Assembly: GCA_949295675.1 (NCBI GenBank)
Contig: CASFMA010000067.1
Span: forward strand, 1-58,223
Origin: an uncultured Spirochaetales bacterium
GTDB lineage: Bacteria > Spirochaetota > Spirochaetia > Sphaerochaetales > Sphaerochaetaceae
Direction: 5' to 3'
Length of the DNA stretch: 58,223 bases
In this document: positions 1-58,223 of the stretch, one piece after another
How the letters are laid out: each line of letters starts with the position of its first letter
Position numbering within the stretch: position 1 is the first letter of the stretch
The notes under the pieces: model-generated
What the model was told of the DNA's origin: nothing
Database searches by the model: none
Seen by the model: only the letters and a program-made list of their open reading frames with translations
Translations under genes and position numbers: made by a program

Positions 1-1146
1 TTCTCATACATATGGACACTGGGGGAATCTTTTGAGGCCAGCGGCCGTTCATTCGCCTCATTCCTGGATGGACTCAGGCCACTCATAGGTTCTGTCGAGA
101 AGATGAAGGACATAGCGATACAGCACTTCCAGGCGGACGCCGTGGAGATGATGACCGTGCATAAGTCAAAAGGCCTCGAATATCCGATCGTGATACTTGC
201 TGATGCGACCCGGGGCCTTGGCCGCCAGCGTGATAGCTCCCTGGTCATGATTGATGGAGATGATCCTCTTGTCCTTCTTGAGCCTGCCTCCTGCAGCCAT
301 CCTGTCTCGAGGCTTCTCTCAAGGTATTCAAGGAGGCGTGAGATTGCGGAACGCAAGCGTGTCCTGTATGTCGCAGCGACGAGGGCGATGGATCATCTGG
401 TCATTACTGGGGTGGAAAGAAGGAGCAGCTATTCGCTGTACAGCTTCTTCGCGCTATCCCCGGAGATCCCTTCTCCCGGAATGATAGGGAACAGGAAGAT
501 TTCTGAGCTTTTCCCAAGGAAGGACAGCAATGACAACTCATCGTGGTATGGCAATCCTTTATATGAGGAAGGTCATGCAGGGATCCTCCGTGTCGGTGTC
601 CGCGATAGCCTTGATGATTTTGACAATTCCTTCATGGAAGGGGAGATGCTCCCGTCTCTTAAAATTGATACATTGATAGCATCAAAAAAGTTATATACTT
701 TATTCGGAACTTTTGTTCACAAATATCTTGAAAGGGAGATTTCCGGAGAGAATCAGAAGCCGCTTTCCGACAGCACCCTCGATGACAAGGAGAGCAGCAT
801 GCTCAATGATGCTGCTTTGGATGCCGCGAAGTCCTTCCGCTCATCTTCGTTCTATGGAGAGTATGTAGATGGCAATGAATGCGAGACAGAGGTGAGGTTC
901 TATTATCCTGATGGTGATATGGTGCTGGAAGGTTCTGTCGATCTTCTCATACATTGCAGCGATCATCTTATCGCGGTTGATTATAAGACGGACAGGATCA
1001 TGTGCCCTGAGATGCACAAGGGGCAGATAACGAAGTATGCAAAAGCAATGGAGGGAATATATGGGAAAAGGTGCCTCTGCTGTGTCCTGTATGTCAGGAA
1101 CTGGGCAAGAAGCACCTTCTGGGATAAGGACGGAAACGAGGCTTAG
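1..1146 (+). CDS. addA: AddA-like UvrD-family helicase/nuclease, 3' part only
   Basis: The reading frame is open from base 1, so the gene starts outside the window; 381 C-terminal residues are visible. The first part carries the UvrD/RecB helicase C-terminal motifs VHKSKGLEYPIVI (about residues 53-65) and RVLYVAATRA (about 120-129). The end carries the RecB-type PD-(D/E)XK nuclease signature, LEGSVDLL followed by IAVDYKTD, then a QITKYA helix. A helicase with a C-terminal RecB nuclease domain is the architecture of AddA, which with AddB resects double-strand breaks for RecA. AddB is not in the window, so assignment to AddA rather than another helicase-nuclease fusion rests on domain order. 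The stop overlaps the stop of the convergent aminotransferase gene by 4 bp. Confidence 0.82.
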   Translation, partial: FSYIWTLGESFEASGRSFASFLDGLRPLIGSVEKMKDIAIQHFQADAVEMMTVHKSKGLEYPIVILADATRGLGRQRDSSLVMIDGDDPLVLLEPASCSHPVSRLLSRYSRRREIAERKRVLYVAATRAMDHLVITGVERRSSYSLYSFFALSPEIPSPGMIGNRKISELFPRKDSNDNSSWYGNPLYEEGHAGILRVGVRDSLDDFDNSFMEGEMLPSLKIDTLIASKKLYTLFGTFVHKYLEREISGENQKPLSDSTLDDKESSMLNDAALDAAKSFRSSSFYGEYVDGNECETEVRFYYPDGDMVLEGSVDLLIHCSDHLIAVDYKTDRIMCPEMHKGQITKYAKAMEGIYGKRCLCCVLYVRNWARSTFWDKDGNEA

Positions 1147-2363
1147 AGTGATTTCACAGCATCGACGATCCTTGATAGGGCATTGAGCACATTCTCCCTT
1201 GACGTGCCGTAGTTGAACCTGACGAAATGATTCCAGTCATCTCCGAACCATGTGCCGTCATTCATCGCGGCTGACGCATTGACTCCAAAGAAGCGTGAAA
1301 GGATTCCTCCTCCCTGTCCGCCTTTGTATTTTTCAGGATCTGAAAGCACTTCATGCTCGATCTTGTCATAGTATGATGATATATCCAGGAATGTGACGAA
1401 CGAGGCATTGCCGTTTGCTGCCTTGATCTCAGGGCAGTTGTCTTTGAGGAATGTGCTTATAGCGCTCATGTTGCCGCCAAGGTACCGGCAAAGCTCATTG
1501 TTGTATTCCAGCCCTTTCTCATATGCAGTTATCGTCAGCTCTCCTATCACTATCGATGGCTCTGCAAGCTTCATCGCCTTTTCCCTTGCTATGAATGTCT
1601 TCTTCATTCCATCATCGGAGAAATGCACGAAGGAGCAATGCTCTCCTGCGATGTTGAATGTCTTTGAAGGTGCGAAGAATGTTGCGCATCTCGCTCCTAT
1701 GCGCTCATTTGCCTTGCCCATCGGGATGTGCTTGAATCCTGGGTGCACAAGGTCACTGTGTATCTCATCGGACAGCACAATGGCACCATGCTTCTTTCCT
1801 TCCATAAGGACGAACTCAAGCTCATCTTCCGTGAAGACTATTCCTGATGGGTTGTGAGGAGAGCAGAAGAGTATGCAGCTCACACCTTCCATTGCCTTCT
1901 GGAAGCGCTCTCTGTCAAGGTAGAAGCGTCCTGCGTCATATGAGAGAGGAAACTCGATAAGGACTCTGCCGTTGTTCACTACTATGTCCCTGAATGGCCT
2001 GTACATCGGTGATGGGACAAGCACTTTGTCGCCAGGCTCCGTGAAGAGCTCGAGAGTTGATGCGATCCCGTGGAGCATGCCCATTGCGAATGTGATATCA
2101 TCCGCTCCTACGCTCCAGCCATGCTTGGCTTCGAGCCAGTGCGATGCAGCACTCTCGAGCCTGTCGTGGAAATCCGGATAGGCATATATGCCAAGCTCCG
2201 CGAGCTCCAATCCTGTCTTCTTTATATCTGGATCGGTGAGGAAGTCCATGTCCGCGACCCAGAATGGCTCTGCTTCGGGGTTCGATGAGATATTCGCAAT
2301 CGCCTTGCTGTCCCATTTGACGCTGTTTGTCCCTTTTCTCTTTGCCGGCGTATCGAAATTCAT
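1143..2363 (-). CDS. MalY/PatB-family PLP aminotransferase (probable C-S lyase)
   Basis: A 406-residue fold-type I PLP enzyme beginning MNFDTPAKRKGTNSVKWD, the usual N-terminus of the MalY/PatB group, which mostly cleaves cystathionine or cysteine conjugates (beta C-S lyase). Visible features are FWVADMDF near the N-terminus, CSPHNPSG, SDEIHSDL and the Schiff-base lysine in APSKTFNIAG. The frame stays open further upstream, but the start at 2363 is chosen because it forms an ATGA overlap with the stop of the preceding ferredoxin gene, implying translational coupling. It is the last gene of the leftward aroA operon. The physiological substrate cannot be told from sequence. Confidence 0.83.
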   Translation of the reverse strand: MNFDTPAKRKGTNSVKWDSKAIANISSNPEAEPFWVADMDFLTDPDIKKTGLELAELGIYAYPDFHDRLESAASHWLEAKHGWSVGADDITFAMGMLHGIASTLELFTEPGDKVLVPSPMYRPFRDIVVNNGRVLIEFPLSYDAGRFYLDRERFQKAMEGVSCILFCSPHNPSGIVFTEDELEFVLMEGKKHGAIVLSDEIHSDLVHPGFKHIPMGKANERIGARCATFFAPSKTFNIAGEHCSFVHFSDDGMKKTFIAREKAMKLAEPSIVIGELTITAYEKGLEYNNELCRYLGGNMSAISTFLKDNCPEIKAANGNASFVTFLDISSYYDKIEHEVLSDPEKYKGGQGGGILSRFFGVNASAAMNDGTWFGDDWNHFVRFNYGTSRENVLNALSRIVDAVKSL

Positions 2364-3121
2364 CGCTTGAAAAGCTCCTTTGTATCTACCAGCCCTTTGT
2401 ACTGGCCATGTGCCTTTGGATAGATTATGGCATTTGGCGGACATCTGTGGTAACAGGCAAAGCATGATATGCAGCTGTCTCCCATGACAGCTTTTCCATT
2501 CTCTATCCTTATGTTGTCCATCGGGCATATATGTGTGCATATGCCGCAGCCATTGCATCTGTCACCTGCCATCAGCTGGCTTTTCCTTGGCATTGTTGCC
2601 TGGCGTGACAATGCACGGAAGAAACGTCTCATTACCCATCTCGATGGGATCATGATCCTTTCGTTCTCTATGTCATCGATGATGTGCTCGATCTTGTTCT
2701 GAACCTTGTTGAGCGCTGCAAGGGTATCTATCTCACCGACAGCATCCTTTTTCAGCGGGAGATATGCTGTTGGCATCTTGACAGTCGCCCCGTATGAGAG
2801 GGCGCATCCTATCCCTGTCAGCTCGGTCTCAAGATCTGAGAGCGCCGTCAGTGGCAGGCCGCTGCAGGTCGCTACCGCATATATGTATCCAAGATTTGAG
2901 TTGTCCCTTGCTGAAAGGCAGTCCCTGATGAACCTCTGGACAGGAAAGGGCAGGCCGAAGCAATATACCGGAAACACGATCCCAAGCCGTACGGTGCTTT
3001 CAGGGAGAGCATACCGCCCGTCGAGGAATTCCTCTATGAAATGTATCTCGGCACCCTTTATCCTTTTTGCGATGCTCAGGCTGTTGCCTGTTGCTGAATA
3101 TACTGCGATGACGCTATCCAC
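2360..3121 (-). CDS. EFR1-type flavodoxin-ferredoxin protein
   Basis: About 253 residues. The N-terminus VIAVYSATGNSLSIAKRI is a flavodoxin-like FMN phosphate loop. The C-terminus has two 4Fe-4S motifs, CNGCGICTHICP and CISCFACYHRCPP. This fusion is the EFR1 family, thought to act as a cytosolic low-potential electron carrier or flavin reductase; its partner is unknown. Two starts are possible: ATG at 3136 with no good ribosome site, or GTG at 3121, preceded at 6 nt by AAGGAG. The GTG is preferred. The gene overlaps ltaE upstream and the aminotransferase downstream. Confidence 0.83.
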   Translation of the reverse strand: MDSVIAVYSATGNSLSIAKRIKGAEIHFIEEFLDGRYALPESTVRLGIVFPVYCFGLPFPVQRFIRDCLSARDNSNLGYIYAVATCSGLPLTALSDLETELTGIGCALSYGATVKMPTAYLPLKKDAVGEIDTLAALNKVQNKIEHIIDDIENERIMIPSRWVMRRFFRALSRQATMPRKSQLMAGDRCNGCGICTHICPMDNIRIENGKAVMGDSCISCFACYHRCPPNAIIYPKAHGQYKGLVDTKELFKR

Positions 3122-4133
3122 ATAGCTCTCCTTCATCTATAGTCCCGATAAGCGATACAATATCATCTGTATCTTCATCGCTTATGTTCAGAGAAAGCAC
3201 GATCCTTCCGAGTCTTCCCTCAGAAAGCATCAGGATGCCCCTCTTCCTCATAGCGCTTATTATCCTATCGATAGGGTAGGCAGATGAGAAGAATATCATA
3301 TTGGTTGATGATATCTCAACATCGGCCCAGGATGCGGCAGCGAGCGCTTCTGATATCGCAGCACGATGCTCATGGTCGCTTTTAAGCCTTTCTATGTTGT
3401 TTTCCAGCGCATATATCCCTGCAGCTGCGATTATTCCTGACTGCCTCATGCCGCCTCCGAGGATCTTCTTGCATCGCTTTGCCTTCTCTATGAAGTCAGA
3501 GTCAGATGCAAGTATCGAGAATGCAGGAGCTCCAAGGCCCTTTGACAGGCAGAATGTGATATCATCGGCCGTGGCTGCATATTCACGGACGCTTATGCCT
3601 GACTCAACGGATGCGTTGAATATCCTTGCTCCGTCAAGATGCGTCCAGAGCCCATGGCGCTCAGAGACCTCCTTTATCTTCCTCAGCTCAGCGATAGGGT
3701 AGACAATGCCGGAAGTCGTGTTCTCTGTCTCGATCATCGAGGTCTCTGACATGTCATATGAATAGCCATGAATGGATGCCTCGACATCATCGGCTTTCAT
3801 TATTCCTTTATCGGAGGGGACGATTACAGGAAGAGTTCCTGAGATCGAGGCTATCGCTCCTATCTCGTGGTTCACGATGTGGGAGCAAGATGATGTGAGT
3901 ATCTCCTTGCCTCTCCCTCCCTTTATCATCATGGGGATGAGGTTTCCCATGCAGCCTGATGAGATGAGCAGGGCTTTCTCCTTGCCTGTTATCTCCTCGG
4001 CCATCTCCTGAAGCTTGTTGACAGTCGGATCCTCGCCATAGACATCATCTCCGACCTCGGCTTCATACATTGCCTTTCTCATGGCCTCTGTCGGCTTTGT
4101 GAACGTGTCCGAGCGCAAATCATATATTCTCAT
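3114..4133 (-). CDS. ltaE: L-threonine aldolase (low-specificity type)
   Basis: 339 residues, normal for the beta-eliminating lyase family that splits L-threonine or L-allo-threonine into glycine and acetaldehyde using PLP. The N-terminus RIYDLRSDTFTKPT and the GDDVYGEDPTV segment are diagnostic. HLDGAR (D167, R170) contacts the cofactor ring, and the Schiff-base lysine is K198 in CLSKGLGAP. A GGAGG site lies 9 nt before the ATG, inside the end of aroA, and the two genes overlap by 14 bp. Its place with aroA, a ferredoxin and a C-S lyase suggests a mixed amino-acid operon rather than one pathway. Confidence 0.9.
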   Translation of the reverse strand: MRIYDLRSDTFTKPTEAMRKAMYEAEVGDDVYGEDPTVNKLQEMAEEITGKEKALLISSGCMGNLIPMMIKGGRGKEILTSSCSHIVNHEIGAIASISGTLPVIVPSDKGIMKADDVEASIHGYSYDMSETSMIETENTTSGIVYPIAELRKIKEVSERHGLWTHLDGARIFNASVESGISVREYAATADDITFCLSKGLGAPAFSILASDSDFIEKAKRCKKILGGGMRQSGIIAAAGIYALENNIERLKSDHEHRAAISEALAAASWADVEISSTNMIFFSSAYPIDRIISAMRKRGILMLSEGRLGRIVLSLNISDEDTDDIVSLIGTIDEGELCG

Positions 4134-5385
4134 TCCGTATTTCCTCCAAAAGCGAGAAGAATCCGGGGAATGTCACCTCTGCCGCCTTCTCGTCGTCTAT
4201 CGTGATTGCTCCATCGGCTGCGGACGAGAGGGAAGCCATGGCCATTATGATCCTGTGGTCTCCGAAGCCTTTCACAGCACCGCCCCCGACCTTTCCTGTC
4301 CCATGGATCACAAGTCCATCTTCCTCTTCCTCGCACCTGACGCCAAGTGTCTCGAGGTTCTTCCTCATGCAGGAGATCCTGTCTGTCTCCTTTATCCTAG
4401 CCTGCGGCACATTCCCGAGCCTTGTGGTCCCTTCTGCAGCAGCTGCTGTCACTGCAAGGATCGGCAGCGTGTCAGGTATGGCATTGAGATCGAAGTCGCC
4501 TCCACAGAGGGTATCAGGCCCGGTGACTGTCACATCATTCCCGTTCCAGCTGACACTGGCCCCCATTGCCTCCAGCACATCGAGTATCGCCTTGTCGCCC
4601 TGAGGATCGTCCCTGTCGAGGCCCTTTACCGTTATAGAGGTGCCTGACATTGCAGCCATCGCGAGGAAGAACGATGCAGATGACCAGTCTCCTGCGATAT
4701 ATTCGTCAAAGCCATGGTATCTCTGGCCGCCGCGCACATATGCGTGTTCGTAGTCATCGCTTATGGAGAACTCGATCCCCTGCTTCCTCAGCCATCCAAG
4801 GGTGAGTGTCACATATGGCTTCTCATATAGCAATGAACAGTCTATCTTCGAAGCTCCATCTGCCATGGCCGCACCAAGAAGAAGCCCTGAGAGATACTGG
4901 CTTGATCGGCATTCTATGATTGTCGAGCCGCCTTTCATAGGCCCTCTCACCGTAACGGGAGGCTTTCCGCTGCTCTCCTTCACATCCACTCCCAGATCCC
5001 TGAGGGCTCCGGCAAGAGGCCCGACAGGCCGTGATCTCAGCTGGGCATCGCCTGTGATTGTCACATCAACGCCAAGCGAGGCGGCCATAGGCAGCAGAAG
5101 ATACTCTGTCGTACCGCTGTTTCCGGCATCTATCGTCACGGGATCCGTGGCAGAGACTGCTGAAGCATCGACAAACGCAGTCTCCTTGTCTTCGCTGATA
5201 TCAACTATGGCGCCCAATGTCCTTATCGCATTGATCGCCGAAATGGTGTCTGCAGAGAGAAGGGGGTGGCGTATTACGCTCTTTTCCCTAGAGAATGCCG
5301 CTATAAGGAAAGCCCTGATTGTCTGGCTTTTTGACGCGGGGACAGTGACAGTTCCCCTTGTCTTCTTAGGTGTCAACCGTATCAT
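4120..5385 (-). CDS. aroA: 3-phosphoshikimate 1-carboxyvinyltransferase (EPSP synthase)
   Basis: 421 residues from the chosen start MIRLTPKKTRGTVTVPASKS. It catalyses the sixth shikimate-pathway step, joining shikimate-3-phosphate and phosphoenolpyruvate. Visible signatures are VPASKSQTIRAF, DAGNSGTTEYL, RSSQYLSGLLLGAA, GDWSSASFFLA and GFGDHRIIMAMA, covering both inverted domains. The frame extends 26 codons further upstream, but that stretch does not resemble the family. The ATG at 5385 lacks a Shine-Dalgarno sequence and sits 6 nt after a perfect TATAAT, so the transcript is probably leaderless. It is the first gene of the leftward four-gene operon. Confidence 0.93.
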   Translation of the reverse strand: MIRLTPKKTRGTVTVPASKSQTIRAFLIAAFSREKSVIRHPLLSADTISAINAIRTLGAIVDISEDKETAFVDASAVSATDPVTIDAGNSGTTEYLLLPMAASLGVDVTITGDAQLRSRPVGPLAGALRDLGVDVKESSGKPPVTVRGPMKGGSTIIECRSSQYLSGLLLGAAMADGASKIDCSLLYEKPYVTLTLGWLRKQGIEFSISDDYEHAYVRGGQRYHGFDEYIAGDWSSASFFLAMAAMSGTSITVKGLDRDDPQGDKAILDVLEAMGASVSWNGNDVTVTGPDTLCGGDFDLNAIPDTLPILAVTAAAAEGTTRLGNVPQARIKETDRISCMRKNLETLGVRCEEEEDGLVIHGTGKVGGGAVKGFGDHRIIMAMASLSSAADGAITIDDEKAAEVTFPGFFSLLEEIRNENI

Positions 5386-5391
5386 GCTGAC

Positions 5392-5420
5392 ATTATAGGA
5401 GGAGAGATAGTGAGATGGAA
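5392..5420 (-). promoter_or_regulatory. Predicted leaderless promoter of aroA
   Basis: On the minus strand TATAAT (5397-5392) is followed by 6 nt and the aroA ATG at 5385. A -35-like TTCCAT (5420-5415) lies 17 nt upstream and is weak. No AGGAGG-like site lies in the short distance to the start codon. Confidence 0.6.
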
Positions 5421-5527
5421 TAAGGAAAGAGCGCAGTTTCCTGGTTTTGCACCATGCCATCATCCTGCTCTTTTCCTTGTTGATATCTTGATACAGGCCT
5501 TAGACTATGGAAAAAGGAGGTGGAATG

Positions 5528-5992
5528 ATGAAAAGGATCATGCTGATTATTTCCGCTCTTGCTGCCGTTTTCCTGATAGCATCATGTGCTACAGTGTCGC
5601 TTGCAGCACCGACAGCTGAAGAGGCAAAAGCTTACGAGGAAGCCTATTCTGAGGTACTGGCATCTGCTGGATTCGGAGGAGTGGTAAGCCTCATAGGAGG
5701 CGATGGGCTTTCATCGGAATACAAGGCCGGTGACAAGATTGGGTTTTTCACAGTGACTGATGACAGCCATATAAAGATGGAAATCGATCTTTCAGGCATG
5801 CTGAAAGGCGATCAGTCCATCAGGTTTGATATAGATGTCTCGTACAGGACCGTGGATGGAACGGAGAAGTCGGTTGTCTATGTCGCTGAGACCGGAAGAG
5901 GCGAGGATGGCGGCAACGAGACTATTCTTCTTAAAGCTGCTCTAAATGGAAAGGAGTTCGATCCTGCTGCTATGCAGGCCATGCTTTCCTGA
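5528..5992 (+). CDS. Small predicted lipoprotein of unknown function
   Basis: 154 residues. A hydrophobic signal peptide ends in the lipobox LIASC, so the mature protein should be an acylated envelope lipoprotein. The mature part is an acidic, probably beta-rich domain of about 130 residues with no recognised family. AGGAGG lies 7 nt before the ATG at 5528; another ATG at 5525 is too close to it. The gene stands alone between divergent aroA and convergent sprT and is followed by a terminator-like hairpin. No function can be assigned. Confidence 0.75.
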   Translation: MKRIMLIISALAAVFLIASCATVSLAAPTAEEAKAYEEAYSEVLASAGFGGVVSLIGGDGLSSEYKAGDKIGFFTVTDDSHIKMEIDLSGMLKGDQSIRFDIDVSYRTVDGTEKSVVYVAETGRGEDGGNETILLKAALNGKEFDPAAMQAMLS

Positions 5993-5999
5993 GACTCAT

Positions 6000-6033
6000 T
6001 GCCGGCCGTCGCGGAAGCGGCGGCATTCCTTTG
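6000..6033 (+). terminator. Terminator-like hairpin after the small lipoprotein
   Basis: TGCCGGCCG (6000-6008) pairs with CGGCGGCA (6018-6025) with one bulged G, followed by TTCCTTTG. The T tract is interrupted, so termination strength is uncertain. Confidence 0.5.
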
Positions 6034-6067
6034 TGCGATTGCCTGGAAGCAGATTATCCTCATATGT

Positions 6068-7078
6068 TCATCTTATGGCTTTCCTGGTGATCGCCTTCGG
6101 CACATCGAGGTTATCTCCAAAGCATTTGCCGATTCCGTAGCTTCCGTCATCAAATGATGCGGATGATCTGGAGCTTCTCGTCACGAGCCGCGTGTTTGGG
6201 TAGATCATCCTCTTTGCCTTGTCACGGTTCTTGTCATGGATTGCTATGATTGATGTATCCAGCGCGCTTTCCGATGTGTTTGAGGAGAGTGTCTCGATCA
6301 TTCCCATCATGAAGTTATCCTTCGAGATGTGCTCTCCCTGCTTCCTGCGTGTCCTTATCTCCCTGTCTGCAGACGATGAGAGGTAATCGAAGAGATATAG
6401 CGAGAACTCGACTTCCTCAAGGCTGCCATATGCGATCGCCTTCCTTTCCTTCCCCTCATGCGTGGTCACGATGAAGACTCCGCTGGCCTTCTCTACATAT
6501 GAGAGCAGCATCTTTGTCCCATATGAGAACTTCCCGGCGGAGTGCAGTGCCGTCATATATATCTTCTCATGTGCGCACCCATCCAAACCGCTCTCGGCCA
6601 TCAGCTTCCTTGCCTTCCGTATAGCCGATGCGCTCTCATTCTCAAAAGGAGAGGAGGAGAGGGCCATGAGCTTCCTTATCTTCTCGCGCCTTGCATTCAT
6701 CCTGCCGACAGAGAGCTTTATGACGCTTTTATCAAAGCCTTCGTCAATGCCAAGCATCCGGCAGCATGCACGGAATGAATTCCCATGTTCCGCTGCTCCG
6801 TTAAGCCTGTAGTCCAGGGCATGTGCCAGTTCATGGAGGAACACGTTCTCAATCTCCCTGTCAGTGCCGTTTTCGACAAGATCCTCATTTATGACTATGA
6901 GCAGGGCATCTGGACGGAAAAAGCCAAGCTTGCTGCTCTCCAGCGCCGGGGTTATCAGGATTGAGGCGGCAAGAGGCTTTGCTATGCCAAGCTTCTTCTC
7001 CTTTTCCCTTTCGATTGCCCGGAATCTTCTTATCCAGCTGTCTATGGCTGAGCTTCTTACGGTTATCGTTCTCTCCAT
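6068..7078 (-). CDS. SprT-like metallopeptidase fused to DUF2786 domain
   Basis: 336 residues. The N-terminal third is a SprT/zincin-like domain with HELAHALDY (H82, E83, H86), as in SprT and Spartan-like proteases. It is followed by a DUF2786-type helical segment (RREKIRKLMALSSSPFENES, about 131-150, then AIRKARKLMAESGL). The rest resembles the domain that normally follows DUF2786 in phage and bacterial proteins. Substrate and role are unknown; SprT relatives act on protein-DNA crosslinks in eukaryotes, but that is not shown here. Neither strand shows a Shine-Dalgarno before the ATG; a TAAGAT box lies 6 nt upstream. It is divergent from rimO. Confidence 0.7.
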   Translation of the reverse strand: MERTITVRSSAIDSWIRRFRAIEREKEKKLGIAKPLAASILITPALESSKLGFFRPDALLIVINEDLVENGTDREIENVFLHELAHALDYRLNGAAEHGNSFRACCRMLGIDEGFDKSVIKLSVGRMNARREKIRKLMALSSSPFENESASAIRKARKLMAESGLDGCAHEKIYMTALHSAGKFSYGTKMLLSYVEKASGVFIVTTHEGKERKAIAYGSLEEVEFSLYLFDYLSSSADREIRTRRKQGEHISKDNFMMGMIETLSSNTSESALDTSIIAIHDKNRDKAKRMIYPNTRLVTRSSRSSASFDDGSYGIGKCFGDNLDVPKAITRKAIR

Positions 7079-7084
7079 GCTGGT

Positions 7085-7114
7085 ATCTTATGACCTTTCC
7101 GCGGCAGATGAAAA
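7085..7114 (-). promoter_or_regulatory. Predicted leaderless promoter of the SprT/DUF2786 gene
   Basis: TAAGAT (7090-7085, minus strand) is 6 nt before the ATG at 7078. TTTTCA (7114-7109) is a possible -35 at 18 nt. The 77-bp gap also holds the rimO promoter on the other strand. Confidence 0.5.
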
Positions 7115-7120
7115 GCCAGC

Positions 7121-7149
7121 TTGTTCCTGTTATTTGTTTGCGATAGAGT
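7121..7149 (+). promoter_or_regulatory. Predicted leaderless promoter of rimO
   Basis: TTGTTC (7121-7126), a 17-nt spacer and TAGAGT (7144-7149), followed by 6 nt and the GTG start at 7156. No ribosome-binding sequence is present. Confidence 0.5.
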
Positions 7150-7155
7150 TAATGC

Positions 7156-8469
7156 GTGAAGATTTATATAGAGAGCCTTGGCTGTGCTAAGAACCAGGTG
7201 GATTCGGAAATTCTTTTGACAATAGCGCTGAGGAAGGGGTATGTCCGTACTGATGATCCTTCCCAGGCTGATGTGATAGTCGTCAATACATGCGGCTTCA
7301 TCGAGAGCGCGAAGGCAGAATCGATCGATGCTTTCTTCTCGCTGCACGGGGCGAACCCCGATGCGAAGATCGTGATGGCTGGATGCCTTTCCCAGAGATA
7401 TGGGCGCGAGATGGAGCTTGATGAGGCTGATGCGATATTCGGCAACCATGACCTTTCCAGGTTCTCCGATGTGCTCGATTCGCTCGGCACCAGAGAAGTG
7501 GTGATTCCTGATTATCCTGATCCTGACAGGGAAGCCGATGACCGTGATGTCCTACTTGGCTATAAAGGCAGCGCCTATCTCAAGATAAGCGAGGGCTGCA
7601 ATCATTGCTGCTCATACTGTGCTATACCTGTGATCAGAGGACCTCTGAGATCCAGGCCGATGGACCGCATCATAAAGGATGCCGAGGATCTGATAGCCCG
7701 CGGTGTCTATGAGATCTGCGTCATAGCCCAGGACCTTGGCGCATATGGCACAGACTGGGGCAGGCCGCAGTTTGTCGAGCTTATGGATCGTCTTTCGTCA
7801 CTGCCCGGTGATTTCGTGCTCAGGATGCTTTATATCCATCCAGATACATTTCCTGAGGGCCTGATAGATCTTGTCAGGGAGAGGAAGAACATACTTCCTT
7901 ATTTCGATATACCTTTCCAGCATGCAGATGCCCGTGTGCTCAGATCGATGAAGAGGACAGGGGACAGGAAGATATATACAGATCTTGTCCGCAGGATAAG
8001 GGAGGCTCTGCCCGATGCCGTGATACGCACTACGCTGATGCTTGGATATCCAGGCGAGGACAGGAAGGCGTTCGATGAGCTCCTTCTTTTCGCGAAGGAG
8101 GCCCAGTTTGACTGGATGGGTTCGTTCCTGTACTCAAGGGAGGAGGATACTCCTGCATATTCGATGAGGGATGAGGCCGGGCATGAAAAGGCCCATAAGA
8201 TCGCGGCCAGATGGCAGAAGGAGCTGGAGAAGGAGCAGGAGAGGATAACGGCGGAACGCCTGCAGAGATTCGTCGGCAGGGAATACACAGCTTTGATAGA
8301 GGACAGGATCGAGGGGGAGGATCTTGCTATCGGAAGGATATATTCCCAGGCTCCGGATGTAGATGGCCTGACTGTTATCATGGGACGCCGCATGGCTACA
8401 GGTGACAGAGTCCGTGTCGGTATCACAAAGGTCAGGGGACTTGATCTTGAAGGAGTGAAGATTGATTGA
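7156..8469 (+). CDS. rimO: Ribosomal protein S12 methylthiotransferase
   Basis: 437 residues. RimO is a radical-SAM enzyme that adds a methylthio group to the conserved aspartate of ribosomal protein S12. The N-terminal UPF0004 domain starts KIYIESLGCAKNQVDSE, the central radical-SAM domain has the C-x3-C-x2-C motif in CNHCCSYCAIP, and the C-terminus (from about 370) is the TRAM domain. LGCAKNQVDSE and ALPDAVIRTTLMLGYPGE fit RimO better than MiaB. Translation starts at GTG 7156. The end overlaps the helicase gene by 8 bp, so the two form an operon. Confidence 0.94.
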   Translation: MKIYIESLGCAKNQVDSEILLTIALRKGYVRTDDPSQADVIVVNTCGFIESAKAESIDAFFSLHGANPDAKIVMAGCLSQRYGREMELDEADAIFGNHDLSRFSDVLDSLGTREVVIPDYPDPDREADDRDVLLGYKGSAYLKISEGCNHCCSYCAIPVIRGPLRSRPMDRIIKDAEDLIARGVYEICVIAQDLGAYGTDWGRPQFVELMDRLSSLPGDFVLRMLYIHPDTFPEGLIDLVRERKNILPYFDIPFQHADARVLRSMKRTGDRKIYTDLVRRIREALPDAVIRTTLMLGYPGEDRKAFDELLLFAKEAQFDWMGSFLYSREEDTPAYSMRDEAGHEKAHKIAARWQKELEKEQERITAERLQRFVGREYTALIEDRIEGEDLAIGRIYSQAPDVDGLTVIMGRRMATGDRVRVGITKVRGLDLEGVKID

Positions 8470-10648
8470 CCTGTCTACGCTGAATGCTGAGCAGAAGGAA
8501 GCTGTCCTTGACTTCAGCCATAACCTTCTCATCCTTGCATGTGCAGGGTCCGGAAAGACCCGCACAATAACGACAAAGATCGCATACGCCATCTCTGAGG
8601 GCATATTCAGGCCTTATCAGATACTTGCGGTGACTTTCACGAACAGGGCTGCGGCAGAGATGCGCAGCAGGGTTTCCGCTATGCTTCCTGATACCGATCT
8701 CGATGGCCTTGAGATGCGTACTTTCCATTCGTTCGGCGCATATCTTCTCAGGCGCTATGGGGAGCTTGCCGGGCTTTCGCCGTCATTCTGCATATATGAT
8801 GACAGTGATTCCCTCTCGCTTCTCTCGACGGTTGTCACGACGCTTGACAAGAGGAATCTGAGGGAAATACAGAAAGCGATAGCGAACGCGAAGGACAAAG
8901 GCCTTGATCCAGATTCCCCCGGTCTTGATTCGATTCTTCCTGATTATGATTTCAGGACGGCGTTCAGGAGATATGAGGAGGCCCTTGCGATCTCAGGCAA
9001 TGCAGATTTCGCAGACCTGATCTGCAGGAGCACCAGGCTTCTCCAGGAGAATGAGGAGGTCGCCTCGCATTTCCGCAAGCGTTTCAGGATGATCCTCGTT
9101 GATGAGTACCAGGACTCAAACAAGATGCAGTTCGAGATGCTGCGTGCCCTTGCCGGCCCCGATACGCTTCTTGTCACTGTCGGTGATGATGACCAGTCCA
9201 TATACTCGTTCAGAGGCGCGGAGATAGAGAATATCCTTACATTCGCATCGTCATTCGAGAATGTCAGGGAGATAAAGCTTGAGAAGAACTACCGCTCAAC
9301 GTCGCAGATACTTGATGCCGCATCGGCGCTGATCTCGAAGAACAAGGCCAGGCATAAGAAGGAGCTTATAAGCGCGGACGGGGCATCAGGGGCAAAGCCT
9401 GCGGTGCTTTTCTCTCTTACAGGCACAGGGGAGGGCGAGCGTATTGCCGACCTGATACGCGGATTCAGGGATTATGACAATACCGCGATACTCTACAGGA
9501 CAAACTCCCAGTCGCAGATATTCGAGCGTGCGCTTACTGACAGGCGCATCCCATATAAGGTGATCGGCGCGCTGAAGTTCTATGAAAGGGAAGAGGTCAA
9601 GGATGCCCTTGCATTCCTTTACCTTCTCATGAATCATCATGACCAGGTGAGCTTCAGGAGGATAATAAACAAGCCAGCAAGAGGGATCGGCAATGCGAAG
9701 CTCCAGCAGATATTCTCCGAGGGTGATGACCTCATGTCTGCCCTTGGTGCATTCGCCGTCAAGGCTCCTAAGAGCGCAAGGGATGGTGCTGCGGCCTTCC
9801 TGGATGCGTGGCAGCGGGGTGAACGTGACCTTGCATCCGGTGGTAATCTTGGGGATATCATGAACAACGCCCTTCTTGATACAGGGCTTTATGATCTGTA
9901 CAACAGCGATCCTGACAGGGCTACGAGGATCACCAAGACGGAAAACCTTGGAGAGCTTGTCTCCGTCCTGAAGCAGGCTGGATGCGGAAGGGACGCTCTT
10001 TCTCTTTTCCTTGAGAAGCTGACTCTCGACAATACAGTCCTTGGCGACAGGGACCCGAGGGATGAGAGCGGCGTGACGCTCATGACGATGCACAACACAA
10101 AAGGGCTTGAGTTTGACCGCGTGTTCATCGCGGGTGCTGAGGATGAGATAATCCCAGGCCGCCATGAGGATTCAATCGCCGCTATGGAGGAAGAGCGCAG
10201 GATCCTGTATGTCGCGATGACAAGAGCCAGGAAAAGCCTTTACATCTCCTATGCTGCACAGCGCATGATGTGGGGGCACACAGACTATCACACACCTTCC
10301 CGCTTCCTCAGGGATATACCTGAAAGGCTTCTGGGAGGTGAGGTCGCTGTCCTGTCGCAGCCACGTTTCTCATCATCGCTGTCATCGCATGTCGGCGATA
10401 CGATCCATTACAGGCCGCGCACCGCTGCATCATCGGAGCCGGCATGGACGCCAGGCAATGTCGTCGTGAGGCGGAAGAGTGCCGCCAGGCAGGATTTCAA
10501 TGTAGGAGACAAGGTGAAGAGCGAGAATTTCGGCATCGGCACCGTCATTGATGCCGAGAAGAAGGGTGTGAACAAGATCATTTCAGTGCGCTTCAATAAT
10601 ACAGTCGCGAAGTTTGTCGAAGGCAGCGCGAGGCTTGAGAAGCTATGA
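8462..10648 (+). CDS. UvrD/PcrA-type ATP-dependent DNA helicase
   Basis: 728 residues, a full SF1A 3'-5' helicase for nucleotide-excision and replication repair. Motifs in order: LNAEQKEAV (Q motif), ACAGSGKTRT (Walker A), FTNRAAAEM, ILVDEYQDSN (Walker B), GDDDQSIYSFRGA, KNYRST, LMTMHNTKGLEFD and VAMTRARKSLY. The C-terminus (about 675-728) has the KVKSENFGIGTVI segment of the PcrA Tudor-like domain that contacts RNA polymerase. The start is TTG at 8462, chosen because AAGGAG lies 6 nt upstream and the family N-terminus begins there. It overlaps rimO by 8 bp. Confidence 0.93.
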   Translation: MIDLSTLNAEQKEAVLDFSHNLLILACAGSGKTRTITTKIAYAISEGIFRPYQILAVTFTNRAAAEMRSRVSAMLPDTDLDGLEMRTFHSFGAYLLRRYGELAGLSPSFCIYDDSDSLSLLSTVVTTLDKRNLREIQKAIANAKDKGLDPDSPGLDSILPDYDFRTAFRRYEEALAISGNADFADLICRSTRLLQENEEVASHFRKRFRMILVDEYQDSNKMQFEMLRALAGPDTLLVTVGDDDQSIYSFRGAEIENILTFASSFENVREIKLEKNYRSTSQILDAASALISKNKARHKKELISADGASGAKPAVLFSLTGTGEGERIADLIRGFRDYDNTAILYRTNSQSQIFERALTDRRIPYKVIGALKFYEREEVKDALAFLYLLMNHHDQVSFRRIINKPARGIGNAKLQQIFSEGDDLMSALGAFAVKAPKSARDGAAAFLDAWQRGERDLASGGNLGDIMNNALLDTGLYDLYNSDPDRATRITKTENLGELVSVLKQAGCGRDALSLFLEKLTLDNTVLGDRDPRDESGVTLMTMHNTKGLEFDRVFIAGAEDEIIPGRHEDSIAAMEEERRILYVAMTRARKSLYISYAAQRMMWGHTDYHTPSRFLRDIPERLLGGEVAVLSQPRFSSSLSSHVGDTIHYRPRTAASSEPAWTPGNVVVRRKSAARQDFNVGDKVKSENFGIGTVIDAEKKGVNKIISVRFNNTVAKFVEGSARLEKL

Positions 10649-10660
10649 TCGCCAAAGCTC

Positions 10661-10690
10661 TTTACAAAAGCTTCTTTATTTCTATATAAT
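10661..10690 (+). promoter_or_regulatory. Strong sigma-70-type promoter for rplM-rpsI
   Basis: TTTACA (10661-10666), an 18-nt spacer and a perfect TATAAT (10685-10690). Transcription should start near 10697, giving a leader of about 275 nt before rplM. Confidence 0.75.
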
Positions 10691-10696
10691 GCCAAA

Positions 10697-10971
10697 TCGT
10701 GCAGTTATCTGCACAACCCTCGCATGACTTGAGAAAGGCGTTTGCCTTTTCAGGATATCCTTATGGATGTGCTTTGCATGAAGAGTCCGAAGAGCGATCT
10801 TCAGAATACTTCCTTTCCCCGGAGAACTCAGAGTGCCAAGCTGCCAGGAAGGATTCGGTGAACCTGAAGCTCTCAAGGATCCTTTGGCTGGATCGGTGCG
10901 CCTGGGATGGGAGCTTTGCCCCGGACCGGGAGGGATGCAATCCTCAGGGAAGATATAAGAAGGTTGAGTTT
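10697..10971 (+). other. Long structured 5' leader of rplM-rpsI
   Basis: This 323-bp gap (10649-10971) holds the promoter and then about 275 nt of leader. Hairpins visible by eye are AAAGGC-GTTT-GCCTTT (about 10735-10750), GAAGA-GCGA-TCTTC (about 10788-10801), GAAGCTCTC pairing with GGGAGCTTT (about 10866 with 10910), which encloses GATCC/GGATC, and GAGG/CCTC just before the ribosome site. The rplM frame is open back to 10699 but does not resemble L13. A ribosomal-protein autoregulatory leader is possible; no known RNA family was recognised. Confidence 0.45.
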
Positions 10972-11400
10972 ATGAAGACTATTTTCGTAAAGCCACAGTC
11001 TATCGAGAAGAAATGGTATCTCATAGATGCAGAAGGCAAGACCCTCGGTCGTGTAGCTGCTGAAGCTGCAAAGATCCTCAGGGGCAAGAACAAAGCCGAG
11101 TACGTACCTCACCAGGATCTTGGTGACTACGTAATCATCATCAATGCAGCCAAGGCAAGCGTCACCGGCAATAAGATGGAAGATAAGATCTATTATCGTC
11201 ATTCGATGTATCCAGGTGGACTCAAGGCTGAGTCTCTCAAGAAGATGCTCGACAGGAAGCCTACATATCCTATGGAACATGCAATCAAGGGAATGCTTCC
11301 TCATGGAAAGCTTGGCAGAAGGCTTTTCACGAACGTCAAGATCTATGCAGGTCCGGAGCATCCGCATCAGGCACAGCAGCCGATTGCTGTTGAAATGTAA
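10972..11400 (+). CDS. rplM: 50S ribosomal protein L13
   Basis: 142 residues, the normal length. The N-terminus TIFVKPQSIEKKWYLIDA leads into KTLGRVAAEAAKILRGKNK, DYVIIINAAK, KIYYRHSMYPGG and AIKGMLPHGKLGR, the L13 signatures. L13 is an early assembly protein that binds domain II of 23S rRNA. The ATG at 10972 is preceded by an AAGG-like site. It is followed at 11 bp by rpsI, the universal bacterial pair. Confidence 0.98.
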   Translation: MKTIFVKPQSIEKKWYLIDAEGKTLGRVAAEAAKILRGKNKAEYVPHQDLGDYVIIINAAKASVTGNKMEDKIYYRHSMYPGGLKAESLKKMLDRKPTYPMEHAIKGMLPHGKLGRRLFTNVKIYAGPEHPHQAQQPIAVEM

Positions 11401-11411
11401 GGAGTGGCGAT

Positions 11412-11825
11412 ATGGCAAGGAAAGAAGATAACAAGTCAATCAATCTCGGTCACGGCGTCGGTCGCCGCAAGACATCTGTCGCTAGGGTCTATCTCAGGGA
11501 CGGAAATGGCAAGGTAACGATCAACGGCAAGGATGTTGCTGAGTATTTCGTTGATGCTATCAATGCAGCCAAGGTCGTACAGCCATTCGATGCTACTGAG
11601 ACACAGGGCAAGTATGATGTAGTGATCACAGTCGCGGGCGGCGGCATCTGCTCACAGGCAGAGGCATGCAGGCACGGCCTCGCAAGGGCTCTCGTCGCAT
11701 ATGATGAGGCTTACAGGAAGGCTCTCCGCCAGGCTGGCTACATGACAAGAGACCCAAGGATGGTCGAGAGAAAGAAGTATGGACAGAGAGGCGCAAGAAG
11801 ACGCTTCCAGTTCTCAAAGAGATAA
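11412..11825 (+). CDS. rpsI: 30S ribosomal protein S9
   Basis: 137 residues. GVGRRKTSVARVYLRDGNGK near the N-terminus, ITVAGGGICSQAEACRHG in the middle and the basic tail KKYGQRGARRRFQFSKR identify S9, whose C-terminal tail reaches the P-site tRNA. GGAG lies 7 nt before the ATG. Second and last gene of the rplM operon, closed by a clear terminator. Confidence 0.98.
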   Translation: MARKEDNKSINLGHGVGRRKTSVARVYLRDGNGKVTINGKDVAEYFVDAINAAKVVQPFDATETQGKYDVVITVAGGGICSQAEACRHGLARALVAYDEAYRKALRQAGYMTRDPRMVERKKYGQRGARRRFQFSKR

Positions 11826-11843
11826 CGTCAGTTCTCTTCGCAG

Positions 11844-11876
11844 AGGTCAGCTTCAGCAGCTGGCCTTTTATTTTTT
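11844..11876 (+). terminator. Rho-independent terminator of rplM-rpsI
   Basis: AGGTCAGCT (11844-11852) and AGCTGGCCT (11858-11866) form a 9-bp stem with one G-U pair and a 5-nt loop, followed by a T-rich run to 11876. Confidence 0.88.
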
Positions 11877-11988
11877 ACCGATATTATTTCCTGTTCATGC
11901 GATGTCCATATTACTCTGCAGAACATATACAAGCTCTCTGCATTACCGACAAATCCCTGCTTTAATCTTTCGGGCAAGGAGGAAGGAA

Positions 11989-12426
11989 ATGAAAAAACCA
12001 GCAGTTGTACTATGTATCCTTCTATGTGCAGGGTTCACGCTCTCTGCGGCTGTGAACATCAAGGCAGATGATATCGCGACGGGTGAGATTGCCTCCGATG
12101 CTGATCTCGGCGGCATAGGCCTTACCATCGGAACAGGCCATGCAGAGGTTGCGGAGGAACCGGTGTCAAGCTACAGCAAGGCCCTGACGATCTCAGGCGA
12201 TACAGCTATTTCCATAGAAGGAGTGGCCGGTGAGACTATTTCACTGATCGGCGGGACATTGGATGTCGCTATAACAGCACCTGATGGAACTGTGGAGAAT
12301 GTGTCTGGCGTGGCTGGTGATGATGGCACGGCCATTGCTGAATATGCAGTCAATGCAGATGGCACATACACCATTGCTTCTTCCGCCGGCGATCCTGTAT
12401 CGATTTATCAGATTACAGTGGAATGA
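11989..12426 (+). CDS. Secreted protein of unknown function
   Basis: 145 residues. MKKPAVVLCILLCAGFTLSA is a classical signal peptide with likely cleavage after ALSA-type residues and no lipobox. The mature part is acidic, lysine-poor and rich in Gly, Ala, Thr and Val, with short repeats such as ISGDTAIS and VAGETISLIGG, suggesting a small beta-sandwich in the periplasm or envelope. The start is the ATG at 11989, directly after AAGGAGGAAGGAA. It is monocistronic, between two terminators. No family recognised. Confidence 0.65.
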   Translation: MKKPAVVLCILLCAGFTLSAAVNIKADDIATGEIASDADLGGIGLTIGTGHAEVAEEPVSSYSKALTISGDTAISIEGVAGETISLIGGTLDVAITAPDGTVENVSGVAGDDGTAIAEYAVNADGTYTIASSAGDPVSIYQITVE

Positions 12427-12431
12427 GCTGT

Positions 12432-12456
12432 GAGGCTGGCCTGAACCAGCCTCTTT
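12432..12456 (+). terminator. Hairpin terminator after the secreted protein
   Basis: A perfect 8-bp stem, GAGGCTGG (12432-12439) and CCAGCCTC (12446-12453), with a 6-nt loop and only a short TTT run. Confidence 0.6.
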
Positions 12457-12459
12457 GGC

Positions 12460-12465
12460 TATCAT
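12460..12465 (+). promoter_or_regulatory. Predicted leaderless -10 box of recX
   Basis: TATCAT ends 6 nt before the recX ATG at 12472. No clear -35 is seen, because that region is taken up by the terminator hairpin. Confidence 0.4.
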
Positions 12466-12471
12466 CAGGGT

Positions 12472-12921
12472 ATGACCGCATATGACAAAGCCATATCGCT
12501 GCTTGCGATGAGGGAGCATACCGAGAAGGAGATACGCGACAAGCTGAAGGCTAGATCATTCAGCGCTGCGGATATAGATGATGCCATCATGAGGGTACGG
12601 AAGGAAGGATACCTTTCGGAGGAGCGTTTTGCAGAGGTCTACATCCGCTCACGTCTCCGCAAGCTTCCTGAGGGACGGCCGCTTATCGCCATGAGGCTCA
12701 GGGAACGTGGGTGTCCTGATGATATTTCCAGAAAGGCCCTGGCTGAAGCCTGGGAGCGGGAGGATTACCTTGCTCCTCTTGCATCTTACCTTGACGAGCT
12801 TATCAGGAAGAAAGGTGAGGACAGCGCGCTGGCTGCCCTCTGCCGCAAAGGCTTTACATCATCTGAGGTCAGGAAGGCAAGGGATCTGCTCTCAGAGGGC
12901 GTTGCTGACGAACTGGAATGA
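12472..12921 (+). CDS. recX: RecX-family regulatory protein
   Basis: 149 residues made of short three-helix repeats, as in RecX, which binds and restrains RecA filaments. Typical segments are ALSLLAMREHTEKEIRDKL-like (here AISLLAMREHTEKEIRDKL), YLSEERFAEVYIRSRL, and a C-terminal ALCRKGFTSSEVRKA. recA is not in the window. The start codon follows TATCAT by 6 nt and has no true Shine-Dalgarno. The 3' end overlaps the convergent adenine deaminase gene by 30 bp. Confidence 0.85.
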   Translation: MTAYDKAISLLAMREHTEKEIRDKLKARSFSAADIDDAIMRVRKEGYLSEERFAEVYIRSRLRKLPEGRPLIAMRLRERGCPDDISRKALAEAWEREDYLAPLASYLDELIRKKGEDSALAALCRKGFTSSEVRKARDLLSEGVADELE

Positions 12922-14628
12922 CCGCACGTCGAAGAGGCCGCAATCTGTAAGCTTATATGAAGGAATCACAGGAAGCGCCATGAAGCAGAGTGTCATGAAA
13001 GGATCTATCTCCTTGCTGACATGAAGTTCATTCTCCGCTGTCTCGTGCATGGCTGCCAGGCACTTCACTACGTTCTCCGCAGTATCGTCGGTCATGAGGC
13101 CTGCAATCTCAAGGACATGAGTGCCAAGCTCCCTGCCGTCCTTGAACATCGTTATGCCTCCGCCGATTGATATAAGCTTCTCCACAGCAGCCGCCATATC
13201 ATCATCGTTGTCACCGATTACGATTATATTGTGCGAGTCGTGCGCAATCGATGTCGCGACAGCGCCATGCCTCATGCCATAGCCTCTTATCAGAGCGACT
13301 GCAGAGTTTCCGGTGCCGTGGTGGCGCTCTATCACAGCGAGCTTAAGTATGTCCTTGCCATCCTCATGGATCCATTCTCCGCTCTCGTCTCTCTTGATGA
13401 AGGCCTCTCCAGCACCTGTGACGACGCCGCCTGGGATTATGTCTATAACCCTGACGTGATCGGAACCTGGCTTGCATGAAAGGCTGGCTTTCGAGAATCC
13501 CTTCACATCCATGCGTCCTCTGACATTGACAGGTTCTGTATGTACAGCCTTTTCCAGTATCTTTCCATCCGCTGCGACAAGCACGCCATCTATGAATACT
13601 TCATCAGGTGCTATCCCGCCGCTTATGGAAGAGGTGAGGAAGAAGTCCGCCTTCTTTCCGGGAGATATGGCACCCCTGTCCTTCAGTCCATAGCATTCAG
13701 CTGCGTTCAGCGTAGCCGCTGCTATCGCCGTGAATGGATCAAGCCCGTTCCTTATGGCGAGCGAGACGCCGTAGTTTACGGCCCCTTCCTCGCTTATTGT
13801 CTGCGGCTGCCTGTCATCTGTGCAGAAAAGTATCCTCCTCCAGTTCCCTTCGTTCACCCCAGGGAGAAGCTGCAGGACGTTGCGGCATGCCGTGCCCTGG
13901 CGGAGCATCACATACATGCCCTTGCGTACCTTCTCCTGGAGCTCCTGAGGCGTTTCGCATTCATGGTCGGTTGTTATCCCTGCCGCTATGTATCCATCAA
14001 GGCCTTGGCCTGTGATAGACGGGGCATGCCCATCGATGTTCTTTCCCGTCCGGTATGCCTCGCCAAGTTTGTCAATTACCTTCTGGTCGCCTGAGACGAC
14101 GCCAGGGTAGTTCATCATCTCTCCAAGGCCAAGGATCCGCGGATTGTCTATGTACTTTCCTATATCACCGGCCTCAAGCACAGCTCCTGAATGCTCGAAA
14201 GGCGTTGCAGGGACGCATGACGGGAACATCAGGAATACCGACAGCGGGATATCCTCAGATGCCTTGAGCATATAGTCCAGCCCGTCAAGGCCGCAGACGT
14301 TGCATATCTCGTGCGGATCCGCGATGACTGTCGTCGTCCCGCATGGGACCACTGTATCAGAGAACTCAGCAGGCGAGAGGTGCGAGCTTTCGATATGGCA
14401 ATGTGCGTCAATGAATCCCGGTATGAGGAACTTGCCCTTCGCATCATGCTCCGCCTTCGCCTTCCTGTCTCCATCGAAGCCCACGATGGAGCCATCCTTT
14501 ATGTAGACATCGGCCCTGAAGGATGACCTTGAGTATACATCCACCACCTCAGCGTTCCTGATCACAAGGTCGGCATCCGATCTTCCCATTGCAGTTTCTA
14601 TAAGGACAGAAGCTTTTTCTTTCGTCAT
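12892..14628 (-). CDS. ade: Adenine deaminase
   Basis: 578 residues, an amidohydrolase-fold metalloenzyme converting adenine to hypoxanthine and ammonia. FIDAHCHIESSHLSP holds the first metal ligands; VIADPHEICNVCG, DGHAPSITGQGLDGYIAAGI, TTDHECET and LFCTDDRQP are typical of bacterial Ade. The C-terminal domain from about 400 includes SIAHDSHNIIVIGDND. The start at 14628 is chosen because GGAGG lies 5 nt upstream; the frame is open six codons further. It is divergent from a purine permease, a functional pairing for adenine uptake and salvage. Confidence 0.94.
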   Translation of the reverse strand: MTKEKASVLIETAMGRSDADLVIRNAEVVDVYSRSSFRADVYIKDGSIVGFDGDRKAKAEHDAKGKFLIPGFIDAHCHIESSHLSPAEFSDTVVPCGTTTVIADPHEICNVCGLDGLDYMLKASEDIPLSVFLMFPSCVPATPFEHSGAVLEAGDIGKYIDNPRILGLGEMMNYPGVVSGDQKVIDKLGEAYRTGKNIDGHAPSITGQGLDGYIAAGITTDHECETPQELQEKVRKGMYVMLRQGTACRNVLQLLPGVNEGNWRRILFCTDDRQPQTISEEGAVNYGVSLAIRNGLDPFTAIAAATLNAAECYGLKDRGAISPGKKADFFLTSSISGGIAPDEVFIDGVLVAADGKILEKAVHTEPVNVRGRMDVKGFSKASLSCKPGSDHVRVIDIIPGGVVTGAGEAFIKRDESGEWIHEDGKDILKLAVIERHHGTGNSAVALIRGYGMRHGAVATSIAHDSHNIIVIGDNDDDMAAAVEKLISIGGGITMFKDGRELGTHVLEIAGLMTDDTAENVVKCLAAMHETAENELHVSKEIDPFMTLCFMALPVIPSYKLTDCGLFDVRSFQFVSNAL

Positions 14629-14644
14629 ACATGCCTCCATTGCC

Positions 14645-14650
14645 ATTATA
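14645..14650 (-). promoter_or_regulatory. -10 box of ade
   Basis: A perfect TATAAT on the minus strand (14650-14645). No convincing -35 is seen; TTGACG lies 21 nt upstream, which is too far. The predicted start site falls about 10 nt before the ATG, so the leader is barely long enough to hold the GGAGG site. Confidence 0.5.
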
Positions 14651-14688
14651 CCCTCAAAACACCATCAAACACGTCAAATATAAATAAT

Positions 14689-14717
14689 TTGCATACTTAA
14701 AATTCTGCATTTATACT
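14689..14717 (+). promoter_or_regulatory. Promoter of the purine permease gene
   Basis: TTGCAT (14689-14694), a 17-nt spacer and TATACT (14712-14717). The -35 overlaps the right half of a CAAAT-ATAAATA-ATTTG inverted repeat (14675-14691) that lies between the divergent promoters and could be an operator. No purine-riboswitch core is visible in the leader. Confidence 0.65.
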
Positions 14718-14811
14718 GGAATTGGTTATTTGCTGAGGCTTTCTTTGCGGTTATCGCTGCGGAATTGTCTCTATCGTTTCTTTGTTCTGCCTTTGGAAAA
14801 GGAGGGGTTGA

Positions 14812-16209
14812 ATGAAAGATTTCTTCGGTCTAGATGAAAAGAAGACTACTGTACGGACCGAGATTGTCGCTGGATTGACGACTTTCTTCACGATGGCTTA
14901 CATCATATTCGTCAATCCGGGAATGCTGAGCGCTACTGGGATGAGCTTTGAGGGAGTGTTCGTCGCAACATGTCTGTCAGCAGCGATCGGAACGCTTATA
15001 ATGGCGCTATTCGCCAATGTTCCATATGCTGTCGCACCTGGCATGGGGCTGAACGCGCTCTTTGCCTATACGGTATGTCTTGCAGGCGGCTATACATGGA
15101 AGCAGGCGCTTGCCATGGTCTTCATATGCGGTCTCATCAACATCGTGATAACAGTCACGAAGCTCAGGAAGGCTATAGTGAAATCGATTCCGGAAAGCCT
15201 GCAGAACGCGATAGGCGGAGGTATCGGACTCTTTATCGCTTACCTTGGCCTTAACAATGCAGGACTTGTATCGTTCACGCTTACCGCTCCAGAGGCAGGA
15301 TCGCTTGTCCTCAATTCCGGTGTCACTCCAGGCATGATGGCTTTCAGCAATGCTTCTCTCGTGCTTGCTGTGCTTGGCCTTCTCATAATCGTCATACTCA
15401 TGGTCATGCGTGTCAAAGGCGCAATACTCATAGGCATAATCGCGACGACTGTCATAGGAATCCCTATGGGTGTTACGCAGATCCCTGCATCGATATTCTC
15501 AGATTCCGGGACGTGGACAGGCTTCAAGGAAGTGGCGTTCGCGTTCTTCGGCAGTGATGGGTTCGTATCTCTCTTCGCAGATGCTCCAAAGCTCCCGTTC
15601 GTCATAGTGACGATATTCTCGATGTGCCTGTCAGATACATTCGATTCCATCGGAACATTCATCGGAACAGGACGCAAGAGCGGCATATTCGACCAGGAAG
15701 ATGAGAAGGCCCTTGAGGGAAGCGGATTCAAGAGCCGCCTTGACAAGGCCCTTGTCGCAGACAGCTTCGCAACAAGCATCGGCGCTCTTCTCGGAACATC
15801 CAATGCCACTACCTATGTTGAGAGCTCGGCTGGAATAGCTGCCGGCGGACGTACAGGACTTACCAGCCTGACGACAGCGATCATGTTCCTCCTCTGCCTG
15901 CCGTTCGCAGGGCTTATCGGCATGGTTCCGTCAGCCGCGACATCTCCTGCTCTTATCGTTGTCGGAATATTGATGGTAGAGCCATTTGCAAAGATCAACT
16001 GGTCCGATCTTACAGATGCTGTCCCTGCATTCTTCACAGTCGCGATAATGAGCTTCACATATGGCATCACGAATGGAATCGCCGCTGGCTTCATCATGTA
16101 CTGCCTTACGAAGATCTGCACGAAGAAAGCTGGTGAGATACATCCTATCATCGCAGTTGCTTCTGTGCTTTTCATAATTGATTTCGTACTTAAGGCTATA
16201 GGTGTCTGA
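14812..16209 (+). CDS. NCS2-family purine permease (AzgA-like)
   Basis: 465 residues with about 12-14 hydrophobic segments. The N-terminus MKDFFGLDEKKTTVRTEIVA, the TMAYIIFVNPGMLSATGM segment, VAPGMGLNALFAYTV, CLSDTFDSIGTFIGT and GTSNATTYVESSAGIAAGGR are characteristic of the AzgA/PbuG branch, which imports adenine, guanine or hypoxanthine with protons. AAAAGGAGGGG precedes the ATG. It is transcribed divergently from adenine deaminase, which makes adenine or hypoxanthine the likely substrate. A terminator follows. Confidence 0.92.
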   Translation: MKDFFGLDEKKTTVRTEIVAGLTTFFTMAYIIFVNPGMLSATGMSFEGVFVATCLSAAIGTLIMALFANVPYAVAPGMGLNALFAYTVCLAGGYTWKQALAMVFICGLINIVITVTKLRKAIVKSIPESLQNAIGGGIGLFIAYLGLNNAGLVSFTLTAPEAGSLVLNSGVTPGMMAFSNASLVLAVLGLLIIVILMVMRVKGAILIGIIATTVIGIPMGVTQIPASIFSDSGTWTGFKEVAFAFFGSDGFVSLFADAPKLPFVIVTIFSMCLSDTFDSIGTFIGTGRKSGIFDQEDEKALEGSGFKSRLDKALVADSFATSIGALLGTSNATTYVESSAGIAAGGRTGLTSLTTAIMFLLCLPFAGLIGMVPSAATSPALIVVGILMVEPFAKINWSDLTDAVPAFFTVAIMSFTYGITNGIAAGFIMYCLTKICTKKAGEIHPIIAVASVLFIIDFVLKAIGV

Positions 16210-16226
16210 TCCTGCCATAGCCAGCC

Positions 16227-16260
16227 AGGGCTGCCTTCATCGGCGGCCCTTTCTCTTTTG
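16227..16260 (+). terminator. Terminator after the purine permease
   Basis: AGGGCTGCC (16227-16235) and GGCGGCCCT (16242-16250), a 9-bp stem with one G-U pair and a TTCATC loop, then TTCTCTTTTG. Confidence 0.78.
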
Positions 16261-16272
16261 CCTTTTAATGGT

Positions 16273-16278
16273 TATTAT
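16273..16278 (+). promoter_or_regulatory. Predicted leaderless -10 box of clpP
   Basis: TATTAT ends 7 nt before the ATG at 16286. No good -35 lies 16-18 nt upstream and no ribosome site is present. Confidence 0.45.
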
Positions 16279-16285
16279 CCAAAGC

Positions 16286-16855
16286 ATGGAAAACGATAAT
16301 AAGGAATACAAGCCTGATCCGAGTCTGGGCGACAGGCTGCTTAAGAACCGCATCGTCATGATATCCGGCGAGATCAACAAGGACAGGGCTGATGACTTTG
16401 CCCGCCAGATGCTTGTCCTGGACAGCGAGTCCTCCGATCCGATATATGTATATATAAACAGTCCGGGCGGCGATGTTGATTCAGGTTTCGCTATATACGA
16501 CATGATAAGATTCGTGAACTCTCCTGTCACGATTGTGGGGATGGGGCTTGTGGCGTCTGCTGCAGCTCTTATCTTCCTTGCAGTCCCAGCGGAAAGGAGG
16601 GTAGGCTTCCCGAATTCGACATATCTGATCCATCAGCCGCTCTCGCAGCTGAAGGGTGTTGCGATTGATGTCGCCATCTATGCTGACAAGATCGAGGCGC
16701 TGAGGCATAAGCTTGACCAGGTCATAGCCGATGCTACTGGAAAGAGCCGCGATGAGGTGGAGGCTGATACCGAAAGAGACTGCTGGATGAGCGTTGAGGA
16801 GGCTATGGATTACGGCCTGCTCTCAAGGATTGTCTCATCACGTTCTGAGATCTGA
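16286..16855 (+). CDS. clpP: ATP-dependent Clp protease proteolytic subunit
   Basis: 189 residues. The Ser-His-Asp triad is visible at S91 (GLVASAAAL), H116 (YLIHQPLS) and D165 (ERDCWMS), and YINSPGGDVDSGFAIYD is the family oxyanion segment. The serine context differs from the common AASMGA, so this is a divergent ClpP, perhaps one of two paralogues; it is catalytically complete. No clpX or clpA is adjacent. The frame extends upstream, but MENDNKEY at 16286 is preferred, 7 nt after a TATTAT box and without a Shine-Dalgarno. Confidence 0.88.
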   Translation: MENDNKEYKPDPSLGDRLLKNRIVMISGEINKDRADDFARQMLVLDSESSDPIYVYINSPGGDVDSGFAIYDMIRFVNSPVTIVGMGLVASAAALIFLAVPAERRVGFPNSTYLIHQPLSQLKGVAIDVAIYADKIEALRHKLDQVIADATGKSRDEVEADTERDCWMSVEEAMDYGLLSRIVSSRSEI

Positions 16856-16858
16856 GAT

Positions 16859-16888
16859 TTGTCTGAAAGCAGCACCCATGGCTTATAT
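16859..16888 (+). promoter_or_regulatory. Possible leaderless promoter of the phosphodiesterase lipoprotein
   Basis: TTGTCT (16859-16864), an 18-nt spacer and TTATAT (16883-16888), 5 nt before the ATG at 16894. The spacing is one short of the other leaderless candidates. Confidence 0.35.
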
Positions 16889-16893
16889 ATAGC

Positions 16894-17853
16894 ATGAAGC
16901 TTTGCGTGCTGCTTATCTTATTCTGCCTGGTTTCCTGCCAGCCTTCTTCTGAGGGCGGCGTCCTTACTGTTGCCTCTTATAATGCGTACTGCCTGTTCGA
17001 TAGCACAGGCGATGGTGATGAGTTCGATGGTTTTTGCAAGAATGACGGATACAGCGAGGCTGTATATGACGAGAGGATAAGGAACCTTGCAGTCCTTCTT
17101 GGCAAGCATGTGGATGCTGATATCATCATCCTTGAGGAAGTCGAAAGCGAGATAGTTCTTTCCGACCTGATTGAATCAGGCCTCAGGAAGAAGGGCTATC
17201 TTCACTATGGGCTTGCATCGTCGGGAGCTGAGACTATAGCTGTGGGCTTTCTGTCGAGGATAAAGCCAGGTGCAGTGCGCATCCATTCCTTTGAAGGGGA
17301 GAGGCCGATCCTGGAGCTTTCATTCACACACCACGGCCAGAACTTCACTGTTTTCGGCGTTCATCTGATAAGCAGGCTTGATCCGGGGAATGATGAGATA
17401 AGATATGGCCAGCTGCGGCATCTTTCCTCCCTTGTAGATGAACGTGATGACTCCTTCGTGATCGTGGCAGGGGACTTCAATGCGGATCCGCGAAGCGAGG
17501 GTGATGTGCTTAGCGAGTATCCATGGCGCTGTTCGGAGAATACCGCAATGGCCGTAAGCGCTGATCCAGGGCGCGTCAGCGATGATATCCTCTATGCGCC
17601 ATTGCTTGATGATGAAACAGAGCCTGGTGCTCCCGGGACTTTCTTCTTCGATGGCTCATGGCTTCTGTATGATTCGATAATGACCACTGTGGACAGTGTG
17701 GACGGCAGGGGCTTCGAGCATGACAGCACGAGGATAGTGTCACGGTTCGAGATGCTGGATCTCCTTGGCCGTCCTCTTGCATTCGATCCGTCGACAGGCA
17801 ATGGCTTTTCCGACCATCTGCCTGTCATCGCTACTTTCCGAAGATCATGCTAG
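16894..17853 (+). CDS. Endonuclease/exonuclease/phosphatase-family lipoprotein
   Basis: 319 residues. MKLCVLLILFCLVSC is a short signal peptide with lipobox LVSC, so the protein should be membrane-anchored outside the cytoplasm. The rest is the EEP fold of DNase I and exonuclease III: VASYNAYCLFD, a metal-binding glutamate in IIILEEVES, GVHLISRLD, VAGDFNADPRS and the terminal SDHLPVIA. An exported member could be a nuclease, a phospholipase C-like enzyme or a sugar-phosphate phosphatase; the substrate is not evident. No clear ribosome site precedes the ATG. Confidence 0.82.
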   Translation: MKLCVLLILFCLVSCQPSSEGGVLTVASYNAYCLFDSTGDGDEFDGFCKNDGYSEAVYDERIRNLAVLLGKHVDADIIILEEVESEIVLSDLIESGLRKKGYLHYGLASSGAETIAVGFLSRIKPGAVRIHSFEGERPILELSFTHHGQNFTVFGVHLISRLDPGNDEIRYGQLRHLSSLVDERDDSFVIVAGDFNADPRSEGDVLSEYPWRCSENTAMAVSADPGRVSDDILYAPLLDDETEPGAPGTFFFDGSWLLYDSIMTTVDSVDGRGFEHDSTRIVSRFEMLDLLGRPLAFDPSTGNGFSDHLPVIATFRRSC

Positions 17854-17857
17854 AGGT

Positions 17858-17863
17858 TATCAT
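17858..17863 (+). promoter_or_regulatory. Predicted leaderless -10 box of the OGG-type glycosylase gene
   Basis: TATCAT ends 6 nt before the ATG at 17870; TTTCCG (17835-17840) is a weak -35 at 17 nt. The promoter starts within 5 bp of the preceding stop codon. Confidence 0.45.
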
Positions 17864-17869
17864 ACAGCC

Positions 17870-18610
17870 ATGGAAGAGAATCTCAGGGAAATACTGCTGG
17901 GTGGGCAGTCATTCAGCTGGAGGGATGAAGGAGATGGCGTGTTCTCTGCTGTCCTGAATGAGCACGTATACAGGATAAGGAGCATAGCTGACGCTGCGTC
18001 CGATCCGTTCCTCCGCTCTTATTTCGATCTTGACTACGACTATGCCAAGGCCATGGAGGAGATCGCAAGGAAGGATGAAATACTGTCAAAGGCAGTTGAA
18101 AGCACAGGAATGCTGCGCTTGCTTCATCAGGATCATTGGATAGCGACGATATCATTCATACTATCGCAGAATAACAACATAAAGCGCATAACCGGGTTAT
18201 ATGACAGGCTTTCCCGCCGTTTCGGGCATGAGGTGGAGCCTGGTTATTTCTCCTTCCCGTCACCGGAGGAGATGGAAGGCACGACCGAAGAGGAGCTTCG
18301 TGGCCTTGGTGTCGGCTTCAGGGCTCCTTTCATCCTTGACGCCATAGAGAAGCGGAGCGTCCTTGATGAGATTGATGGGCTTGGATACGAAGAGGCTGAG
18401 AAACGTCTGATGAACATAAAGGGTATAGGTCCGAAAGTAGCTTCCTGCATACTTATATTCTCATACCAGAAGAGGGAAGGATTTCCTCTTGATGTATGGA
18501 TGAAGAAGGTCATGGCAGAGTACTACCCGGGAAAGGATCCATCGTACTTCCACCCGTATGAGGCTCTTTCCCAGCAGTATCTGTTCTCCTGGATCAGGGC
18601 AGAGGGCTGA
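17870..18610 (+). CDS. OGG1-type 8-oxoguanine DNA glycosylase/lyase
   Basis: 246 residues of the HhH-GPD superfamily. ILSQNNNIKRITGLYDRL (about 97-114) matches the SxNNNI segment typical of OGG1. The helix-hairpin-helix is MNIKGIGPKVASC with catalytic lysine K189, and the catalytic aspartate is D208 in FPLDVWM. It is shorter than eukaryotic OGG1 but keeps the N-terminal GGQSFSW. It removes 8-oxoguanine by base excision. The frame is open further upstream, but the start at 17870 matches the family N-terminus. Convergent with rex, 3 bp between stop codons. Confidence 0.85.
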   Translation: MEENLREILLGGQSFSWRDEGDGVFSAVLNEHVYRIRSIADAASDPFLRSYFDLDYDYAKAMEEIARKDEILSKAVESTGMLRLLHQDHWIATISFILSQNNNIKRITGLYDRLSRRFGHEVEPGYFSFPSPEEMEGTTEEELRGLGVGFRAPFILDAIEKRSVLDEIDGLGYEEAEKRLMNIKGIGPKVASCILIFSYQKREGFPLDVWMKKVMAEYYPGKDPSYFHPYEALSQQYLFSWIRAEG

Positions 18611-18613
18611 TCC

Positions 18614-19255
18614 TCATCTGATGACCATCGGGAACTGGAGCTCGTAGAATATCTGCTCAAGCTCCAGCGCTATGTTGATATTGTGTATCACGACAGGATC
18701 CTGCCCTTCCTTTGCAGGATGCGGCTTGAGCGTTATAGGCGAGAAGTTGAGTATTCCGCTGATCCCGGCTTCGAAAAGCTTTTCTGCCGTATCGGCCGCA
18801 GCTGATTCCGGCACTGTGATGATCGCGACTTTGACGCCAAGCGCGCTGACTATCTCATCAAGGCGCGACATAGGGTATACAGGGACAGGATTCGAGGCAT
18901 CTGCATAGACTATAGGGTCTGTATCGAAGCCCGCGACTATCCTTATCCCGTCAGGCTCGAAGCCGGAGTAGTGCATAAGGGCCTTTCCAATGCGCCCGCA
19001 TCCGATTATGATGACGTCCTGCTCATCTCCCTTTCCCAGTATTATGCTGAGCTTGTCTATTAGCTCTGTTATGTCATATCCGCCTCTTTTCTGCCCATGG
19101 ATCTCCAACAATGAGAAATCCTTCCTCACTACTGCAGCCGAAACGCCGGCCGCGTCAGCAAGATTGTGCGCAAAGACCTTTTCCAAACCTATGGCTCTGA
19201 GTCTATTAAGTGCACGGTAGTACCTTGTAGTTCTTATCAGCATCTCACTATTCAT
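18614..19255 (-). CDS. rex: Redox-sensing transcriptional repressor Rex
   Basis: 213 residues, the normal Rex length. The N-terminal winged helix (about 1-60) includes NLADAAGVSAAVVRKDFS; the Rossmann domain has the NADH-binding IIIGCGRIGKAL (about 83-94) and a domain-swap C-terminal helix LELEQIFYEL. Rex senses the NADH/NAD+ ratio and represses fermentation and hydrogenase genes. The wing reads LEIHGQKRGGYDI instead of the common GEFGKRGVGY, so its operator may differ from TTGTGA-type boxes. GAGGAA lies 6 nt before the ATG. The divergent neighbour is the hydrogenase operon, an obvious candidate target. Confidence 0.94.
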   Translation of the reverse strand: MNSEMLIRTTRYYRALNRLRAIGLEKVFAHNLADAAGVSAAVVRKDFSLLEIHGQKRGGYDITELIDKLSIILGKGDEQDVIIIGCGRIGKALMHYSGFEPDGIRIVAGFDTDPIVYADASNPVPVYPMSRLDEIVSALGVKVAIITVPESAAADTAEKLFEAGISGILNFSPITLKPHPAKEGQDPVVIHNINIALELEQIFYELQFPMVIR

Positions 19256-19343
19256 GACAATTCCTCTGATTTATGTGATTATGAGTACATTAAATAGATT
19301 TTTATGTCAATAAATTATTAATAATGTTACACATGTCTGTTTC

Positions 19344-19372
19344 TTGAAAGATTCAACGGCATTGGATAGAAT
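19344..19372 (+). promoter_or_regulatory. Promoter of the hydrogenase operon
   Basis: TTGAAA (19344-19349), a 17-nt spacer and TAGAAT (19367-19372). Transcription should start near 19379, followed by AAAGGAGG (19392-19399) before hndA. Confidence 0.75.
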
Positions 19373-19377
19373 CCAAT
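19344..19377 (+). promoter_or_regulatory. Two inverted repeats over the hydrogenase -35 and -10 boxes
   Basis: TTGAA-AGA-TTCAA (19344-19356) covers the -35 and ATTGGAT-AGA-ATCCAAT (19361-19377) covers the -10. Both have perfect arms and the same AGA spacer. This is repressor-operator geometry. Rex is the likely candidate because its gene is divergent, but neither repeat matches the classical Rex box. Confidence 0.55.
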
Positions 19378-19403
19378 AGAATTACTTGATTAAAGGAGGA
19401 GTT

Positions 19404-19868
19404 ATGGCTCAAAGCATATTCTCCGATGAGCTTAATGCCTATATTTCCGAATGGAAAGGAAAGCCGGGCAATCTCATCATGATTCTGCACAGGGTCCAGG
19501 AGGAGTTCGGGTATGTTTCCCGCGAGGCTGCTGAAGAGGTTTCAAGGCAGCTGGGTATCCCGATGGCGTCAATATGGGGAGTGCTCACTTTCTATCATTT
19601 CTTCAAGCTCAACAAGCCAGGCAAGTACAATATCCAGGTATGTCTCGGCACTGCGTGCTACCTTAAGGGCGGCGATATGATTGTCGAGGAGCTGGGCAAG
19701 GAGATAGGCCTTGATGTCGGTGGGCTTACAGAGGACGGGAAGTTCTCGCTTGAGGCGGTACGCTGTGTCGGCTGCTGCGGACTTGCGCCTGTCATGACCA
19801 TATCTGGTGAAGTCTTCGGCAAGGTGACGAAGGATCAGATACCGGGAATACTGGATAAGTTCGCCTGA
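19404..19868 (+). CDS. hndA: Electron-bifurcating hydrogenase subunit A (NuoE-like)
   Basis: 154 residues, a NuoE/24-kDa thioredoxin-like [2Fe-2S] protein. Cluster ligands are C80 and C85 (CLGTAC) and C121 and C125 (CVGCC). In NAD-dependent [FeFe] hydrogenases this subunit works with the NuoF-like flavoprotein to exchange electrons with NAD(H). The start is the ATG at 19404 after AAAGGAGG. Its last base overlaps the start of the next gene. First gene of the hydrogenase operon, downstream of a palindrome-covered promoter. Confidence 0.93.
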   Translation: MAQSIFSDELNAYISEWKGKPGNLIMILHRVQEEFGYVSREAAEEVSRQLGIPMASIWGVLTFYHFFKLNKPGKYNIQVCLGTACYLKGGDMIVEELGKEIGLDVGGLTEDGKFSLEAVRCVGCCGLAPVMTISGEVFGKVTKDQIPGILDKFA

Positions 19869-20353
19869 TGGAAGTCTTCGATCTCATCCTTGAGGCTGTT
19901 GAGAACAGCGTTGAAGCCGGGGCTTCTGCAGTAGAGGCCACTGTGGAGATCATGGATGGGAGATGCAGGGTTAGCGTCGTTGATGATGGAGATGCCTGGA
20001 TTCCAGACAATCCATTTGAGAAGGGATGCTCAACCAAGGGACGCGCAAGGGGACTTGGGCTGGCTGAGATCGCCGAGGCATCTGGGGGAAACTGCTCCCT
20101 CGTCCGTGATGGCGGCGTTACCAGGCTTGAGTTCTGTGCGACGGGGCTGGAGGACAGCGGGAGGCTTTCAGACTCGCTCCTGCCTATATTCCTATTCCCT
20201 GCTGATATATCGTTGACAGTCAATATGTCCGGGAAGAGCTTCGCGCTCTCTACCGGTGAGCTCAGGGCGCATGATGCGTTCCCTGACAGGGCCGGAGCCA
20301 TCGGAAGATTCAAGGAGATGGCAAGGCTTAAAGAAGGAGAGATCTATGGCTAA
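19868..20353 (+). CDS. GHKL-type ATP-binding protein in the hydrogenase operon
   Basis: 161 residues. A single histidine-kinase-like ATPase domain: N-box ILEAVENSVEAGA near the N-terminus, G1 VVDDGDAW, and G2 STKGRARGLGLAEIA. There is no dimerisation histidine, so it is not a kinase of the usual type; anti-sigma-like or chaperone-like roles are possible. Similar genes lie between the NuoE- and NuoF-like genes in hydrogenase operons of other anaerobes, but the function is not established. The last 50 residues show no family. It overlaps both neighbours. Confidence 0.75.
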   Translation: MEVFDLILEAVENSVEAGASAVEATVEIMDGRCRVSVVDDGDAWIPDNPFEKGCSTKGRARGLGLAEIAEASGGNCSLVRDGGVTRLEFCATGLEDSGRLSDSLLPIFLFPADISLTVNMSGKSFALSTGELRAHDAFPDRAGAIGRFKEMARLKEGEIYG

Positions 20354-20723
20354 GCTTTCGCTTTCCGATCTTCGCAGCATAAGAGAGCGCGAGGAAAGGA
20401 ATCTGAAGAAACGCGATATACATGGGCGTACAGTCCATGTCGTTGTCGCAATGGGAACATCCGGCATCAATGCCGGTGCTAAGCTGACCCTCAACACTCT
20501 TGCCGAAGAGGTGGAGAAGAAGGGCCTTGAGAATGTGATCATAACGCAGACTGGGTCGGCATATCCTAATCCTGAGCCTGTCGTGGAGGTATACTCCCCC
20601 AAGCAGGGGCTTGTGGTTTATGGATCTGTCGACAAGGATACGGCAATCCGCATCGTCGAGGAGCATCTCGCTGGCGGGAAGATCCTTGAAGACAAGAAGA
20701 TCGAGCTGAAGGAAGAGGAGTAG
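20346..20723 (+). CDS. hndB: HndB-like ferredoxin-fold subunit lacking cysteines
   Basis: 125 residues. MAKLSLSDLRSIREREERN followed by VVVAMGTSGINAGAKLTL and VIITQTGSAYPNPEPVVEVY aligns with HndB, a small thioredoxin-like ferredoxin in NADP/NAD-reducing hydrogenases. Many relatives have GTCG and TGCxGxC here, which hold a [2Fe-2S] cluster; in this protein all four positions are replaced and no cysteine remains, so no cluster can form. It is probably a structural subunit. AAGGAG lies 6 nt before the ATG and the start overlaps the previous gene by 8 bp. Confidence 0.82.
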   Translation: MAKLSLSDLRSIREREERNLKKRDIHGRTVHVVVAMGTSGINAGAKLTLNTLAEEVEKKGLENVIITQTGSAYPNPEPVVEVYSPKQGLVVYGSVDKDTAIRIVEEHLAGGKILEDKKIELKEEE

Positions 20724-20726
20724 GAA

Positions 20727-22637
20727 ATGGGTTTCAAGAACTATATTCTCGTATGTGGAGGTACAGGATGCGAGTCATCCCGTTCCGATCAGATCTATCA
20801 TTCGCTTATAGATGAGGCCCAGGCCCAGGGTGTTGCCGATCAGGTCCAGGTCATAAAGACAGGATGCTTCGGATTCTGCGAGCAGGGACCTATAGTGAAG
20901 GTCCTTCCTGAGGATTCTTTCTATGTCCAGGTCAAGCCTGAGGATGCAAAGGAGCTTATCGCTGAGCACGTCATTAAGGGACGCGAGGTGACCAGGCTTC
21001 TCTACAGCAAGGCCCCAAGGAAGGCCTATGAGGAAGTAGAGGACATCAAGTTCTATCAGAAGCAGCTCAGGATTGTCCTCCGCAACTGTGGTTCCATCGA
21101 TCCTGAGAATATCGATGAATATATTGCTGCAGATGGCTATAAGGCCCTTGAGAAGGTCCTTTTCGATATGACTCCTGATCAGGTGATCGATGAGCTCAAG
21201 ACAGCTGGCCTGAGAGGAAGAGGCGGCGCAGGCTTCCCGACATGGATGAAGTGGAACTTCACCAAGCAGGCCGAAGGCGATGAGAAGTATGTGGTCTGTA
21301 ACGCTGACGAAGGCGATCCGGGCGCATACATGGACCGTTCTACGCTTGAGGGCGATCCGCATTCAGTGCTTGAGGCCATGACGATCTGCGGACACACGAT
21401 CGGCGCGCATCATGGGTATATCTACATCCGCGCTGAGTATCCTCTTGCCATACATCGTCTTGAAATCGCAATGAAGCAGGCCAGGGAGTACGGGCTTCTC
21501 GGAAAGGATATCCTTGGTTCAGGCTTTGACTATGATATCGAGATAAGGCTTGGTGCAGGCGCATTCGTATGCGGTGAGGAAACAGCTCTCCTCCAGTCCA
21601 TCGAAGGCCATAGGGGAATGCCTCAGCCACGTCCGCCATTCCCGGCAGTGAAAGGTCTGTGGGGCAAGCCGACAGTCATAAACAATGTAGAGACATGGGC
21701 TAACGTAGCGCAGATAATCAACAAGGGCGGTGAATGGTTTGCCTCGATCGGCACAGCAGACAGCCATGGAACGAAGGTATTCGCGCTTACCGGCAAGATC
21801 TGCAATTCAGGCCTCGTCGAGGTCCCGATGGGAACGACGCTCCGTGAGATCGTATATGATATCGGCGGCGGCATAGCCCATGGCAAGAAGTTCAAGGCTG
21901 TGCAGACAGGCGGTCCTTCAGGCGGTGTCATCACTGAGGAGAACCTTGATACTCCTATTGATTTCGGCGGTCTTCAGAAGATCGGCTCCATGATGGGCTC
22001 AGGCGGAATGATCGTAATGGACGAGGATGATTGCATCGTCGATGTCGCCAAGTTCTATCTCAACTTCACCGTTGACGAGTCATGCGGAAAGTGCGCACCA
22101 TGCCGCATCGGAGGAAAGAGCCTCTGCAACATCCTTGAGAAGATAACGCAGGGCAAGGGAGAGCCTGAGGATATCAAGCAGATCCAGCAGATTGCCCATG
22201 CGATGAGGATCGGATCACTCTGCGCGCTTGGCCAGACTGCTCCAAACCCTGTCCTTTCAAGTCTAAGGTACTTCCCTGAAGAGTATCAGGCGCATATCCA
22301 TGACAAGAAGTGCCCATCAGGCAAGTGCAAGAAGCTCATAAGCTATGAGATCAATCCTTCCAAGTGCATTGGATGTACAGCTTGCTCGCGCAAGTGTCCT
22401 GTCGGTGCCATTTCCGGAGAGGTCAAGAAGCCTCATAAGATCAATGGCAATGTATGTATCAAGTGCGGAGTCTGCAAGGAAACCTGTAAGTTCGGCGCAA
22501 GTGAGATTCACGAGGAGGCTTTGAATGATTCATTTAACCATACAAGGAATAGAAGTAGAGGTTGCAGAGGGGACAACTGTGCTGGAGGCTGCCAGGAAAG
22601 CCGGCATAAGGATCCCGACGCTCTGCTATCATCCTGA
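20727..22637 (+). CDS. hndC: Electron-bifurcating hydrogenase flavoprotein subunit (NuoF-like)
   Basis: 636 residues in three parts: an N-terminal thioredoxin-like [2Fe-2S] domain (C10, C15, C47, C51); a NuoF domain with NAD/FMN-binding GLRGRGGAGFPTWMKW and NADEGDPGAYMDR and the 4Fe-4S motif ESCGKCAPCR; and two 4Fe-4S motifs, CIGCTACSRKCP and CIKCGVCKETCK. It oxidises or reduces NAD(H) and is the likely flavin bifurcation site. Homologues normally stop soon after the last cluster motif; here the frame runs 113 bp into hndD, adding a Cys- and Arg-rich tail of about 37 residues. Confidence 0.93.
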   Translation: MGFKNYILVCGGTGCESSRSDQIYHSLIDEAQAQGVADQVQVIKTGCFGFCEQGPIVKVLPEDSFYVQVKPEDAKELIAEHVIKGREVTRLLYSKAPRKAYEEVEDIKFYQKQLRIVLRNCGSIDPENIDEYIAADGYKALEKVLFDMTPDQVIDELKTAGLRGRGGAGFPTWMKWNFTKQAEGDEKYVVCNADEGDPGAYMDRSTLEGDPHSVLEAMTICGHTIGAHHGYIYIRAEYPLAIHRLEIAMKQAREYGLLGKDILGSGFDYDIEIRLGAGAFVCGEETALLQSIEGHRGMPQPRPPFPAVKGLWGKPTVINNVETWANVAQIINKGGEWFASIGTADSHGTKVFALTGKICNSGLVEVPMGTTLREIVYDIGGGIAHGKKFKAVQTGGPSGGVITEENLDTPIDFGGLQKIGSMMGSGGMIVMDEDDCIVDVAKFYLNFTVDESCGKCAPCRIGGKSLCNILEKITQGKGEPEDIKQIQQIAHAMRIGSLCALGQTAPNPVLSSLRYFPEEYQAHIHDKKCPSGKCKKLISYEINPSKCIGCTACSRKCPVGAISGEVKKPHKINGNVCIKCGVCKETCKFGASEIHEEALNDSFNHTRNRSRGCRGDNCAGGCQESRHKDPDALLSS

Positions 22638-24270
22638 TCTCAAGCCGTTCGGTTCATGCGGTCTTTGCGTATGCAAGCAGGAAGGATCTTCAAAGATCAT
22701 CCGCGCATGCTCGACACCTGCGGCTGAAGGGATGAAGATCATAACGCATGACCAGGACCTTTATGAGGTGAGAAGGACGATACTCGAGCTGACGATGAGT
22801 ACGCATCCATCATCATGCCTGCTCTGCACGAAGAACAACAAATGCGAGCTGCAGAAGCTTGCTATAGAGTATGGAGTGCGTGAGCAGCCATTTGAGGTCA
22901 GGCTTGCCGAGGATAAGAAGGACCGCTCTACGGGAGCTGTTGTCCTTGATCCTGAGAAGTGCATCAAGTGCGGACGCTGCGTTCAGGTCTGCCAGGGCCT
23001 TCAGGGGGTATATGCGCTGGAGTTCATCGGACGTGGAGACAAGACCACGATGAGTCCTGCAGCGTCTCTTCCTCTTGGTTCCTCACCGTGCATCAAGTGC
23101 GGGCAGTGCATCACTCATTGCCCTGTAGGTGCAATCTATGAGCAGGATCAGACAAATGACCTGATGAAGGCGATTGCAGATCCTGAGAAGGTTGTGGCTG
23201 TACAGATAGCTCCTGCTGTAAGGGTCGCGATAGGCGAGGAGTTCGGAATGAAGCCAGGAGATGTATCGACAGGAAAGCTTTATACAGCTCTTCGCCGTCT
23301 TGGCATCGATTACGTCTTCGACACCAATTTCGGAGCTGATCTCACGATCATGGAAGAGGGCTATGAGCTTCTTGGCAGGATAAAGAATGGCGGTGTGATG
23401 CCTCAGATCACTTCATGCTGCCCGGGCTGGATAGACTATGTTGAAGAGTACTATCCAGAGCTTCTTGACAATCTGTCATCGGCCAAGAGCCCTATGATGA
23501 TGCAGGGTGCCATAACCAAGACCTATTGGAGCGAGAAGTCCGGAATAGACAAGAAGAAGATCTTCTCTGTCGCTATAATGCCATGTACGGCCAAGAAGCA
23601 TGAGATCAGGAGAGATGGAGAGCATGCGTCATCATCAGGATACTATGATGTTGACCTTGTGCTTACGACAAGGGAGCTTGCGCGTCTCATCCTGTCGCGC
23701 GGCCTTGATTTCGCATCGCTTCCTGAGAGCGAGGCTGACAGCCCTATCGGCGAGTATACTGGAGCAGGCACGATCTTCGGCGTGACCGGAGGTGTCATGG
23801 AGGCTGCTCTCCGTACAGCTTACTATGGGCTGACAGGGAAGGAGCTTGCAGATCCTGAGATAAAGCTTGTCAGAGGCATGGATGAAGTGAAGCGCGGTGA
23901 GGTCGATGTGAATGGCCGCAAGGTGCGCGTCGCGGTTGTCCATGGCATGAGCAATGCCAAGTCGCTTCTTGAGAAGATCAAGGCTGACAAGGCTGCCGGC
24001 AAGGAAAGCGATCTGGACTTCATAGAGATCATGGCATGCCGTGGCGGCTGCATAGCCGGAGGCGGACAGCCTTATGGCACGGATGATGAGGTCAGGGAGG
24101 AGCGTATCGCAGGCCTTTATACAGATGATGAGAAATCTGCAAAGAGATGCTCTCATCAGAATCCTTCGATACAGAAGCTCTACAAGGAGTACCTCGGGGA
24201 GCCTCTTTCAGAGAAGGCCCACCATCTCCTCCATACAGAGTACCATCAGATTCCGATTTACAAGGACTGA
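22525..24270 (+). CDS. hndD: [FeFe] hydrogenase catalytic subunit
   Basis: 581 residues. Domains in order: a plant-type [2Fe-2S] ferredoxin (C34, C45, C48, C62), a His-ligated 4Fe-4S motif (H94, C98, C101, C107), two 4Fe-4S motifs (C146-C156 and C189-C199), then the H-cluster domain with L1 TSCCPGW (297-303), L2 MPCTAKKHE (352-360) and L3 MACRGGCIAGGGQP near 500. This is the trimeric or tetrameric NAD-linked type that makes H2 from NADH and reduced ferredoxin. GGAGG lies 6 nt before the ATG. The HydEFG maturases are not in the window. Confidence 0.96.
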   Translation: MIHLTIQGIEVEVAEGTTVLEAARKAGIRIPTLCYHPDLKPFGSCGLCVCKQEGSSKIIRACSTPAAEGMKIITHDQDLYEVRRTILELTMSTHPSSCLLCTKNNKCELQKLAIEYGVREQPFEVRLAEDKKDRSTGAVVLDPEKCIKCGRCVQVCQGLQGVYALEFIGRGDKTTMSPAASLPLGSSPCIKCGQCITHCPVGAIYEQDQTNDLMKAIADPEKVVAVQIAPAVRVAIGEEFGMKPGDVSTGKLYTALRRLGIDYVFDTNFGADLTIMEEGYELLGRIKNGGVMPQITSCCPGWIDYVEEYYPELLDNLSSAKSPMMMQGAITKTYWSEKSGIDKKKIFSVAIMPCTAKKHEIRRDGEHASSSGYYDVDLVLTTRELARLILSRGLDFASLPESEADSPIGEYTGAGTIFGVTGGVMEAALRTAYYGLTGKELADPEIKLVRGMDEVKRGEVDVNGRKVRVAVVHGMSNAKSLLEKIKADKAAGKESDLDFIEIMACRGGCIAGGGQPYGTDDEVREERIAGLYTDDEKSAKRCSHQNPSIQKLYKEYLGEPLSEKAHHLLHTEYHQIPIYKD

Positions 24271-24283
24271 TCGTGCTGATTGC

Positions 24284-24317
24284 AAGGCTGCTGCGAGGAT
24301 GCAGCAGCCTTTTCCTT
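24284..24317 (+). terminator. Terminator of the hydrogenase operon
   Basis: A perfect 11-bp stem, AAGGCTGCTGC (24284-24294) and GCAGCAGCCTT (24301-24311), with a 6-nt loop, then TTCCTT. Confidence 0.82.
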
Positions 24318-24345
24318 ATACATAGGGGATTTCTGTGCCAGCTTA

Positions 24346-26391
24346 TCACCTGTTGACGCTCATCACTGTTATTGCATCACAAGCTGAATCGTCATAGAGC
24401 AATATAGTATGCCCGCTTGCTGATATCCTTATCGAATCAAGATTCTCGCCTTTTGTCTGTGTCTTCGAGAATTCCTCGATCCTTGTTCCGCTGTCAAGGA
24501 CCTTATAGCTCACCAGCGCTCCGTCATCTTCATCTATCATATAGACATAACGTTTATCCGCAGTGACTGAGACTGCTGATGCTTTGAATCCAAGAGGCTC
24601 TGATTCATAGTCATTCCATGCGTTTCCTCCGTTGACGATCACTGCGTTGTCACCGACTATCAGGACATTGTCCTTGCTGAGTATGGCCACACCTTCTGTA
24701 TTGCTGAGGACACTCTCGTACTCATCAACCAGGCTGAGAGGGGCAAGGTACTGCGTATAAAGCTCTTCTGTCCCCTTGTCGGCATAGCCTGCGAAGTATG
24801 CTGTCTCTCCTGCGATGATCATAGTGTCATCATAGTCGAAGAACTCAGGATAGCCCTCAGTGAACATGCCCAGGAAGTTCTTCTCATCTGTGTCTTCGAA
24901 TATAGAGGTGGTGGCAGCGTCAAGAGTGAAGAGGAATGCTCCTGCATATCGTCTTGTCTGGTCCCCGAAGATAGCAATGCCTGCATTCCTTTCTGTGTTT
25001 ATTCCAGCGAAAAGCGCATTTGCAGGTGTGAATTCACCGCTTCCGGTGCTTATATCATCATCGGTCATTCCTTTCACAGATAGTGTCATCGCCCTTGTTT
25101 CCGGGCTGTAGCTGTACACTGCCGCTTCTATCGGGGAGTTCATTATGGCGAATATGCTGTACTCCTTTGTCGTCACTTCCCCTGCCGCAATGTCTGCTAT
25201 GGTCTGTCCCGCATCGATTCCGATATCATCATACGGGTAGCTCTTTTCAAGCACCAAGGAACTCCGTACCACTGAGCAGATCTGAAGGACTCTTGATGTG
25301 TTTGATGCGATGATGACTTCACCATTCGGCAGGAACTCTACGGCCATCGTTTGCCCCATTTCTATATCGCTGCTGGATTCGTAGATGATATTCCCTTGGT
25401 TCGGCGCTCCTATGTCCGCTGCTGCGATTGCCTCGAAATTGAATGAAGCAGAGCCAGATGCGCCTGTCCTGGATGTGGATGCGACAGCATCAAGGCGATG
25501 CACACCCTCAGATGGCGTCAGCTCTATAGACTCCCCATCCCCGATCATCTCCCCGTTCAGGTGCCATGTTATCTGGAATGATTCTATATCAGAGTCAGAT
25601 GTGAGCGAGACGGTTATCGGGATGCCTGCGGTGACTGTGTCGCTGAGTCCGGTTATCGTTAGCTTCACAGGAACACCTGTCGTGTTCACAAGCTCTATCG
25701 GGGTGGGCTCTGATGGGTATTTGTCCATGTCGAACTCGATGGTCCCGACAGAAGTCTGTCCGTCAGCGACCCTGACGACCTCTGTAAAGCCTGCCAGCGC
25801 TTCTGGCTTGCCTTGCTCGTATAGCCTTGCTGATAGCCTGTATGAACCCGATGGGTAATCAGTTCCCTTATATACAGCAGTGCCTTCAGCCTTGTTGATC
25901 GAATACTCCGTGAGATTGTCAACTTCCGTGCCATCGTACTCAGGGATGAACTCGACGATTATCACAGGATCGGAGGTGAGCACGTCAGGATCCCAGCTGA
26001 GGTTTATCGTGACATCTCCTTTCCCGATAAGCTCGTCCAGATATATCGTGGTGTTCGCGGAACGTCCGGTTATCCTGACTTCGGTGCTGCCTCTGACAAG
26101 GGCATCGCCGTTCTCGTTCAGCGCAGTCGCCTGAAGCTCCCACTCTCCGACTGCCATCCCGTCGACTGTCGTTGATGTCTTCGATGTCTCTATATCCAGC
26201 GAAGCTCCTGCTGGCCCGCTGCCTGTTATCCTGTAGCTTACGATGTTCAGCGGGAAGTCCTCGGGGAGTATTGATCTTGAGCTGTCGCTCGCCAGGTTGA
26301 TCCTCAGCGTTTCGTGGCTCTGCGCTTCCTCGCACGACGCAAGAAGCATGATTGATGATAAGATTGAGATCACGATGAATAGCTTTTTCAT
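24346..26391 (-). CDS. Large lipoprotein with beta-sandwich and propeller-like regions
   Basis: 681 residues. The signal peptide KKLFIVISILSSIMLLASC ends in a lipobox. Residues from about 30 to 330 look like consecutive Ig-like beta-sandwich units (VTINLSWDPDVLT, VKLTITGLSDTVTAG, FQITWHLNGEMIGDG). The rest has short strand repeats like a beta-propeller (MAVEFLPNGEVIIASNTSR). A surface or periplasmic sensor or adhesin-like role is possible but unproven. The start at 26391 has AAGGAG 6 nt upstream; the longer frame is rejected. It stands alone, convergent with the hydrogenase operon. Confidence 0.72.
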   Translation of the reverse strand: MKKLFIVISILSSIMLLASCEEAQSHETLRINLASDSSRSILPEDFPLNIVSYRITGSGPAGASLDIETSKTSTTVDGMAVGEWELQATALNENGDALVRGSTEVRITGRSANTTIYLDELIGKGDVTINLSWDPDVLTSDPVIIVEFIPEYDGTEVDNLTEYSINKAEGTAVYKGTDYPSGSYRLSARLYEQGKPEALAGFTEVVRVADGQTSVGTIEFDMDKYPSEPTPIELVNTTGVPVKLTITGLSDTVTAGIPITVSLTSDSDIESFQITWHLNGEMIGDGESIELTPSEGVHRLDAVASTSRTGASGSASFNFEAIAAADIGAPNQGNIIYESSSDIEMGQTMAVEFLPNGEVIIASNTSRVLQICSVVRSSLVLEKSYPYDDIGIDAGQTIADIAAGEVTTKEYSIFAIMNSPIEAAVYSYSPETRAMTLSVKGMTDDDISTGSGEFTPANALFAGINTERNAGIAIFGDQTRRYAGAFLFTLDAATTSIFEDTDEKNFLGMFTEGYPEFFDYDDTMIIAGETAYFAGYADKGTEELYTQYLAPLSLVDEYESVLSNTEGVAILSKDNVLIVGDNAVIVNGGNAWNDYESEPLGFKASAVSVTADKRYVYMIDEDDGALVSYKVLDSGTRIEEFSKTQTKGENLDSIRISASGHTILLYDDSACDAITVMSVNR

Positions 26392-26444
26392 GGTCGTCTC
26401 CTTTACCATCTATACGCCTCAGCCCCTGTTTTCATCCAACTTCG

Positions 26445-26473
26445 CTGACAAAAGATGATTAATCCGATAGAAT
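26445..26473 (+). promoter_or_regulatory. Leaderless promoter of ptsN-like gene
   Basis: CTGACA (26445-26450), a 17-nt spacer and TAGAAT (26468-26473), then 7 nt to the ATG at 26481. One of the best-formed promoters of this class in the window. Confidence 0.65.
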
Positions 26474-26480
26474 TCCCGCC

Positions 26481-26897
26481 ATGAAAGAGAGACTCAACTT
26501 CAGCGTGGAGCTGGAAATGCGGGGGAAGGATATTTTCTCATTGTTTTCCTCCCTGATTGACCTGAGCGGTGCTGTGAACAAGGAAGAGGCGCTTTCTCTG
26601 ATAAGGAAGAGGGAGGAGCTAGGGCCTACTGCCATAGGCAACGGAATCGCTGTACCCCATGCCAAGATCCCGGGCCTGGCGCATCCTGCCGTGGCCATAG
26701 GGACACTATCGGAGCCTGTGGCATATGGCGGCGATGATATAATGATCATAATCATGATGCTTCTGCCTGAAGGAGGTTCTGCCTCTGATGTCGAGCTTCT
26801 TTCATCTCTTGTCTCCGCCGTGTCGTCTGAAAGCGGGAGAAGGCGGGTGCTTGAAGCAAAGAGCAGACAGGAGGTATTGGAGGTGTTTCTGGGATGA
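26481..26897 (+). CDS. ptsN: PTS EIIA domain protein, PtsN type
   Basis: 138 residues, a single fructose/nitrogen-type EIIA domain. The phosphorylated histidine is H60 in AIGNGIAVPHAKIPG. The lack of EIIB or EIIC partners points to a regulatory PtsN-like protein rather than a sugar transporter component; the strength of that call depends on context only. It starts 7 nt after a TAGAAT box with no ribosome site. Its stop overlaps the start of the next gene by 4 bp. Confidence 0.82.
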   Translation: MKERLNFSVELEMRGKDIFSLFSSLIDLSGAVNKEEALSLIRKREELGPTAIGNGIAVPHAKIPGLAHPAVAIGTLSEPVAYGGDDIMIIIMMLLPEGGSASDVELLSSLVSAVSSESGRRRVLEAKSRQEVLEVFLG

Positions 26898-27379
26898 GCC
26901 GGCCTATACTCTTAGCGATTCTTGCGCTTTTCGGCATATTCGTCTACCTCGCGGCTTTCAAGGGCCTTATAGTATGGCCTCTCATGGTCCCGATATTGCT
27001 GCTAGTAGGTATCTACTATATAACGACATCGCTTGTGACGCGGAAGATGCTGGAGAAGGGAAGGGGAGATTCTGACTTCTTCTCCGTCCGTGCAGGCCTG
27101 ATATCCAAGGATGGGACAAGCCTTGTCCAGGGGGCGATTGCTGTGACAGGCAATGAGATAGTCTTCTATTCAAGGAAGAGCGCGAAAGGCGGCATAAAGC
27201 CCGCATGGTCTTGCTTCACAGCTGAGATAGAGGGCTATACGATCAAGAAAGTCGATGACTGGCATAAGGGCATCGTCCTGTCCCTTTCAGGCTCTGATAG
27301 CGAGATCAAGCTTGCATCCCGCGATATAGAGAAGAAGGAAAAAGATTTCAGGAAGGCTCTTGGCTGGCCGGAGGAATGA
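26894..27379 (+). CDS. Membrane protein of unknown function
   Basis: 161 residues. Two N-terminal transmembrane helices (about 5-23 and 27-45) precede a soluble domain of about 110 residues with alternating strands and a C-terminal helix, resembling a PH-like fold (GLISKDGTSLVQGAIAVTGN, IVFYSRKSAKGG). The start ATGAGC overlaps the ptsN stop (ATGA), so the two are translationally coupled. Function unknown. Confidence 0.68.
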   Translation: MSRPILLAILALFGIFVYLAAFKGLIVWPLMVPILLLVGIYYITTSLVTRKMLEKGRGDSDFFSVRAGLISKDGTSLVQGAIAVTGNEIVFYSRKSAKGGIKPAWSCFTAEIEGYTIKKVDDWHKGIVLSLSGSDSEIKLASRDIEKKEKDFRKALGWPEE

Positions 27380-27448
27380 CCATTTCCGGACATCCATGCA
27401 GCTGGATCCTGGCCCTTGATGCCACTGGCAGGCAATGCAGCGTGGCCT

Positions 27449-27454
27449 TAGCCT
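27449..27454 (+). promoter_or_regulatory. Possible leaderless -10 box of the gene at 27461
   Basis: TAGCCT ends 6 nt before the ATG. CTGGCA (27425-27430) is a possible -35 at 18 nt. No ribosome-binding site. Confidence 0.3.
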
Positions 27455-27460
27455 TAGACC

Positions 27461-27967
27461 ATGAGACGGTTCATGGTTGTTGTGATTGCTATGCTTGCTG
27501 CATCGGCTTTGCATCCATCAGGATGGCAGGCCGGGATAGATCTTCGATGTCTGGACTCCTTTTTCTATCCATCAGTGCGCGTTGACGGTGAGTTCTCGTA
27601 CCGCTTCTCTGAAGTGAGGGTCACCATCCCTCTCCGTTATACCCATTCAAACACCCATGAACTTGATTTTGCGGAGACAGGGCTTATTGTCTCGGTTTAT
27701 CCATTCGATGGCCTTGGCTTCTATGCTGGGGTGTCAATGCTCCGTATCGGCTATGCCTGGGGGCTTGAGGCTCCTGCCGATCCTCTTATCCTCTTTTCCG
27801 AGGCTATGATAGGCTGGACATTTGAGTTTCCATACTTTTTCGTTGAACCGAGGATTTCCGTGACAGATATCTTCTCATCAGAGAAAGGCAGGCTTGAGGC
27901 CATCAGGGAAGCTATGCCCCAGTATTCACCGATCCGCATCTCTTTGATAGTAGGTTGTGCTTTCTAG
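27461..27967 (+). CDS. Exported, probably beta-barrel protein of unknown function
   Basis: 168 residues. RRFMVVVIAMLAASALHPSG is a plausible signal peptide. The mature part alternates aromatic and polar residues (FSYRFSEVRVTIPLRYTH, LGFYAGVSMLRIGYAWG) and ends with a C-terminal aromatic residue after ISLIVGCAF, as small outer-membrane barrels do. No family name can be given. It lies just before a lipoprotein gene on the same strand, 18 bp apart. Confidence 0.62.
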   Translation: MRRFMVVVIAMLAASALHPSGWQAGIDLRCLDSFFYPSVRVDGEFSYRFSEVRVTIPLRYTHSNTHELDFAETGLIVSVYPFDGLGFYAGVSMLRIGYAWGLEAPADPLILFSEAMIGWTFEFPYFFVEPRISVTDIFSSEKGRLEAIREAMPQYSPIRISLIVGCAF

Positions 27968-27985
27968 CATGAGAAGGAGTTACAT

Positions 27986-28831
27986 ATGATGGTGAAAATG
28001 CAGGATTTCCTGAACAGGAGCGTTGCGATGCTGCTTGCAGCGGCAACTCTTTTCGTATCATGTTCAATCCCGTCGGCAGGTCCCGGCTCTGTAGATCCCC
28101 GTGAGCTTGTATCGACGGCTGGCCGTCTCATCGATGAGAATCTTGATCTCGTCCGCGAGGCGATAAGCGCGGAAATACCGGAGGGAGAGGATATAACGGA
28201 GCTGACAGGCTATGATATCGCGACGAGGGCGCTTGTCGAGGATAACGGTGAGGAATACCTTGCCTTCTGCATCGGGACAAATAGCTTTGAGTCGGTAGAT
28301 GATGTCCTTGAGGCCGCATCATCATTGGCTCCTCAGGCTGAGCTTGAGAAGATACGCTCTGACATGGAAAGCTACGAAGCGCGTCTATTAAGGGAGGTCG
28401 GCAGCCGGTACAGAGCCTTGTCGCCAGCCCAGGAGGAAGAGTTCTTCGCTTCCCTCAAGTCCCTTGTCATAAAGACTGCCGTGCTGCTCACTGCTGCTGT
28501 TGTATATGCGTTCGTGCCAGAGATGGTCTTCTGGGGCAAGATCTCTGCCGCCGCCGCAGTCGCAGTCGCTGCCGGGATACTTTCCACGACATTCATATCG
28601 ATCGTAGAGCATTATAAGCTTGACAGGGAAGTCGATGAGTCCTTCCAGTCATGGCTTGAGGATGTCACGACAGAGCCTGCCGCATCCTGGGCAATCGCCG
28701 CCGCCATGATAAATCTTGGCACATCGCTCAATCGTTCGCCTGTGCTTACGGCCTTGATCCTTGGCGTGTTTGCTGTTTTCAACATCGTCGATGAGGTGCA
28801 GACCATGCTCAATCTCAACTTCGATGCCTGA
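27986..28831 (+). CDS. Lipoprotein with internal hydrophobic segments
   Basis: 281 residues. The signal peptide ends in LFVSC, a lipobox. The mature part has a helical region with coiled-coil character (about 100-150, EKIRSDMESYEARLLREVGS), a hydrophobic hairpin near 168-200 (TAVLLTAAVVYAFVPEMVFW and AAAAVAVAAGILSTTFI), and a C-terminal hydrophobic segment. The combination suggests an inner-membrane-associated lipoprotein. AAGGAGT lies 5 nt before the ATG. No known family. Confidence 0.68.
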   Translation: MMVKMQDFLNRSVAMLLAAATLFVSCSIPSAGPGSVDPRELVSTAGRLIDENLDLVREAISAEIPEGEDITELTGYDIATRALVEDNGEEYLAFCIGTNSFESVDDVLEAASSLAPQAELEKIRSDMESYEARLLREVGSRYRALSPAQEEEFFASLKSLVIKTAVLLTAAVVYAFVPEMVFWGKISAAAAVAVAAGILSTTFISIVEHYKLDREVDESFQSWLEDVTTEPAASWAIAAAMINLGTSLNRSPVLTALILGVFAVFNIVDEVQTMLNLNFDA

Positions 28832-28901
28832 TGCCTGGCTTATAGCGTTCTTCTAGCGCTCTTCGCATGCCGGGGATGTTCCCTTTGGAGGCTTTTAGAG
28901 T

Positions 28902-28907
28902 CATAAT
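28902..28907 (+). promoter_or_regulatory. Predicted leaderless -10 box of pepT
   Basis: CATAAT ends 6 nt before the ATG at 28914; -35 not convincing. No ribosome site. Confidence 0.42.
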
Positions 28908-28913
28908 CATATC

Positions 28914-30128
28914 ATGGACCATACTGAATCTCTTTGTGATAGATTTATCCGCTATACAGTCTTCGATACTATGTCGGATCCATCCATGTCCGGCAGGAAA
29001 AGGCCTACGACAGATGGCCAGGAGAAGCTGCTCCTCGCACTCTGCGATGAAATGAAAGAGCTTGGCCTTGATGTGTACTATGGAGAGGAGAAGGTTGCCA
29101 TGGGTGTTCTTGAATCAAACGGTCCTGAAGGATCTGTTGCATTCATGGCCCATGTCGATACGGCGGATGCCGTGCCTGGCAACAATGTGAAGGCAAGGAA
29201 GATCGACAGCTATGATGGCTCTCCGATAGTCCCTGATGGCGTGGTCATAGATCCTGAGGATGATCCGGATCTTCTCCGGTATATAGGTTCAGGAATCATA
29301 ACATCTGACGGTACGACGCTTCTTGGTTCTGATGATAAGGCCGGGGTTGCGGTGATCATGGCGGCACTTGCCCATCTTGCTTCCCATGAGGATATAAAGC
29401 ATCCGAGGATTGAGGTGTTCTTCACCCCCGATGAGGAGATAGGGGCAGGTGTTGATGCTTTCCCGTTCAGCCGTATGAAGTCAGGTATCTGCTATACGGT
29501 GGATGGGGGAGCGGAAGGTGAGATCGAGACTGAGTGCTTCAATGCCGCTTCTGTTGATATCTCTCTGGAAGGGACAGCCTGCCACCTTGGATCGGGAAGG
29601 GGCAAGATATGCAATGCGGCAGTTGCCGCTGCTGCGATAGCCCTGTCCTTGCCGTCTTCCCAGAGCCCTGAATCCACCGATGGGCATTTCGGATACTACG
29701 CTGTTGACTCCATAGAAGGCACTATGGAGCATGCAAGGCTCTCGATCCTTCTCCGTGATTTTGATTACGGCATGCTGCAGCGTCGCATAGAAGCGGTGAG
29801 GAAGGCCGCTGAAGCTGTTGAGATGCTGCATTCCGTGAAGGTGGATGTGGTTGCCAGGATACAGTATAGGAACATGAAAGAGGTCAACAGCAGCCATCCG
29901 GAAGCCCTTGATGCGATCATGAGGAGCGCCGGGCGCAAAGGTATCCAGATAAGGGAGGAAGCTATAAGGGGAGGAACGGACGGAGCAAGGCTTGCTGAGC
30001 GCGGCATAGCATCGCCGAACATATTCACAGGCGGCCATAACCTACATTCCAGGAAGGAATGGATCGCTGTAAAGGCGATGGAAGCATCGCTTTCCCTGGT
30101 CCTTGGCATCATAGAGGAATTCTCATGA
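28914..30128 (+). CDS. pepT: Peptidase T (tripeptide aminopeptidase)
   Basis: 404 residues, a di-zinc M20 peptidase removing the N-terminal residue of tripeptides in the cytoplasm. Metal-site motifs are FMAHVDTAD, LLGSDDKAGVAV and FTPDEEIGAG, with IRGGTDGARLAERG and NIFTGGHNLHSRKEW at the C-terminus; these are PepT rather than other M20 enzymes. The start has no Shine-Dalgarno and follows CATAAT by 6 nt. The stop overlaps the next start by 4 bp (ATGA). Confidence 0.94.
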   Translation: MDHTESLCDRFIRYTVFDTMSDPSMSGRKRPTTDGQEKLLLALCDEMKELGLDVYYGEEKVAMGVLESNGPEGSVAFMAHVDTADAVPGNNVKARKIDSYDGSPIVPDGVVIDPEDDPDLLRYIGSGIITSDGTTLLGSDDKAGVAVIMAALAHLASHEDIKHPRIEVFFTPDEEIGAGVDAFPFSRMKSGICYTVDGGAEGEIETECFNAASVDISLEGTACHLGSGRGKICNAAVAAAAIALSLPSSQSPESTDGHFGYYAVDSIEGTMEHARLSILLRDFDYGMLQRRIEAVRKAAEAVEMLHSVKVDVVARIQYRNMKEVNSSHPEALDAIMRSAGRKGIQIREEAIRGGTDGARLAERGIASPNIFTGGHNLHSRKEWIAVKAMEASLSLVLGIIEEFS

Positions 30129-31084
30129 GGAAGGCTGCTTTCCTTCTGGCATTGCTTTCCATGGCTGCCGCACTTTGCGCAAGCACCGTGGAGTTTGATG
30201 AGTCCGTGCCTGGGAATATCGCATCGGTCATCAGCGAAAGCGTGGATAGATGGACAGAGGGGCGTGGGGATATCCAGGTGTCTGTGTCTGGCTACAGAGA
30301 GGATACTGAGCTTTTCGAGGGACGTATCTTCGCATCTTTCACAGCTGTCTCAGGCGGTGCTGAGTATGAGATAAGGGCTGTGGGGGCTGGCCGGGACGGT
30401 ATCGAGGAGGCCATAGGGAATGAGATAAGGAACATATTGTTCTATGAAGACTCGTTCATGGCAGATGCACCTCGCCTTGACTATATCTACCGCGGATCAT
30501 ATTCGTTCCTTTCAGACGCATATTTCAGAAGAGGTACACGGCTTTCGGCTGTGGACGGCAATGGAAGGACACGGGGGCTTTTTGAGGTTGCGGAGCGTTA
30601 TGACGGATCTGTCATGCTTGAGCCTGTCTATCTATCATCTCCCGTTCCTGGCCTTAGCCTGGTGCAGAGCGGGGAGTGGACAGCTTCGGTCTCGGCATCC
30701 ATGGGCTTCAGCTTCCCGTCCCCTGCGTTTGAGCTGACAGCATCGATCGGACGCTCAGATCTTATCTATCCTTTCATGCCGCTTATATCATTCACATACA
30801 TGATGAAGGGAAACGCTTCCTATTATTATGGAGGCATCGGGCTGGGAGCTTCGCTCAATCTGTGGAGGATATTCCCTGCATTCTCATTCACGCTCATTGA
30901 GGATGGCAGGATAGGAGCTGATGCGTCCATTCTTCTTGGTGCAGGACCTGATGGCTTTGACTGGAGGGGACGGTACTCAGTTTATTATGAGCATTCACCG
31001 CTGCCTTCGTTCTTCTGGCGCATAGGATATGTCAATCTGCAGAATGAGCATATGCTCATGATCGGTGGAGGAGGTAGGTTCTGA
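30125..31084 (+). CDS. Exported protein of unknown function
   Basis: 319 residues. MRKAAFLLALLSMAAALCAS is a signal peptide without a clear lipobox. The N-terminal half (about 22-120) resembles a small alpha/beta domain, and the second half is rich in aromatic beta strands (YYYGGIGLGASLNLWRI, WRIGYVNLQNEHMLMIGG), like an outer-membrane barrel. It is coupled to pepT by ATGA and to the downstream lipoprotein by CTGA, so the three genes form one unit. No family recognised. Confidence 0.68.
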   Translation: MRKAAFLLALLSMAAALCASTVEFDESVPGNIASVISESVDRWTEGRGDIQVSVSGYREDTELFEGRIFASFTAVSGGAEYEIRAVGAGRDGIEEAIGNEIRNILFYEDSFMADAPRLDYIYRGSYSFLSDAYFRRGTRLSAVDGNGRTRGLFEVAERYDGSVMLEPVYLSSPVPGLSLVQSGEWTASVSASMGFSFPSPAFELTASIGRSDLIYPFMPLISFTYMMKGNASYYYGGIGLGASLNLWRIFPAFSFTLIEDGRIGADASILLGAGPDGFDWRGRYSVYYEHSPLPSFFWRIGYVNLQNEHMLMIGGGGRF

Positions 31085-32427
31085 GAAGGTTTCTGATTCT
31101 GGCGTTATCATCGTTTCTGCTCTTCTCCTGTGCTTCGTCTTATATCCCAGTAGACGGACCGGGCTGGATACTTGATCCTCCGTCCTCGTCAGGCTCTTCT
31201 GCCTTCGTAGGCGAGGGAATTGGAGTGAATGAGCAGGAGGCGAGAACCGCCGCATATCGTGATGCGCTTGAGAAGATGGGAGAGGATCTTGGCTATGATA
31301 TAGTCCCGCAGTACTTCAGGGAGTTCCTGAATACTGACAGGATCGAGGCTATGGGGACATATGTCAGCAGCTTCTATACGACATTCGACAACTCCGGCTA
31401 TTACTATTATATCCTTGCAATCACCCCGTCTGAGCGCTTTGATGCCTTGCGGAGCGAGGATGCAGAGAATGCAAGGGCGCGTGACAGGGAGATAAGGTCG
31501 CTTCTTTCATCGGCCTCTGCCCATTACAGGGAAAATGAGGATGTTGATGCGATCTCTGATGTCCTTCATGCCGTATCGCTTTCCCTGGATGGCTCGCTGG
31601 AATATAGCCCGGAGGCCTTGCTTTCCAGGGCTGTGGGCTATCTTGGCAACATAGTCCTCAACGTTGATGATTCCAATGGTGCAATCTGCTCTGTTCGCAT
31701 GAGACGTGCAAGGGGGCCGTTCCATCCGATGGTCAGGGGCGGCAAGGTCGATGCTGTCTATGAGATGGTCACAAACGACGGGACGATAATGCAGGACAGC
31801 GTCACTGCCGCGACAATGGATAATGGAAGCTTCTCCTTCACGTGGACCAATCCCTATATGGTCAGGGAAGGGGATATACATTTCCTTGTCGATATTCCGG
31901 ATGATGTAATAGCCGAGATAGAGGCAAAGGCTCCTGAAGGGTTCCTTGATCCTCTGCTTTCCATCCGCGAAGAGAAGAGCGTTGTGTATCATTACAGCCT
32001 TCCCGACAAGTTTCCTCATGAAGAAGCGCTTATCGCAATAGTTCCATATGTCAGGGGAGATGACACGGTATTCGCGGAAGAGTCATTCTCAGCTTTCAAA
32101 AGCCAGATGGATAGCGCAGGTGTCGGATATGATATCGTTGTCGCAACTGGAGAGGATGATGAGGATATCATCCGCCGCTTGATAGGCACATATCCCGAGA
32201 AGCGTTATTTCATAATATCATACCTTGGCGTCACGGATTACCGCGAAGCTTTCGACGGCTTCTATGTCAGGGTCGATGGCAGGAATCTTGTGATGGACAG
32301 GAATACGCTGCTTGTGGAGGAGGAGATATTCGCATCTGACGGAGGCCGCACGATCGAGGAGGCCGAGAGAAATGCTCTTGCCAGGGGCTCAAGGATCGCC
32401 GCTGGAATGCTTCTCAAGGAGATCTAG
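31081..32427 (+). CDS. LPP20-like lipoprotein with an apparent CTG start codon
   Basis: 448 residues from CTG at 31081. The encoded N-terminus RRFLILALSSFLLFSC is a complete lipoprotein signal with lipobox. It is followed by GPGWILDPP and FVGEGIGVNEQEARTAAYRD, typical of LPP20-type envelope lipoproteins. No ATG, GTG or TTG exists in frame between the stop codon at 31075 and the lipobox. A perfect AGGAGGT (31069-31075) sits 5 nt before the CTG, and CTGA overlaps the previous stop as ATGA does elsewhere. The next usable start, GTG 31225, would delete the signal. The C-terminal 200 residues are unassigned. Confidence 0.68.
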   Translation: MRRFLILALSSFLLFSCASSYIPVDGPGWILDPPSSSGSSAFVGEGIGVNEQEARTAAYRDALEKMGEDLGYDIVPQYFREFLNTDRIEAMGTYVSSFYTTFDNSGYYYYILAITPSERFDALRSEDAENARARDREIRSLLSSASAHYRENEDVDAISDVLHAVSLSLDGSLEYSPEALLSRAVGYLGNIVLNVDDSNGAICSVRMRRARGPFHPMVRGGKVDAVYEMVTNDGTIMQDSVTAATMDNGSFSFTWTNPYMVREGDIHFLVDIPDDVIAEIEAKAPEGFLDPLLSIREEKSVVYHYSLPDKFPHEEALIAIVPYVRGDDTVFAEESFSAFKSQMDSAGVGYDIVVATGEDDEDIIRRLIGTYPEKRYFIISYLGVTDYREAFDGFYVRVDGRNLVMDRNTLLVEEEIFASDGGRTIEEAERNALARGSRIAAGMLLKEI

Positions 32428-33251
32428 GCCTCTTTGAGAATCCGTATCTCCCCAGCCCACCTGCTCTCATCAGGGGTCTCCAGCACAAGTGGTATGCCCT
32501 GCACTTCGTCCATCCTTGCGATGGACAGGAATGGCTCGATTCCGATAAGCCCCAGCCCAAGGCTCTCATGCCTGTCCTTGTGTGAGCCTAGCGGCACTTT
32601 CGAGTCATTCAGGTGCATCCCGTAAAGCTTATCCCTGCCAAAGCGTGACATGAATAGGCCCATGATGCCTGCGATATCATCCTTGACATCGTAGCCAGCT
32701 CCGAAGAGGTGCGCCGTATCCAGCGTTATGCCGAGCCTGTCCTTGTTCCGGGAAAGCGAGATTATCTCATCAAGTTCCTCGAATGTAGAGCCGAGTATCG
32801 TGCCGGCACCGGCGGTGTTCTCAATCGCTATCCTCAGGCCAGGATATGCCGACAGCACTTCATCGAGCATCATTGCCGCACGTCTGATCCCGTCCTTGCG
32901 CTCTCCTTCCTTGTATGCTCCTGGATGTATGTTTATGACGGAAAGGCCCAGCATGACTGTCCTTCCTGCCTCATCCATGAAAAGGTCCAGGGATTTCTTC
33001 CTGAGCTCATCATCAGGCGTTGCCGGGTTTATCAGATAACCTGCATGGGGAAGTATAGCTGCTGCTGTGTAGCCAGTGTCCGATGCGGCCTTCCTGAAAT
33101 CTTCTGCCATGCTGGCAGCGAGCGCAGGTGCATTCCATACCCTCTGGTTCTTTGTGAACATCCCGAATCCTGTTGCCCCAAGCGCATGTGCACGCTCAGG
33201 CGCCAACGCTATCGATGCCGAAATTGATACATGTGGTCCTATGTAGAGCAT
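32424..33251 (-). CDS. nfo: Deoxyribonuclease IV (AP endonuclease IV)
   Basis: 275 residues, a TIM-barrel tri-zinc endonuclease that cuts 5' of abasic sites. MLYIGPHVSISASI, ILPHAGYLINPA, INIHPGAY, IAIENTAGAG, GITLDTAHLFGAGYD, GMHLNDSKVPLGSHKDRHE and LVLETPDE supply the His, Glu and Asp metal ligands of the family in order. The start follows TACATT by 6 nt with TTGACG further upstream and no ribosome site. The 3' end overlaps the convergent lipoprotein gene by 4 bp. Confidence 0.94.
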   Translation of the reverse strand: MLYIGPHVSISASIALAPERAHALGATGFGMFTKNQRVWNAPALAASMAEDFRKAASDTGYTAAAILPHAGYLINPATPDDELRKKSLDLFMDEAGRTVMLGLSVINIHPGAYKEGERKDGIRRAAMMLDEVLSAYPGLRIAIENTAGAGTILGSTFEELDEIISLSRNKDRLGITLDTAHLFGAGYDVKDDIAGIMGLFMSRFGRDKLYGMHLNDSKVPLGSHKDRHESLGLGLIGIEPFLSIARMDEVQGIPLVLETPDESRWAGEIRILKEA

Positions 33252-33257
33252 GAAAAG

Positions 33258-33286
33258 AATGTAACGTGGATTGAAAACAGCGTCAA
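33258..33286 (-). promoter_or_regulatory. Leaderless promoter of nfo
   Basis: TTGACG (33286-33281), a 17-nt spacer and TACATT (33263-33258), then 6 nt to the ATG at 33251. It interleaves with the divergent protease promoter. Confidence 0.7.
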
Positions 33287-33299
33287 ACGATGCTAATTT
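33271..33299 (+). promoter_or_regulatory. Leaderless promoter of the M16C protease gene
   Basis: TTGAAA (33271-33276), a 17-nt spacer and TAATTT (33294-33299), then 6 nt to the ATG at 33306. Confidence 0.68.
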
Positions 33300-33305
33300 C
33301 GTTTC

Positions 33306-36203
33306 ATGGATTTCTTTCAGGGACAGAAGGGAGCGGGGTTCTCTGTGCTATCAGTGGACGAGCTTCCTGACTACAAGGCAGAGGGTATCTTGTTCGAGCA
33401 TGAGAAGACAGGCTTCCGTGTCTATTTCGTGAACTGCGATGACAAGGAGAGGTTCTTCTCTTATACAGTCTATACACCGCCTGAGAACAGCAAGGGTATC
33501 TCTCATATCCTTGAGCATACCGTGCTGGCTGGCAGCAGAAGGTATCCTGTAAAGGATCCATTCATGCTGCTTTCGCGCAACAGCTGCAATACGTTCCTCA
33601 ATGCGCTCACCGGCGTTGACCGGACTTATTACCCTGCAGCATCTACTGTCATCAAGGATTTCGACAATATATTCGCAGTCTACACCGATGCGATCTTCTC
33701 CCCGCTTCTGCGTGAGGAGACATTCATGCAGGAAGGGATAAGGATAGCTTCCGGCAATGGCCTCCATTTTGAAGGAGTGGTATTCTCCGAGATGCTTGGC
33801 GAGATGGCTGAACATGAGTTCGTGCTATCTTCCGCTTCGACCAAGCCGCTGTTCGGTGATTCTCCTTATCAGTATGAGTCAGGGGGAGATGGAAGGGAGA
33901 TCTGCCGTCTCACATATGATGAGTACAGGAGCGCATATGATAAGTTCTATGTGCCTGGGAATATCACATTGTTCCTCTATGGCGACATGGACGTATGGCA
34001 GAAGCTTTCATTCCTCGATTCAGAGTACCTTGCCGCTCGTGACGGCGGTTGCAGGATAGAGCGAATACAGCCTGCAGAACGCTGGAGAGAGCCACGGCGC
34101 ATAGTCGCATCATCACCTGCAGAGGCAGGTGAAAGCGGTGCCTCCGTCATGCTCTCATGGCTTCTCGGCGACAATGCGGCAGGAGGCGAGAGCACCCTTC
34201 TTTCATTGATTGTCGATATACTTCTCGGATCTTCCGGATGTCCTTTGTACAAGGCTATTGCAGAATCTGATCTCGGCACTGATCTCTCAAGCGAGAGCGG
34301 GATGTGCTCAAGCTACAGGGACCTTGTCTTCTCTGCAGGTTTTGCAGGTGCAAGGGCGGAGGATGCTGACAGGATAGAGTCCTATATTATGGATAGCCTA
34401 TGCAGGATCGTATCGGATGGCTTTGACCAGAAGGCTGTTGAGGCTGCGATAAGGAGGATGGAGTTCTCGCTCAAGGAGATACCTGGCGGCATGCCGATGG
34501 GCATGAGACTGTTTTTCCAGGCTGAGAAGGGACTTACGTTCGGAACGGACATCAAGCGCTTCCTCTCTCCATCTGCCGTGATAAAGGATATAAGAAGGCA
34601 GTGGCAGGAGGATCCAAGATTCTTCGAGCATTGGATAGAAAGAAACCTTCTGGAGAATCCTCATCGTCTCCTTGCTGTCGTAAGGAAGGATCCTGAGGAG
34701 CAGCAGAGGATAGATGACTCTATTTCCAGGGCTCTTCGCGAAAGGGAATGTGAGTATTCCAAGGATAAGGAGGACAGATTCATGGCTTTCCAGCTTGCAC
34801 AGGACCCGCCTGAAGCCCTGCTGTCTGTCCCAAGGCTGTCTGTGTCAGATCTTCCAAGGCGTTTTGAGCGCATAGGCCATACGATAGACGGGAACATCGT
34901 GGAATGCCCGATGATGACAGGCGGCGTTGTCTATACTGACATCCTTTTTGATATATCGGACCTGGATTATGAGGAGCTTGACTATGCGAATGTGTTTTCC
35001 AGGGTGATCTCGATGTGCGATACCCCTGATATGGACTATTCCTCGCTGCAGACCGAGCTCAGGTTCGTGTCAGGCGGCTATGCTTTCTTCGTTGAGTCCG
35101 GTTCTACGGCAGCTGGGGAGGCGAAGGTTTTCCTTGTTTGCCGCCTGAAGTCCCTCCCCGGACTTGAAAAGGACGGGCTCTCTCTCTTCCTGAAGATATT
35201 CTTCGAAGGGATCATCGATGACGAGAAGAGGATCCGTGCAGCTCTTGTTGATATCTCGACGGATTACCAGAGCAGCATAGTGCAGAGCGGGCAGGCATAT
35301 GCGATGAGCGCAGCGGCTGCATCTCTGAGCCCGTCTCTTTATATCGGGGAAAGGCTTACCGGAATCACCTGCTGGTACACGATAGAAAAGATGCTTTCCT
35401 CTGATCTTTCGGCAATCGGGCGGTCACTTGCGGCCATTCGCGGCAAGATACTTTCGCGAGGCAGGGTGATATGCCATATAACAGCTGAGCCTGATGACAT
35501 CCCCGGAGCAAGGGATGCCGTAAAGGCCTTTGTCTCCGCTCTTCCTGAAAGGGGGGCTGCGGGGAAGGCCGTGGAGAGGATAGTCCCACAGCTTCCGGAG
35601 TTCTCTGCGTACACGCTCTCCTCATCGGTCTCGTTCGTTGGGATCGCTGGCCATGGCAGCGCCATGTCCGACAGTGCCTCCTCTGCGGACAAAATCTTCC
35701 TCTCCATATTGTCCACCACCGGACTGTGGAACCTTGTAAGGGAGAAGGGCGGCGCATATGGAGTCGGCGCCTACCTTGACTACATAGAGAGGATATGGTC
35801 GTTCTATTCATACAGGGATCCAAGGCTTGATGGCACGATCAAGGACCTGAGGAAGGCTGTCGAGGATTTCTCTGCCGATGATGAGAGGCTGTCCGATGCC
35901 CTGATAGCGGAGCTGTCACGTACACTGAGGCCTGTAGCCCCTGCGATACGCTCGCTCATTGATATAAGAAGGACTGTCTACGGGATAAGCGATGATGAGA
36001 GGGAACGGAAGCTTGATGAGATATTGTCGCTCTCTGTTTCGGACATAATGCAGGCGAGGGACAGGTTCCTCAGATCGCTTCAGCTTCTGCATGTTGCGGC
36101 GATCGGTGACAGGAATGCTGTAGAGAAGTCGTCATTCCCGTTCACTTCAAGGAGCCTTCCTCTCTCCTCTGTGGTACAATCAGGGGATGAGGAGGCAGAA
36201 TGA
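33306..36203 (+). CDS. M16C insulinase-family metalloprotease (PreP-like)
   Basis: 965 residues. The inverted zinc motif HxxEH is H67-E70-H71 (ISHILEHTVLAGS), with the distal glutamate in FSEMLGEMAEHE. The length and the middle M16C-associated region match the presequence-protease branch, a closed-chamber peptidase degrading unstructured peptides; bacterial members are cytoplasmic or periplasmic, and no signal peptide is visible here. The C-terminal half has KGGAYGVGAYLDY typical of the inactive domain. The stop overlaps glpK by 4 bp. Confidence 0.9.
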   Translation: MDFFQGQKGAGFSVLSVDELPDYKAEGILFEHEKTGFRVYFVNCDDKERFFSYTVYTPPENSKGISHILEHTVLAGSRRYPVKDPFMLLSRNSCNTFLNALTGVDRTYYPAASTVIKDFDNIFAVYTDAIFSPLLREETFMQEGIRIASGNGLHFEGVVFSEMLGEMAEHEFVLSSASTKPLFGDSPYQYESGGDGREICRLTYDEYRSAYDKFYVPGNITLFLYGDMDVWQKLSFLDSEYLAARDGGCRIERIQPAERWREPRRIVASSPAEAGESGASVMLSWLLGDNAAGGESTLLSLIVDILLGSSGCPLYKAIAESDLGTDLSSESGMCSSYRDLVFSAGFAGARAEDADRIESYIMDSLCRIVSDGFDQKAVEAAIRRMEFSLKEIPGGMPMGMRLFFQAEKGLTFGTDIKRFLSPSAVIKDIRRQWQEDPRFFEHWIERNLLENPHRLLAVVRKDPEEQQRIDDSISRALRERECEYSKDKEDRFMAFQLAQDPPEALLSVPRLSVSDLPRRFERIGHTIDGNIVECPMMTGGVVYTDILFDISDLDYEELDYANVFSRVISMCDTPDMDYSSLQTELRFVSGGYAFFVESGSTAAGEAKVFLVCRLKSLPGLEKDGLSLFLKIFFEGIIDDEKRIRAALVDISTDYQSSIVQSGQAYAMSAAAASLSPSLYIGERLTGITCWYTIEKMLSSDLSAIGRSLAAIRGKILSRGRVICHITAEPDDIPGARDAVKAFVSALPERGAAGKAVERIVPQLPEFSAYTLSSSVSFVGIAGHGSAMSDSASSADKIFLSILSTTGLWNLVREKGGAYGVGAYLDYIERIWSFYSYRDPRLDGTIKDLRKAVEDFSADDERLSDALIAELSRTLRPVAPAIRSLIDIRRTVYGISDDERERKLDEILSLSVSDIMQARDRFLRSLQLLHVAAIGDRNAVEKSSFPFTSRSLPLSSVVQSGDEEAE

Positions 36204-37696
36204 AGTACATAGGAGCGATCGATCAGGGGACTACAAGCACGAGATTCATGATCTTCTCTTCAGATGGGGCTGTGGTGTCATCTTCGCAGATAGAGCATAG
36301 ACAGATATGCCCGAGGCCGGGCTGGGTCGAGCATGATGCTGATGAGATATGGGGCAACACGTGCCGCGTGATAGCTGAAGCCCTGGACAAGGCGGGCCTT
36401 TCAGGCTCTGACATATCAGCTGTAGGCATAACCAACCAGCGTGAGACCATAATCCCGCTCAGGCGTTCAGATGGCAGGACTCTGCATAATGCCATAGTGT
36501 GGCAGGACCTTCGCGGAAGCGATTATGTGGAGAGCCTCAAGGCGAAGCTTGCGGAGGATGTGCTGAAGAAAAGGACCGGTCTGCTTTATTCACCTTATTT
36601 CTCAGCTTCCAAGATCAGGTGGCTTCTTGACAACTCCAAGGCTGTGGGCAAGGCCGCTTCAGATGACGATCTGGTGTTCTGCACCATGGACTCCTTCATA
36701 GTCAACAGGCTGACAGGCGGCAGCGTCACCGTCACAGATGTCACGAATGCCTCACGCTACATGCTGATGGACATAAGGACTCTTGACTGGGATGATGATA
36801 TGCTATCCCTCACAGGCATAAGCAGGAGCTTCCTTCCCAGCATAGTATCATCTTCAGGGGTGATCTACGGATATACATCACCTGATGGCCCGTTCGGGGC
36901 GTCAATACCTGTAGCCGGGATACTCGGGGATCAACAGGCTGCGCTCTTCGGGCAGGCGTGCTTCTCTCCAGGGGAGTCGAAGTGCACCTACGGGACAGGA
37001 TGCTTCATGCTTACCAACATAGGCGCTGAGCCATGTGTCTCGGAGCATGGGCTGCTGACGACTGTTGCTTACCGGATAGAAGGGAAAAGCCCCGTATACG
37101 CTCTGGAGGGCTCCGTAGCTGTTGCGGGGGCCCTGATACAGTGGGTCAGGGATGACCTCGGGCTTGTTAAGAGCGCCAAGGAGCTTGATGAGGAGGCGGA
37201 GTCTGTCGTTGATTCTGGAGGTGTCTACATAGTTCCAGCGTTCTCCGGGCTCTTCGCGCCATATTGGCGCAGCGATGCGCGTGGTGTGATCGTAGGCCTC
37301 ACCAGATATGCGAAGAAATCCCACATCTGCCGTGCCGTGCTGGAATCGACTGCATTCCAGGCAAATGATCTCAAGGATGCGATGGAGCTTGACAGCGGTG
37401 TCAGGATCGAGAGCCTCAAAGCCGATGGCGGCATGACCAACTCGATGCCTCTCATGGTCTTCCAGGCCGATATAATGCAGATCCCGGTGATAAGGCCGCA
37501 GATAAATGAGACGACGTGCCTGGGGGCTGCATATGCTGCGGGCCTCTCTGTCGGCGTGTGGAAGGATGTGGAGAGCCTTCGCGGATATTGGAAAGAACAG
37601 ATGCGATGGCTTGGCACAATGGATGACAAGGAGAGAGAAAACAAGCTACGATACTGGAAGAAGGCGGTTAGCCGCACCCTTTCCTGGGTTGAGTGA
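36200..37696 (+). CDS. glpK: Glycerol kinase
   Basis: 498 residues, the normal length, FGGY family. YIGAIDQGTTSTRFMIF is the phosphate-1 motif, GITNQRETII and TNASRYMLMDI line the glycerol site, ILGDQQAALFGQ is the catalytic aspartate region, and SLKADGGMTNSMPLM near the C-terminus matches the family signature. It phosphorylates glycerol to glycerol-3-phosphate. It overlaps the M16C protease gene by 4 bp and precedes cdaA by 12 bp; glpF and glpD are not adjacent. Confidence 0.95.
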   Translation: MKYIGAIDQGTTSTRFMIFSSDGAVVSSSQIEHRQICPRPGWVEHDADEIWGNTCRVIAEALDKAGLSGSDISAVGITNQRETIIPLRRSDGRTLHNAIVWQDLRGSDYVESLKAKLAEDVLKKRTGLLYSPYFSASKIRWLLDNSKAVGKAASDDDLVFCTMDSFIVNRLTGGSVTVTDVTNASRYMLMDIRTLDWDDDMLSLTGISRSFLPSIVSSSGVIYGYTSPDGPFGASIPVAGILGDQQAALFGQACFSPGESKCTYGTGCFMLTNIGAEPCVSEHGLLTTVAYRIEGKSPVYALEGSVAVAGALIQWVRDDLGLVKSAKELDEEAESVVDSGGVYIVPAFSGLFAPYWRSDARGVIVGLTRYAKKSHICRAVLESTAFQANDLKDAMELDSGVRIESLKADGGMTNSMPLMVFQADIMQIPVIRPQINETTCLGAAYAAGLSVGVWKDVESLRGYWKEQMRWLGTMDDKERENKLRYWKKAVSRTLSWVE

Positions 37697-37708
37697 TAAG
37701 GAGTCGTG

Positions 37709-38524
37709 ATGTTTCAGGTTTTTGCAGAACTGAGCATAATGAGCTATATAAGGCTGCTTGTAGAGACAGCGGTCCTGACGTTCGTCATATACAGGCTGTA
37801 TGTCGCTATCTCCGACACGAAGGCGACAGAGGTCTTTGGCCTGGTTTTCGCAATAGTGGTGGCATATCTTCTCTTCCGTGTGTTCGGCCTTGATGTGCTG
37901 ACGCTCATCATAGAGAAGCTGATGGTGCCGTTCCTTATGCTTCTGTGCGTGTTCTATCATCCTGAGCTCCGCCGGGCGCTCTCATCATCTTTTACGAGGA
38001 AATCGAGATTCTTCCGCATCGGAGTCCAGACGACAAGCGAGCAGATCGATTCGATACTCAACGCCTGCAATATACTTGTCGAGAAGAAGAGGGGAGCCCT
38101 CATCGTTTTCCCGCGCCATACGGATATCCAGTCGATACTGGAGTCAGGAACGAAGGTGAACGGCGACCTGTCCTCAACGCTTCTTCTTACGATATTCGAC
38201 CACGATACGCCTCTTCATGATGGTGCGGCTGTCGTTATCGGCGGACGCATAGCATATGCTGCCTGTTATCTGCCCCTGTCGGAGCAGAAAGGGATAAAGG
38301 CGACATTCGGTACAAGGCACAGGGCTGCACTTGGCCTTGCCGAGGCATCAGATGCGATTGTCCTCGTCGTCTCCGAGGAAACCGGTGCGATATCCCTGGC
38401 TTATAACGCGAATATCTACTATAACCTCTCGAATGCGACGATAAAGCGCACTCTTCTATCGCTCTTCAGCTATCGCGATGTGATTCCTCAGGAGTCAAAG
38501 GAGTCGGCAAGTGAAGCAGAGTAA
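37709..38524 (+). CDS. cdaA: Diadenylate cyclase CdaA
   Basis: 271 residues. Three N-terminal transmembrane helices (within about 10-90) precede a DAC domain that makes c-di-AMP from two ATP. The catalytic DGA is in TPLHDGAAVVIGG, and the RHR motif is in FGTRHRAALGLAEAS, followed by VVSEETGAISLAY. The ATG at 37709 is chosen over the GTG at 37706 because AAGGAG then lies 5 nt away. It is directly followed by the YbbR-domain regulator, the standard cdaA-cdaR order. Confidence 0.95.
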   Translation: MFQVFAELSIMSYIRLLVETAVLTFVIYRLYVAISDTKATEVFGLVFAIVVAYLLFRVFGLDVLTLIIEKLMVPFLMLLCVFYHPELRRALSSSFTRKSRFFRIGVQTTSEQIDSILNACNILVEKKRGALIVFPRHTDIQSILESGTKVNGDLSSTLLLTIFDHDTPLHDGAAVVIGGRIAYAACYLPLSEQKGIKATFGTRHRAALGLAEASDAIVLVVSEETGAISLAYNANIYYNLSNATIKRTLLSLFSYRDVIPQESKESASEAE

Positions 38525-38909
38525 GACAATCTCAACAATCCTTACCAACTGGATTCCCAAGGTCTTCTCATTCCTGATCGCGCTTTTTATCGTGCTGGCG
38601 GTGAGGTTCATGAACGTGAATGACAGGGTTGTCACGCTTCCTCTTGAAGTGACGCTCCCTGAATCATATTCAGCGGTGTCCCTTGTCCCTGATACCGTGG
38701 ATGTCGTGATAACCGGTTCTGACAGCATAATCTATCTCGTGGAGCCTGAGACGATAAAAGCCTATGCTGATTTCTCATCTGTATCAGGGCCAGGAATCAC
38801 GCGTGTGCCTGTCACCCTCGAATATGCAGGCGACATCTTCACGGCAGATGGCCTTACTGTATCGGCACGGCCGTCCAGCGTCAGGATTCTCTTCGAGGAA
38901 AAGCTGTGA
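38511..38909 (+). CDS. cdaR: YbbR-domain protein, short CdaR-like regulator
   Basis: 132 residues, starting at GTG 38511 and overlapping cdaA by 14 bp. One N-terminal transmembrane helix (about 10-32, FSFLIALFIVLAVRFM) is followed by a single YbbR repeat (LPLEVTLPESYSAVSLVPD, VDVVITGS). CdaR of Firmicutes has several YbbR repeats; this is a minimal version. By family knowledge it binds and modulates CdaA at the membrane. The start of acpS overlaps its stop. Confidence 0.82.
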   Translation: MKQSKTISTILTNWIPKVFSFLIALFIVLAVRFMNVNDRVVTLPLEVTLPESYSAVSLVPDTVDVVITGSDSIIYLVEPETIKAYADFSSVSGPGITRVPVTLEYAGDIFTADGLTVSARPSSVRILFEEKL

Positions 38910-39244
38910 TAAAAGGCATCGGTGTAGATATCTGCCGCTGTTCAAGGTTCGAAGGGAAGGAAAGGCGATTCCTTGAGAGGATATTCACAGATGAAGAGCT
39001 TTCAATCTCTTCACGGAGTGAATATCTTGCATCCCGCTTCGCCGCGAAGGAAGCATTCTCGAAAGCGCTTGGGACAGGCATAAGGGGATTTTCCCTCAAG
39101 GAGATATCCGTACGCGAGGATGAGCTTGGGAAGCCTTATCTCTTCCTATCCGGACGGGCCGCGCTGATGGCGTCAGGCCTTTCTATCTTTCTCTCCATCT
39201 CGCATGAGAGGGAATATGCTGTCGCTATGGTGGTTGTGGAATGA
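38906..39244 (+). CDS. acpS: Holo-[acyl-carrier-protein] synthase
   Basis: 112 residues. GIGVDICRCSRFEG holds the Mg-binding aspartate, and RFAAKEAFSKALGTGI the second motif of the AcpS family, which transfers phosphopantetheine from CoA to ACP. The GTG start at 38906 overlaps the cdaR stop (GTGA) and the stop overlaps truA by 4 bp. Confidence 0.93.
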   Translation: MIKGIGVDICRCSRFEGKERRFLERIFTDEELSISSRSEYLASRFAAKEAFSKALGTGIRGFSLKEISVREDELGKPYLFLSGRAALMASGLSIFLSISHEREYAVAMVVVE

Positions 39245-40086
39245 GAAGCGACTGGAACCGTCCCGATACCTATGATATGCCTAAGGAAGGTGAGCGCAGG
39301 ATAATGCTCCGTGTCTCATATGATGGCTCTGAGTACCATGGGTGGCAGTCTCAGGGTGGGCTTCCTTCTGTGCAGGGTACTATCTCGGATGTGCTTTCAG
39401 CTGTCACAGGCTGTGAGACTGTCGTATATGGCTCTGGCCGCACCGATTCAGGTGTGCATGCGCTTTCACAGGCCTGCCATTTCGATACATCATCGATGAT
39501 CGAGCCTGGGAAATTTGCCGTGATACTCAACACCAAGCTCCCGAAGAGCATAAGGGTGCTCTCTTCATCAGCTGCCCCGGAAGGGTTCCATGCACGGTAC
39601 TCGACGATGTCCAGGGAGTACTGGTATCTGATAAAGGAGAGCTGTGCGATGCTTCCGTTTGACAGGGGCCATGTCTCGCCTGTGAAGAAGCTTCCTCCAG
39701 TGCCGCTTCTGTCATCCTATGCGTCGGTGCTTGTCGGGACTCACGATTTCACGACTTTTGCGTCAGCGCGTGATCAGTCGCTTTCACGTGTCCGTGATAT
39801 ATACATCTCCGAATGGGATGTCATTGCAGACGCATATGGCATGCCGGTCCTGCGTTACAGGACTGCCGGCAATGCTTTTCTCTACCATCAGGTAAGGAGC
39901 ATGGTCGGCACGATGATCGAGGCTGCGGCTGCAGGGGAGGATGAGGGCAGCTTCCGCTCAAGGCTTGAGGCCAGGGACAGGGAGAAGGCTCTCCGCACAG
40001 CGCCCTCCGATGGCCTGTACCTGGCATCTGTCAGTTATGATGCTGCGGAGTATCAGTGGTTTGAGGATAGATATGGGAAGCAGTAA
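39241..40086 (+). CDS. truA: tRNA pseudouridine38-40 synthase
   Basis: 281 residues. The catalytic aspartate is D69 in GSGRTDSGVHALSQ. LRVSYDGSEYHGWQSQ opens the conserved core and NAFLYHQVRSMVGTM is the C-terminal TruA signature. About 20 residues precede the core, so an internal ATG (codon 13 or 22) could be the true start, but ATGA coupling with acpS supports 39241. It modifies the anticodon arm of many tRNAs. Confidence 0.93.
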   Translation: MRSDWNRPDTYDMPKEGERRIMLRVSYDGSEYHGWQSQGGLPSVQGTISDVLSAVTGCETVVYGSGRTDSGVHALSQACHFDTSSMIEPGKFAVILNTKLPKSIRVLSSSAAPEGFHARYSTMSREYWYLIKESCAMLPFDRGHVSPVKKLPPVPLLSSYASVLVGTHDFTTFASARDQSLSRVRDIYISEWDVIADAYGMPVLRYRTAGNAFLYHQVRSMVGTMIEAAAAGEDEGSFRSRLEARDREKALRTAPSDGLYLASVSYDAAEYQWFEDRYGKQ

Positions 40087-40741
40087 GGCCGGACTGGAAT
40101 ATCTTATGAGCCTTGTCGACGAGGCTGAACGCATCATCATGTCAGATCCGCTTGCCGAGGACCATGAAGTTCTTTCATACAGTCTGGAAAGCCCTGCTGA
40201 TGGCAGATGCTCTGATTTCCATCGCTCAGCAGCTTCCTGCCATGACTGCGATGGATACATGTCCCGCACAGTGTTTCCTCGCCCGATGCTCAAGAAGAGC
40301 TCAAGGATCATGTTCATAATGGGAAAGCCTGATGGAAGCATGATGCTTGAAGGCAGCCGCATTGCAGACTTCAGGAAGTGGTGGCATGACTCTCTTCTGC
40401 TTCAGGAAGGAGAGTGGTCCCTTACTTCCATAATAAAATGCCCTGTGCAGGTTTTCTCAGATGCAGCTGCGGATGCTTGCAGAGGCTATCTTAAGGAAGA
40501 GATGGAGGAATACGCGCCGGAAGCCCTTGTCATACTTGGAGCGGACGCCGCAAGGTACATGCTCAGGCGGGATGGTTCGATCGATAAGTTCCTGAAGAGG
40601 CGTTTCATGATAAACCACATACCGGCATTCGTCTCTCCTTCGCTTGAGGAGTACGCAGCCAATCCATCGCTCAGGCGCGCCATATGGGAGAACTTCCTCT
40701 TCATAAGAAGCACGCTCTCCCTTGATAAGAGGCAGCCGTGA
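40073..40741 (+). CDS. Divergent family-4-like uracil-DNA glycosylase
   Basis: 222 residues. Four cysteines, C56 and C59 (CHDC), C123 (IIKCP) and C136 (DACRGYL), match the arrangement of the 4Fe-4S cluster in family-4 UDGs. FIMGKPDGS replaces the usual GEAPG motif 1, LVILGADAARYML is the central strand-loop, and INHIPAFVSPS replaces HPSP motif 2. It is therefore a UDG-fold protein with altered active-site motifs; uracil excision is not assured. GAGG lies 7 nt before the ATG. It overlaps truA by 14 bp and priA by 4 bp. Confidence 0.72.
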   Translation: MGSSKAGLEYLMSLVDEAERIIMSDPLAEDHEVLSYSLESPADGRCSDFHRSAASCHDCDGYMSRTVFPRPMLKKSSRIMFIMGKPDGSMMLEGSRIADFRKWWHDSLLLQEGEWSLTSIIKCPVQVFSDAAADACRGYLKEEMEEYAPEALVILGADAARYMLRRDGSIDKFLKRRFMINHIPAFVSPSLEEYAANPSLRRAIWENFLFIRSTLSLDKRQP

Positions 40742-42699
40742 GATATGCAGAAGTCCTTCTCCAGCTTCCATATGAGGCAAGCTACAGCTATATAGTTCCT
40801 GAGAAGCTCGAGGGAAAAGCCGTGTTCGGCACACGGTGCATAGTGCCGTTTGGCAAGCGGACGATGACGGGCTTCATCATATCTGTGTCAGATGAAAAGC
40901 CTTCCGGGGATTTCGCTCTCAGGGAAATCATAAGGATGATTGATGACTCGCCTGTCTTCAACGAGGCCCTTCTTGACATAGCGCGATGGATGGGCAGGAT
41001 GTATTTCTCGCCTGCAGGGCTGTCTCTTTCCATGATGATCCCGTCGGGACGGAGGGAAAGCGAGATAAGTCCTTTCTATGAGCCTGTCTCATTCAGGAGG
41101 ATCGAGACACTGACATCTGATCAGGAACACGCACTCTCGCAGCTCAGGGAAGGGAACGGCGGCGTGTACTATCTTTTCGGTGCCACAGGATCAGGGAAGA
41201 GCGAGGTGTATCTCAGGCGGGCAGAGGATAAGATAAGCGAAGGGAAGCAGGTGCTGTACCTCGTGCCTGAGATAACGCTTACGGAACAGCTTTCCGAAGA
41301 GGTTTATTCACGCTTCTCCGGCCGTGTCGCGATACTGCATTCATCCCTTACTCCATCGCAGCGCCTGAAGGCCTGGCATCAGATAATAAACGGGGAAGTT
41401 GATCTTGTGATAGGAGCGCGCAGCAGTGTCTTCGCCCCTTTCAGGAACCTTGGGCTCATCATACTGGATGAGGAGCATGAGACCTCATACAAGTCAGGGA
41501 ATGCTCCACGCTACCATGCACGCCAGGTTGCGCAGTACAGGGCTGGCAAGGAGCATGCTGAGTTCATCATGGGCTCGGCAACACCATCTCTTGAGGCCTG
41601 GAAGCTCATGTCTGAGCATAAGATCCACCGCATAGACATGAAGACAAGGGCAGGCGGCGGCAGCTTCCCACGGGTTGACATAGTCAATATACGCGGAGAG
41701 AAAGGGAATATATCAGCTGAGCTTGAGAAGGCCATGCGGGAGGCTCTCTCTGATAAGAAAGGCGTGCTCCTGTTCCTGAACAGGCGTGGTTATACCTATG
41801 GCTATGTCTGTTCTTCCTGCGGACATGTCCTGACATGCCCGAACTGCTCTGTCTCCCTTACTTATCATAAGAAGGGCAGCAAGCTCGTATGCCACACATG
41901 CGGCTATACATGCCAGGCTTCAAGGGTATGCCCTGAGTGCGGTTCATACGATCTCTCACCGCGTGGCTTCGGTACGGAGAATATAGAGGAAGAGATACGC
42001 GGCCTCTTCCCTTACGCGCGTGTTGCCAGGCTTGATACTGACACAGCGTCCGAGAAGAAGGGCAATGTGCAGGAGATACTCCATGGCTTCAGGGACGGGG
42101 AGATTGATATACTCCTTGGAACCCAGATGATAGCGAAGGGGCTCAATTTCCCATCGATATCGCTAGTTGGGGTCATAAACGCTGATTCGTCCCTGTCTCT
42201 TCCGGACTTCAGGGCTGCCGAGCGTACGTTTGACCTTATCCATCAGGTCGCTGGACGGGCTGGCCGATATCGTGACGATGGGCGTGTGATAATCCAGACG
42301 TCGGATCCGATGGCCCCTGCTGTGAGATGTGCTGCAGAAAATGATCTGGAATCGTTTTACCGCATCGAGATGAAGAACAGGAAGGATACTCTCTTCCCGC
42401 CGTATTCACGGCTTGTCAACCTGACTGTAAGGGGCAAGGACGAGCGCCGTACAAGGGATGGTGCGGAAGAGATTGAGCGCATAGCCTGGAAGCTTGAGGA
42501 AAGATACGAGGATGTGGAGGTGTTCTCTGCATCCCCATCGCCGATAGAGCGCAAGGCCATGTACTATAGATACCACGTGCTTCTACGCTCCGTATCTGCT
42601 TCAGCTCTCCTGAAGTTCACTTCCGAACTGCTTGCGATGCTGTCCCTGCATTCATCGCTTTATCTTGAGATCGACACGGATCCTGTGAGCCTCGCCTGA
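40738..42699 (+). CDS. priA: Primosomal protein N' (replication restart helicase)
   Basis: 653 residues, slightly short for PriA. An N-terminal DNA-binding domain (MRYAEVLLQLPYEASYSYIV) is followed by Walker A FGATGSGKSEVYL, LVPEITLTEQL, the DEEH box LIILDEEHETSYKS, and a zinc-binding insertion with paired CxxC motifs (CSSCGHVLTCPNC, CHTCG, CPECG). The helicase C-terminus has LLGTQMIAKGLNFP and HQVAGRAGRY. It reloads the replisome at stalled forks. GTG start overlaps the preceding stop. Last gene of the cdaA cluster. Confidence 0.95.
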   Translation: MRYAEVLLQLPYEASYSYIVPEKLEGKAVFGTRCIVPFGKRTMTGFIISVSDEKPSGDFALREIIRMIDDSPVFNEALLDIARWMGRMYFSPAGLSLSMMIPSGRRESEISPFYEPVSFRRIETLTSDQEHALSQLREGNGGVYYLFGATGSGKSEVYLRRAEDKISEGKQVLYLVPEITLTEQLSEEVYSRFSGRVAILHSSLTPSQRLKAWHQIINGEVDLVIGARSSVFAPFRNLGLIILDEEHETSYKSGNAPRYHARQVAQYRAGKEHAEFIMGSATPSLEAWKLMSEHKIHRIDMKTRAGGGSFPRVDIVNIRGEKGNISAELEKAMREALSDKKGVLLFLNRRGYTYGYVCSSCGHVLTCPNCSVSLTYHKKGSKLVCHTCGYTCQASRVCPECGSYDLSPRGFGTENIEEEIRGLFPYARVARLDTDTASEKKGNVQEILHGFRDGEIDILLGTQMIAKGLNFPSISLVGVINADSSLSLPDFRAAERTFDLIHQVAGRAGRYRDDGRVIIQTSDPMAPAVRCAAENDLESFYRIEMKNRKDTLFPPYSRLVNLTVRGKDERRTRDGAEEIERIAWKLEERYEDVEVFSASPSPIERKAMYYRYHVLLRSVSASALLKFTSELLAMLSLHSSLYLEIDTDPVSLA

Positions 42700-42701
42700 A
42701 G

Positions 42702-43166
42702 CTACATCTTCGACACATCTATCCAGGCTGCTGCGTTCGAGAGCTTTTCCAGCTCTGCCGGGGTGAGCTCTATTGCGCTGTTCGGGGAGCCTGCTGCCGG
42801 GAAGACCGTGCCGAAGCGCTTGAGCGAGTTGTCAAGATAGACCTTGACGCCTTCCTTCACCGCAAATGGACACACGCCTCCTACAGGATGGCCTGTGGCA
42901 TTCTCTACATCCTCCAGAGCTATCATGCGAGCTTTCTCGTGGAAGATGTCCTTGAATTTGCGGTTGTCTATCTTCGTATCGCCAGCAAGGACGATTATGA
43001 TCGCTCCGCCTGCTGTCATGAACGACATGCTCTTTGCTATGCGAGCCTCTTCTGTATTCAGATCAGCCGCAGCTTCCTTGACAGTAGCTGATGACTCCTG
43101 GAATTCCAGGATGTCCCCGTCTTTGCCGTATTTTCTGAGGTATTCTCTTACATTCTCGATGCTCAT
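42702..43166 (-). CDS. YbaK/EbsC-family aminoacyl-tRNA deacylase
   Basis: 154 residues. The family clears mischarged tRNA (for example Cys- or Ala-tRNAPro) in trans. Typical segments are IAKSMSFMTAGGAIIIVLAGD with the conserved lysine, ATGHPVGGVCPFAV and VYLDNSLKRFGTVFPAAGSP. The exact substrate is not readable. The start has no Shine-Dalgarno and follows TAAAAT by 6 nt. It is convergent with priA, 2 bp between stops. Confidence 0.88.
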   Translation of the reverse strand: MSIENVREYLRKYGKDGDILEFQESSATVKEAAADLNTEEARIAKSMSFMTAGGAIIIVLAGDTKIDNRKFKDIFHEKARMIALEDVENATGHPVGGVCPFAVKEGVKVYLDNSLKRFGTVFPAAGSPNSAIELTPAELEKLSNAAAWIDVSKM

Positions 43167-43172
43167 GTGGCG

Positions 43173-43178
43173 ATTTTA
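43173..43178 (-). promoter_or_regulatory. Predicted leaderless -10 box of the deacylase gene
   Basis: TAAAAT on the minus strand (43178-43173), 6 nt before the ATG at 43166. The -35 is weak. Confidence 0.5.
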
Positions 43179-43207
43179 GCACCTTTTGCATCATTTTTCT
43201 CCCCTGG

Positions 43208-43224
43208 AGTGTCAAAGTGACACT
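43208..43224. promoter_or_regulatory. Perfect palindrome upstream of the hsp20 sigma-54 promoter
   Basis: AGTGTCA-AAG-TGACACT, a perfect 7+7 inverted repeat. It lies about 130-150 bp before the predicted sigma-54 start site, the usual place for an upstream activating sequence of an enhancer-binding protein. Confidence 0.6.
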
Positions 43225-43328
43225 AAAAGGGGCATCGCCGCATGCTGTGTGTCGTTTTGATGCTTAGCTGGATGCCATAGTTGTCTTGCCTAAAAATTAA
43301 TTTCTTATAATATAGTTGGATATATAAG

Positions 43329-43345
43329 TTGGCACGCTTCATGCT
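43329..43345 (+). promoter_or_regulatory. Sigma-54 promoter of hsp20
   Basis: TTGGCACGCTTCATGCT matches the consensus TTGGCACG-N4-TTGCW at all but one position, with GG (-24) and GC (-12) exactly 10 nt apart. The predicted start site near 43355 leaves about 30 nt to the ATG with AAGGAG in between. A possible sigma-70 TATAAT lies about 25 bp upstream but lacks a well-spaced -35. Confidence 0.72.
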
Positions 43346-43385
43346 TATATGTTTGTGCAGCCGAAAGGCGATAAGGAGATATAAA

Positions 43386-43817
43386 ATGAGATACGTAATA
43401 ACTAGGAATATAGCACCAAGTCTTGCAGGCATAGATTCGCTGTTCTCTGATTTCTTTTCAGATGTAAGCACGACAAAGATTCCTCCTGTTGATATCTACG
43501 AGACAGAGAATGAATATGTCATAGAGGCAGAGATCGCTGGCTATGGCGATGATGATGTGAAGATCGCGGTCAAAGACGGGGTGCTTTCGATTTCGTCTTC
43601 GACTACATGGAAGGAGAGGCTGAGCAAGGCAAGGGAAGCCAAGAACATGATTGTCTCAGAGATAAAGCTTCCTGAGTTCTCAAGATCTTTCATCCTTCCT
43701 GAGGATTCTGATGCCGCAGCCATAACAGCTGAGAGCAATGATGGCATCCTGACTGTCCGTATACCGAGGCTGAGGAAAGCTGAGCCTGGCAGGATAGAGA
43801 TAAAGATAGGCAAGTAA
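43386..43817 (+). CDS. Hsp20 small heat-shock protein
   Basis: 143 residues. An alpha-crystallin domain spans about 35-135 (PPVDIYETENEYVIEAEIAG, VKIAVKDGVLSIS, NDGILTVRIPR), with the C-terminal IxI-type motif in RIEIKIGK. It acts as an ATP-independent holdase in the cytoplasm. AAGGAG lies 7 nt before the ATG at 43386. It is monocistronic with its own terminator, behind a predicted sigma-54 promoter, which is unusual for this family. Confidence 0.93.
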   Translation: MRYVITRNIAPSLAGIDSLFSDFFSDVSTTKIPPVDIYETENEYVIEAEIAGYGDDDVKIAVKDGVLSISSSTTWKERLSKAREAKNMIVSEIKLPEFSRSFILPEDSDAAAITAESNDGILTVRIPRLRKAEPGRIEIKIGK

Positions 43818-43836
43818 ATAACCGCACACATACTGG

Positions 43837-43870
43837 GGACTGCTGTAGAGATATGGCAGTCCTCTTTTTT
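43837..43870 (+). terminator. Terminator of hsp20
   Basis: GGACTGC (43837-43843) pairs with GCAGTCC (43856-43862), 7 bp with a 12-nt loop, followed by TCTTTTTT. Confidence 0.85.
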
Positions 43871-43984
43871 GTTTGAGCCGTAAGTCAAGAAGAAAAGATG
43901 GAAGAGCAATTCTGGATTAAAACAATTGACAAAGAGGCATGAAGAAGAAAACCTTGGAATATAAGGTTTTGAAGACTTCACTGC

Positions 43985-44028
43985 AAGCACTCTTGGTTTA
44001 TCTGTGGAGATAAGAGACAAGAGTGCTT
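43985..44028. repeat. Long perfect hairpin of unknown role
   Basis: AAGCACTCTTG (43985-43995) and CAAGAGTGCTT (44018-44028) form a perfect 11-bp stem; inside, TTATCT and AGATAA form a 6-bp stem with a GTGG loop. No T-run follows on either strand, so it is not an ordinary terminator. It lies at the left edge of the degenerate island. Confidence 0.55.
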
Positions 44029-44031
44029 AGT

Positions 44032-44136
44032 TTATAACCAGCAAGCTTTGCCTTCAGCTTCGCTGTAGATATCCTGATGAGGACCTATCCTGAGCATATG
44101 ATTGGCCACTGCCACAGCCGCCCTGTCAGATAGATC
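44032..44136 (-). pseudogene. Possible transposase remnant (IS110-like C-terminus)
   Basis: The minus strand encodes SDRAAVAVANHMLRIG, then a short tail and a stop at 44034. This faintly resembles the KKAIVAVANKMLRI-like C-terminus of IS110-type transposases. Stop codons interrupt the frame upstream. The match is short and may be chance. Confidence 0.22.
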
Positions 44137-44260
44137 AGTTCCTTATTTTCCTAGATGCGAACTTTGAGAGTGGGCAATCCGGTGAGTACATATGGGTAAG
44201 TATTGAGTGCACCTGTATGATGTTCCGTTGATGTGGATGAAAACATCCATGTACAATTTG

Positions 44261-44290
44261 TTGACGAATAACAGCTTCTGGCCGTATTAT
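44261..44290 (+). promoter_or_regulatory. Promoter facing the small peptide ORF (possible antisense RNA)
   Basis: TTGACG (44261-44266), an 18-nt spacer and TATTAT (44285-44290) on the plus strand. No plus-strand gene follows; a transcript starting near 44297 would run antisense through the peptide ORF at 44350-44457. Confidence 0.5.
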
Positions 44291-44349
44291 TGAGATAGAA
44301 AGAGTCGCCAGCAAGACGGCGGCCTCAGATATTAAGAGTGAATCTCCGC

Positions 44350-44457
44350 TTACCTTTTGGCTTTTGGACGGCGGAGATCTTTCATATCCCTAATCAGGCC
44401 GAGAACCTCTTTCAAGATCCGCAGGAGCACTAGAGCAAGCTCTAATACTACTTTCAT
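44350..44457 (-). CDS. Small amphipathic peptide, possible type I toxin
   Basis: 35 codons. The peptide starts MKVVLELALVLLRILKEV, continues LGLIRDM and ends in the basic tail KDLRRPKAKR: an amphipathic, leucine-rich helix with a charged end. A very strong ribosome site AAAGGAGGTGA (44477-44467) precedes it, spaced 9 nt from the ATG. A stem-loop (44484-44512) lies in the leader. Its own promoter is TTGAAG-18-TAAGAT (44584-44555), and an opposing promoter at 44261-44290 points into its 3' end. These are traits of type I toxins, but the peptide matches no family known to me. Confidence 0.42.
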   Translation of the reverse strand: MKVVLELALVLLRILKEVLGLIRDMKDLRRPKAKR

Positions 44458-44483
44458 TCTGGTCTTTCACCTCCTTTCCTATG

Positions 44484-44512
44484 GTGGATTAGGAAGATTG
44501 TTCTTCCTCCAC
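44484..44512 (-). repeat. Stem-loop in the small-peptide leader
   Basis: GTGGA/TCCAC (44484-44488 with 44508-44512) and GGAAGA/TCTTCC (44492-44497 with 44502-44507) stack around a 4-nt loop, with a 3-nt bulge. It ends 7 nt before the strong ribosome site of the peptide ORF. Confidence 0.5.
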
Positions 44513-44554
44513 AGGATCAGAGGCCACCGTCTCTCATCTGCTGACGACTTGGAA

Positions 44555-44584
44555 ATCTTATCAACTCAATCAGATAGGCTTCAA
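44555..44584 (-). promoter_or_regulatory. Promoter of the small peptide ORF
   Basis: TTGAAG (44584-44579), an 18-nt spacer and TAAGAT (44560-44555). The predicted start site near 44548 gives a leader of about 90 nt. The -35 overlaps the stop codon of the recombinase remnant. Confidence 0.5.
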
Positions 44585-44920
44585 GATGATTTCGGTAAGG
44601 CAATGATGTTGCTCGATACTTTACCAATCTGCAGAAGTCTTTTCATTACCTCGTGTGTATAATTGCCACTCATTCTCTCGCTCTGGTACCCTACAACGAG
44701 ACGGAGATTATTGTCACCAATCTCTTCTCGAAGCATCGAATTGAAGAAATGCCATTAGAGAATGGAAGTCTATGTTCCTTTCCTTCCTCTTCTCCTCCGT
44801 GATACCGATAGCAGCAAGAGCTGCATAGCAGTACTTGCTGATGGAGCTTCCAGCAATCGGAGTATCAGCAGAGTCAGGATATAAGACCATTCTAAAGGTC
44901 AGCCTGACATGGATGACCAT
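44581..44920 (-). pseudogene. Tyrosine recombinase (integrase), 3' remnant with frameshift
   Basis: Two adjacent frames together give the C-terminal third of a tyrosine recombinase. The first reads LYPDSADTPIAGSSISKY and ITEEKRKERNIDFHSL; after a +1 shift (one extra base near 44730) the second reads HFFNSMLREEIGDNNLRLVV, GYQSERMSGNYTHEVMKR and ends at 44581. HSL-HFFN corresponds to the HxxR box region and NYTH contains the catalytic tyrosine. The N-terminal two thirds are not recognisable. This marks an old mobile-element insertion. Confidence 0.72.
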
Positions 44921-45173
44921 GCACGGGCAGCCTTACAAGATACTTCGATAACTAGCGGCTTGTGCATTTTTCAGCAGAAGTAACTTCATCTAATTAATGA
45001 TGTGTCCTTCACGAAGCGGATCGCATGGCCACCGGCTCAGTGTATTTTTAGGGTAGGCAAGATACGCGTTCACTGCTATTATTCATTCGCCACTGAAGGT
45101 GTTTCCTTCGGATACTTAACGATAAAAGGGCTGGCGCTGCCAGACAGATAACATGGAGTGACGAAAAAAGAAG
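44921..45173. other. Unassigned sequence between recombinase remnant and dat
   Basis: No gene is supported here. A plus-strand open frame of about 50 codons ends at 45151 with no family or ribosome site. CTGGC-GCT-GCCAG (45131-45143) is a small hairpin in what should be the dat leader. No convincing promoter for dat was found; TATTAT near 45080 lacks a -35. Confidence 0.4.
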
Positions 45174-46526
45174 ATGAACATGACGCAGACCAACGAGTAC
45201 TTCATTTCCCGTCAGAATGACTTTGAGTCTTCTGCTAGAAGCTATCCACGGAAGTTTCCGTTCGCCTTGAAGAAGGCAAAGGGATCATGGGTTGAGGATG
45301 TTGAGGGGAACAAGTACCTGGACTTCCTTTGCGGAGCCGGAACACTTGCTCTTGGGCATAATGATGATGAGGTCGCCAAGGCTATGATGGAGCTTATATC
45401 AAGCGATGCACCGCTCCACACCCTGGACCTTACGACACCTGCAAAGGACAGATTCGTTGAGACTGTGTTGTCTGTCCTGCCTGCCGAGATGAAGGATAAT
45501 GTGAAGATACAGTTCTGTTCTCCTTCTGGCACAGATGCGACAGATGCTGCGATAAAGCTCTGCAAGACAGCGACCGGCAGAGGCTCTGTCATCGCATTCA
45601 GCGGTGGCTATCATGGCATGGGGCATGGCGCTCTCTCCCTTACTGGCAATCTCAATGCGAAGGCAAAGGTACAGAATCTGATGCCAGGCGTTCAGTTCAT
45701 GCCATATCCATATTCATACAGATGCCCGTTCGGACTGGGCGGCGAAGCTGGCGCGAAGGCCTGTGCCTCATATTTTGAGAGGATGCTCAAGGATCCTGAA
45801 AGCGGTGTCACGCTTCCGGCGGCTGTGATCATAGAGCCTATACAAGGGGAAGGCGGGGTGATTCCTGCTCCCGAAAGCTTCCTCCAGGCTGTGAGGAGAG
45901 TTACAAAAGAACTAGGCATCCCGCTCATCGTAGATGAGATACAGTGCGGTACAGGAAGAAGCGGTGACTTCTTTGCATTCCAGAAATCAGGCATCATCCC
46001 TGATGTCATACTGATGAGCAAGGCTATAGGCGGCAGCCAGCCTATGAGCATCGTGGTTTACGACAAGTCGCTTGATAAGTGGACGGCAGGAGCCCATGCC
46101 GGGACGTTCAGGGGAAATCAGCTCGCGATGGCAGCTGGCACTGTCGTCATGAGACGTGTGTCTTCTCCGGAGTTCCTGGCTGATGTGAGGAAGAAGGGCG
46201 ATTACCTCAAGCAGGCTCTTGAGCGCCTGAAGTCCGAGGTCAGCATAATCGGGGATGTGAGAGGCCGTGGCCTGATGCTGGGCGTTGAGTTCATAGATCC
46301 AGATGGCCCGAGGGATATAATGGGCAATCCAGAGCCATCAGGCACGATTGCGGCGGCCATACAGCGCGAATGCTTTGAGAACCATCTGATCATGGAGAAG
46401 GGCGGACGGAATGGCAGTGTCATGCGTTGCCTCTGTGCCCTAAATGTCTCTATGGATGATATTGATGCTATGATCGGTATCTTCTCTGCAGCTGTCAGGA
46501 AAGTAAATGCAGAATATTCCAGATAA
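45174..46526 (+). CDS. dat: Diaminobutyrate-2-oxoglutarate aminotransferase
   Basis: 450 residues, a class-III PLP aminotransferase. SSARSYPRKFPFALKKAKGS and DVEGNKYLDFLCGAGTLALG match the Dat/EctB group, which makes L-2,4-diaminobutyrate from aspartate semialdehyde and glutamate. Cofactor motifs are SPSGTDATDAA, IVDEIQCGTGRSG and the Schiff-base lysine in ILMSKAIGGSQPM. The absence of ectA and ectC and the adjacent decarboxylase point to diaminopropane, not ectoine. Start is ATG 45174 or 45180; only a weak AAGAAG site precedes. The next gene overlaps by 20 bp. Confidence 0.86.
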   Translation: MNMTQTNEYFISRQNDFESSARSYPRKFPFALKKAKGSWVEDVEGNKYLDFLCGAGTLALGHNDDEVAKAMMELISSDAPLHTLDLTTPAKDRFVETVLSVLPAEMKDNVKIQFCSPSGTDATDAAIKLCKTATGRGSVIAFSGGYHGMGHGALSLTGNLNAKAKVQNLMPGVQFMPYPYSYRCPFGLGGEAGAKACASYFERMLKDPESGVTLPAAVIIEPIQGEGGVIPAPESFLQAVRRVTKELGIPLIVDEIQCGTGRSGDFFAFQKSGIIPDVILMSKAIGGSQPMSIVVYDKSLDKWTAGAHAGTFRGNQLAMAAGTVVMRRVSSPEFLADVRKKGDYLKQALERLKSEVSIIGDVRGRGLMLGVEFIDPDGPRDIMGNPEPSGTIAAAIQRECFENHLIMEKGGRNGSVMRCLCALNVSMDDIDAMIGIFSAAVRKVNAEYSR

Positions 46527-47952
46527 CATGACTGTATTCTCCCATACGGCGGAGGACAAGGATGCTCTCCGCCGCATGGTTGATGATGCAATTGATGCGA
46601 TCTTCGCTGCCGTGCGTGATGATGCTGCATTCTCCGGCATCAGCCCGTATGAGCTCAGGAGGATGATTGCGGAGCTTGGCTTCCTGCCTGATGCAGGTGA
46701 TGGATGGGATCGTACGCTGGAGAGCCTGAAGGAGACGATACTGCCTAACATGCTCTGCACGTGGTCCCAGTCATACATGCCGCATCTTCATTCACCGGCT
46801 CTTCTCGAGTCCATCGCGGCTGAGCTTGTCATCTCTGTCTACAACAACAGCATGGACAGCTGGGACCAGAGTCCGGCAGCGACCGAGCTTGAGGTTGCCA
46901 TGATCAATGGCCTCTGCAGGCTATTTGGCTATGGCGATGGCAGTGACGGCACATTCACATCCGGAGGCAGCCAGTCGAATATGTCAGCGGCAATAGCATT
47001 CCGGGACCTGTATCTTGAGAGGAATCTTGGATGGGATGTGAAGAAGAAGGGGCTTCCTCCGCAGGCGATGAAGCTTCGTATGTATACTTCCGAAATCGCT
47101 CACTTCTCATTCCAGAAAAGTGCCCACATAATGGGGCTAGGCTATGATTCGGTCGTGCTTCTTCCTATTGATGACACTGCAAGGATAGATATAGCGAAGG
47201 CAGAGGATATCATAAGGAAGGACAAGGATGACGGGTATCTTCCGTTCCTTATAGTAGCCACAGCAGGGACAACTGACTTCGGAAGCATAGACGATGTATC
47301 CGGACTCCGCAGCATAGCTGACCGCTATGGCTGCTTCCTGCATGTCGATGCGGCTTATGGATCCGGTGCTATCATGAGCAGGATGTACCGCGATAGGCTT
47401 GGTGATATATCGCTTGCTGATTCCATAACCATGGACTTCCATAAGATGTTCCTTCTCCCTATCAGCTGCTCTGCCGTGATATTCCGTGATAGAAGCGCTC
47501 TCGATTGCTTCCTGATCCATGCAGATTACCTCAACAGGGAGGAGGATGAGGAGGATGGATATATAAACCTTGTCGGCAAGTCAATGCAGACAACAAGGCG
47601 TGCTGATGCCCTGAAGGTGTATATCTCATTCAGGATGAGAGGGCGGGAAGGCTTTGCTGCGATAGTGGACAAGGCAATAGGGAATGCAGAGTACTTCTAT
47701 TCAAGGCTCATTTCCGATGATGCCTTCATCGCTCCTGTAAGGCCGGAGCTGAGTTCTGTCGTGTTTGCGCATAAAGGCGGGGATGATGTGAACAGGCGTG
47801 TGAGAAGGACTCTCCTGTCCCAAGGCGTGGTGATAGGGCAGACTGTGTACAAAGGCATGGTCATGCTGAAGTTCACGCTTCTCAACCCGAAGCTCACCCA
47901 TGAGCATATAGACACCTTGATCTCCAGGATAAAGCAATTGGCTGCGCAATGA
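46507..47952 (+). CDS. ddc: L-2,4-diaminobutyrate decarboxylase
   Basis: 481 residues, group-II PLP decarboxylase. TSGGSQSNMSAAIAFRDL is the cofactor-phosphate loop, HVDAAYGSGAIMSRMY holds the pyridine-binding aspartate, and the Schiff-base lysine is in MDFHKMFLLPISCSA. With Dat it would convert aspartate semialdehyde to 1,3-diaminopropane, a polyamine and norspermidine precursor. Glutamate- or tyrosine-type decarboxylases share the fold; the dat overlap decides the call. AGGA lies 6 nt before ATG 46507. A terminator follows. Confidence 0.82.
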   Translation: MQNIPDNMTVFSHTAEDKDALRRMVDDAIDAIFAAVRDDAAFSGISPYELRRMIAELGFLPDAGDGWDRTLESLKETILPNMLCTWSQSYMPHLHSPALLESIAAELVISVYNNSMDSWDQSPAATELEVAMINGLCRLFGYGDGSDGTFTSGGSQSNMSAAIAFRDLYLERNLGWDVKKKGLPPQAMKLRMYTSEIAHFSFQKSAHIMGLGYDSVVLLPIDDTARIDIAKAEDIIRKDKDDGYLPFLIVATAGTTDFGSIDDVSGLRSIADRYGCFLHVDAAYGSGAIMSRMYRDRLGDISLADSITMDFHKMFLLPISCSAVIFRDRSALDCFLIHADYLNREEDEEDGYINLVGKSMQTTRRADALKVYISFRMRGREGFAAIVDKAIGNAEYFYSRLISDDAFIAPVRPELSSVVFAHKGGDDVNRRVRRTLLSQGVVIGQTVYKGMVMLKFTLLNPKLTHEHIDTLISRIKQLAAQ

Positions 47953-48004
47953 TGGAGGCTGGCGTGCAGCCTTCAATTGTTGCTTGCTGTCTTCAGCAAA
48001 GAAT

Positions 48005-48040
48005 GAGGCCAGGGCTTTTCAGCTCCCGGCCTCGTTTTCT
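48005..48040. terminator. Bidirectional terminator between ddc and rlmKL
   Basis: GAGGCCaGGG and CCCGGCCTC (48005-48033) form a 9-bp stem with one bulge, followed by GTTTTCT on the plus strand and ATTCTTTG on the minus strand. Confidence 0.7.
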
Positions 48041-48051
48041 GCTGCTTTGTC

Positions 48052-50286
48052 CTATTCGGTATCCCTCAGCCTGACTCTGGGCCTTTTGGGTGGAAGCTTC
48101 ACCTTGACTTTGTTCTTTATCAGATAGCATCTGTGCACATAACCGTAGTTCTTGAAGTCAAAGCCAATTGTCTGCTCCGTGATGTCCTCGACGATGTAGT
48201 CTCTCCTGACATCTTCATCAAGCCTGAACTTGCGGAAGTTCGTGCTGAATATGAGCGTTCCGCCAGGGGCGAGGTGCATGGCTGCCGCTTTTATGAGCCT
48301 GTAATGGTCCCTCTGCACATCGAACATCGCCCTGTCCTTGCTGTTGGAGAATGTCGGGGGATCGCAGAAGATCAGATCAAATCTGTCATATGTATCCCAA
48401 AGCCAGTCTATGGCATCGCTCCTGTAGAAGAAGTTCTCGATATCTGTCGGGTAGCCATTGAGCCTGAGGTTTGCTATGGCCCAGTCTAGGTATGTAGCTG
48501 ATGCGTCGACTGATACTGTTGATATCGCACCGCCCTTGATGGCATTCAGCGTGGCCGTGCCTGTATAGCAGAAGAGATTCAGGAACCTCTTGCCATCTGC
48601 CATCTCCTGTATCAGTGAGCGTACCGGACGGTGGTCGAGGAATATGCCTGTGTCAAGATAGTCCTGGAAGTTGACAAGCGCCTTCACTCCATTCTCCCTT
48701 ATGATGTTGAATCTGTTGGATGACGCGAGGCGTGTGTACTGGCTTTTGCCTTTATGGCTCTTCCTCTGCTTGACATATATGTTCTCGATATCTATTCCTG
48801 TAGCTCTCTCTGTGACGAATATGATCTCATTCAGTCGCTTCTCCGCAAGCTCGGGATCGACATCGGATGGGGCAGCATATTCAGCCAGGTTGATCCATTT
48901 TCCCTCATAGATATCTATAGCAGCCGCATATTCAGGGATGTCAGCGTCATATATGCGATAGCATGTGACGCCTTCCTCAGCAGCCTCCTTGCTGTATTTC
49001 TCATAGTTCGAGAGTATCTTGCTGTATATTATCTTCTCTGTAGCTGAGAGCTCCCTGGCCATGCGTTCGGCTTTCTTGGCTTTTGCCCTCTCAACGATGG
49101 CCGCCCTTTCCTCATCGGTGTAGATGATGTAATGGGCTGCCTGGCACTGTATCGGGCCGTTGAAAAGGGTGTTGGTCCTGTCTGGCTTCATGTCTATGTT
49201 GGACAGAAGGTCGCTGGAGCCAGTGAGTATTGTGGCCCTCCAGCCCTTGAAGACCTTCGTAAGGGTTTCTCCTATCCCTGCATACAGCCTGTCTATATCA
49301 CGGACACGCATCCTCTCTCCATATGGAGGGTCTGTGACTATGTATCCTGCTTCTCCAGGCCTGTCTTCATCGGTGTAGGAGAGGAAGTCCTTGACCTTGA
49401 AGTCTATAAGCCCATCAACCCCGGCCTTCTCAGCGGCTTCCTTTGCTATCGAGACCGCACGCGGCGAGATGTCGGAGGCATAGATCATGATGTCTTTCTC
49501 GTCAATTGCCTTCTGATGCTTCTCTTCTGCCTCTTTTATGATTTCTTCCCAGATGTCCTCTCTGTAGAGAGGGAGGCGCTGGAATGCGAATGGCTTCTTC
49601 CTCATCAGGCCAGGGGCTGTATCAGAGGCTATCAGCGCTGCTTCTATGGCAAGCGTCCCTGAGCCGCAGAATGGGTCAAGGAATATCCCTGGCTGCCCGC
49701 TGTCTGCTGTCTTCTTCCATTCAGAGCGTGCTATGAGCGCCGCTGCAAGGTGTTCCTTGAGCACGGCCTCTGTCTCCTCATCGGGCCTGTATCCTCTTCT
49801 GTGAAGCCCTTCGCCCGAGAAGTCTATGTACCATTTTACTGTACGTTCATGGACGTGCACGTGGACTTCAACATCTGGATCTGTCGTGTCGATATCCGGG
49901 CGGTTGCCTTCGAACTTCTCCCTGAGCCTGTCGCAGATAGCATCCTTGACACGGAGCGATGCGTAGTGGCTGTTCCTTATCCATGGGCATGATGCTGTCG
50001 TGAGCGTCACTTTCAGTGTCTTGTCAGGAGCCGTCCATTCTTCCCATGGAAGCGAGAGCGTCGCATCATACAGCTCTTCATCGTTTTCAGTATCTTCATC
50101 AATGTACAGGGCCATGAGAAGCCTTGAGGAGATCCTGGAATACATGCAGAAGCGCATTCCTTCCTCAATCCCTCCCTGGAACTCAACACCTGATGTCGTC
50201 TGTCTTACGTCCTTTCCGCCAACCCGTCTGGCTTCATCAGCTACCAGATCACCCTGGTTAGCCGCACATGCTGCGAAGAATATCAT
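48052..50286 (-). CDS. rlmL: 23S rRNA methyltransferase RlmKL
   Basis: 744 residues, the full fused form that makes m2G2445 and m7G2069. The N-terminus (about 1-160) is ferredoxin-like plus THUMP, followed by the RlmL domain with FLDPFCGSGTLAIEAALIA and catalytic VTDPPYGERM, then the RlmK domain with FLNLFCYTGTATLNAI and IFCDPPTFSNS. The start ATGATATTCTTTGCAGC has AAGGAG 6 nt upstream and overlaps the hslO stop. Third gene of the ftsH-hslO-rlmKL operon. Confidence 0.95.
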   Translation of the reverse strand: MIFFAACAANQGDLVADEARRVGGKDVRQTTSGVEFQGGIEEGMRFCMYSRISSRLLMALYIDEDTENDEELYDATLSLPWEEWTAPDKTLKVTLTTASCPWIRNSHYASLRVKDAICDRLREKFEGNRPDIDTTDPDVEVHVHVHERTVKWYIDFSGEGLHRRGYRPDEETEAVLKEHLAAALIARSEWKKTADSGQPGIFLDPFCGSGTLAIEAALIASDTAPGLMRKKPFAFQRLPLYREDIWEEIIKEAEEKHQKAIDEKDIMIYASDISPRAVSIAKEAAEKAGVDGLIDFKVKDFLSYTDEDRPGEAGYIVTDPPYGERMRVRDIDRLYAGIGETLTKVFKGWRATILTGSSDLLSNIDMKPDRTNTLFNGPIQCQAAHYIIYTDEERAAIVERAKAKKAERMARELSATEKIIYSKILSNYEKYSKEAAEEGVTCYRIYDADIPEYAAAIDIYEGKWINLAEYAAPSDVDPELAEKRLNEIIFVTERATGIDIENIYVKQRKSHKGKSQYTRLASSNRFNIIRENGVKALVNFQDYLDTGIFLDHRPVRSLIQEMADGKRFLNLFCYTGTATLNAIKGGAISTVSVDASATYLDWAIANLRLNGYPTDIENFFYRSDAIDWLWDTYDRFDLIFCDPPTFSNSKDRAMFDVQRDHYRLIKAAAMHLAPGGTLIFSTNFRKFRLDEDVRRDYIVEDITEQTIGFDFKNYGYVHRCYLIKNKVKVKLPPKRPRVRLRDTE

Positions 50287-51212
50287 TTAGGCTCCTTGTA
50301 GATTTTCTCAAATTCCTCTTTTGTATAGCTATATTTCGATCCGCAGTTAAGGCATTCAAGCTCAAGAGGGAACTTACCTTTGAGTATCGCATCCTTTTCT
50401 GACTCCGGCAATGATGAAAGATACGATGAGAACGCCTCTCTTGTACAGGGGCATGAGAAGCCTATTGGCGTATGCCCGATATGATGCGGGTGGAACTCTG
50501 ATAGCTCCTTCTCCACATATTCCCTTGCCGTCATCCCTTCTCCAAGCAGCCGTCCAAGCTTCGGAAGCTTCCCAGATTTCTCCTGCAGCTTCTCCAGCGT
50601 TGCGTTAGGGCATCCTGGCAGCGCCTGCATGAAGAGCCCTCCTGCTCCCCACACCCTTCCTTCTCCATCGAAATCTATTGATAGGTAGAAGAGGGAAGGG
50701 GTCTGCTCCGATGTGGAGAAATAGAGCGCGAGATCGTTCGCAAGATTGCCGTATTCAAGCATTATATCCCCGGAGAATGGTGTCTTGCTTCCTTCCAGGT
50801 ACTTTGTGATGGTCATGAATCCCGGACCATATATAAGTGATGTATCAAGCGATGCTGGAGGCTCTTCCAGCGGTATCGGGTTATTTGCAAGATAGCCCCT
50901 GACAGCTCCCGATGCCCATGCCTCTATGCTCATTCCCTTGACTGGCCCCCCGCACTGTATCTGCAGCTGTATCCTGTCGTTCCCTTTTACTGTCGAAGAG
51001 AGAAGTGCGCCTGCTATGTAGCCTTGCCCGAGCATATAAGTTTCGAGAAAGCCTGTTCCATGGTTGGCTTTCATGTCATTCACCATTGTCGTCGCTGAGA
51101 CAGCGGACAGCCGTACACTGTCGCCGCCTATCAGGAAAACCTCCCTTCCATCAGGTGGAAGAGAGGCCATATGTTCTGAAAGTACCTTATCGTCTATAGC
51201 CTTGCGGATCAT
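50283..51212 (-). CDS. hslO: Hsp33 redox-regulated chaperone
   Basis: 309 residues. The C-terminal zinc switch is present as CPC and CLNC (CPCTREAF and LECLNCGSKY), four cysteines that form disulfides on oxidation and activate the holdase. The N-terminal domain includes FLIGGDSVRLSAVSATTMV and QIQCGGPVKGM, matching Hsp33. It lies 9 bp after ftsH and overlaps rlmKL by 4 bp, so a proteostasis gene pair is followed by an rRNA modification enzyme. Confidence 0.93.
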   Translation of the reverse strand: MIRKAIDDKVLSEHMASLPPDGREVFLIGGDSVRLSAVSATTMVNDMKANHGTGFLETYMLGQGYIAGALLSSTVKGNDRIQLQIQCGGPVKGMSIEAWASGAVRGYLANNPIPLEEPPASLDTSLIYGPGFMTITKYLEGSKTPFSGDIMLEYGNLANDLALYFSTSEQTPSLFYLSIDFDGEGRVWGAGGLFMQALPGCPNATLEKLQEKSGKLPKLGRLLGEGMTAREYVEKELSEFHPHHIGHTPIGFSCPCTREAFSSYLSSLPESEKDAILKGKFPLELECLNCGSKYSYTKEEFEKIYKEPK

Positions 51213-51221
51213 AGCCGTAGC

Positions 51222-53186
51222 TTATTTGACTGTGTACTGTTTTGCAAGAGCCTCAAACTCATCTCCTTCAAGCACTTCCTTCTCCAGCAGCGCCTGGGCT
51301 ATGTGTTCCAGCGCTTCCTTGTTCTTCTCAAGGTTTGCCTTGACTATGCCATAGCGGTCGTTTATGAGCCTGGCTGTCTCTGTGTCTATGTACTCCTGTG
51401 TCTTCTCCGAGTATTCCTTGCCGCCTGAGACTCCTTCTATCCCGGACTTTGTCTTCGGAAGCGTCATGTTGCGGTAACGCTCAGACATTCCGTAGTCTGT
51501 TATCATCTGGCGTACTGTGTCCGAGGCCCGTGATATATCATTGCTTGCGCCTGTCGATATATTCGAGAATGTCACCTCTTCGGCGGCTCTTCCTCCAAGA
51601 AGCACGTCAACGGAGCCAAGCAGTTCATCTTCAGAGAGCAGGAACCTGTCCTCTGTCGGGTACTGCAGCGTATAGCCGAGGGCTCCATAGCCTCTTGGGA
51701 TTATCGAGATCTTCGACACAGGGGATGATCCTGGCGTGAGGAATGCCGTGAGGGCATGGCCTGTCTCGTGGTATGCGACCCTGATCCTCTCCTTTTCATC
51801 GAGCACGCGGCTCTTCCTCTCAAGTCCGGCTATTGATTTCTCTATCGCGTTCTCGAAGTCTACCTGCGATATGCTTGTGTGGTGCTCCCGCACGGCTATC
51901 AGGGCAGCTTCATTTGCAATGTTCGCAAGATCAGCTCCAGCAAGTCCTCCGGATGCCTGGGCAATCTTCCTGAGATCTACCGAATCATCAAGCTTCATTC
52001 CTTTCGTATGTATCCTGAGGATCGCTTCACGGCCGGCAAGGTCCGGCTTGTCGACAAGCACCTGCCTGTCAAAGCGTCCCGGGCGCAGCAGGGCAGGGTC
52101 AAGTATCTCCGGCCTGTTCGTAGCCGCAAGGATTATGACGCCGGTCCTTGAATCAAATCCGTCCATCTCGACAAGCAGCTGGTTGAGCGTCTGCTCTCGC
52201 TCATCATTGCCGCCGATGCTGGCATTCGAGCGCTGGCGGCCGATGGCATCGATCTCGTCTATGAATATTATGCAGGGGCTCTTCTCCTTCGCCTGCTTGA
52301 AGAGGTCACGTACCCTTGCTGCTCCTACGCCTACGAACATCTCGACGAAATCAGCGCCGCTCATGCGGAAGAACGGTACGCCGGCTTCTCCTGCGACAGC
52401 CTTTGCCAGCAGTGTCTTTCCAGTTCCAGGAGGACCTACGAGAAGCACGCCTTTCGGTATATGGGCACCCATTTCAGTGTACTTCTCAGGGCGCTTGAGG
52501 AAGTCTACGACTTCTTCCAGTTCCGCTTTTGCTTCATCCTCGCCGGCTACATCGGCAAACCTTATTCCAGTCTCGCCTTCAGCGACAAGCTGGCTCTTGT
52601 TCTGGTTGAACGACATCACTCCCTGTGCGTTGCCGGTGATCTTCCGCGACATCCAGGCATAGAATATGAAGAATATCGCGATTGGGAAGATCATCGAGAT
52701 GATTGATGCAAGCACAGATGGCTTCGGTGGCTCTGTTGCGTAGTACTCAACGCCTTTTGAGTCGAGAAGAGGCACGAAGCTTGGATCATCTATCATGTAT
52801 GTCTGGTACGGTATTATGGCTGATGTATCCAGATTAAGCGGTATCTGCCGGCTTCTTGCGATCTCATTCAGCATCCCCACGGCGTCATCCTTCGTGACTG
52901 AATATCCTATGTACTGATCACCATCGAATGCCACCTGAACGATAGTTCCGTCGTCAATCAGGCTTTTGAACGTGCTGTAATCAACGTTGGCATATTGTAT
53001 ATGCGGCGTGAACAGCAGGTAGTTTATCAGGAATACAAGCAGCAGCGCTACGATGAAGGACCACGCTGAATATGTGAACTTCTTCCTCTTGTCGTTGCTG
53101 CCTTTTCCCTCTGTATGTATGCCAGGATCCTGCTTATGCTTCCTGGTGCTGTCGTCTGCCATGAGCAGATTGTCCTTATCTTCCAT
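51222..53186 (-). CDS. ftsH: ATP-dependent zinc metalloprotease FtsH
   Basis: 654 residues. Transmembrane helices lie at about 43-59 and 161-179 around a periplasmic domain. The AAA+ module has Walker A GPPGTGKT (251-258), Walker [13 protein letters not shown] and the pore [16 protein letters not shown]. The protease domain has HETGH. It degrades membrane and regulatory proteins. The frame runs 34 codons further upstream, but those lie across a likely promoter (CATAAT, 53217-53212), so the ATG at 53186 with AAGGAA 9 nt upstream is used. Confidence 0.95.
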
Positions 53187-53211
53187 CTTTCTGTTTTCCT
53201 TATTCCTTAAG

Positions 53212-53217
53212 ATTATG
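53212..53217 (-). promoter_or_regulatory. Probable -10 box of ftsH
   Basis: CATAAT on the minus strand; a TTGCCT lies 15 nt upstream, shorter than ideal. No CIRCE element or sigma-32-type site was recognised. Confidence 0.35.
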
Positions 53218-53282
53218 GCCTCATTCCAAGGCAGGCAAGCTTCTTCATCCAAATTACACGTTGTGTCTAAATGACAGAGCCT

Positions 53283-53311
53283 TTGCAATATATCGTGATG
53301 GCGAATACAAT
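53283..53311 (+). promoter_or_regulatory. Leaderless promoter of the sensor kinase gene
   Basis: TTGCAA (53283-53288), a 17-nt spacer and TACAAT (53306-53311), then 6 nt to the ATG at 53318. Confidence 0.62.
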
Positions 53312-53317
53312 CGGAAT

Positions 53318-54598
53318 ATGGCTAAAGCAGGAACAAGACGTGATAAGCACCGCAGGCGTGATGGGATGGAGTCATCTGCCACTACGCTTGTGATAACGAT
53401 TGCATTCGTTTTCCTGCTTGTGCTGGCCATCATACTTTCCTCATCGCTCATCGAGGCCGAGAACCTGCGGAGGGAGAATGCCGTGGAGCGTGCTTATTCA
53501 GATATCCTGATGGCTCTCAGGATGGGCGGGGACGTTGACAGGATGATGAGGGATGAGCATGTCCTTGGCTTCGGATACTATACCCATATGGGTACCCCTC
53601 TTTATGTGTGGGGGGATGCCTATCAGCGTCTTCCTCTCACATCGTTCCCTTCAGGCACGGACATAAATGGATCATATTCCTCTTATGACAGCACGACAGG
53701 AGTCATCGATACTGTGCGTTACGTCAGCTCTGTATTCGTATCTCCTGAGAATCTTCTGAGGGAGAGCGGCTCTGTCATTGAGTATCCTGATCTCATATAT
53801 ATATCATTCGATGCCTCCAGTTATGCCGAACGCGTACGTTTCCTGATAGCGATATCGTTCCTGGCGTGCATAGGGATACTGGCAATCTATCTCATAGTCC
53901 TCTATATCTTCACGCAGAACACCAGATACAGGGAGACTCTCAGGCGCCAGGAGAGCCTCGTGCGCCTTGGACAGGCTGCGAGAACGCTGACCCATGAGAT
54001 AAAGAACCCGCTTTCCGCCATCAGGCTTGAGGTCGCTATCCTCAAACGCAATGTGCCGCCTTCGCTTATCGATGATGTGGCTATCATCGACCATGAGACA
54101 GACAGGCTTACGAAGCTCACTGACAAGGTATCTGATTATCTGCGCAATCCGCTTGGCAATCCGCAGCTTCTTGATATAGTCCAGGAGCTTCGCATACTTA
54201 TATCGCTGTTCCCTGAAGGCGTGCGCCTCAGGAATGATGCCGAAGAGGGGCTTCTCATCCTGTTTGATCCTGACAGGCTCAGGTCTGTGCTTGAGAACCT
54301 GATAAAGAATGGTGTCGAGGCCTGCGAGGGCATGGATATCGATGTTGAAGTCTCTGTGGAGGCCAGCGAGAAGGACAGGTGCATCATATATGTGAAGGAC
54401 AAGGGCATCGGGCTTTCCGAAAGCGATGTCAAGCGTATATTCGATCCGTTCTACACGACTAAGATACATGGTTCAGGCATAGGTTTGTCGATAAGCCAGC
54501 AGTTTGTGGAGGCCGCCGGAGGGCGCCTTCGCCTGTATCCTGGCGCATATGGCGGCACGACAGCGGAGGTAATCCTGCCTCTGCAGGCTAGGAGTTGA
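53318..54598 (+). CDS. NtrB-like sensor histidine kinase
   Basis: 426 residues. Two transmembrane helices (about 21-43 and 174-199) flank a periplasmic sensor of about 130 residues with no recognised fold. The cytoplasmic part has the H-box ARTLTHEIKNPLSAIRLE with H226, then N, G1 and G2 boxes (LENLIKNGVEACEG, VKDKGIGLSE, HGSGIGLSISQQFVEAAGG). The H-box belongs to the NtrB/ZraS group that pairs with sigma-54 activators. The start is 6 nt after TACAAT; no ribosome site. The response regulator follows at 3 bp. Confidence 0.9.
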   Translation: MAKAGTRRDKHRRRDGMESSATTLVITIAFVFLLVLAIILSSSLIEAENLRRENAVERAYSDILMALRMGGDVDRMMRDEHVLGFGYYTHMGTPLYVWGDAYQRLPLTSFPSGTDINGSYSSYDSTTGVIDTVRYVSSVFVSPENLLRESGSVIEYPDLIYISFDASSYAERVRFLIAISFLACIGILAIYLIVLYIFTQNTRYRETLRRQESLVRLGQAARTLTHEIKNPLSAIRLEVAILKRNVPPSLIDDVAIIDHETDRLTKLTDKVSDYLRNPLGNPQLLDIVQELRILISLFPEGVRLRNDAEEGLLILFDPDRLRSVLENLIKNGVEACEGMDIDVEVSVEASEKDRCIIYVKDKGIGLSESDVKRIFDPFYTTKIHGSGIGLSISQQFVEAAGGRLRLYPGAYGGTTAEVILPLQARS

Positions 54599-54601
54599 GA
54601 T

Positions 54602-55939
54602 GTGAAGATACTTATCTGCGATGATGAAGAGAACATCAGGAACGTGATGAAGCGGTTCCTTGCGATGGAGGGGATAGAGAGCGATACCGCAGAGAATGGG
54701 CTCTCGGCTGAGAGGATGCTGCGTGACAATGCCTATGATGCGCTGCTTGTCGATCTGCGGATGCCGGGGCTTGATGGCCTGTCACTCATAAGATGGATGA
54801 AGGCGGAGGGCTTCAGGCTCCCCGTGATAATGATAAGCGCCCATGGGGATATAACAGATGCTGTGACAGCTTTGAAGGAAGGCGCTTCTGATTATATCGT
54901 CAAGCCATTCGATCCTGAGGAGCTTGTAATAAAGATAAAGAACCTTGTCGAGTCGACGAACATGAAGAACATCGTCGAGGGTGGCAGGAGGGAGACTGGA
55001 TTCATCGGCGAGAGCACTGAGATGCTTCATATCAAGAGCATCATCCAGAAGATCGCCCCATCAGGCGCCACGGCCCTGATAACAGGTGAGTCAGGTACTG
55101 GAAAGGAGGTTGTCGCACGTGAGATCCATGCGTTCTCATCTGTCCCTGACGGGCCTTTCATCGCGATAAACATTGGAGGCGTTCCCGAAAACCTCCTTGA
55201 GTCAGAGCTGTTCGGATATGAGAAGGGAGCGTTCACAGGGGCTGATAAGAGGAAGACCGGCCTGTTTGAGCTTGCTTCTGGAGGCACGCTTTTCCTTGAC
55301 GAGATCGGCGATATGCCTCTGTCATTGCAGGTGAAGATCCTGCGTGTCCTGCAGGAGCGGAAGATCACGAGGCTTGGAGGCACGATGCAGATGCCGATCA
55401 ATGCAAGGATCGTCGCTGCGACGAACAAGGATCTCGAGGAGATGGTCAGGGAGGGCAGCTTCCGTGAGGATCTGTTCTATCGCCTGAATGTCGTGAGGAT
55501 ACATATCCCGCCGCTTCGTGAAAGGCGTTCGGATATCCCGCTGCTGGCGGCTTACATCGTCTCGAAATACAACAGGCAGATGGGCATGAGGATCACAGGG
55601 TTCGCTCCTGATGCGCTTGAAGCTCTCAAGAACCATCCGTTCTATGGCAACGTGAGGGAGCTTGAGAACGTGATAGAGCGGGCGATGATCTTCGCGGATG
55701 GCTCGGTGATAGGGCTTGATGATCTTGATCTGAGGTGCGCCATGATAAAGAAGCCGGCGGAAAGGCCTGATGACCAGGTGCATCTGCCTGAGGCGCTTTC
55801 CCTCAGGGACATAGAGCGGAATGCGATAATCAATGCGCTTCACAGATGGGAAGGCAACAGGACAAGGGCTGCCGAGGAGCTTGGGATAAGCCGCCGTACC
55901 TTGATTTCCAAGATCGCTGAGTATTCAATTGATTTATGA
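54602..55939 (+). CDS. NtrC-family sigma-54-dependent response regulator
   Basis: 445 residues from GTG 54602. The receiver domain has acidic pocket CDDEE and phospho-acceptor D51 in LLVDLRMPG. The AAA+ domain has Walker A TGESGTGKE, the sigma-54-contacting GAFTGA in GYEKGAFTGADKRK, and Walker B GGTLFLDEIGD. The C-terminal Fis-type helix-turn-helix ends NRTRAAEELGISRRTLISKI. It should activate sigma-54 promoters from upstream sites; the hsp20 promoter is one candidate in the window. AGGAG lies upstream. Confidence 0.95.
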   Translation: MKILICDDEENIRNVMKRFLAMEGIESDTAENGLSAERMLRDNAYDALLVDLRMPGLDGLSLIRWMKAEGFRLPVIMISAHGDITDAVTALKEGASDYIVKPFDPEELVIKIKNLVESTNMKNIVEGGRRETGFIGESTEMLHIKSIIQKIAPSGATALITGESGTGKEVVAREIHAFSSVPDGPFIAINIGGVPENLLESELFGYEKGAFTGADKRKTGLFELASGGTLFLDEIGDMPLSLQVKILRVLQERKITRLGGTMQMPINARIVAATNKDLEEMVREGSFREDLFYRLNVVRIHIPPLRERRSDIPLLAAYIVSKYNRQMGMRITGFAPDALEALKNHPFYGNVRELENVIERAMIFADGSVIGLDDLDLRCAMIKKPAERPDDQVHLPEALSLRDIERNAIINALHRWEGNRTRAAEELGISRRTLISKIAEYSIDL

Positions 55940-55970
55940 AAAGCGGTATCATCAGTGCGGAGTGTTTGAT

Positions 55971-56918
55971 ATGAAGAAGAGAATATATGCAGCAATGCTG
56001 CTTTTTTCCGCATTGCTTCTTTCGTTGTCTGCCGCAGATGTCTCTGTCGCGGCTCTTCGCGGCCCTACGGCAATGGGCCTGGCGAAGCTTATGTATGATT
56101 CTGAGAATGGTGTATCAGACGGCAATGCCTATACATTCACGCTTGAAGGAGCACCGGATGCTGTTGTACCTATGATCGTGAGAGGCGATGTCGATATCGC
56201 GGCAATACCGGGAAACCTTGCATCTGTGCTTTATCAGAGGACGAAGGGCAATGTCGAGGTGATAGGCATTAATACGCTTGGTGTCCTTTATATCGTTGAG
56301 AACGGCAGCAGCGTCGGTTCCATAGAGGACCTGAGGGGCCGTACGATCTATTCGGCAGGAAAGGGTGCGACTCCTGAGTATGCGCTCCAGTATGTGCTTG
56401 ACGCATATGGCCTTGAGGTCGGCAAGGATGTATATATCGAATGGAAGAGCGAGCATGCGGAATGCGTTGCGGCGCTTGCTTCCGATCCTCAGGGAGTTGC
56501 CATGCTGCCGCAGCCTTTCGCCACCACGGCGATGATGCGCGATGGGAACATCAGGGTAGCCCTTGATCTCAATGAGCTGTGGCAGGAGAAGACAGGCCAT
56601 GTGCTCATAACTGGTGTGACAGTCGCGAGGAAGGATTTCATCGAGGCCAATGAGGATGCCTTGTCGATATTCCTTTCCTCCTATGCTGATTCAGTTGAAT
56701 ATGTTAATGGCAATGCAGAGGGTGCCTCTCTTGTCGGCTATTACGGAATCGTGCCTGAGGCTGTGGCTGAAAAGGCTATACCGTACTGCAATATAGTGCT
56801 TATCACAGGAGAAGAGATGAAAAAAGCGCTTTCAGGCTATCTAGATATACTTTTCTCGCAGAATCCTCAGAGCGTTGGCGGGGCTGTTCCAGGGGATGAC
56901 TTCTACTACGCTGGATAA
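55971..56918 (+). CDS. ABC transporter substrate-binding protein (NMT1/SsuA-like)
   Basis: 315 residues. MKKRIYAAMLLFSALLLSLSA is a signal peptide without a lipobox. The fold is the type-II periplasmic binding protein of the NMT1/THI5 group: VAALRGPTAMGLAKLMYD, VDIAAIPGNLASVLYQR, LRGRTIYSAGKGATPEYAL. Relatives carry sulfonates, nitrate, thiamine precursors or riboflavin, so the ligand is open. The longer upstream frame overlaps the regulator gene; the ATG at 55971 with GGAG 8 nt upstream is preferred. Confidence 0.86.
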   Translation: MKKRIYAAMLLFSALLLSLSAADVSVAALRGPTAMGLAKLMYDSENGVSDGNAYTFTLEGAPDAVVPMIVRGDVDIAAIPGNLASVLYQRTKGNVEVIGINTLGVLYIVENGSSVGSIEDLRGRTIYSAGKGATPEYALQYVLDAYGLEVGKDVYIEWKSEHAECVAALASDPQGVAMLPQPFATTAMMRDGNIRVALDLNELWQEKTGHVLITGVTVARKDFIEANEDALSIFLSSYADSVEYVNGNAEGASLVGYYGIVPEAVAEKAIPYCNIVLITGEEMKKALSGYLDILFSQNPQSVGGAVPGDDFYYAG

Positions 56919-57651
56919 GGCAAGGAAAGCCGGAGCGATAGCGTTCTGGCTGATTGTGTGGGAACTGGCTTCTCTCGCTATAGGGGAGGAGTTGTTCCTG
57001 CCGTCTCCTGTCCGCGTTATTTCCCGCTTATCGGAGATCGTTCTCCTGCCGGAGTTCTGGTCATCTGTCCTTTTCACGCTTCTCCGGATAATGCTTGGCT
57101 TCGTCATCTCGGTGGCATCTGCGTCAGCGCTTGCTGTCATTGCGCATCTGTCAAGGACAGCAAAGATCCTTATCGATCCGCTTGTGAAGATAATACGCGC
57201 AACGCCTGTCGCATCTATCGTGATCCTCATGCTTGTGTGGATATCATCGCGCAATCTCTCCGTGCTTGTCTCGTTCATGATGGTTTTTCCTATTGTCTAT
57301 TCAAATGTGCTTGAGGGGATAGAGAATACTGACAGAAAGCTGCTTGAGGCTGCCGATGTCTATCGTATAGGGGCTGTGAGGAGAATCAGGTATATCTTCA
57401 TCCCTTCGGTGCTTCCTTACTTCAACGCATCAATCAGGTCAGCTCTCGGGCTTGCCTGGAAAAGCGGTATCGCAGCGGAGGTCATCGCACTGCCTGATGG
57501 CTCTATAGGGGAGAGGGTGTATGAGGCAAAGATCTACCTTTCCACTCCAGATCTCTTCGCATGGACATTCGTGATAATAGTGCTTGCGTTCCTTTTTGAG
57601 CATTTCTTCCTCTTCCTTACAGCGGCGGCTTCCAGGAGGGTCGAAGGATGA
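56896..57651 (+). CDS. ABC transporter permease (SsuC/TauC-like)
   Basis: 251 residues with about six transmembrane helices. The EAA-type loop is LEAADVYRIGAVRRIRYIFI followed by PSVLPYF, and GLAWKSGIAAEVIAL is typical of SsuC/TauC-like permeases. It forms the channel with the ATPase next door. The start at ATG 56896 overlaps the binding-protein gene by 23 bp; a TTG at 56875 is possible but less likely. Confidence 0.88.
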   Translation: MTSTTLDKARKAGAIAFWLIVWELASLAIGEELFLPSPVRVISRLSEIVLLPEFWSSVLFTLLRIMLGFVISVASASALAVIAHLSRTAKILIDPLVKIIRATPVASIVILMLVWISSRNLSVLVSFMMVFPIVYSNVLEGIENTDRKLLEAADVYRIGAVRRIRYIFIPSVLPYFNASIRSALGLAWKSGIAAEVIALPDGSIGERVYEAKIYLSTPDLFAWTFVIIVLAFLFEHFFLFLTAAASRRVEG

Positions 57652-58205
57652 GGATAGATATAAAGGAGAAGAGGTTCGGTGACAAGATCATATTCAAGGA
57701 TGCGTCATTCAGCTTCCCTGATAATGAGAGCAGCATCATAATAGCCCCTTCCGGAAAGGGAAAGACAACGCTGATGAGGATGCTTTCTGGCCTTGATGAT
57801 GATTTTGACGGTACGATCACAGGAAAGCCGGTGAAGCCAGTCGTCCTCTTCCAGGAGGACAGGCTCGTCGAGTGCATCACGGTGCTCTCCAATCTCTCTG
57901 CTGTCAATGCCAACAAGCATGCCGCTATCGATATGCTTTCACGTATGGGGCTTGATGGGGAGGAGCGGAGTATAGTGTCCACCCTCTCAGGCGGCATGAA
58001 GAGGCGTGTGGCAATTGCCAGGGCACTTCTTGTTGATTTCGATGTCCTTTTCCTTGATGAGCCTTTCTCAGGGCTGGACAGTGATACAAAAAGCCGCGTC
58101 GCCTCTGTGATTCTCCAGGTGGCATCTGGCCGGACTATTGTCGCGATAAGCCATTCAGAGGAAGATGCGGCCCTGCTTTCCGCCAGGACACTCGTCAGTC
58201 TTTAG
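57648..58205 (+). CDS. ABC transporter ATP-binding protein
   Basis: 185 residues, shorter than most import ATPases (about 240). Walker A reads APSGKGKTTL, with alanine in place of the first glycine; Q-loop LFQEDRL, signature LSGGMKRRVAIARAL, Walker B VLFLDEPFSGLD and the switch histidine in AISHSEEDAAL are present, so it should hydrolyse ATP. The start overlaps the permease stop by 4 bp. Complete inside the window. Confidence 0.88.
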   Translation: MRIDIKEKRFGDKIIFKDASFSFPDNESSIIIAPSGKGKTTLMRMLSGLDDDFDGTITGKPVKPVVLFQEDRLVECITVLSNLSAVNANKHAAIDMLSRMGLDGEERSIVSTLSGGMKRRVAIARALLVDFDVLFLDEPFSGLDSDTKSRVASVILQVASGRTIVAISHSEEDAALLSARTLVSL

Positions 58206-58223
58206 CTTTCCTGCTTTCGCTTG

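Follow-up and report, generated by a model that had tools for sequence, protein, structure and literature searches.

A conserved inverted repeat beside rex as the likely Rex operator of a spirochaete hydrogenase locus

The rex-hnd intergenic region and the palindromes on the hnd promoter

The window analyzed here, a stretch of 58,223 nucleotides, comes from an uncultured Spirochaetales bacterium, and the relatives named below are metagenome assemblies of uncultured Spirochaetaceae and Sphaerochaetaceae. It carries rex1 (18614..19255, minus strand), which encodes a redox-sensing transcriptional repressor Rex of 213 amino acids (aa), and, in divergent orientation across a gap of 148 bp, hndA (19404..19868, plus strand), the first gene of the hnd operon, encoding a NuoE-like 2Fe-2S subunit (PF01257). 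The two genes are divergent neighbors in all 30 same-genus loci first fetched. The operon ends with a group A6 [FeFe] hydrogenase (22525-24270; NF040763, 801 bits against a cut-off of 765), a match that bears out an earlier note, made from the sequence of the window, in assigning it as an NADH-dependent [FeFe]-hydrogenase operon. The second hnd gene (19868-20353) encodes a small histidine-kinase-type ATPase protein with weak matches to PF02518 and NF008298, possibly a regulator inside the operon.

The product of rex1 exceeds the NCBIfam cut-offs for NF003996 (194.2 bits, cut-off 138) and NF003995 (173.1 bits, cut-off 126), as well as those for PF06971 and PF02629, corresponding to a winged-helix N terminus and a Rossmann NAD(H) domain. 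Its IIGCGRIG motif (GxGxxG) aligns with the same motif of the solved Rex proteins, to which Rex1 shows matches at E values down to 5e-32. By profile and domain tests, Rex1 is thus a member of the Rex family, as the earlier note had it, and its DNA binding would be expected to be released by NADH. The wing sequence had also been described as atypical. It does differ from that of the solved Rex proteins, but it is not peculiar to the lineage: of 12 orthologues examined in outgroups (L032-L043), 11 share the type G(Q/N)KRGGY. A perfect TTGTGAATTCATTCACAA site occurs in one of these 11, L035, so that a new operator is not to be predicted from the wing by itself.

A sigma-70 scan, together with alignment of the relatives, places the hnd promoter at TTGAAA (-35; 19344..19349, plus strand) and TAGAAT (-10; 19367..19372, plus strand), separated by 17 bp; this is the top match of the scanned stretch (10 of 12 letters). 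Both boxes are kept across the aligned gaps, the -35 reading TTGNAA or TTGCTA in most relatives. Two palindromes without strand lie on these boxes. The first, TTGAA-AGA-TTCAA (5+3+5; 19344-19356, arms 19344-48 and 19352-56), contributes the -35 as its left arm plus one base, and the second, ATTGGAT-AGA-ATCCAAT (7+3+7; 19361-19377, arms 19361-67 and 19371-77), has the -10 straddling its center. Their letters and positions are as the earlier note gave them; both are perfect, and each has AGA as its spacer. That note raised the possibility of a lineage-specific Rex operator here. On this proposal, Rex bound to the pair would block RNA polymerase, and the perfect symmetry and the exact overlap with the promoter boxes favor it.

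We found 77 perfect 5+3+5 repeats (1.3 per kb) and three perfect 7+3+7 repeats in the 58-kb window. When the 148-bp gap was shuffled 3000 times with its dinucleotides preserved, 16% of the shuffles held some perfect repeat with arms of at least 7 and a spacer of 0-8, 2.3% held one with arms of at least 7 and a spacer of 3, and 0.6% held an equal-spacer pair within 40 bp. The pair is therefore mildly unusual, by a description that was picked after the pair had been seen.

The palindromes were then sought in 42 same-genus gaps. All five arm pairs of the first are present in one gap (G000) and four of five in two; in the three nearest relatives, 3 or 4 of the 5 pairs remain, with uncompensated changes in all three. 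The second retains 7/7 pairs in three gaps (G000, G004, and G028), 6/7 in G060, and at most 5/7 in the other 38. Hence, the check set by the earlier note, namely whether the repeats recur in relatives with the same Rex, went against the proposal: they are intact in only 1/42 and 3/42 gaps, and they are lost in relatives whose Rex is 70-93% identical. Moreover, of 40 genomes searched, three contain the 17-mer palindrome (center left free), at hnd only and without a further copy, whether at rex or at adhE, and it is a different motif of the gap, described below, that shows both conservation and recurrence across a regulon. Even with the second palindrome intact in three close relatives, we rejected the pair as a Rex operator, a reading that now seems scarcely credible.

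That the second palindrome might instead be bound by a different regulator, confined to the subclade of G000, G004, and G028, is suggested by the complete set of arm pairs in those three genomes but is likewise very improbable. The whole stretch up to the start codon is almost identical in the three, so the symmetry has not been specially kept; G060, closely related to them, differs at one arm base; and the palindrome has no other copy in the genomes. Because they are not conserved in relatives, we judge both palindromes accidental and probably without function, their symmetry being incidental to an hnd promoter of the ordinary sigma-70 type.

The 24-bp inverted repeat adjoining rex

About 50 bases upstream of the palindromes, adjoining rex, lies a 24-bp inverted repeat, TTTATGTGA-TTATGA-GTACATTAA (19270..19293, plus strand), with the core TGTGA-N6-xxACA. 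It matches perfectly the genus pattern TTWATGTGA-N6-GTAYATTAA, which matches nowhere else in the window even when as many as 3 mismatches are allowed. The repeat was found in all 42 rex1-bearing genomes, always 13-15 bp from the rex start, and ATGTGA is invariant among its distinct sequences (38/38). In G011, where hndA is present and rex is undetectable, there is no 24-bp repeat at hndA. Conservation, together with the matrix matches across the regulon reported below, indicates that this repeat is most likely a lineage-specific binding site for Rex. A lineage-specific Rex operator, the possibility raised in the earlier note, is thus likely, and as far as sequence tells it sits at 19270-19293, elsewhere in the 148-bp gap than the palindromes at 19344-19377, which is the second outcome that the note had set against its own proposal.

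The repeat overlaps a tentative rex promoter, recognized from sequence and alignment, that consists of a putative -35, TTGACA (19305..19310, minus strand), and, at a spacing of 15, a -10-like TGTACT within the operator (19284-19289, minus strand). The latter box reads TATACT in many relatives; the putative pair is not retained in L013, L015, L016, L018, and L019.

The canonical Rex operator is TTGTGAA-N4-TTCACAA. Counted by hand, 19270-19293 agrees with it at 8 of 14 letters, and a scan with the consensus picks another place. The best canonical candidate in the gap, 9/14 at TTATTAATAATGTTACAC, is equaled by 60% of shuffles and was rejected. With half-sites that depart from the consensus, the predicted site is a variant operator, not a canonical Rex site. 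We also inspected 12 outgroups of the same class. Five of them (L032, L035, L037, L040, and L043) have canonical-like sites, agreeing at 10-14 of 14 letters, at a distance of 15-21 bp from the start of rex; the 24-bp repeat of the genus occupies the corresponding place, which speaks for Rex as its binder. The other seven have no canonical site above chance at that distance.

Recurrence at other operons and spacing to the promoters

To score sites elsewhere, we used a matrix trained on the rex/hnd sites only, with a threshold of 11 or more. A site reaching this threshold lies upstream of adhE in 26/32 genomes and in 5/6 further genomes; counted over the rex1-bearing genomes, 7/38 adhE promoters fall below 11. 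In genomes without rex1, the site is found at 0/5 adhE promoters, the adhE genes there being diverged (about 50% identical). Likewise, an operon of ferredoxin and [FeFe]-hydrogenase-like genes that follows a second rex gene, rex2, has the site in 28/29 genomes and 6/6 further ones, and so do nfn/gltA-like genes in the 3/3 cases examined, these genes having themselves been found by the pattern. Within the hnd-proximal 75 bp, on the other hand, 0/36 sequences score above 6. A pattern search of 40 genomes returned 60 matches, versus 15 for the reversed pattern, and 51 of the 60 are at rex/hnd or at the adhE, hydrogenase-like, and nfn-like operons; a match at G021:C14:75044, placed by letter identity to a fetched site, is outside the 51. 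Thus rex, adhE, the hydrogenase, and related NADH operons share the motif, as the members of a Rex regulon should, and the motif is usable for reading the predicted regulon of a wholly uncultured genus.

Several side observations were made at these loci. The adhE site lies inside the 3' end of an upstream membrane-protein-like reading frame in several genomes (e.g., L092, 2992-3015), and coding constraint could add to its conservation. A weaker Rex1-like site occurs past the 3' end of a phosphofructokinase-like gene (L101, L102, and L103). The adhE promoters of G023:C10 (L119) and G014:C12 (L138) are almost identical in otherwise distinct genomes; G023 is listed as 6% contaminated, and G023:C10 may be a foreign contig. 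In G012 (C28:108942-111596), adhE has an internal TAG stop in a copy that is otherwise 95% identical.

The distance from the operator center to the hnd -35 falls into clusters of 62-65 (6 genomes), 73-76 (12 genomes), and 85-88 bp (21 genomes), with single values of 91 (1 genome) and 214 (2 genomes). The clusters cover 39 of 42 genomes, the three set aside being G027 (91, no clear -35) and G001 and G014 (gaps of 294 and 299 bp; distance 214). Automatic promoter picks were wrong in places, such as L083 and L025 (hnd), L139 (adhE), and L069, L064, L169, and L159 (rex2 operon), and for G067, where the automatic pick was an overlapping hexamer, we placed the promoter manually at TTGCAA, following its sister G034. 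The clusters were noticed on the initial genomes, before G065, G066, G067, G068, and G071 were added; these, the five later genomes with new sequences, all fall within them, G071 having the spacing of its relative G017. When spacing was reconstructed by parsimony for 39 genomes, on a Rex1+HndA tree that has weak nodes, there were 7 changes of 1-3 bp, 12 of 9-14 or 21 bp, and 0 of 4-8 bp under either rooting. When indels were left unconstrained in simulations on the tree, the observed periodicity was reached in 0 to 2.8% of used runs, depending on the indel model, with few usable runs under some settings. In contrast, the distance from the hnd -35 to the start codon is nearly continuous from 50 to 60, with one value of 47. 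For sites found with sound promoter picks, the distance from the operator center to the -10 is 101, 111, or 119-122 at adhE, and it is mostly 106-110 at the rex2 operon. The stepwise spacing suggests a helix-face constraint, in which changes come in whole turns of the helix, and such a constraint would imply contact between the bound protein and RNA polymerase, or else a loop.

These data bear on two other accounts of the 24-bp repeat. It might serve rex autoregulation only, hnd being driven by a nearby promoter of its own and the distances being patterned by chance; the position of the site, 13-15 bp off the rex start in all 42 genomes, overlapping the putative rex -10 and far from the hnd start, accords with this. 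We regard it as unlikely, since the same motif lies upstream of the adhE, hydrogenase-like, and nfn-like operons, since the spacing changes skip 4-8 bp, and since the unconstrained simulations seldom reach the observed periodicity. Alternatively, the motif could be real and be bound by an activator of the CRP/FNR family, from which its upstream, helix-phased position would follow. The CRP consensus core, TGTGA-N6-TCACA, coincides with the Rex core, so that the core and N6 spacing of the motif are also compatible with CRP, and activators of this type typically use upstream phased sites. Against this, the cNMP_binding domain PF00027 went undetected in 11 of 40 genomes, 9 of them with the site, in draft assemblies that are incomplete, though four of the site-bearing genomes (G009, G014, G029, and G062) are at least 90% complete; furthermore, the motif is found wherever rex1 is present and is not found where rex1 is absent. 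PF13545, with matches in 40/40 genomes (over the cut-off in 27/40, many of them partial), is too unspecific to serve as a test for CRP/FNR. Given the nine site-bearing genomes in which no PF00027 protein was found, we rejected a CRP/FNR-type binder, which we consider quite improbable.

A candidate mechanism and the second Rex

Our preferred reading, which we hold with fair confidence, is that the palindromes are incidental and that the regulatory element of the gap is the lineage-specific Rex operator at 19270-19293, acting as follows. Rex ordinarily represses its targets when NADH is low. At low NADH, Rex1 would bind the 24-bp inverted repeat, and since the putative rex -10 lies within this repeat, rex itself would be expected to be repressed. 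Bound Rex1 would also control hnd, over a distance of about 62-88 bp to the -35, by contact with the polymerase or by a DNA loop, either of which would require the operator to be on a particular face of the helix; the sign of this control could be repression or activation. Both adhE and the hydrogenase-like operon that follows rex2 would be served by the same operator, at similar distances. Repressors do not usually bind as far out as about -97 to -133 from the inferred start, and this counts against the reading. Conservation, the motif shared among operons, and the stepwise spacing are what was observed; from them we infer Rex1 as the binder, its response to NADH, and the contact.

The second paralogue, rex2, is ~33% identical to rex1, and it stands behind ispH in L109, the sole annotated locus. 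It is missing in G000, G004, G030, G060, and G065, and also in G011. Near the adhE start, a TATCGATA-type box (ATCGAT) is present in 38/43 promoters (e.g., L111, L135, and L146), all 38 from genomes with rex2, and the promoters that lack ATCGAT are exactly those of G000, G004, G030, G060, and G065, all without rex2. For G065, the prediction arose before its promoter was fetched and had not been recorded beforehand. The five genomes form two tree groups, {G000, G004, G060} and {G030, G065}, implying about two co-loss events, and G028, sister of the first group, has kept both rex2 and TATCGATA. In the window's own genome (78% complete), the Rex1 site alone is left at adhE. This pattern of co-occurrence suggests that TATCGATA is the Rex2 operator. 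Upstream of rex2 within the genus, ATCGAT was tried as a candidate and rejected, its occurrences being scattered. By eye, ATATCGATA-type (ATCGAT-type) boxes were seen before rex2 in two outgroup promoters (L047 and L048), as autoregulation would need.

A fuller reading, in our estimate a little short of an even chance, has Rex1 work at a distance of ~9 to 12 helical turns ahead of the start site and at a fixed phase, either activating or forming a loop; the adhE promoter would be shared between Rex1 and Rex2, the latter of which would read the unrelated TATCGATA at the start site, a code lost together with rex2. If so, two NADH sensors with separate DNA codes would be stacked on a single fermentation gene, adhE, and the loss of TATCGATA together with rex2 would supply a second Rex specificity and a natural example of duplicated redox sensors avoiding cross-talk. 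Should the helical phasing hold, it would represent a long-range mode of action for Rex. For the hydrogenase, the search for Rex control would shift to what are probably the right 24 bases, 19270-19293.

Comparison with known Rex systems

Our literature search, which lay outside the Ravcheev 2012 comparative study, found nothing on spirochaete or Sphaerochaeta Rex operators, nor on Rex with ATCGAT; for Treponema it turned up a butanol review, and the remaining papers dealt with other organisms. The proposed system resembles known ones in the protein family, in the core register TGTGA-N6-xxACA, in having the operator beside rex, and in its targets, which include adhE, the [FeFe] hydrogenase, and rex. 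It differs from canonical operators in that the genus half-site starts with A instead of T, the right half is degenerate (GTAYATTAA), and the flanks TTWA/TTAA are conserved; furthermore, the genus sites lie far upstream of the target promoters and not on them. A Rex operator of the form TTGTTAA-N4-TTAACAA is quoted in one report (PMC8457756), which also describes in Clostridium thermocellum a pair of Rex proteins, Rex_2471 and Rex_1799. Two Rex paralogues per genome are likewise found here; the passages of that report considered here give no separate operator for the second Rex, whereas in this genus a TATCGATA box is lost together with rex2. In Caldicellulosiruptor bescii, according to another account (PMC8579813), Rex activates the membrane-bound hydrogenase operon from a site 45 bp upstream of the start. 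The genus studied here shares with it a Rex site, here a predicted one, that precedes a hydrogenase promoter and would be consistent with modes of action besides blocking. Where C. bescii has one site at -45, however, the sites of this genus are found at three operons, lie at about -97 to -133, and are spaced in steps.

Follow-up and report, generated by a model that had tools for sequence, protein, structure and literature searches.

How small heat-shock genes are controlled in Spirochaetia that lack HrcA is an open gap. In other bacteria, HrcA acting at CIRCE controls hsp20-type genes, and control of heat-shock genes by sigma-54 has, to our knowledge, rarely been documented. The question is posed in concrete form by an hsp20 gene of an uncultured Spirochaetales bacterium, which lies within the 58,223-nucleotide stretch of contig analysed here (the window) and for which the original prediction proposed a sigma-54 promoter with an upstream palindrome bound by an enhancer-binding protein. 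Following up this proposal leads to a concrete sequence for the enhancer, to a candidate for its activator and to a small predicted regulon that is conserved throughout the class. No account of hsp20 being controlled by sigma-54 in a spirochaete was found in the open-licence literature. The coordinates of the features concerned are collected in Table 1.

Table 1. Features of the hsp20 locus and of the candidate regulators (positions in the window unless a contig is named).
Feature	Position	Strand	Remarks
Divergent tRNA-editing-domain gene (YbaK/ProX type)	42702..43166	-	
Distal enhancer palindrome AGTGTCA-AAG-TGACACT	43208..43224	.	15-bp core 43209-43223, -120 from TTGG
Proximal, weaker enhancer copy GTGTCGTTTTGATGC	43249..43263	.	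at -80; distance to the distal site exactly 40 bp
-24/-12 (predicted sigma-54) promoter TTGGCACGCTTCATGCT	43329..43345	+	expected transcription start near 43356; conserved in relatives
Ribosome-binding site AAGGAGA, upstream of the hsp20 start	43373..43379	+	read from sequence
hsp20, small heat-shock protein	43386..43817	+	143 aa; Pfam PF00011, 71.8 bits
Membrane histidine kinase paired with EBPa	53261..54598	+	hydropathy maximum 2.98
EBPa, NtrC-type response regulator (GAFTGA, Fis-type HTH)	54602..55939	+	activator favoured by the original prediction
EBPb, Rrp2-type response regulator	contig C64, L002:1075-2433	minus	

The near-perfect -24/-12 site announced for hsp20 is indeed there. Its GG-to-GC spacing is canonical and it departs from the consensus YTGGCACG-N4-TTGCW at a single point, with ATGC in place of TTGC. 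The perfect palindrome is likewise confirmed letter for letter, at a somewhat greater distance than the estimate of about 140 bp, since it lies 162–178 nt before the ATG. It begins 120–121 nt before the -24 element. Control by RpoN would fall if the genome had no rpoN gene, an objection that fails because one is found on contig C104 (PF04552, 172.8 bits; TIGR02395, 339.9 bits against a cut-off of 277.35).

A small hairpin (e.g., TGTCCGAAAGGACA) lies right at the predicted 5' end of the hsp20 mRNA (43356-43372). It is present at the same place in the hsp20 genes of L005 and L006 and in several close relatives, while other relatives are without it, and it could be an mRNA-stabilising element. 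A role as a thermometer in the 5'-UTR was considered and rejected, as the hairpin occurs only in some members of the genus and leaves the ribosome-binding site uncovered.

Sites of this quality are rare. The genome is an incomplete draft assembly of 1.77 Mb (78 % complete), and in a scan by pattern rather than by weight matrix TTGGCACGNNNNWTGCW occurs just four times. Two of the sites precede hsp20 genes (the window's and a second one on contig C5), one precedes a C64 gene of the sigma-70 family and the last is on C31. The genome search for -24/-12 sites that had been suggested thus leads to two hsp20 genes and one sigma gene among four matches. When up to two mismatches to TTGGCACGNNNNWTGCW are allowed, the same kind of scan returns 142 sites, as compared to 60 for the reversed control. 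The third and last hsp20 gene of the assembly (C26) has a weaker upstream site, TTGGCACACTCTTTGCC, so that all three hsp20 genes, like the sigma gene, carry a -24/-12 site just upstream. The palindrome in its exact form is unique in the genome; of all instances of the motif GTRTCANNNTGAYAC it is the strongest, and the strict pattern GTRTCANNNTGAYWC is matched without mismatch at four places in the 1.77 Mb, all of them inside three of the four hsp20 and sigma promoters.

The sigma factor encoded on C64 has about 290 amino acids with regions 1.2, 2, 3 and 4 present. Its best model is TIGR02394 (RpoS), with a score of 270.6 bits that stays below the curated cut-off of 378.7, for which reason it is named only "RpoS-like". 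Directly upstream of the enhancers of this gene lies a gene for a protein of 130 amino acids without Pfam or NCBIfam match, from which groES diverges (L010 1640-2433).

The geometry of the four promoters is strikingly uniform. Palindromes resembling GTRTCANNNTGAYAC are found at -120, -121, -121 and -122, counted from the initial T of TTGG, and each is accompanied by a further, in many cases weaker, copy at -80 to -82. Upstream activator sites of sigma-54 promoters are expected at roughly 80–200 bp, a range into which both positions fall. The 40-bp period of these arrays, which recurs in most relatives, is close to four helical turns, suggesting that the two sites face the same side of the DNA. 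Taken together, the elements before hsp20 make a convincing case, as far as sequence can make one, for a sigma-54 promoter preceded by a pair of activator sites.

How widely this arrangement is shared was assessed in 40 genomes of the class, namely this one and 39 relatives that are likewise drafts, with shuffled sequences as control. Those relatives with an orthologous hsp20 that carry a name are uncultured Spirochaetaceae or Spirochaetales. The close ones retain both promoter and palindrome, and in two of them (L041 and L042) the distal palindrome is identical. Across the relatives, a strict promoter precedes hsp20 in 23 of 25 regions (shuffle mean 0.013); for the sigma gene, 23 of 28 regions contain one (shuffle mean 0.007). 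For the enhancer motif the corresponding figures are 14 of 23 regions upstream of hsp20 (0.11 in shuffles) and 17 of 23 upstream of the sigma gene (0.085 in shuffles). The promoter is conserved farther out than the enhancer, whose motif is weak or unrecognised in several of the more distant families within the class. This conservation, together with the geometry and the rarity of the sites, lends strong support to the predicted control of hsp20 by RpoN and to the predicted binding of an enhancer-binding protein at the palindrome.

Three related genomes (G005, G013 and G022) deviate at the -12 element, where TTTC replaces TTGC after TTGGCA (L180, L181, L183, L155). The variant precedes the sigma gene in all three and also hsp20 in G022; the same genomes are without the EBPa family. 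It possibly reflects an altered sigma-54 specificity or promoters in decay.

Repressor operators are typically perfect palindromes of this kind, and the divergent tRNA-editing gene starts 42 bp from the one described here. One could thus suppose that the palindrome is the operator of an unrelated repressor, acting on hsp20 or on its divergent neighbour, and that the -24/-12 match has arisen by chance. Yet the motif is also found in places that lack the divergent gene, and hence is not simply the operator of that gene; it stands at a fixed distance before other hsp20 genes and before the sigma gene, which have no such neighbour, and its conservation far exceeds that of shuffled sequences. We regard this explanation as hardly credible. 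The classical repressor of heat-shock genes does not account for hsp20 either. HrcA was found in none of the 40 genomes by a search that was positive in seven known genomes used as control. A perfect CIRCE element precedes hsp20 in a spirochaete outside this group (L048), in contrast to the group itself, and no CIRCE was detected in the other 287 loci, the hsp20 region of the window included.

Which protein would act at these sites? The genome encodes three sigma-54 activators: besides EBPa, which lies in the window, there are EBPb on C64 and, on C31, a PspF-like protein. The GAFTGA-type activator and kinase that had been noted 11 kb from hsp20 are present as described, and one reading of the locus keeps RpoN-dependence and assigns activation to this pair (53261-55939). 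The distance is about the same in G004, the pair adjoins ftsH and hslO/Hsp33, and in G032 a member of the EBPa family is encoded some 270 bp upstream of another pair of hsp20 genes. In most relatives, however, the synteny between EBPa and hsp20 is lost, and G033 and G035, which have EBPb and no EBPa, keep both motif and promoter.

A further argument comes from the recognition helices. In the clade formed by G006, G007, G009 and G023 the enhancer motif has changed to GGGTCANNNTGACCC; there the helix of EBPb has changed from RKTLHRKL to RKTITRRM, whereas that of EBPa remains SRRTLISKI. This covariation is essentially one event in one clade and is thus suggestive rather than proof. The persistence of the motif without the EBPa family and the helix covariation turn the attribution of hsp20 to the window's own regulator into an unlikely one, and the activator is most likely EBPb. 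Both proteins have a Fis-type HTH and both are present in most relatives, so that the palindromes might conceivably be common to the two and integrate two signals. Given that their helices differ and only one covaries with the motif, such sharing appears quite improbable.

EBPa may nevertheless have a role of its own in proteostasis, as its vicinity to another hsp20 pair in G032 suggests. The ftsH and hslO (Hsp33) genes beside its kinase-regulator pair (window 50283-53288) represent a possible second link of this kind.

EBPb, the preferred candidate, comprises a receiver domain, an AAA+ domain with GAFTGA and a Fis-type HTH. Its partner kinase shows no transmembrane peak in the hydropathy profile and is predicted to be soluble. 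The sigma gene lies 3–4 kb from EBPb on C64, and the two are near each other on one contig in most relatives.

From these features we infer how the switch would work, including the activator that acts, its phosphorylation and binding, the stress signal and the resulting induction. A cytoplasmic stress signal would act on the soluble C64 kinase, and phosphorylated EBPb would then bind the two palindromic sites on the same face of the DNA. From there it would loop to the closed complex of sigma-54 polymerase and open the promoter, from which hsp20 would be transcribed. The same switch is predicted to drive the remaining two hsp20 genes as well as the gene of the RpoS-like factor. The result would be a small sigma-54 stress regulon, with the RpoS-like factor relaying the signal onward. 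We consider it probable that an Rrp2-type EBPb-RpoN stress switch of this design, orthologous to the Borrelia cascade, acts through paired enhancers on the hsp20 genes and on the gene for the RpoS-like factor. In its general working it would not differ from other NtrC-class sigma-54 switches.

In Lyme-disease spirochaetes the Hk2-Rrp2 pair controls virulence genes. The comparison with this system was made on four Borreliaceae genomes, identified as such from genes of the OspC/Vsp family. Only one such activator was found in them, which over its full length is 50–51 % identical to EBPb, compared to 41 % for EBPa, and which groups with EBPb, away from EBPa, across a 100/100 branch. It adjoins an Hk2-like kinase, and about 6 kb away lies a sigma gene preceded by TTGGCACAATTTTTGCA. 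The latter matches the published arrangement of rpoS, in which the sigma-54 promoter is located 62 bp before the rpoS start (PMC1976401). The likeness thus extends to an orthologous NtrC-type regulator, a nearby RpoS-type sigma gene with a sigma-54 promoter, and a similar kinase without transmembrane segments, as has been reported for HK2 (PMC12472547). EBPb and its soluble kinase, which are found near the sigma gene class-wide, are both orthologous to and syntenic with Hk2-Rrp2.

The systems differ in that conserved tandem palindromic enhancers are present here and hsp20 belongs to the predicted regulon. For B. burgdorferi it has been shown that Rrp2, when purified, does not bind the DNA upstream of rpoS and that it activates this gene without an enhancer (PMC1976401). 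Consistent with this, the enhancer motif was not found near rpoS in the four Borreliaceae regions. The Borrelia virulence cascade might be the reduced form of a proteostasis switch of ancestral spirochaetes, in which Hk2-Rrp2 read cytoplasmic stress and, with RpoN and tandem GTRTCANNNTGAYAC enhancers, switched on hsp20 and an RpoS-like sigma factor; Borrelia would have retained the sigma branch only, after loss of the enhancers and, presumably, of the branch leading to hsp20. We give this scenario a little better than an even chance. It would give Rrp2 an ancestral setting; the signal that activates this regulator in Borrelia, and its independence of an enhancer there, have long been puzzling.

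Outside the spirochaetes the closest parallel is E. coli ibpB, a small heat-shock gene for which transcription by sigma-54 besides sigma-32 is reported in work cited in PMC4370416. There the sigma-54 promoter supplements a sigma-32 promoter; in the genomes compared here, by contrast, HrcA was not found, and sigma-54 promoters with a defined enhancer are the class-wide arrangement. Heat-shock genes including COG0071 (IbpA) have also been predicted in sigma-54 regulons of Bacteroidota and Planctomycetota (PMC12316311). These are the phyla named there for the chaperone cluster, in passages that mention no pair of hsp20 and rpoS-like genes sharing an enhancer in Spirochaetia.

The original prediction had gone one step further and taken RpoN control of hsp20 as pointing to an envelope- or phage-shock-like response. 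The phage-shock part of this does not hold. PspF and PspA are encoded at another locus of the genome, one that has a sigma-54 site to itself, so that the hsp20 switch is not the phage-shock response, and phage-shock control of hsp20 was rejected on this ground. Both systems combine sigma-54 with an activator in the same genome; the genes are separate, however, and so is the activator, which lacks a receiver domain. A cytoplasmic stress cascade comprising hsp20 and an RpoS-like sigma factor fits the predicted regulon better than an envelope response. The locus in question (L004, C31:6042-9503) has the PspF-like activator between two pspA-like genes, one of them with a good sigma-54 site, TTGGCATGGAAATTGCT, and we take it to be a spirochaete phage-shock locus.

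Contig C31 holds two further units of interest upstream of an rlmE/ftsJ-like gene. At L270 1355-1460 (C31:29354 onward), a perfect -24/-12 site, TTGGCACGCTTCTTGCT, has a strong hairpin with a T run no more than about 100 nt behind it. The unit contains a CCTCC (anti-Shine-Dalgarno) stretch, has no match in Rfam and is a candidate for a sigma-54-dependent small RNA. The hsp20 enhancer motif is absent from it, so another activator, perhaps EBPa, may act there. A second, similar unit lies 130 bp downstream (L270 1485-1620, C31:29484 onward), just before the rlmE-like gene. It has TTGGCACGGACCTTGTA, a GAGCAACAGTTTTCACCTCCTTT stretch like that of the first unit, and a hairpin rich in GC that is followed by T-rich sequence, and it looks like a tandem copy.
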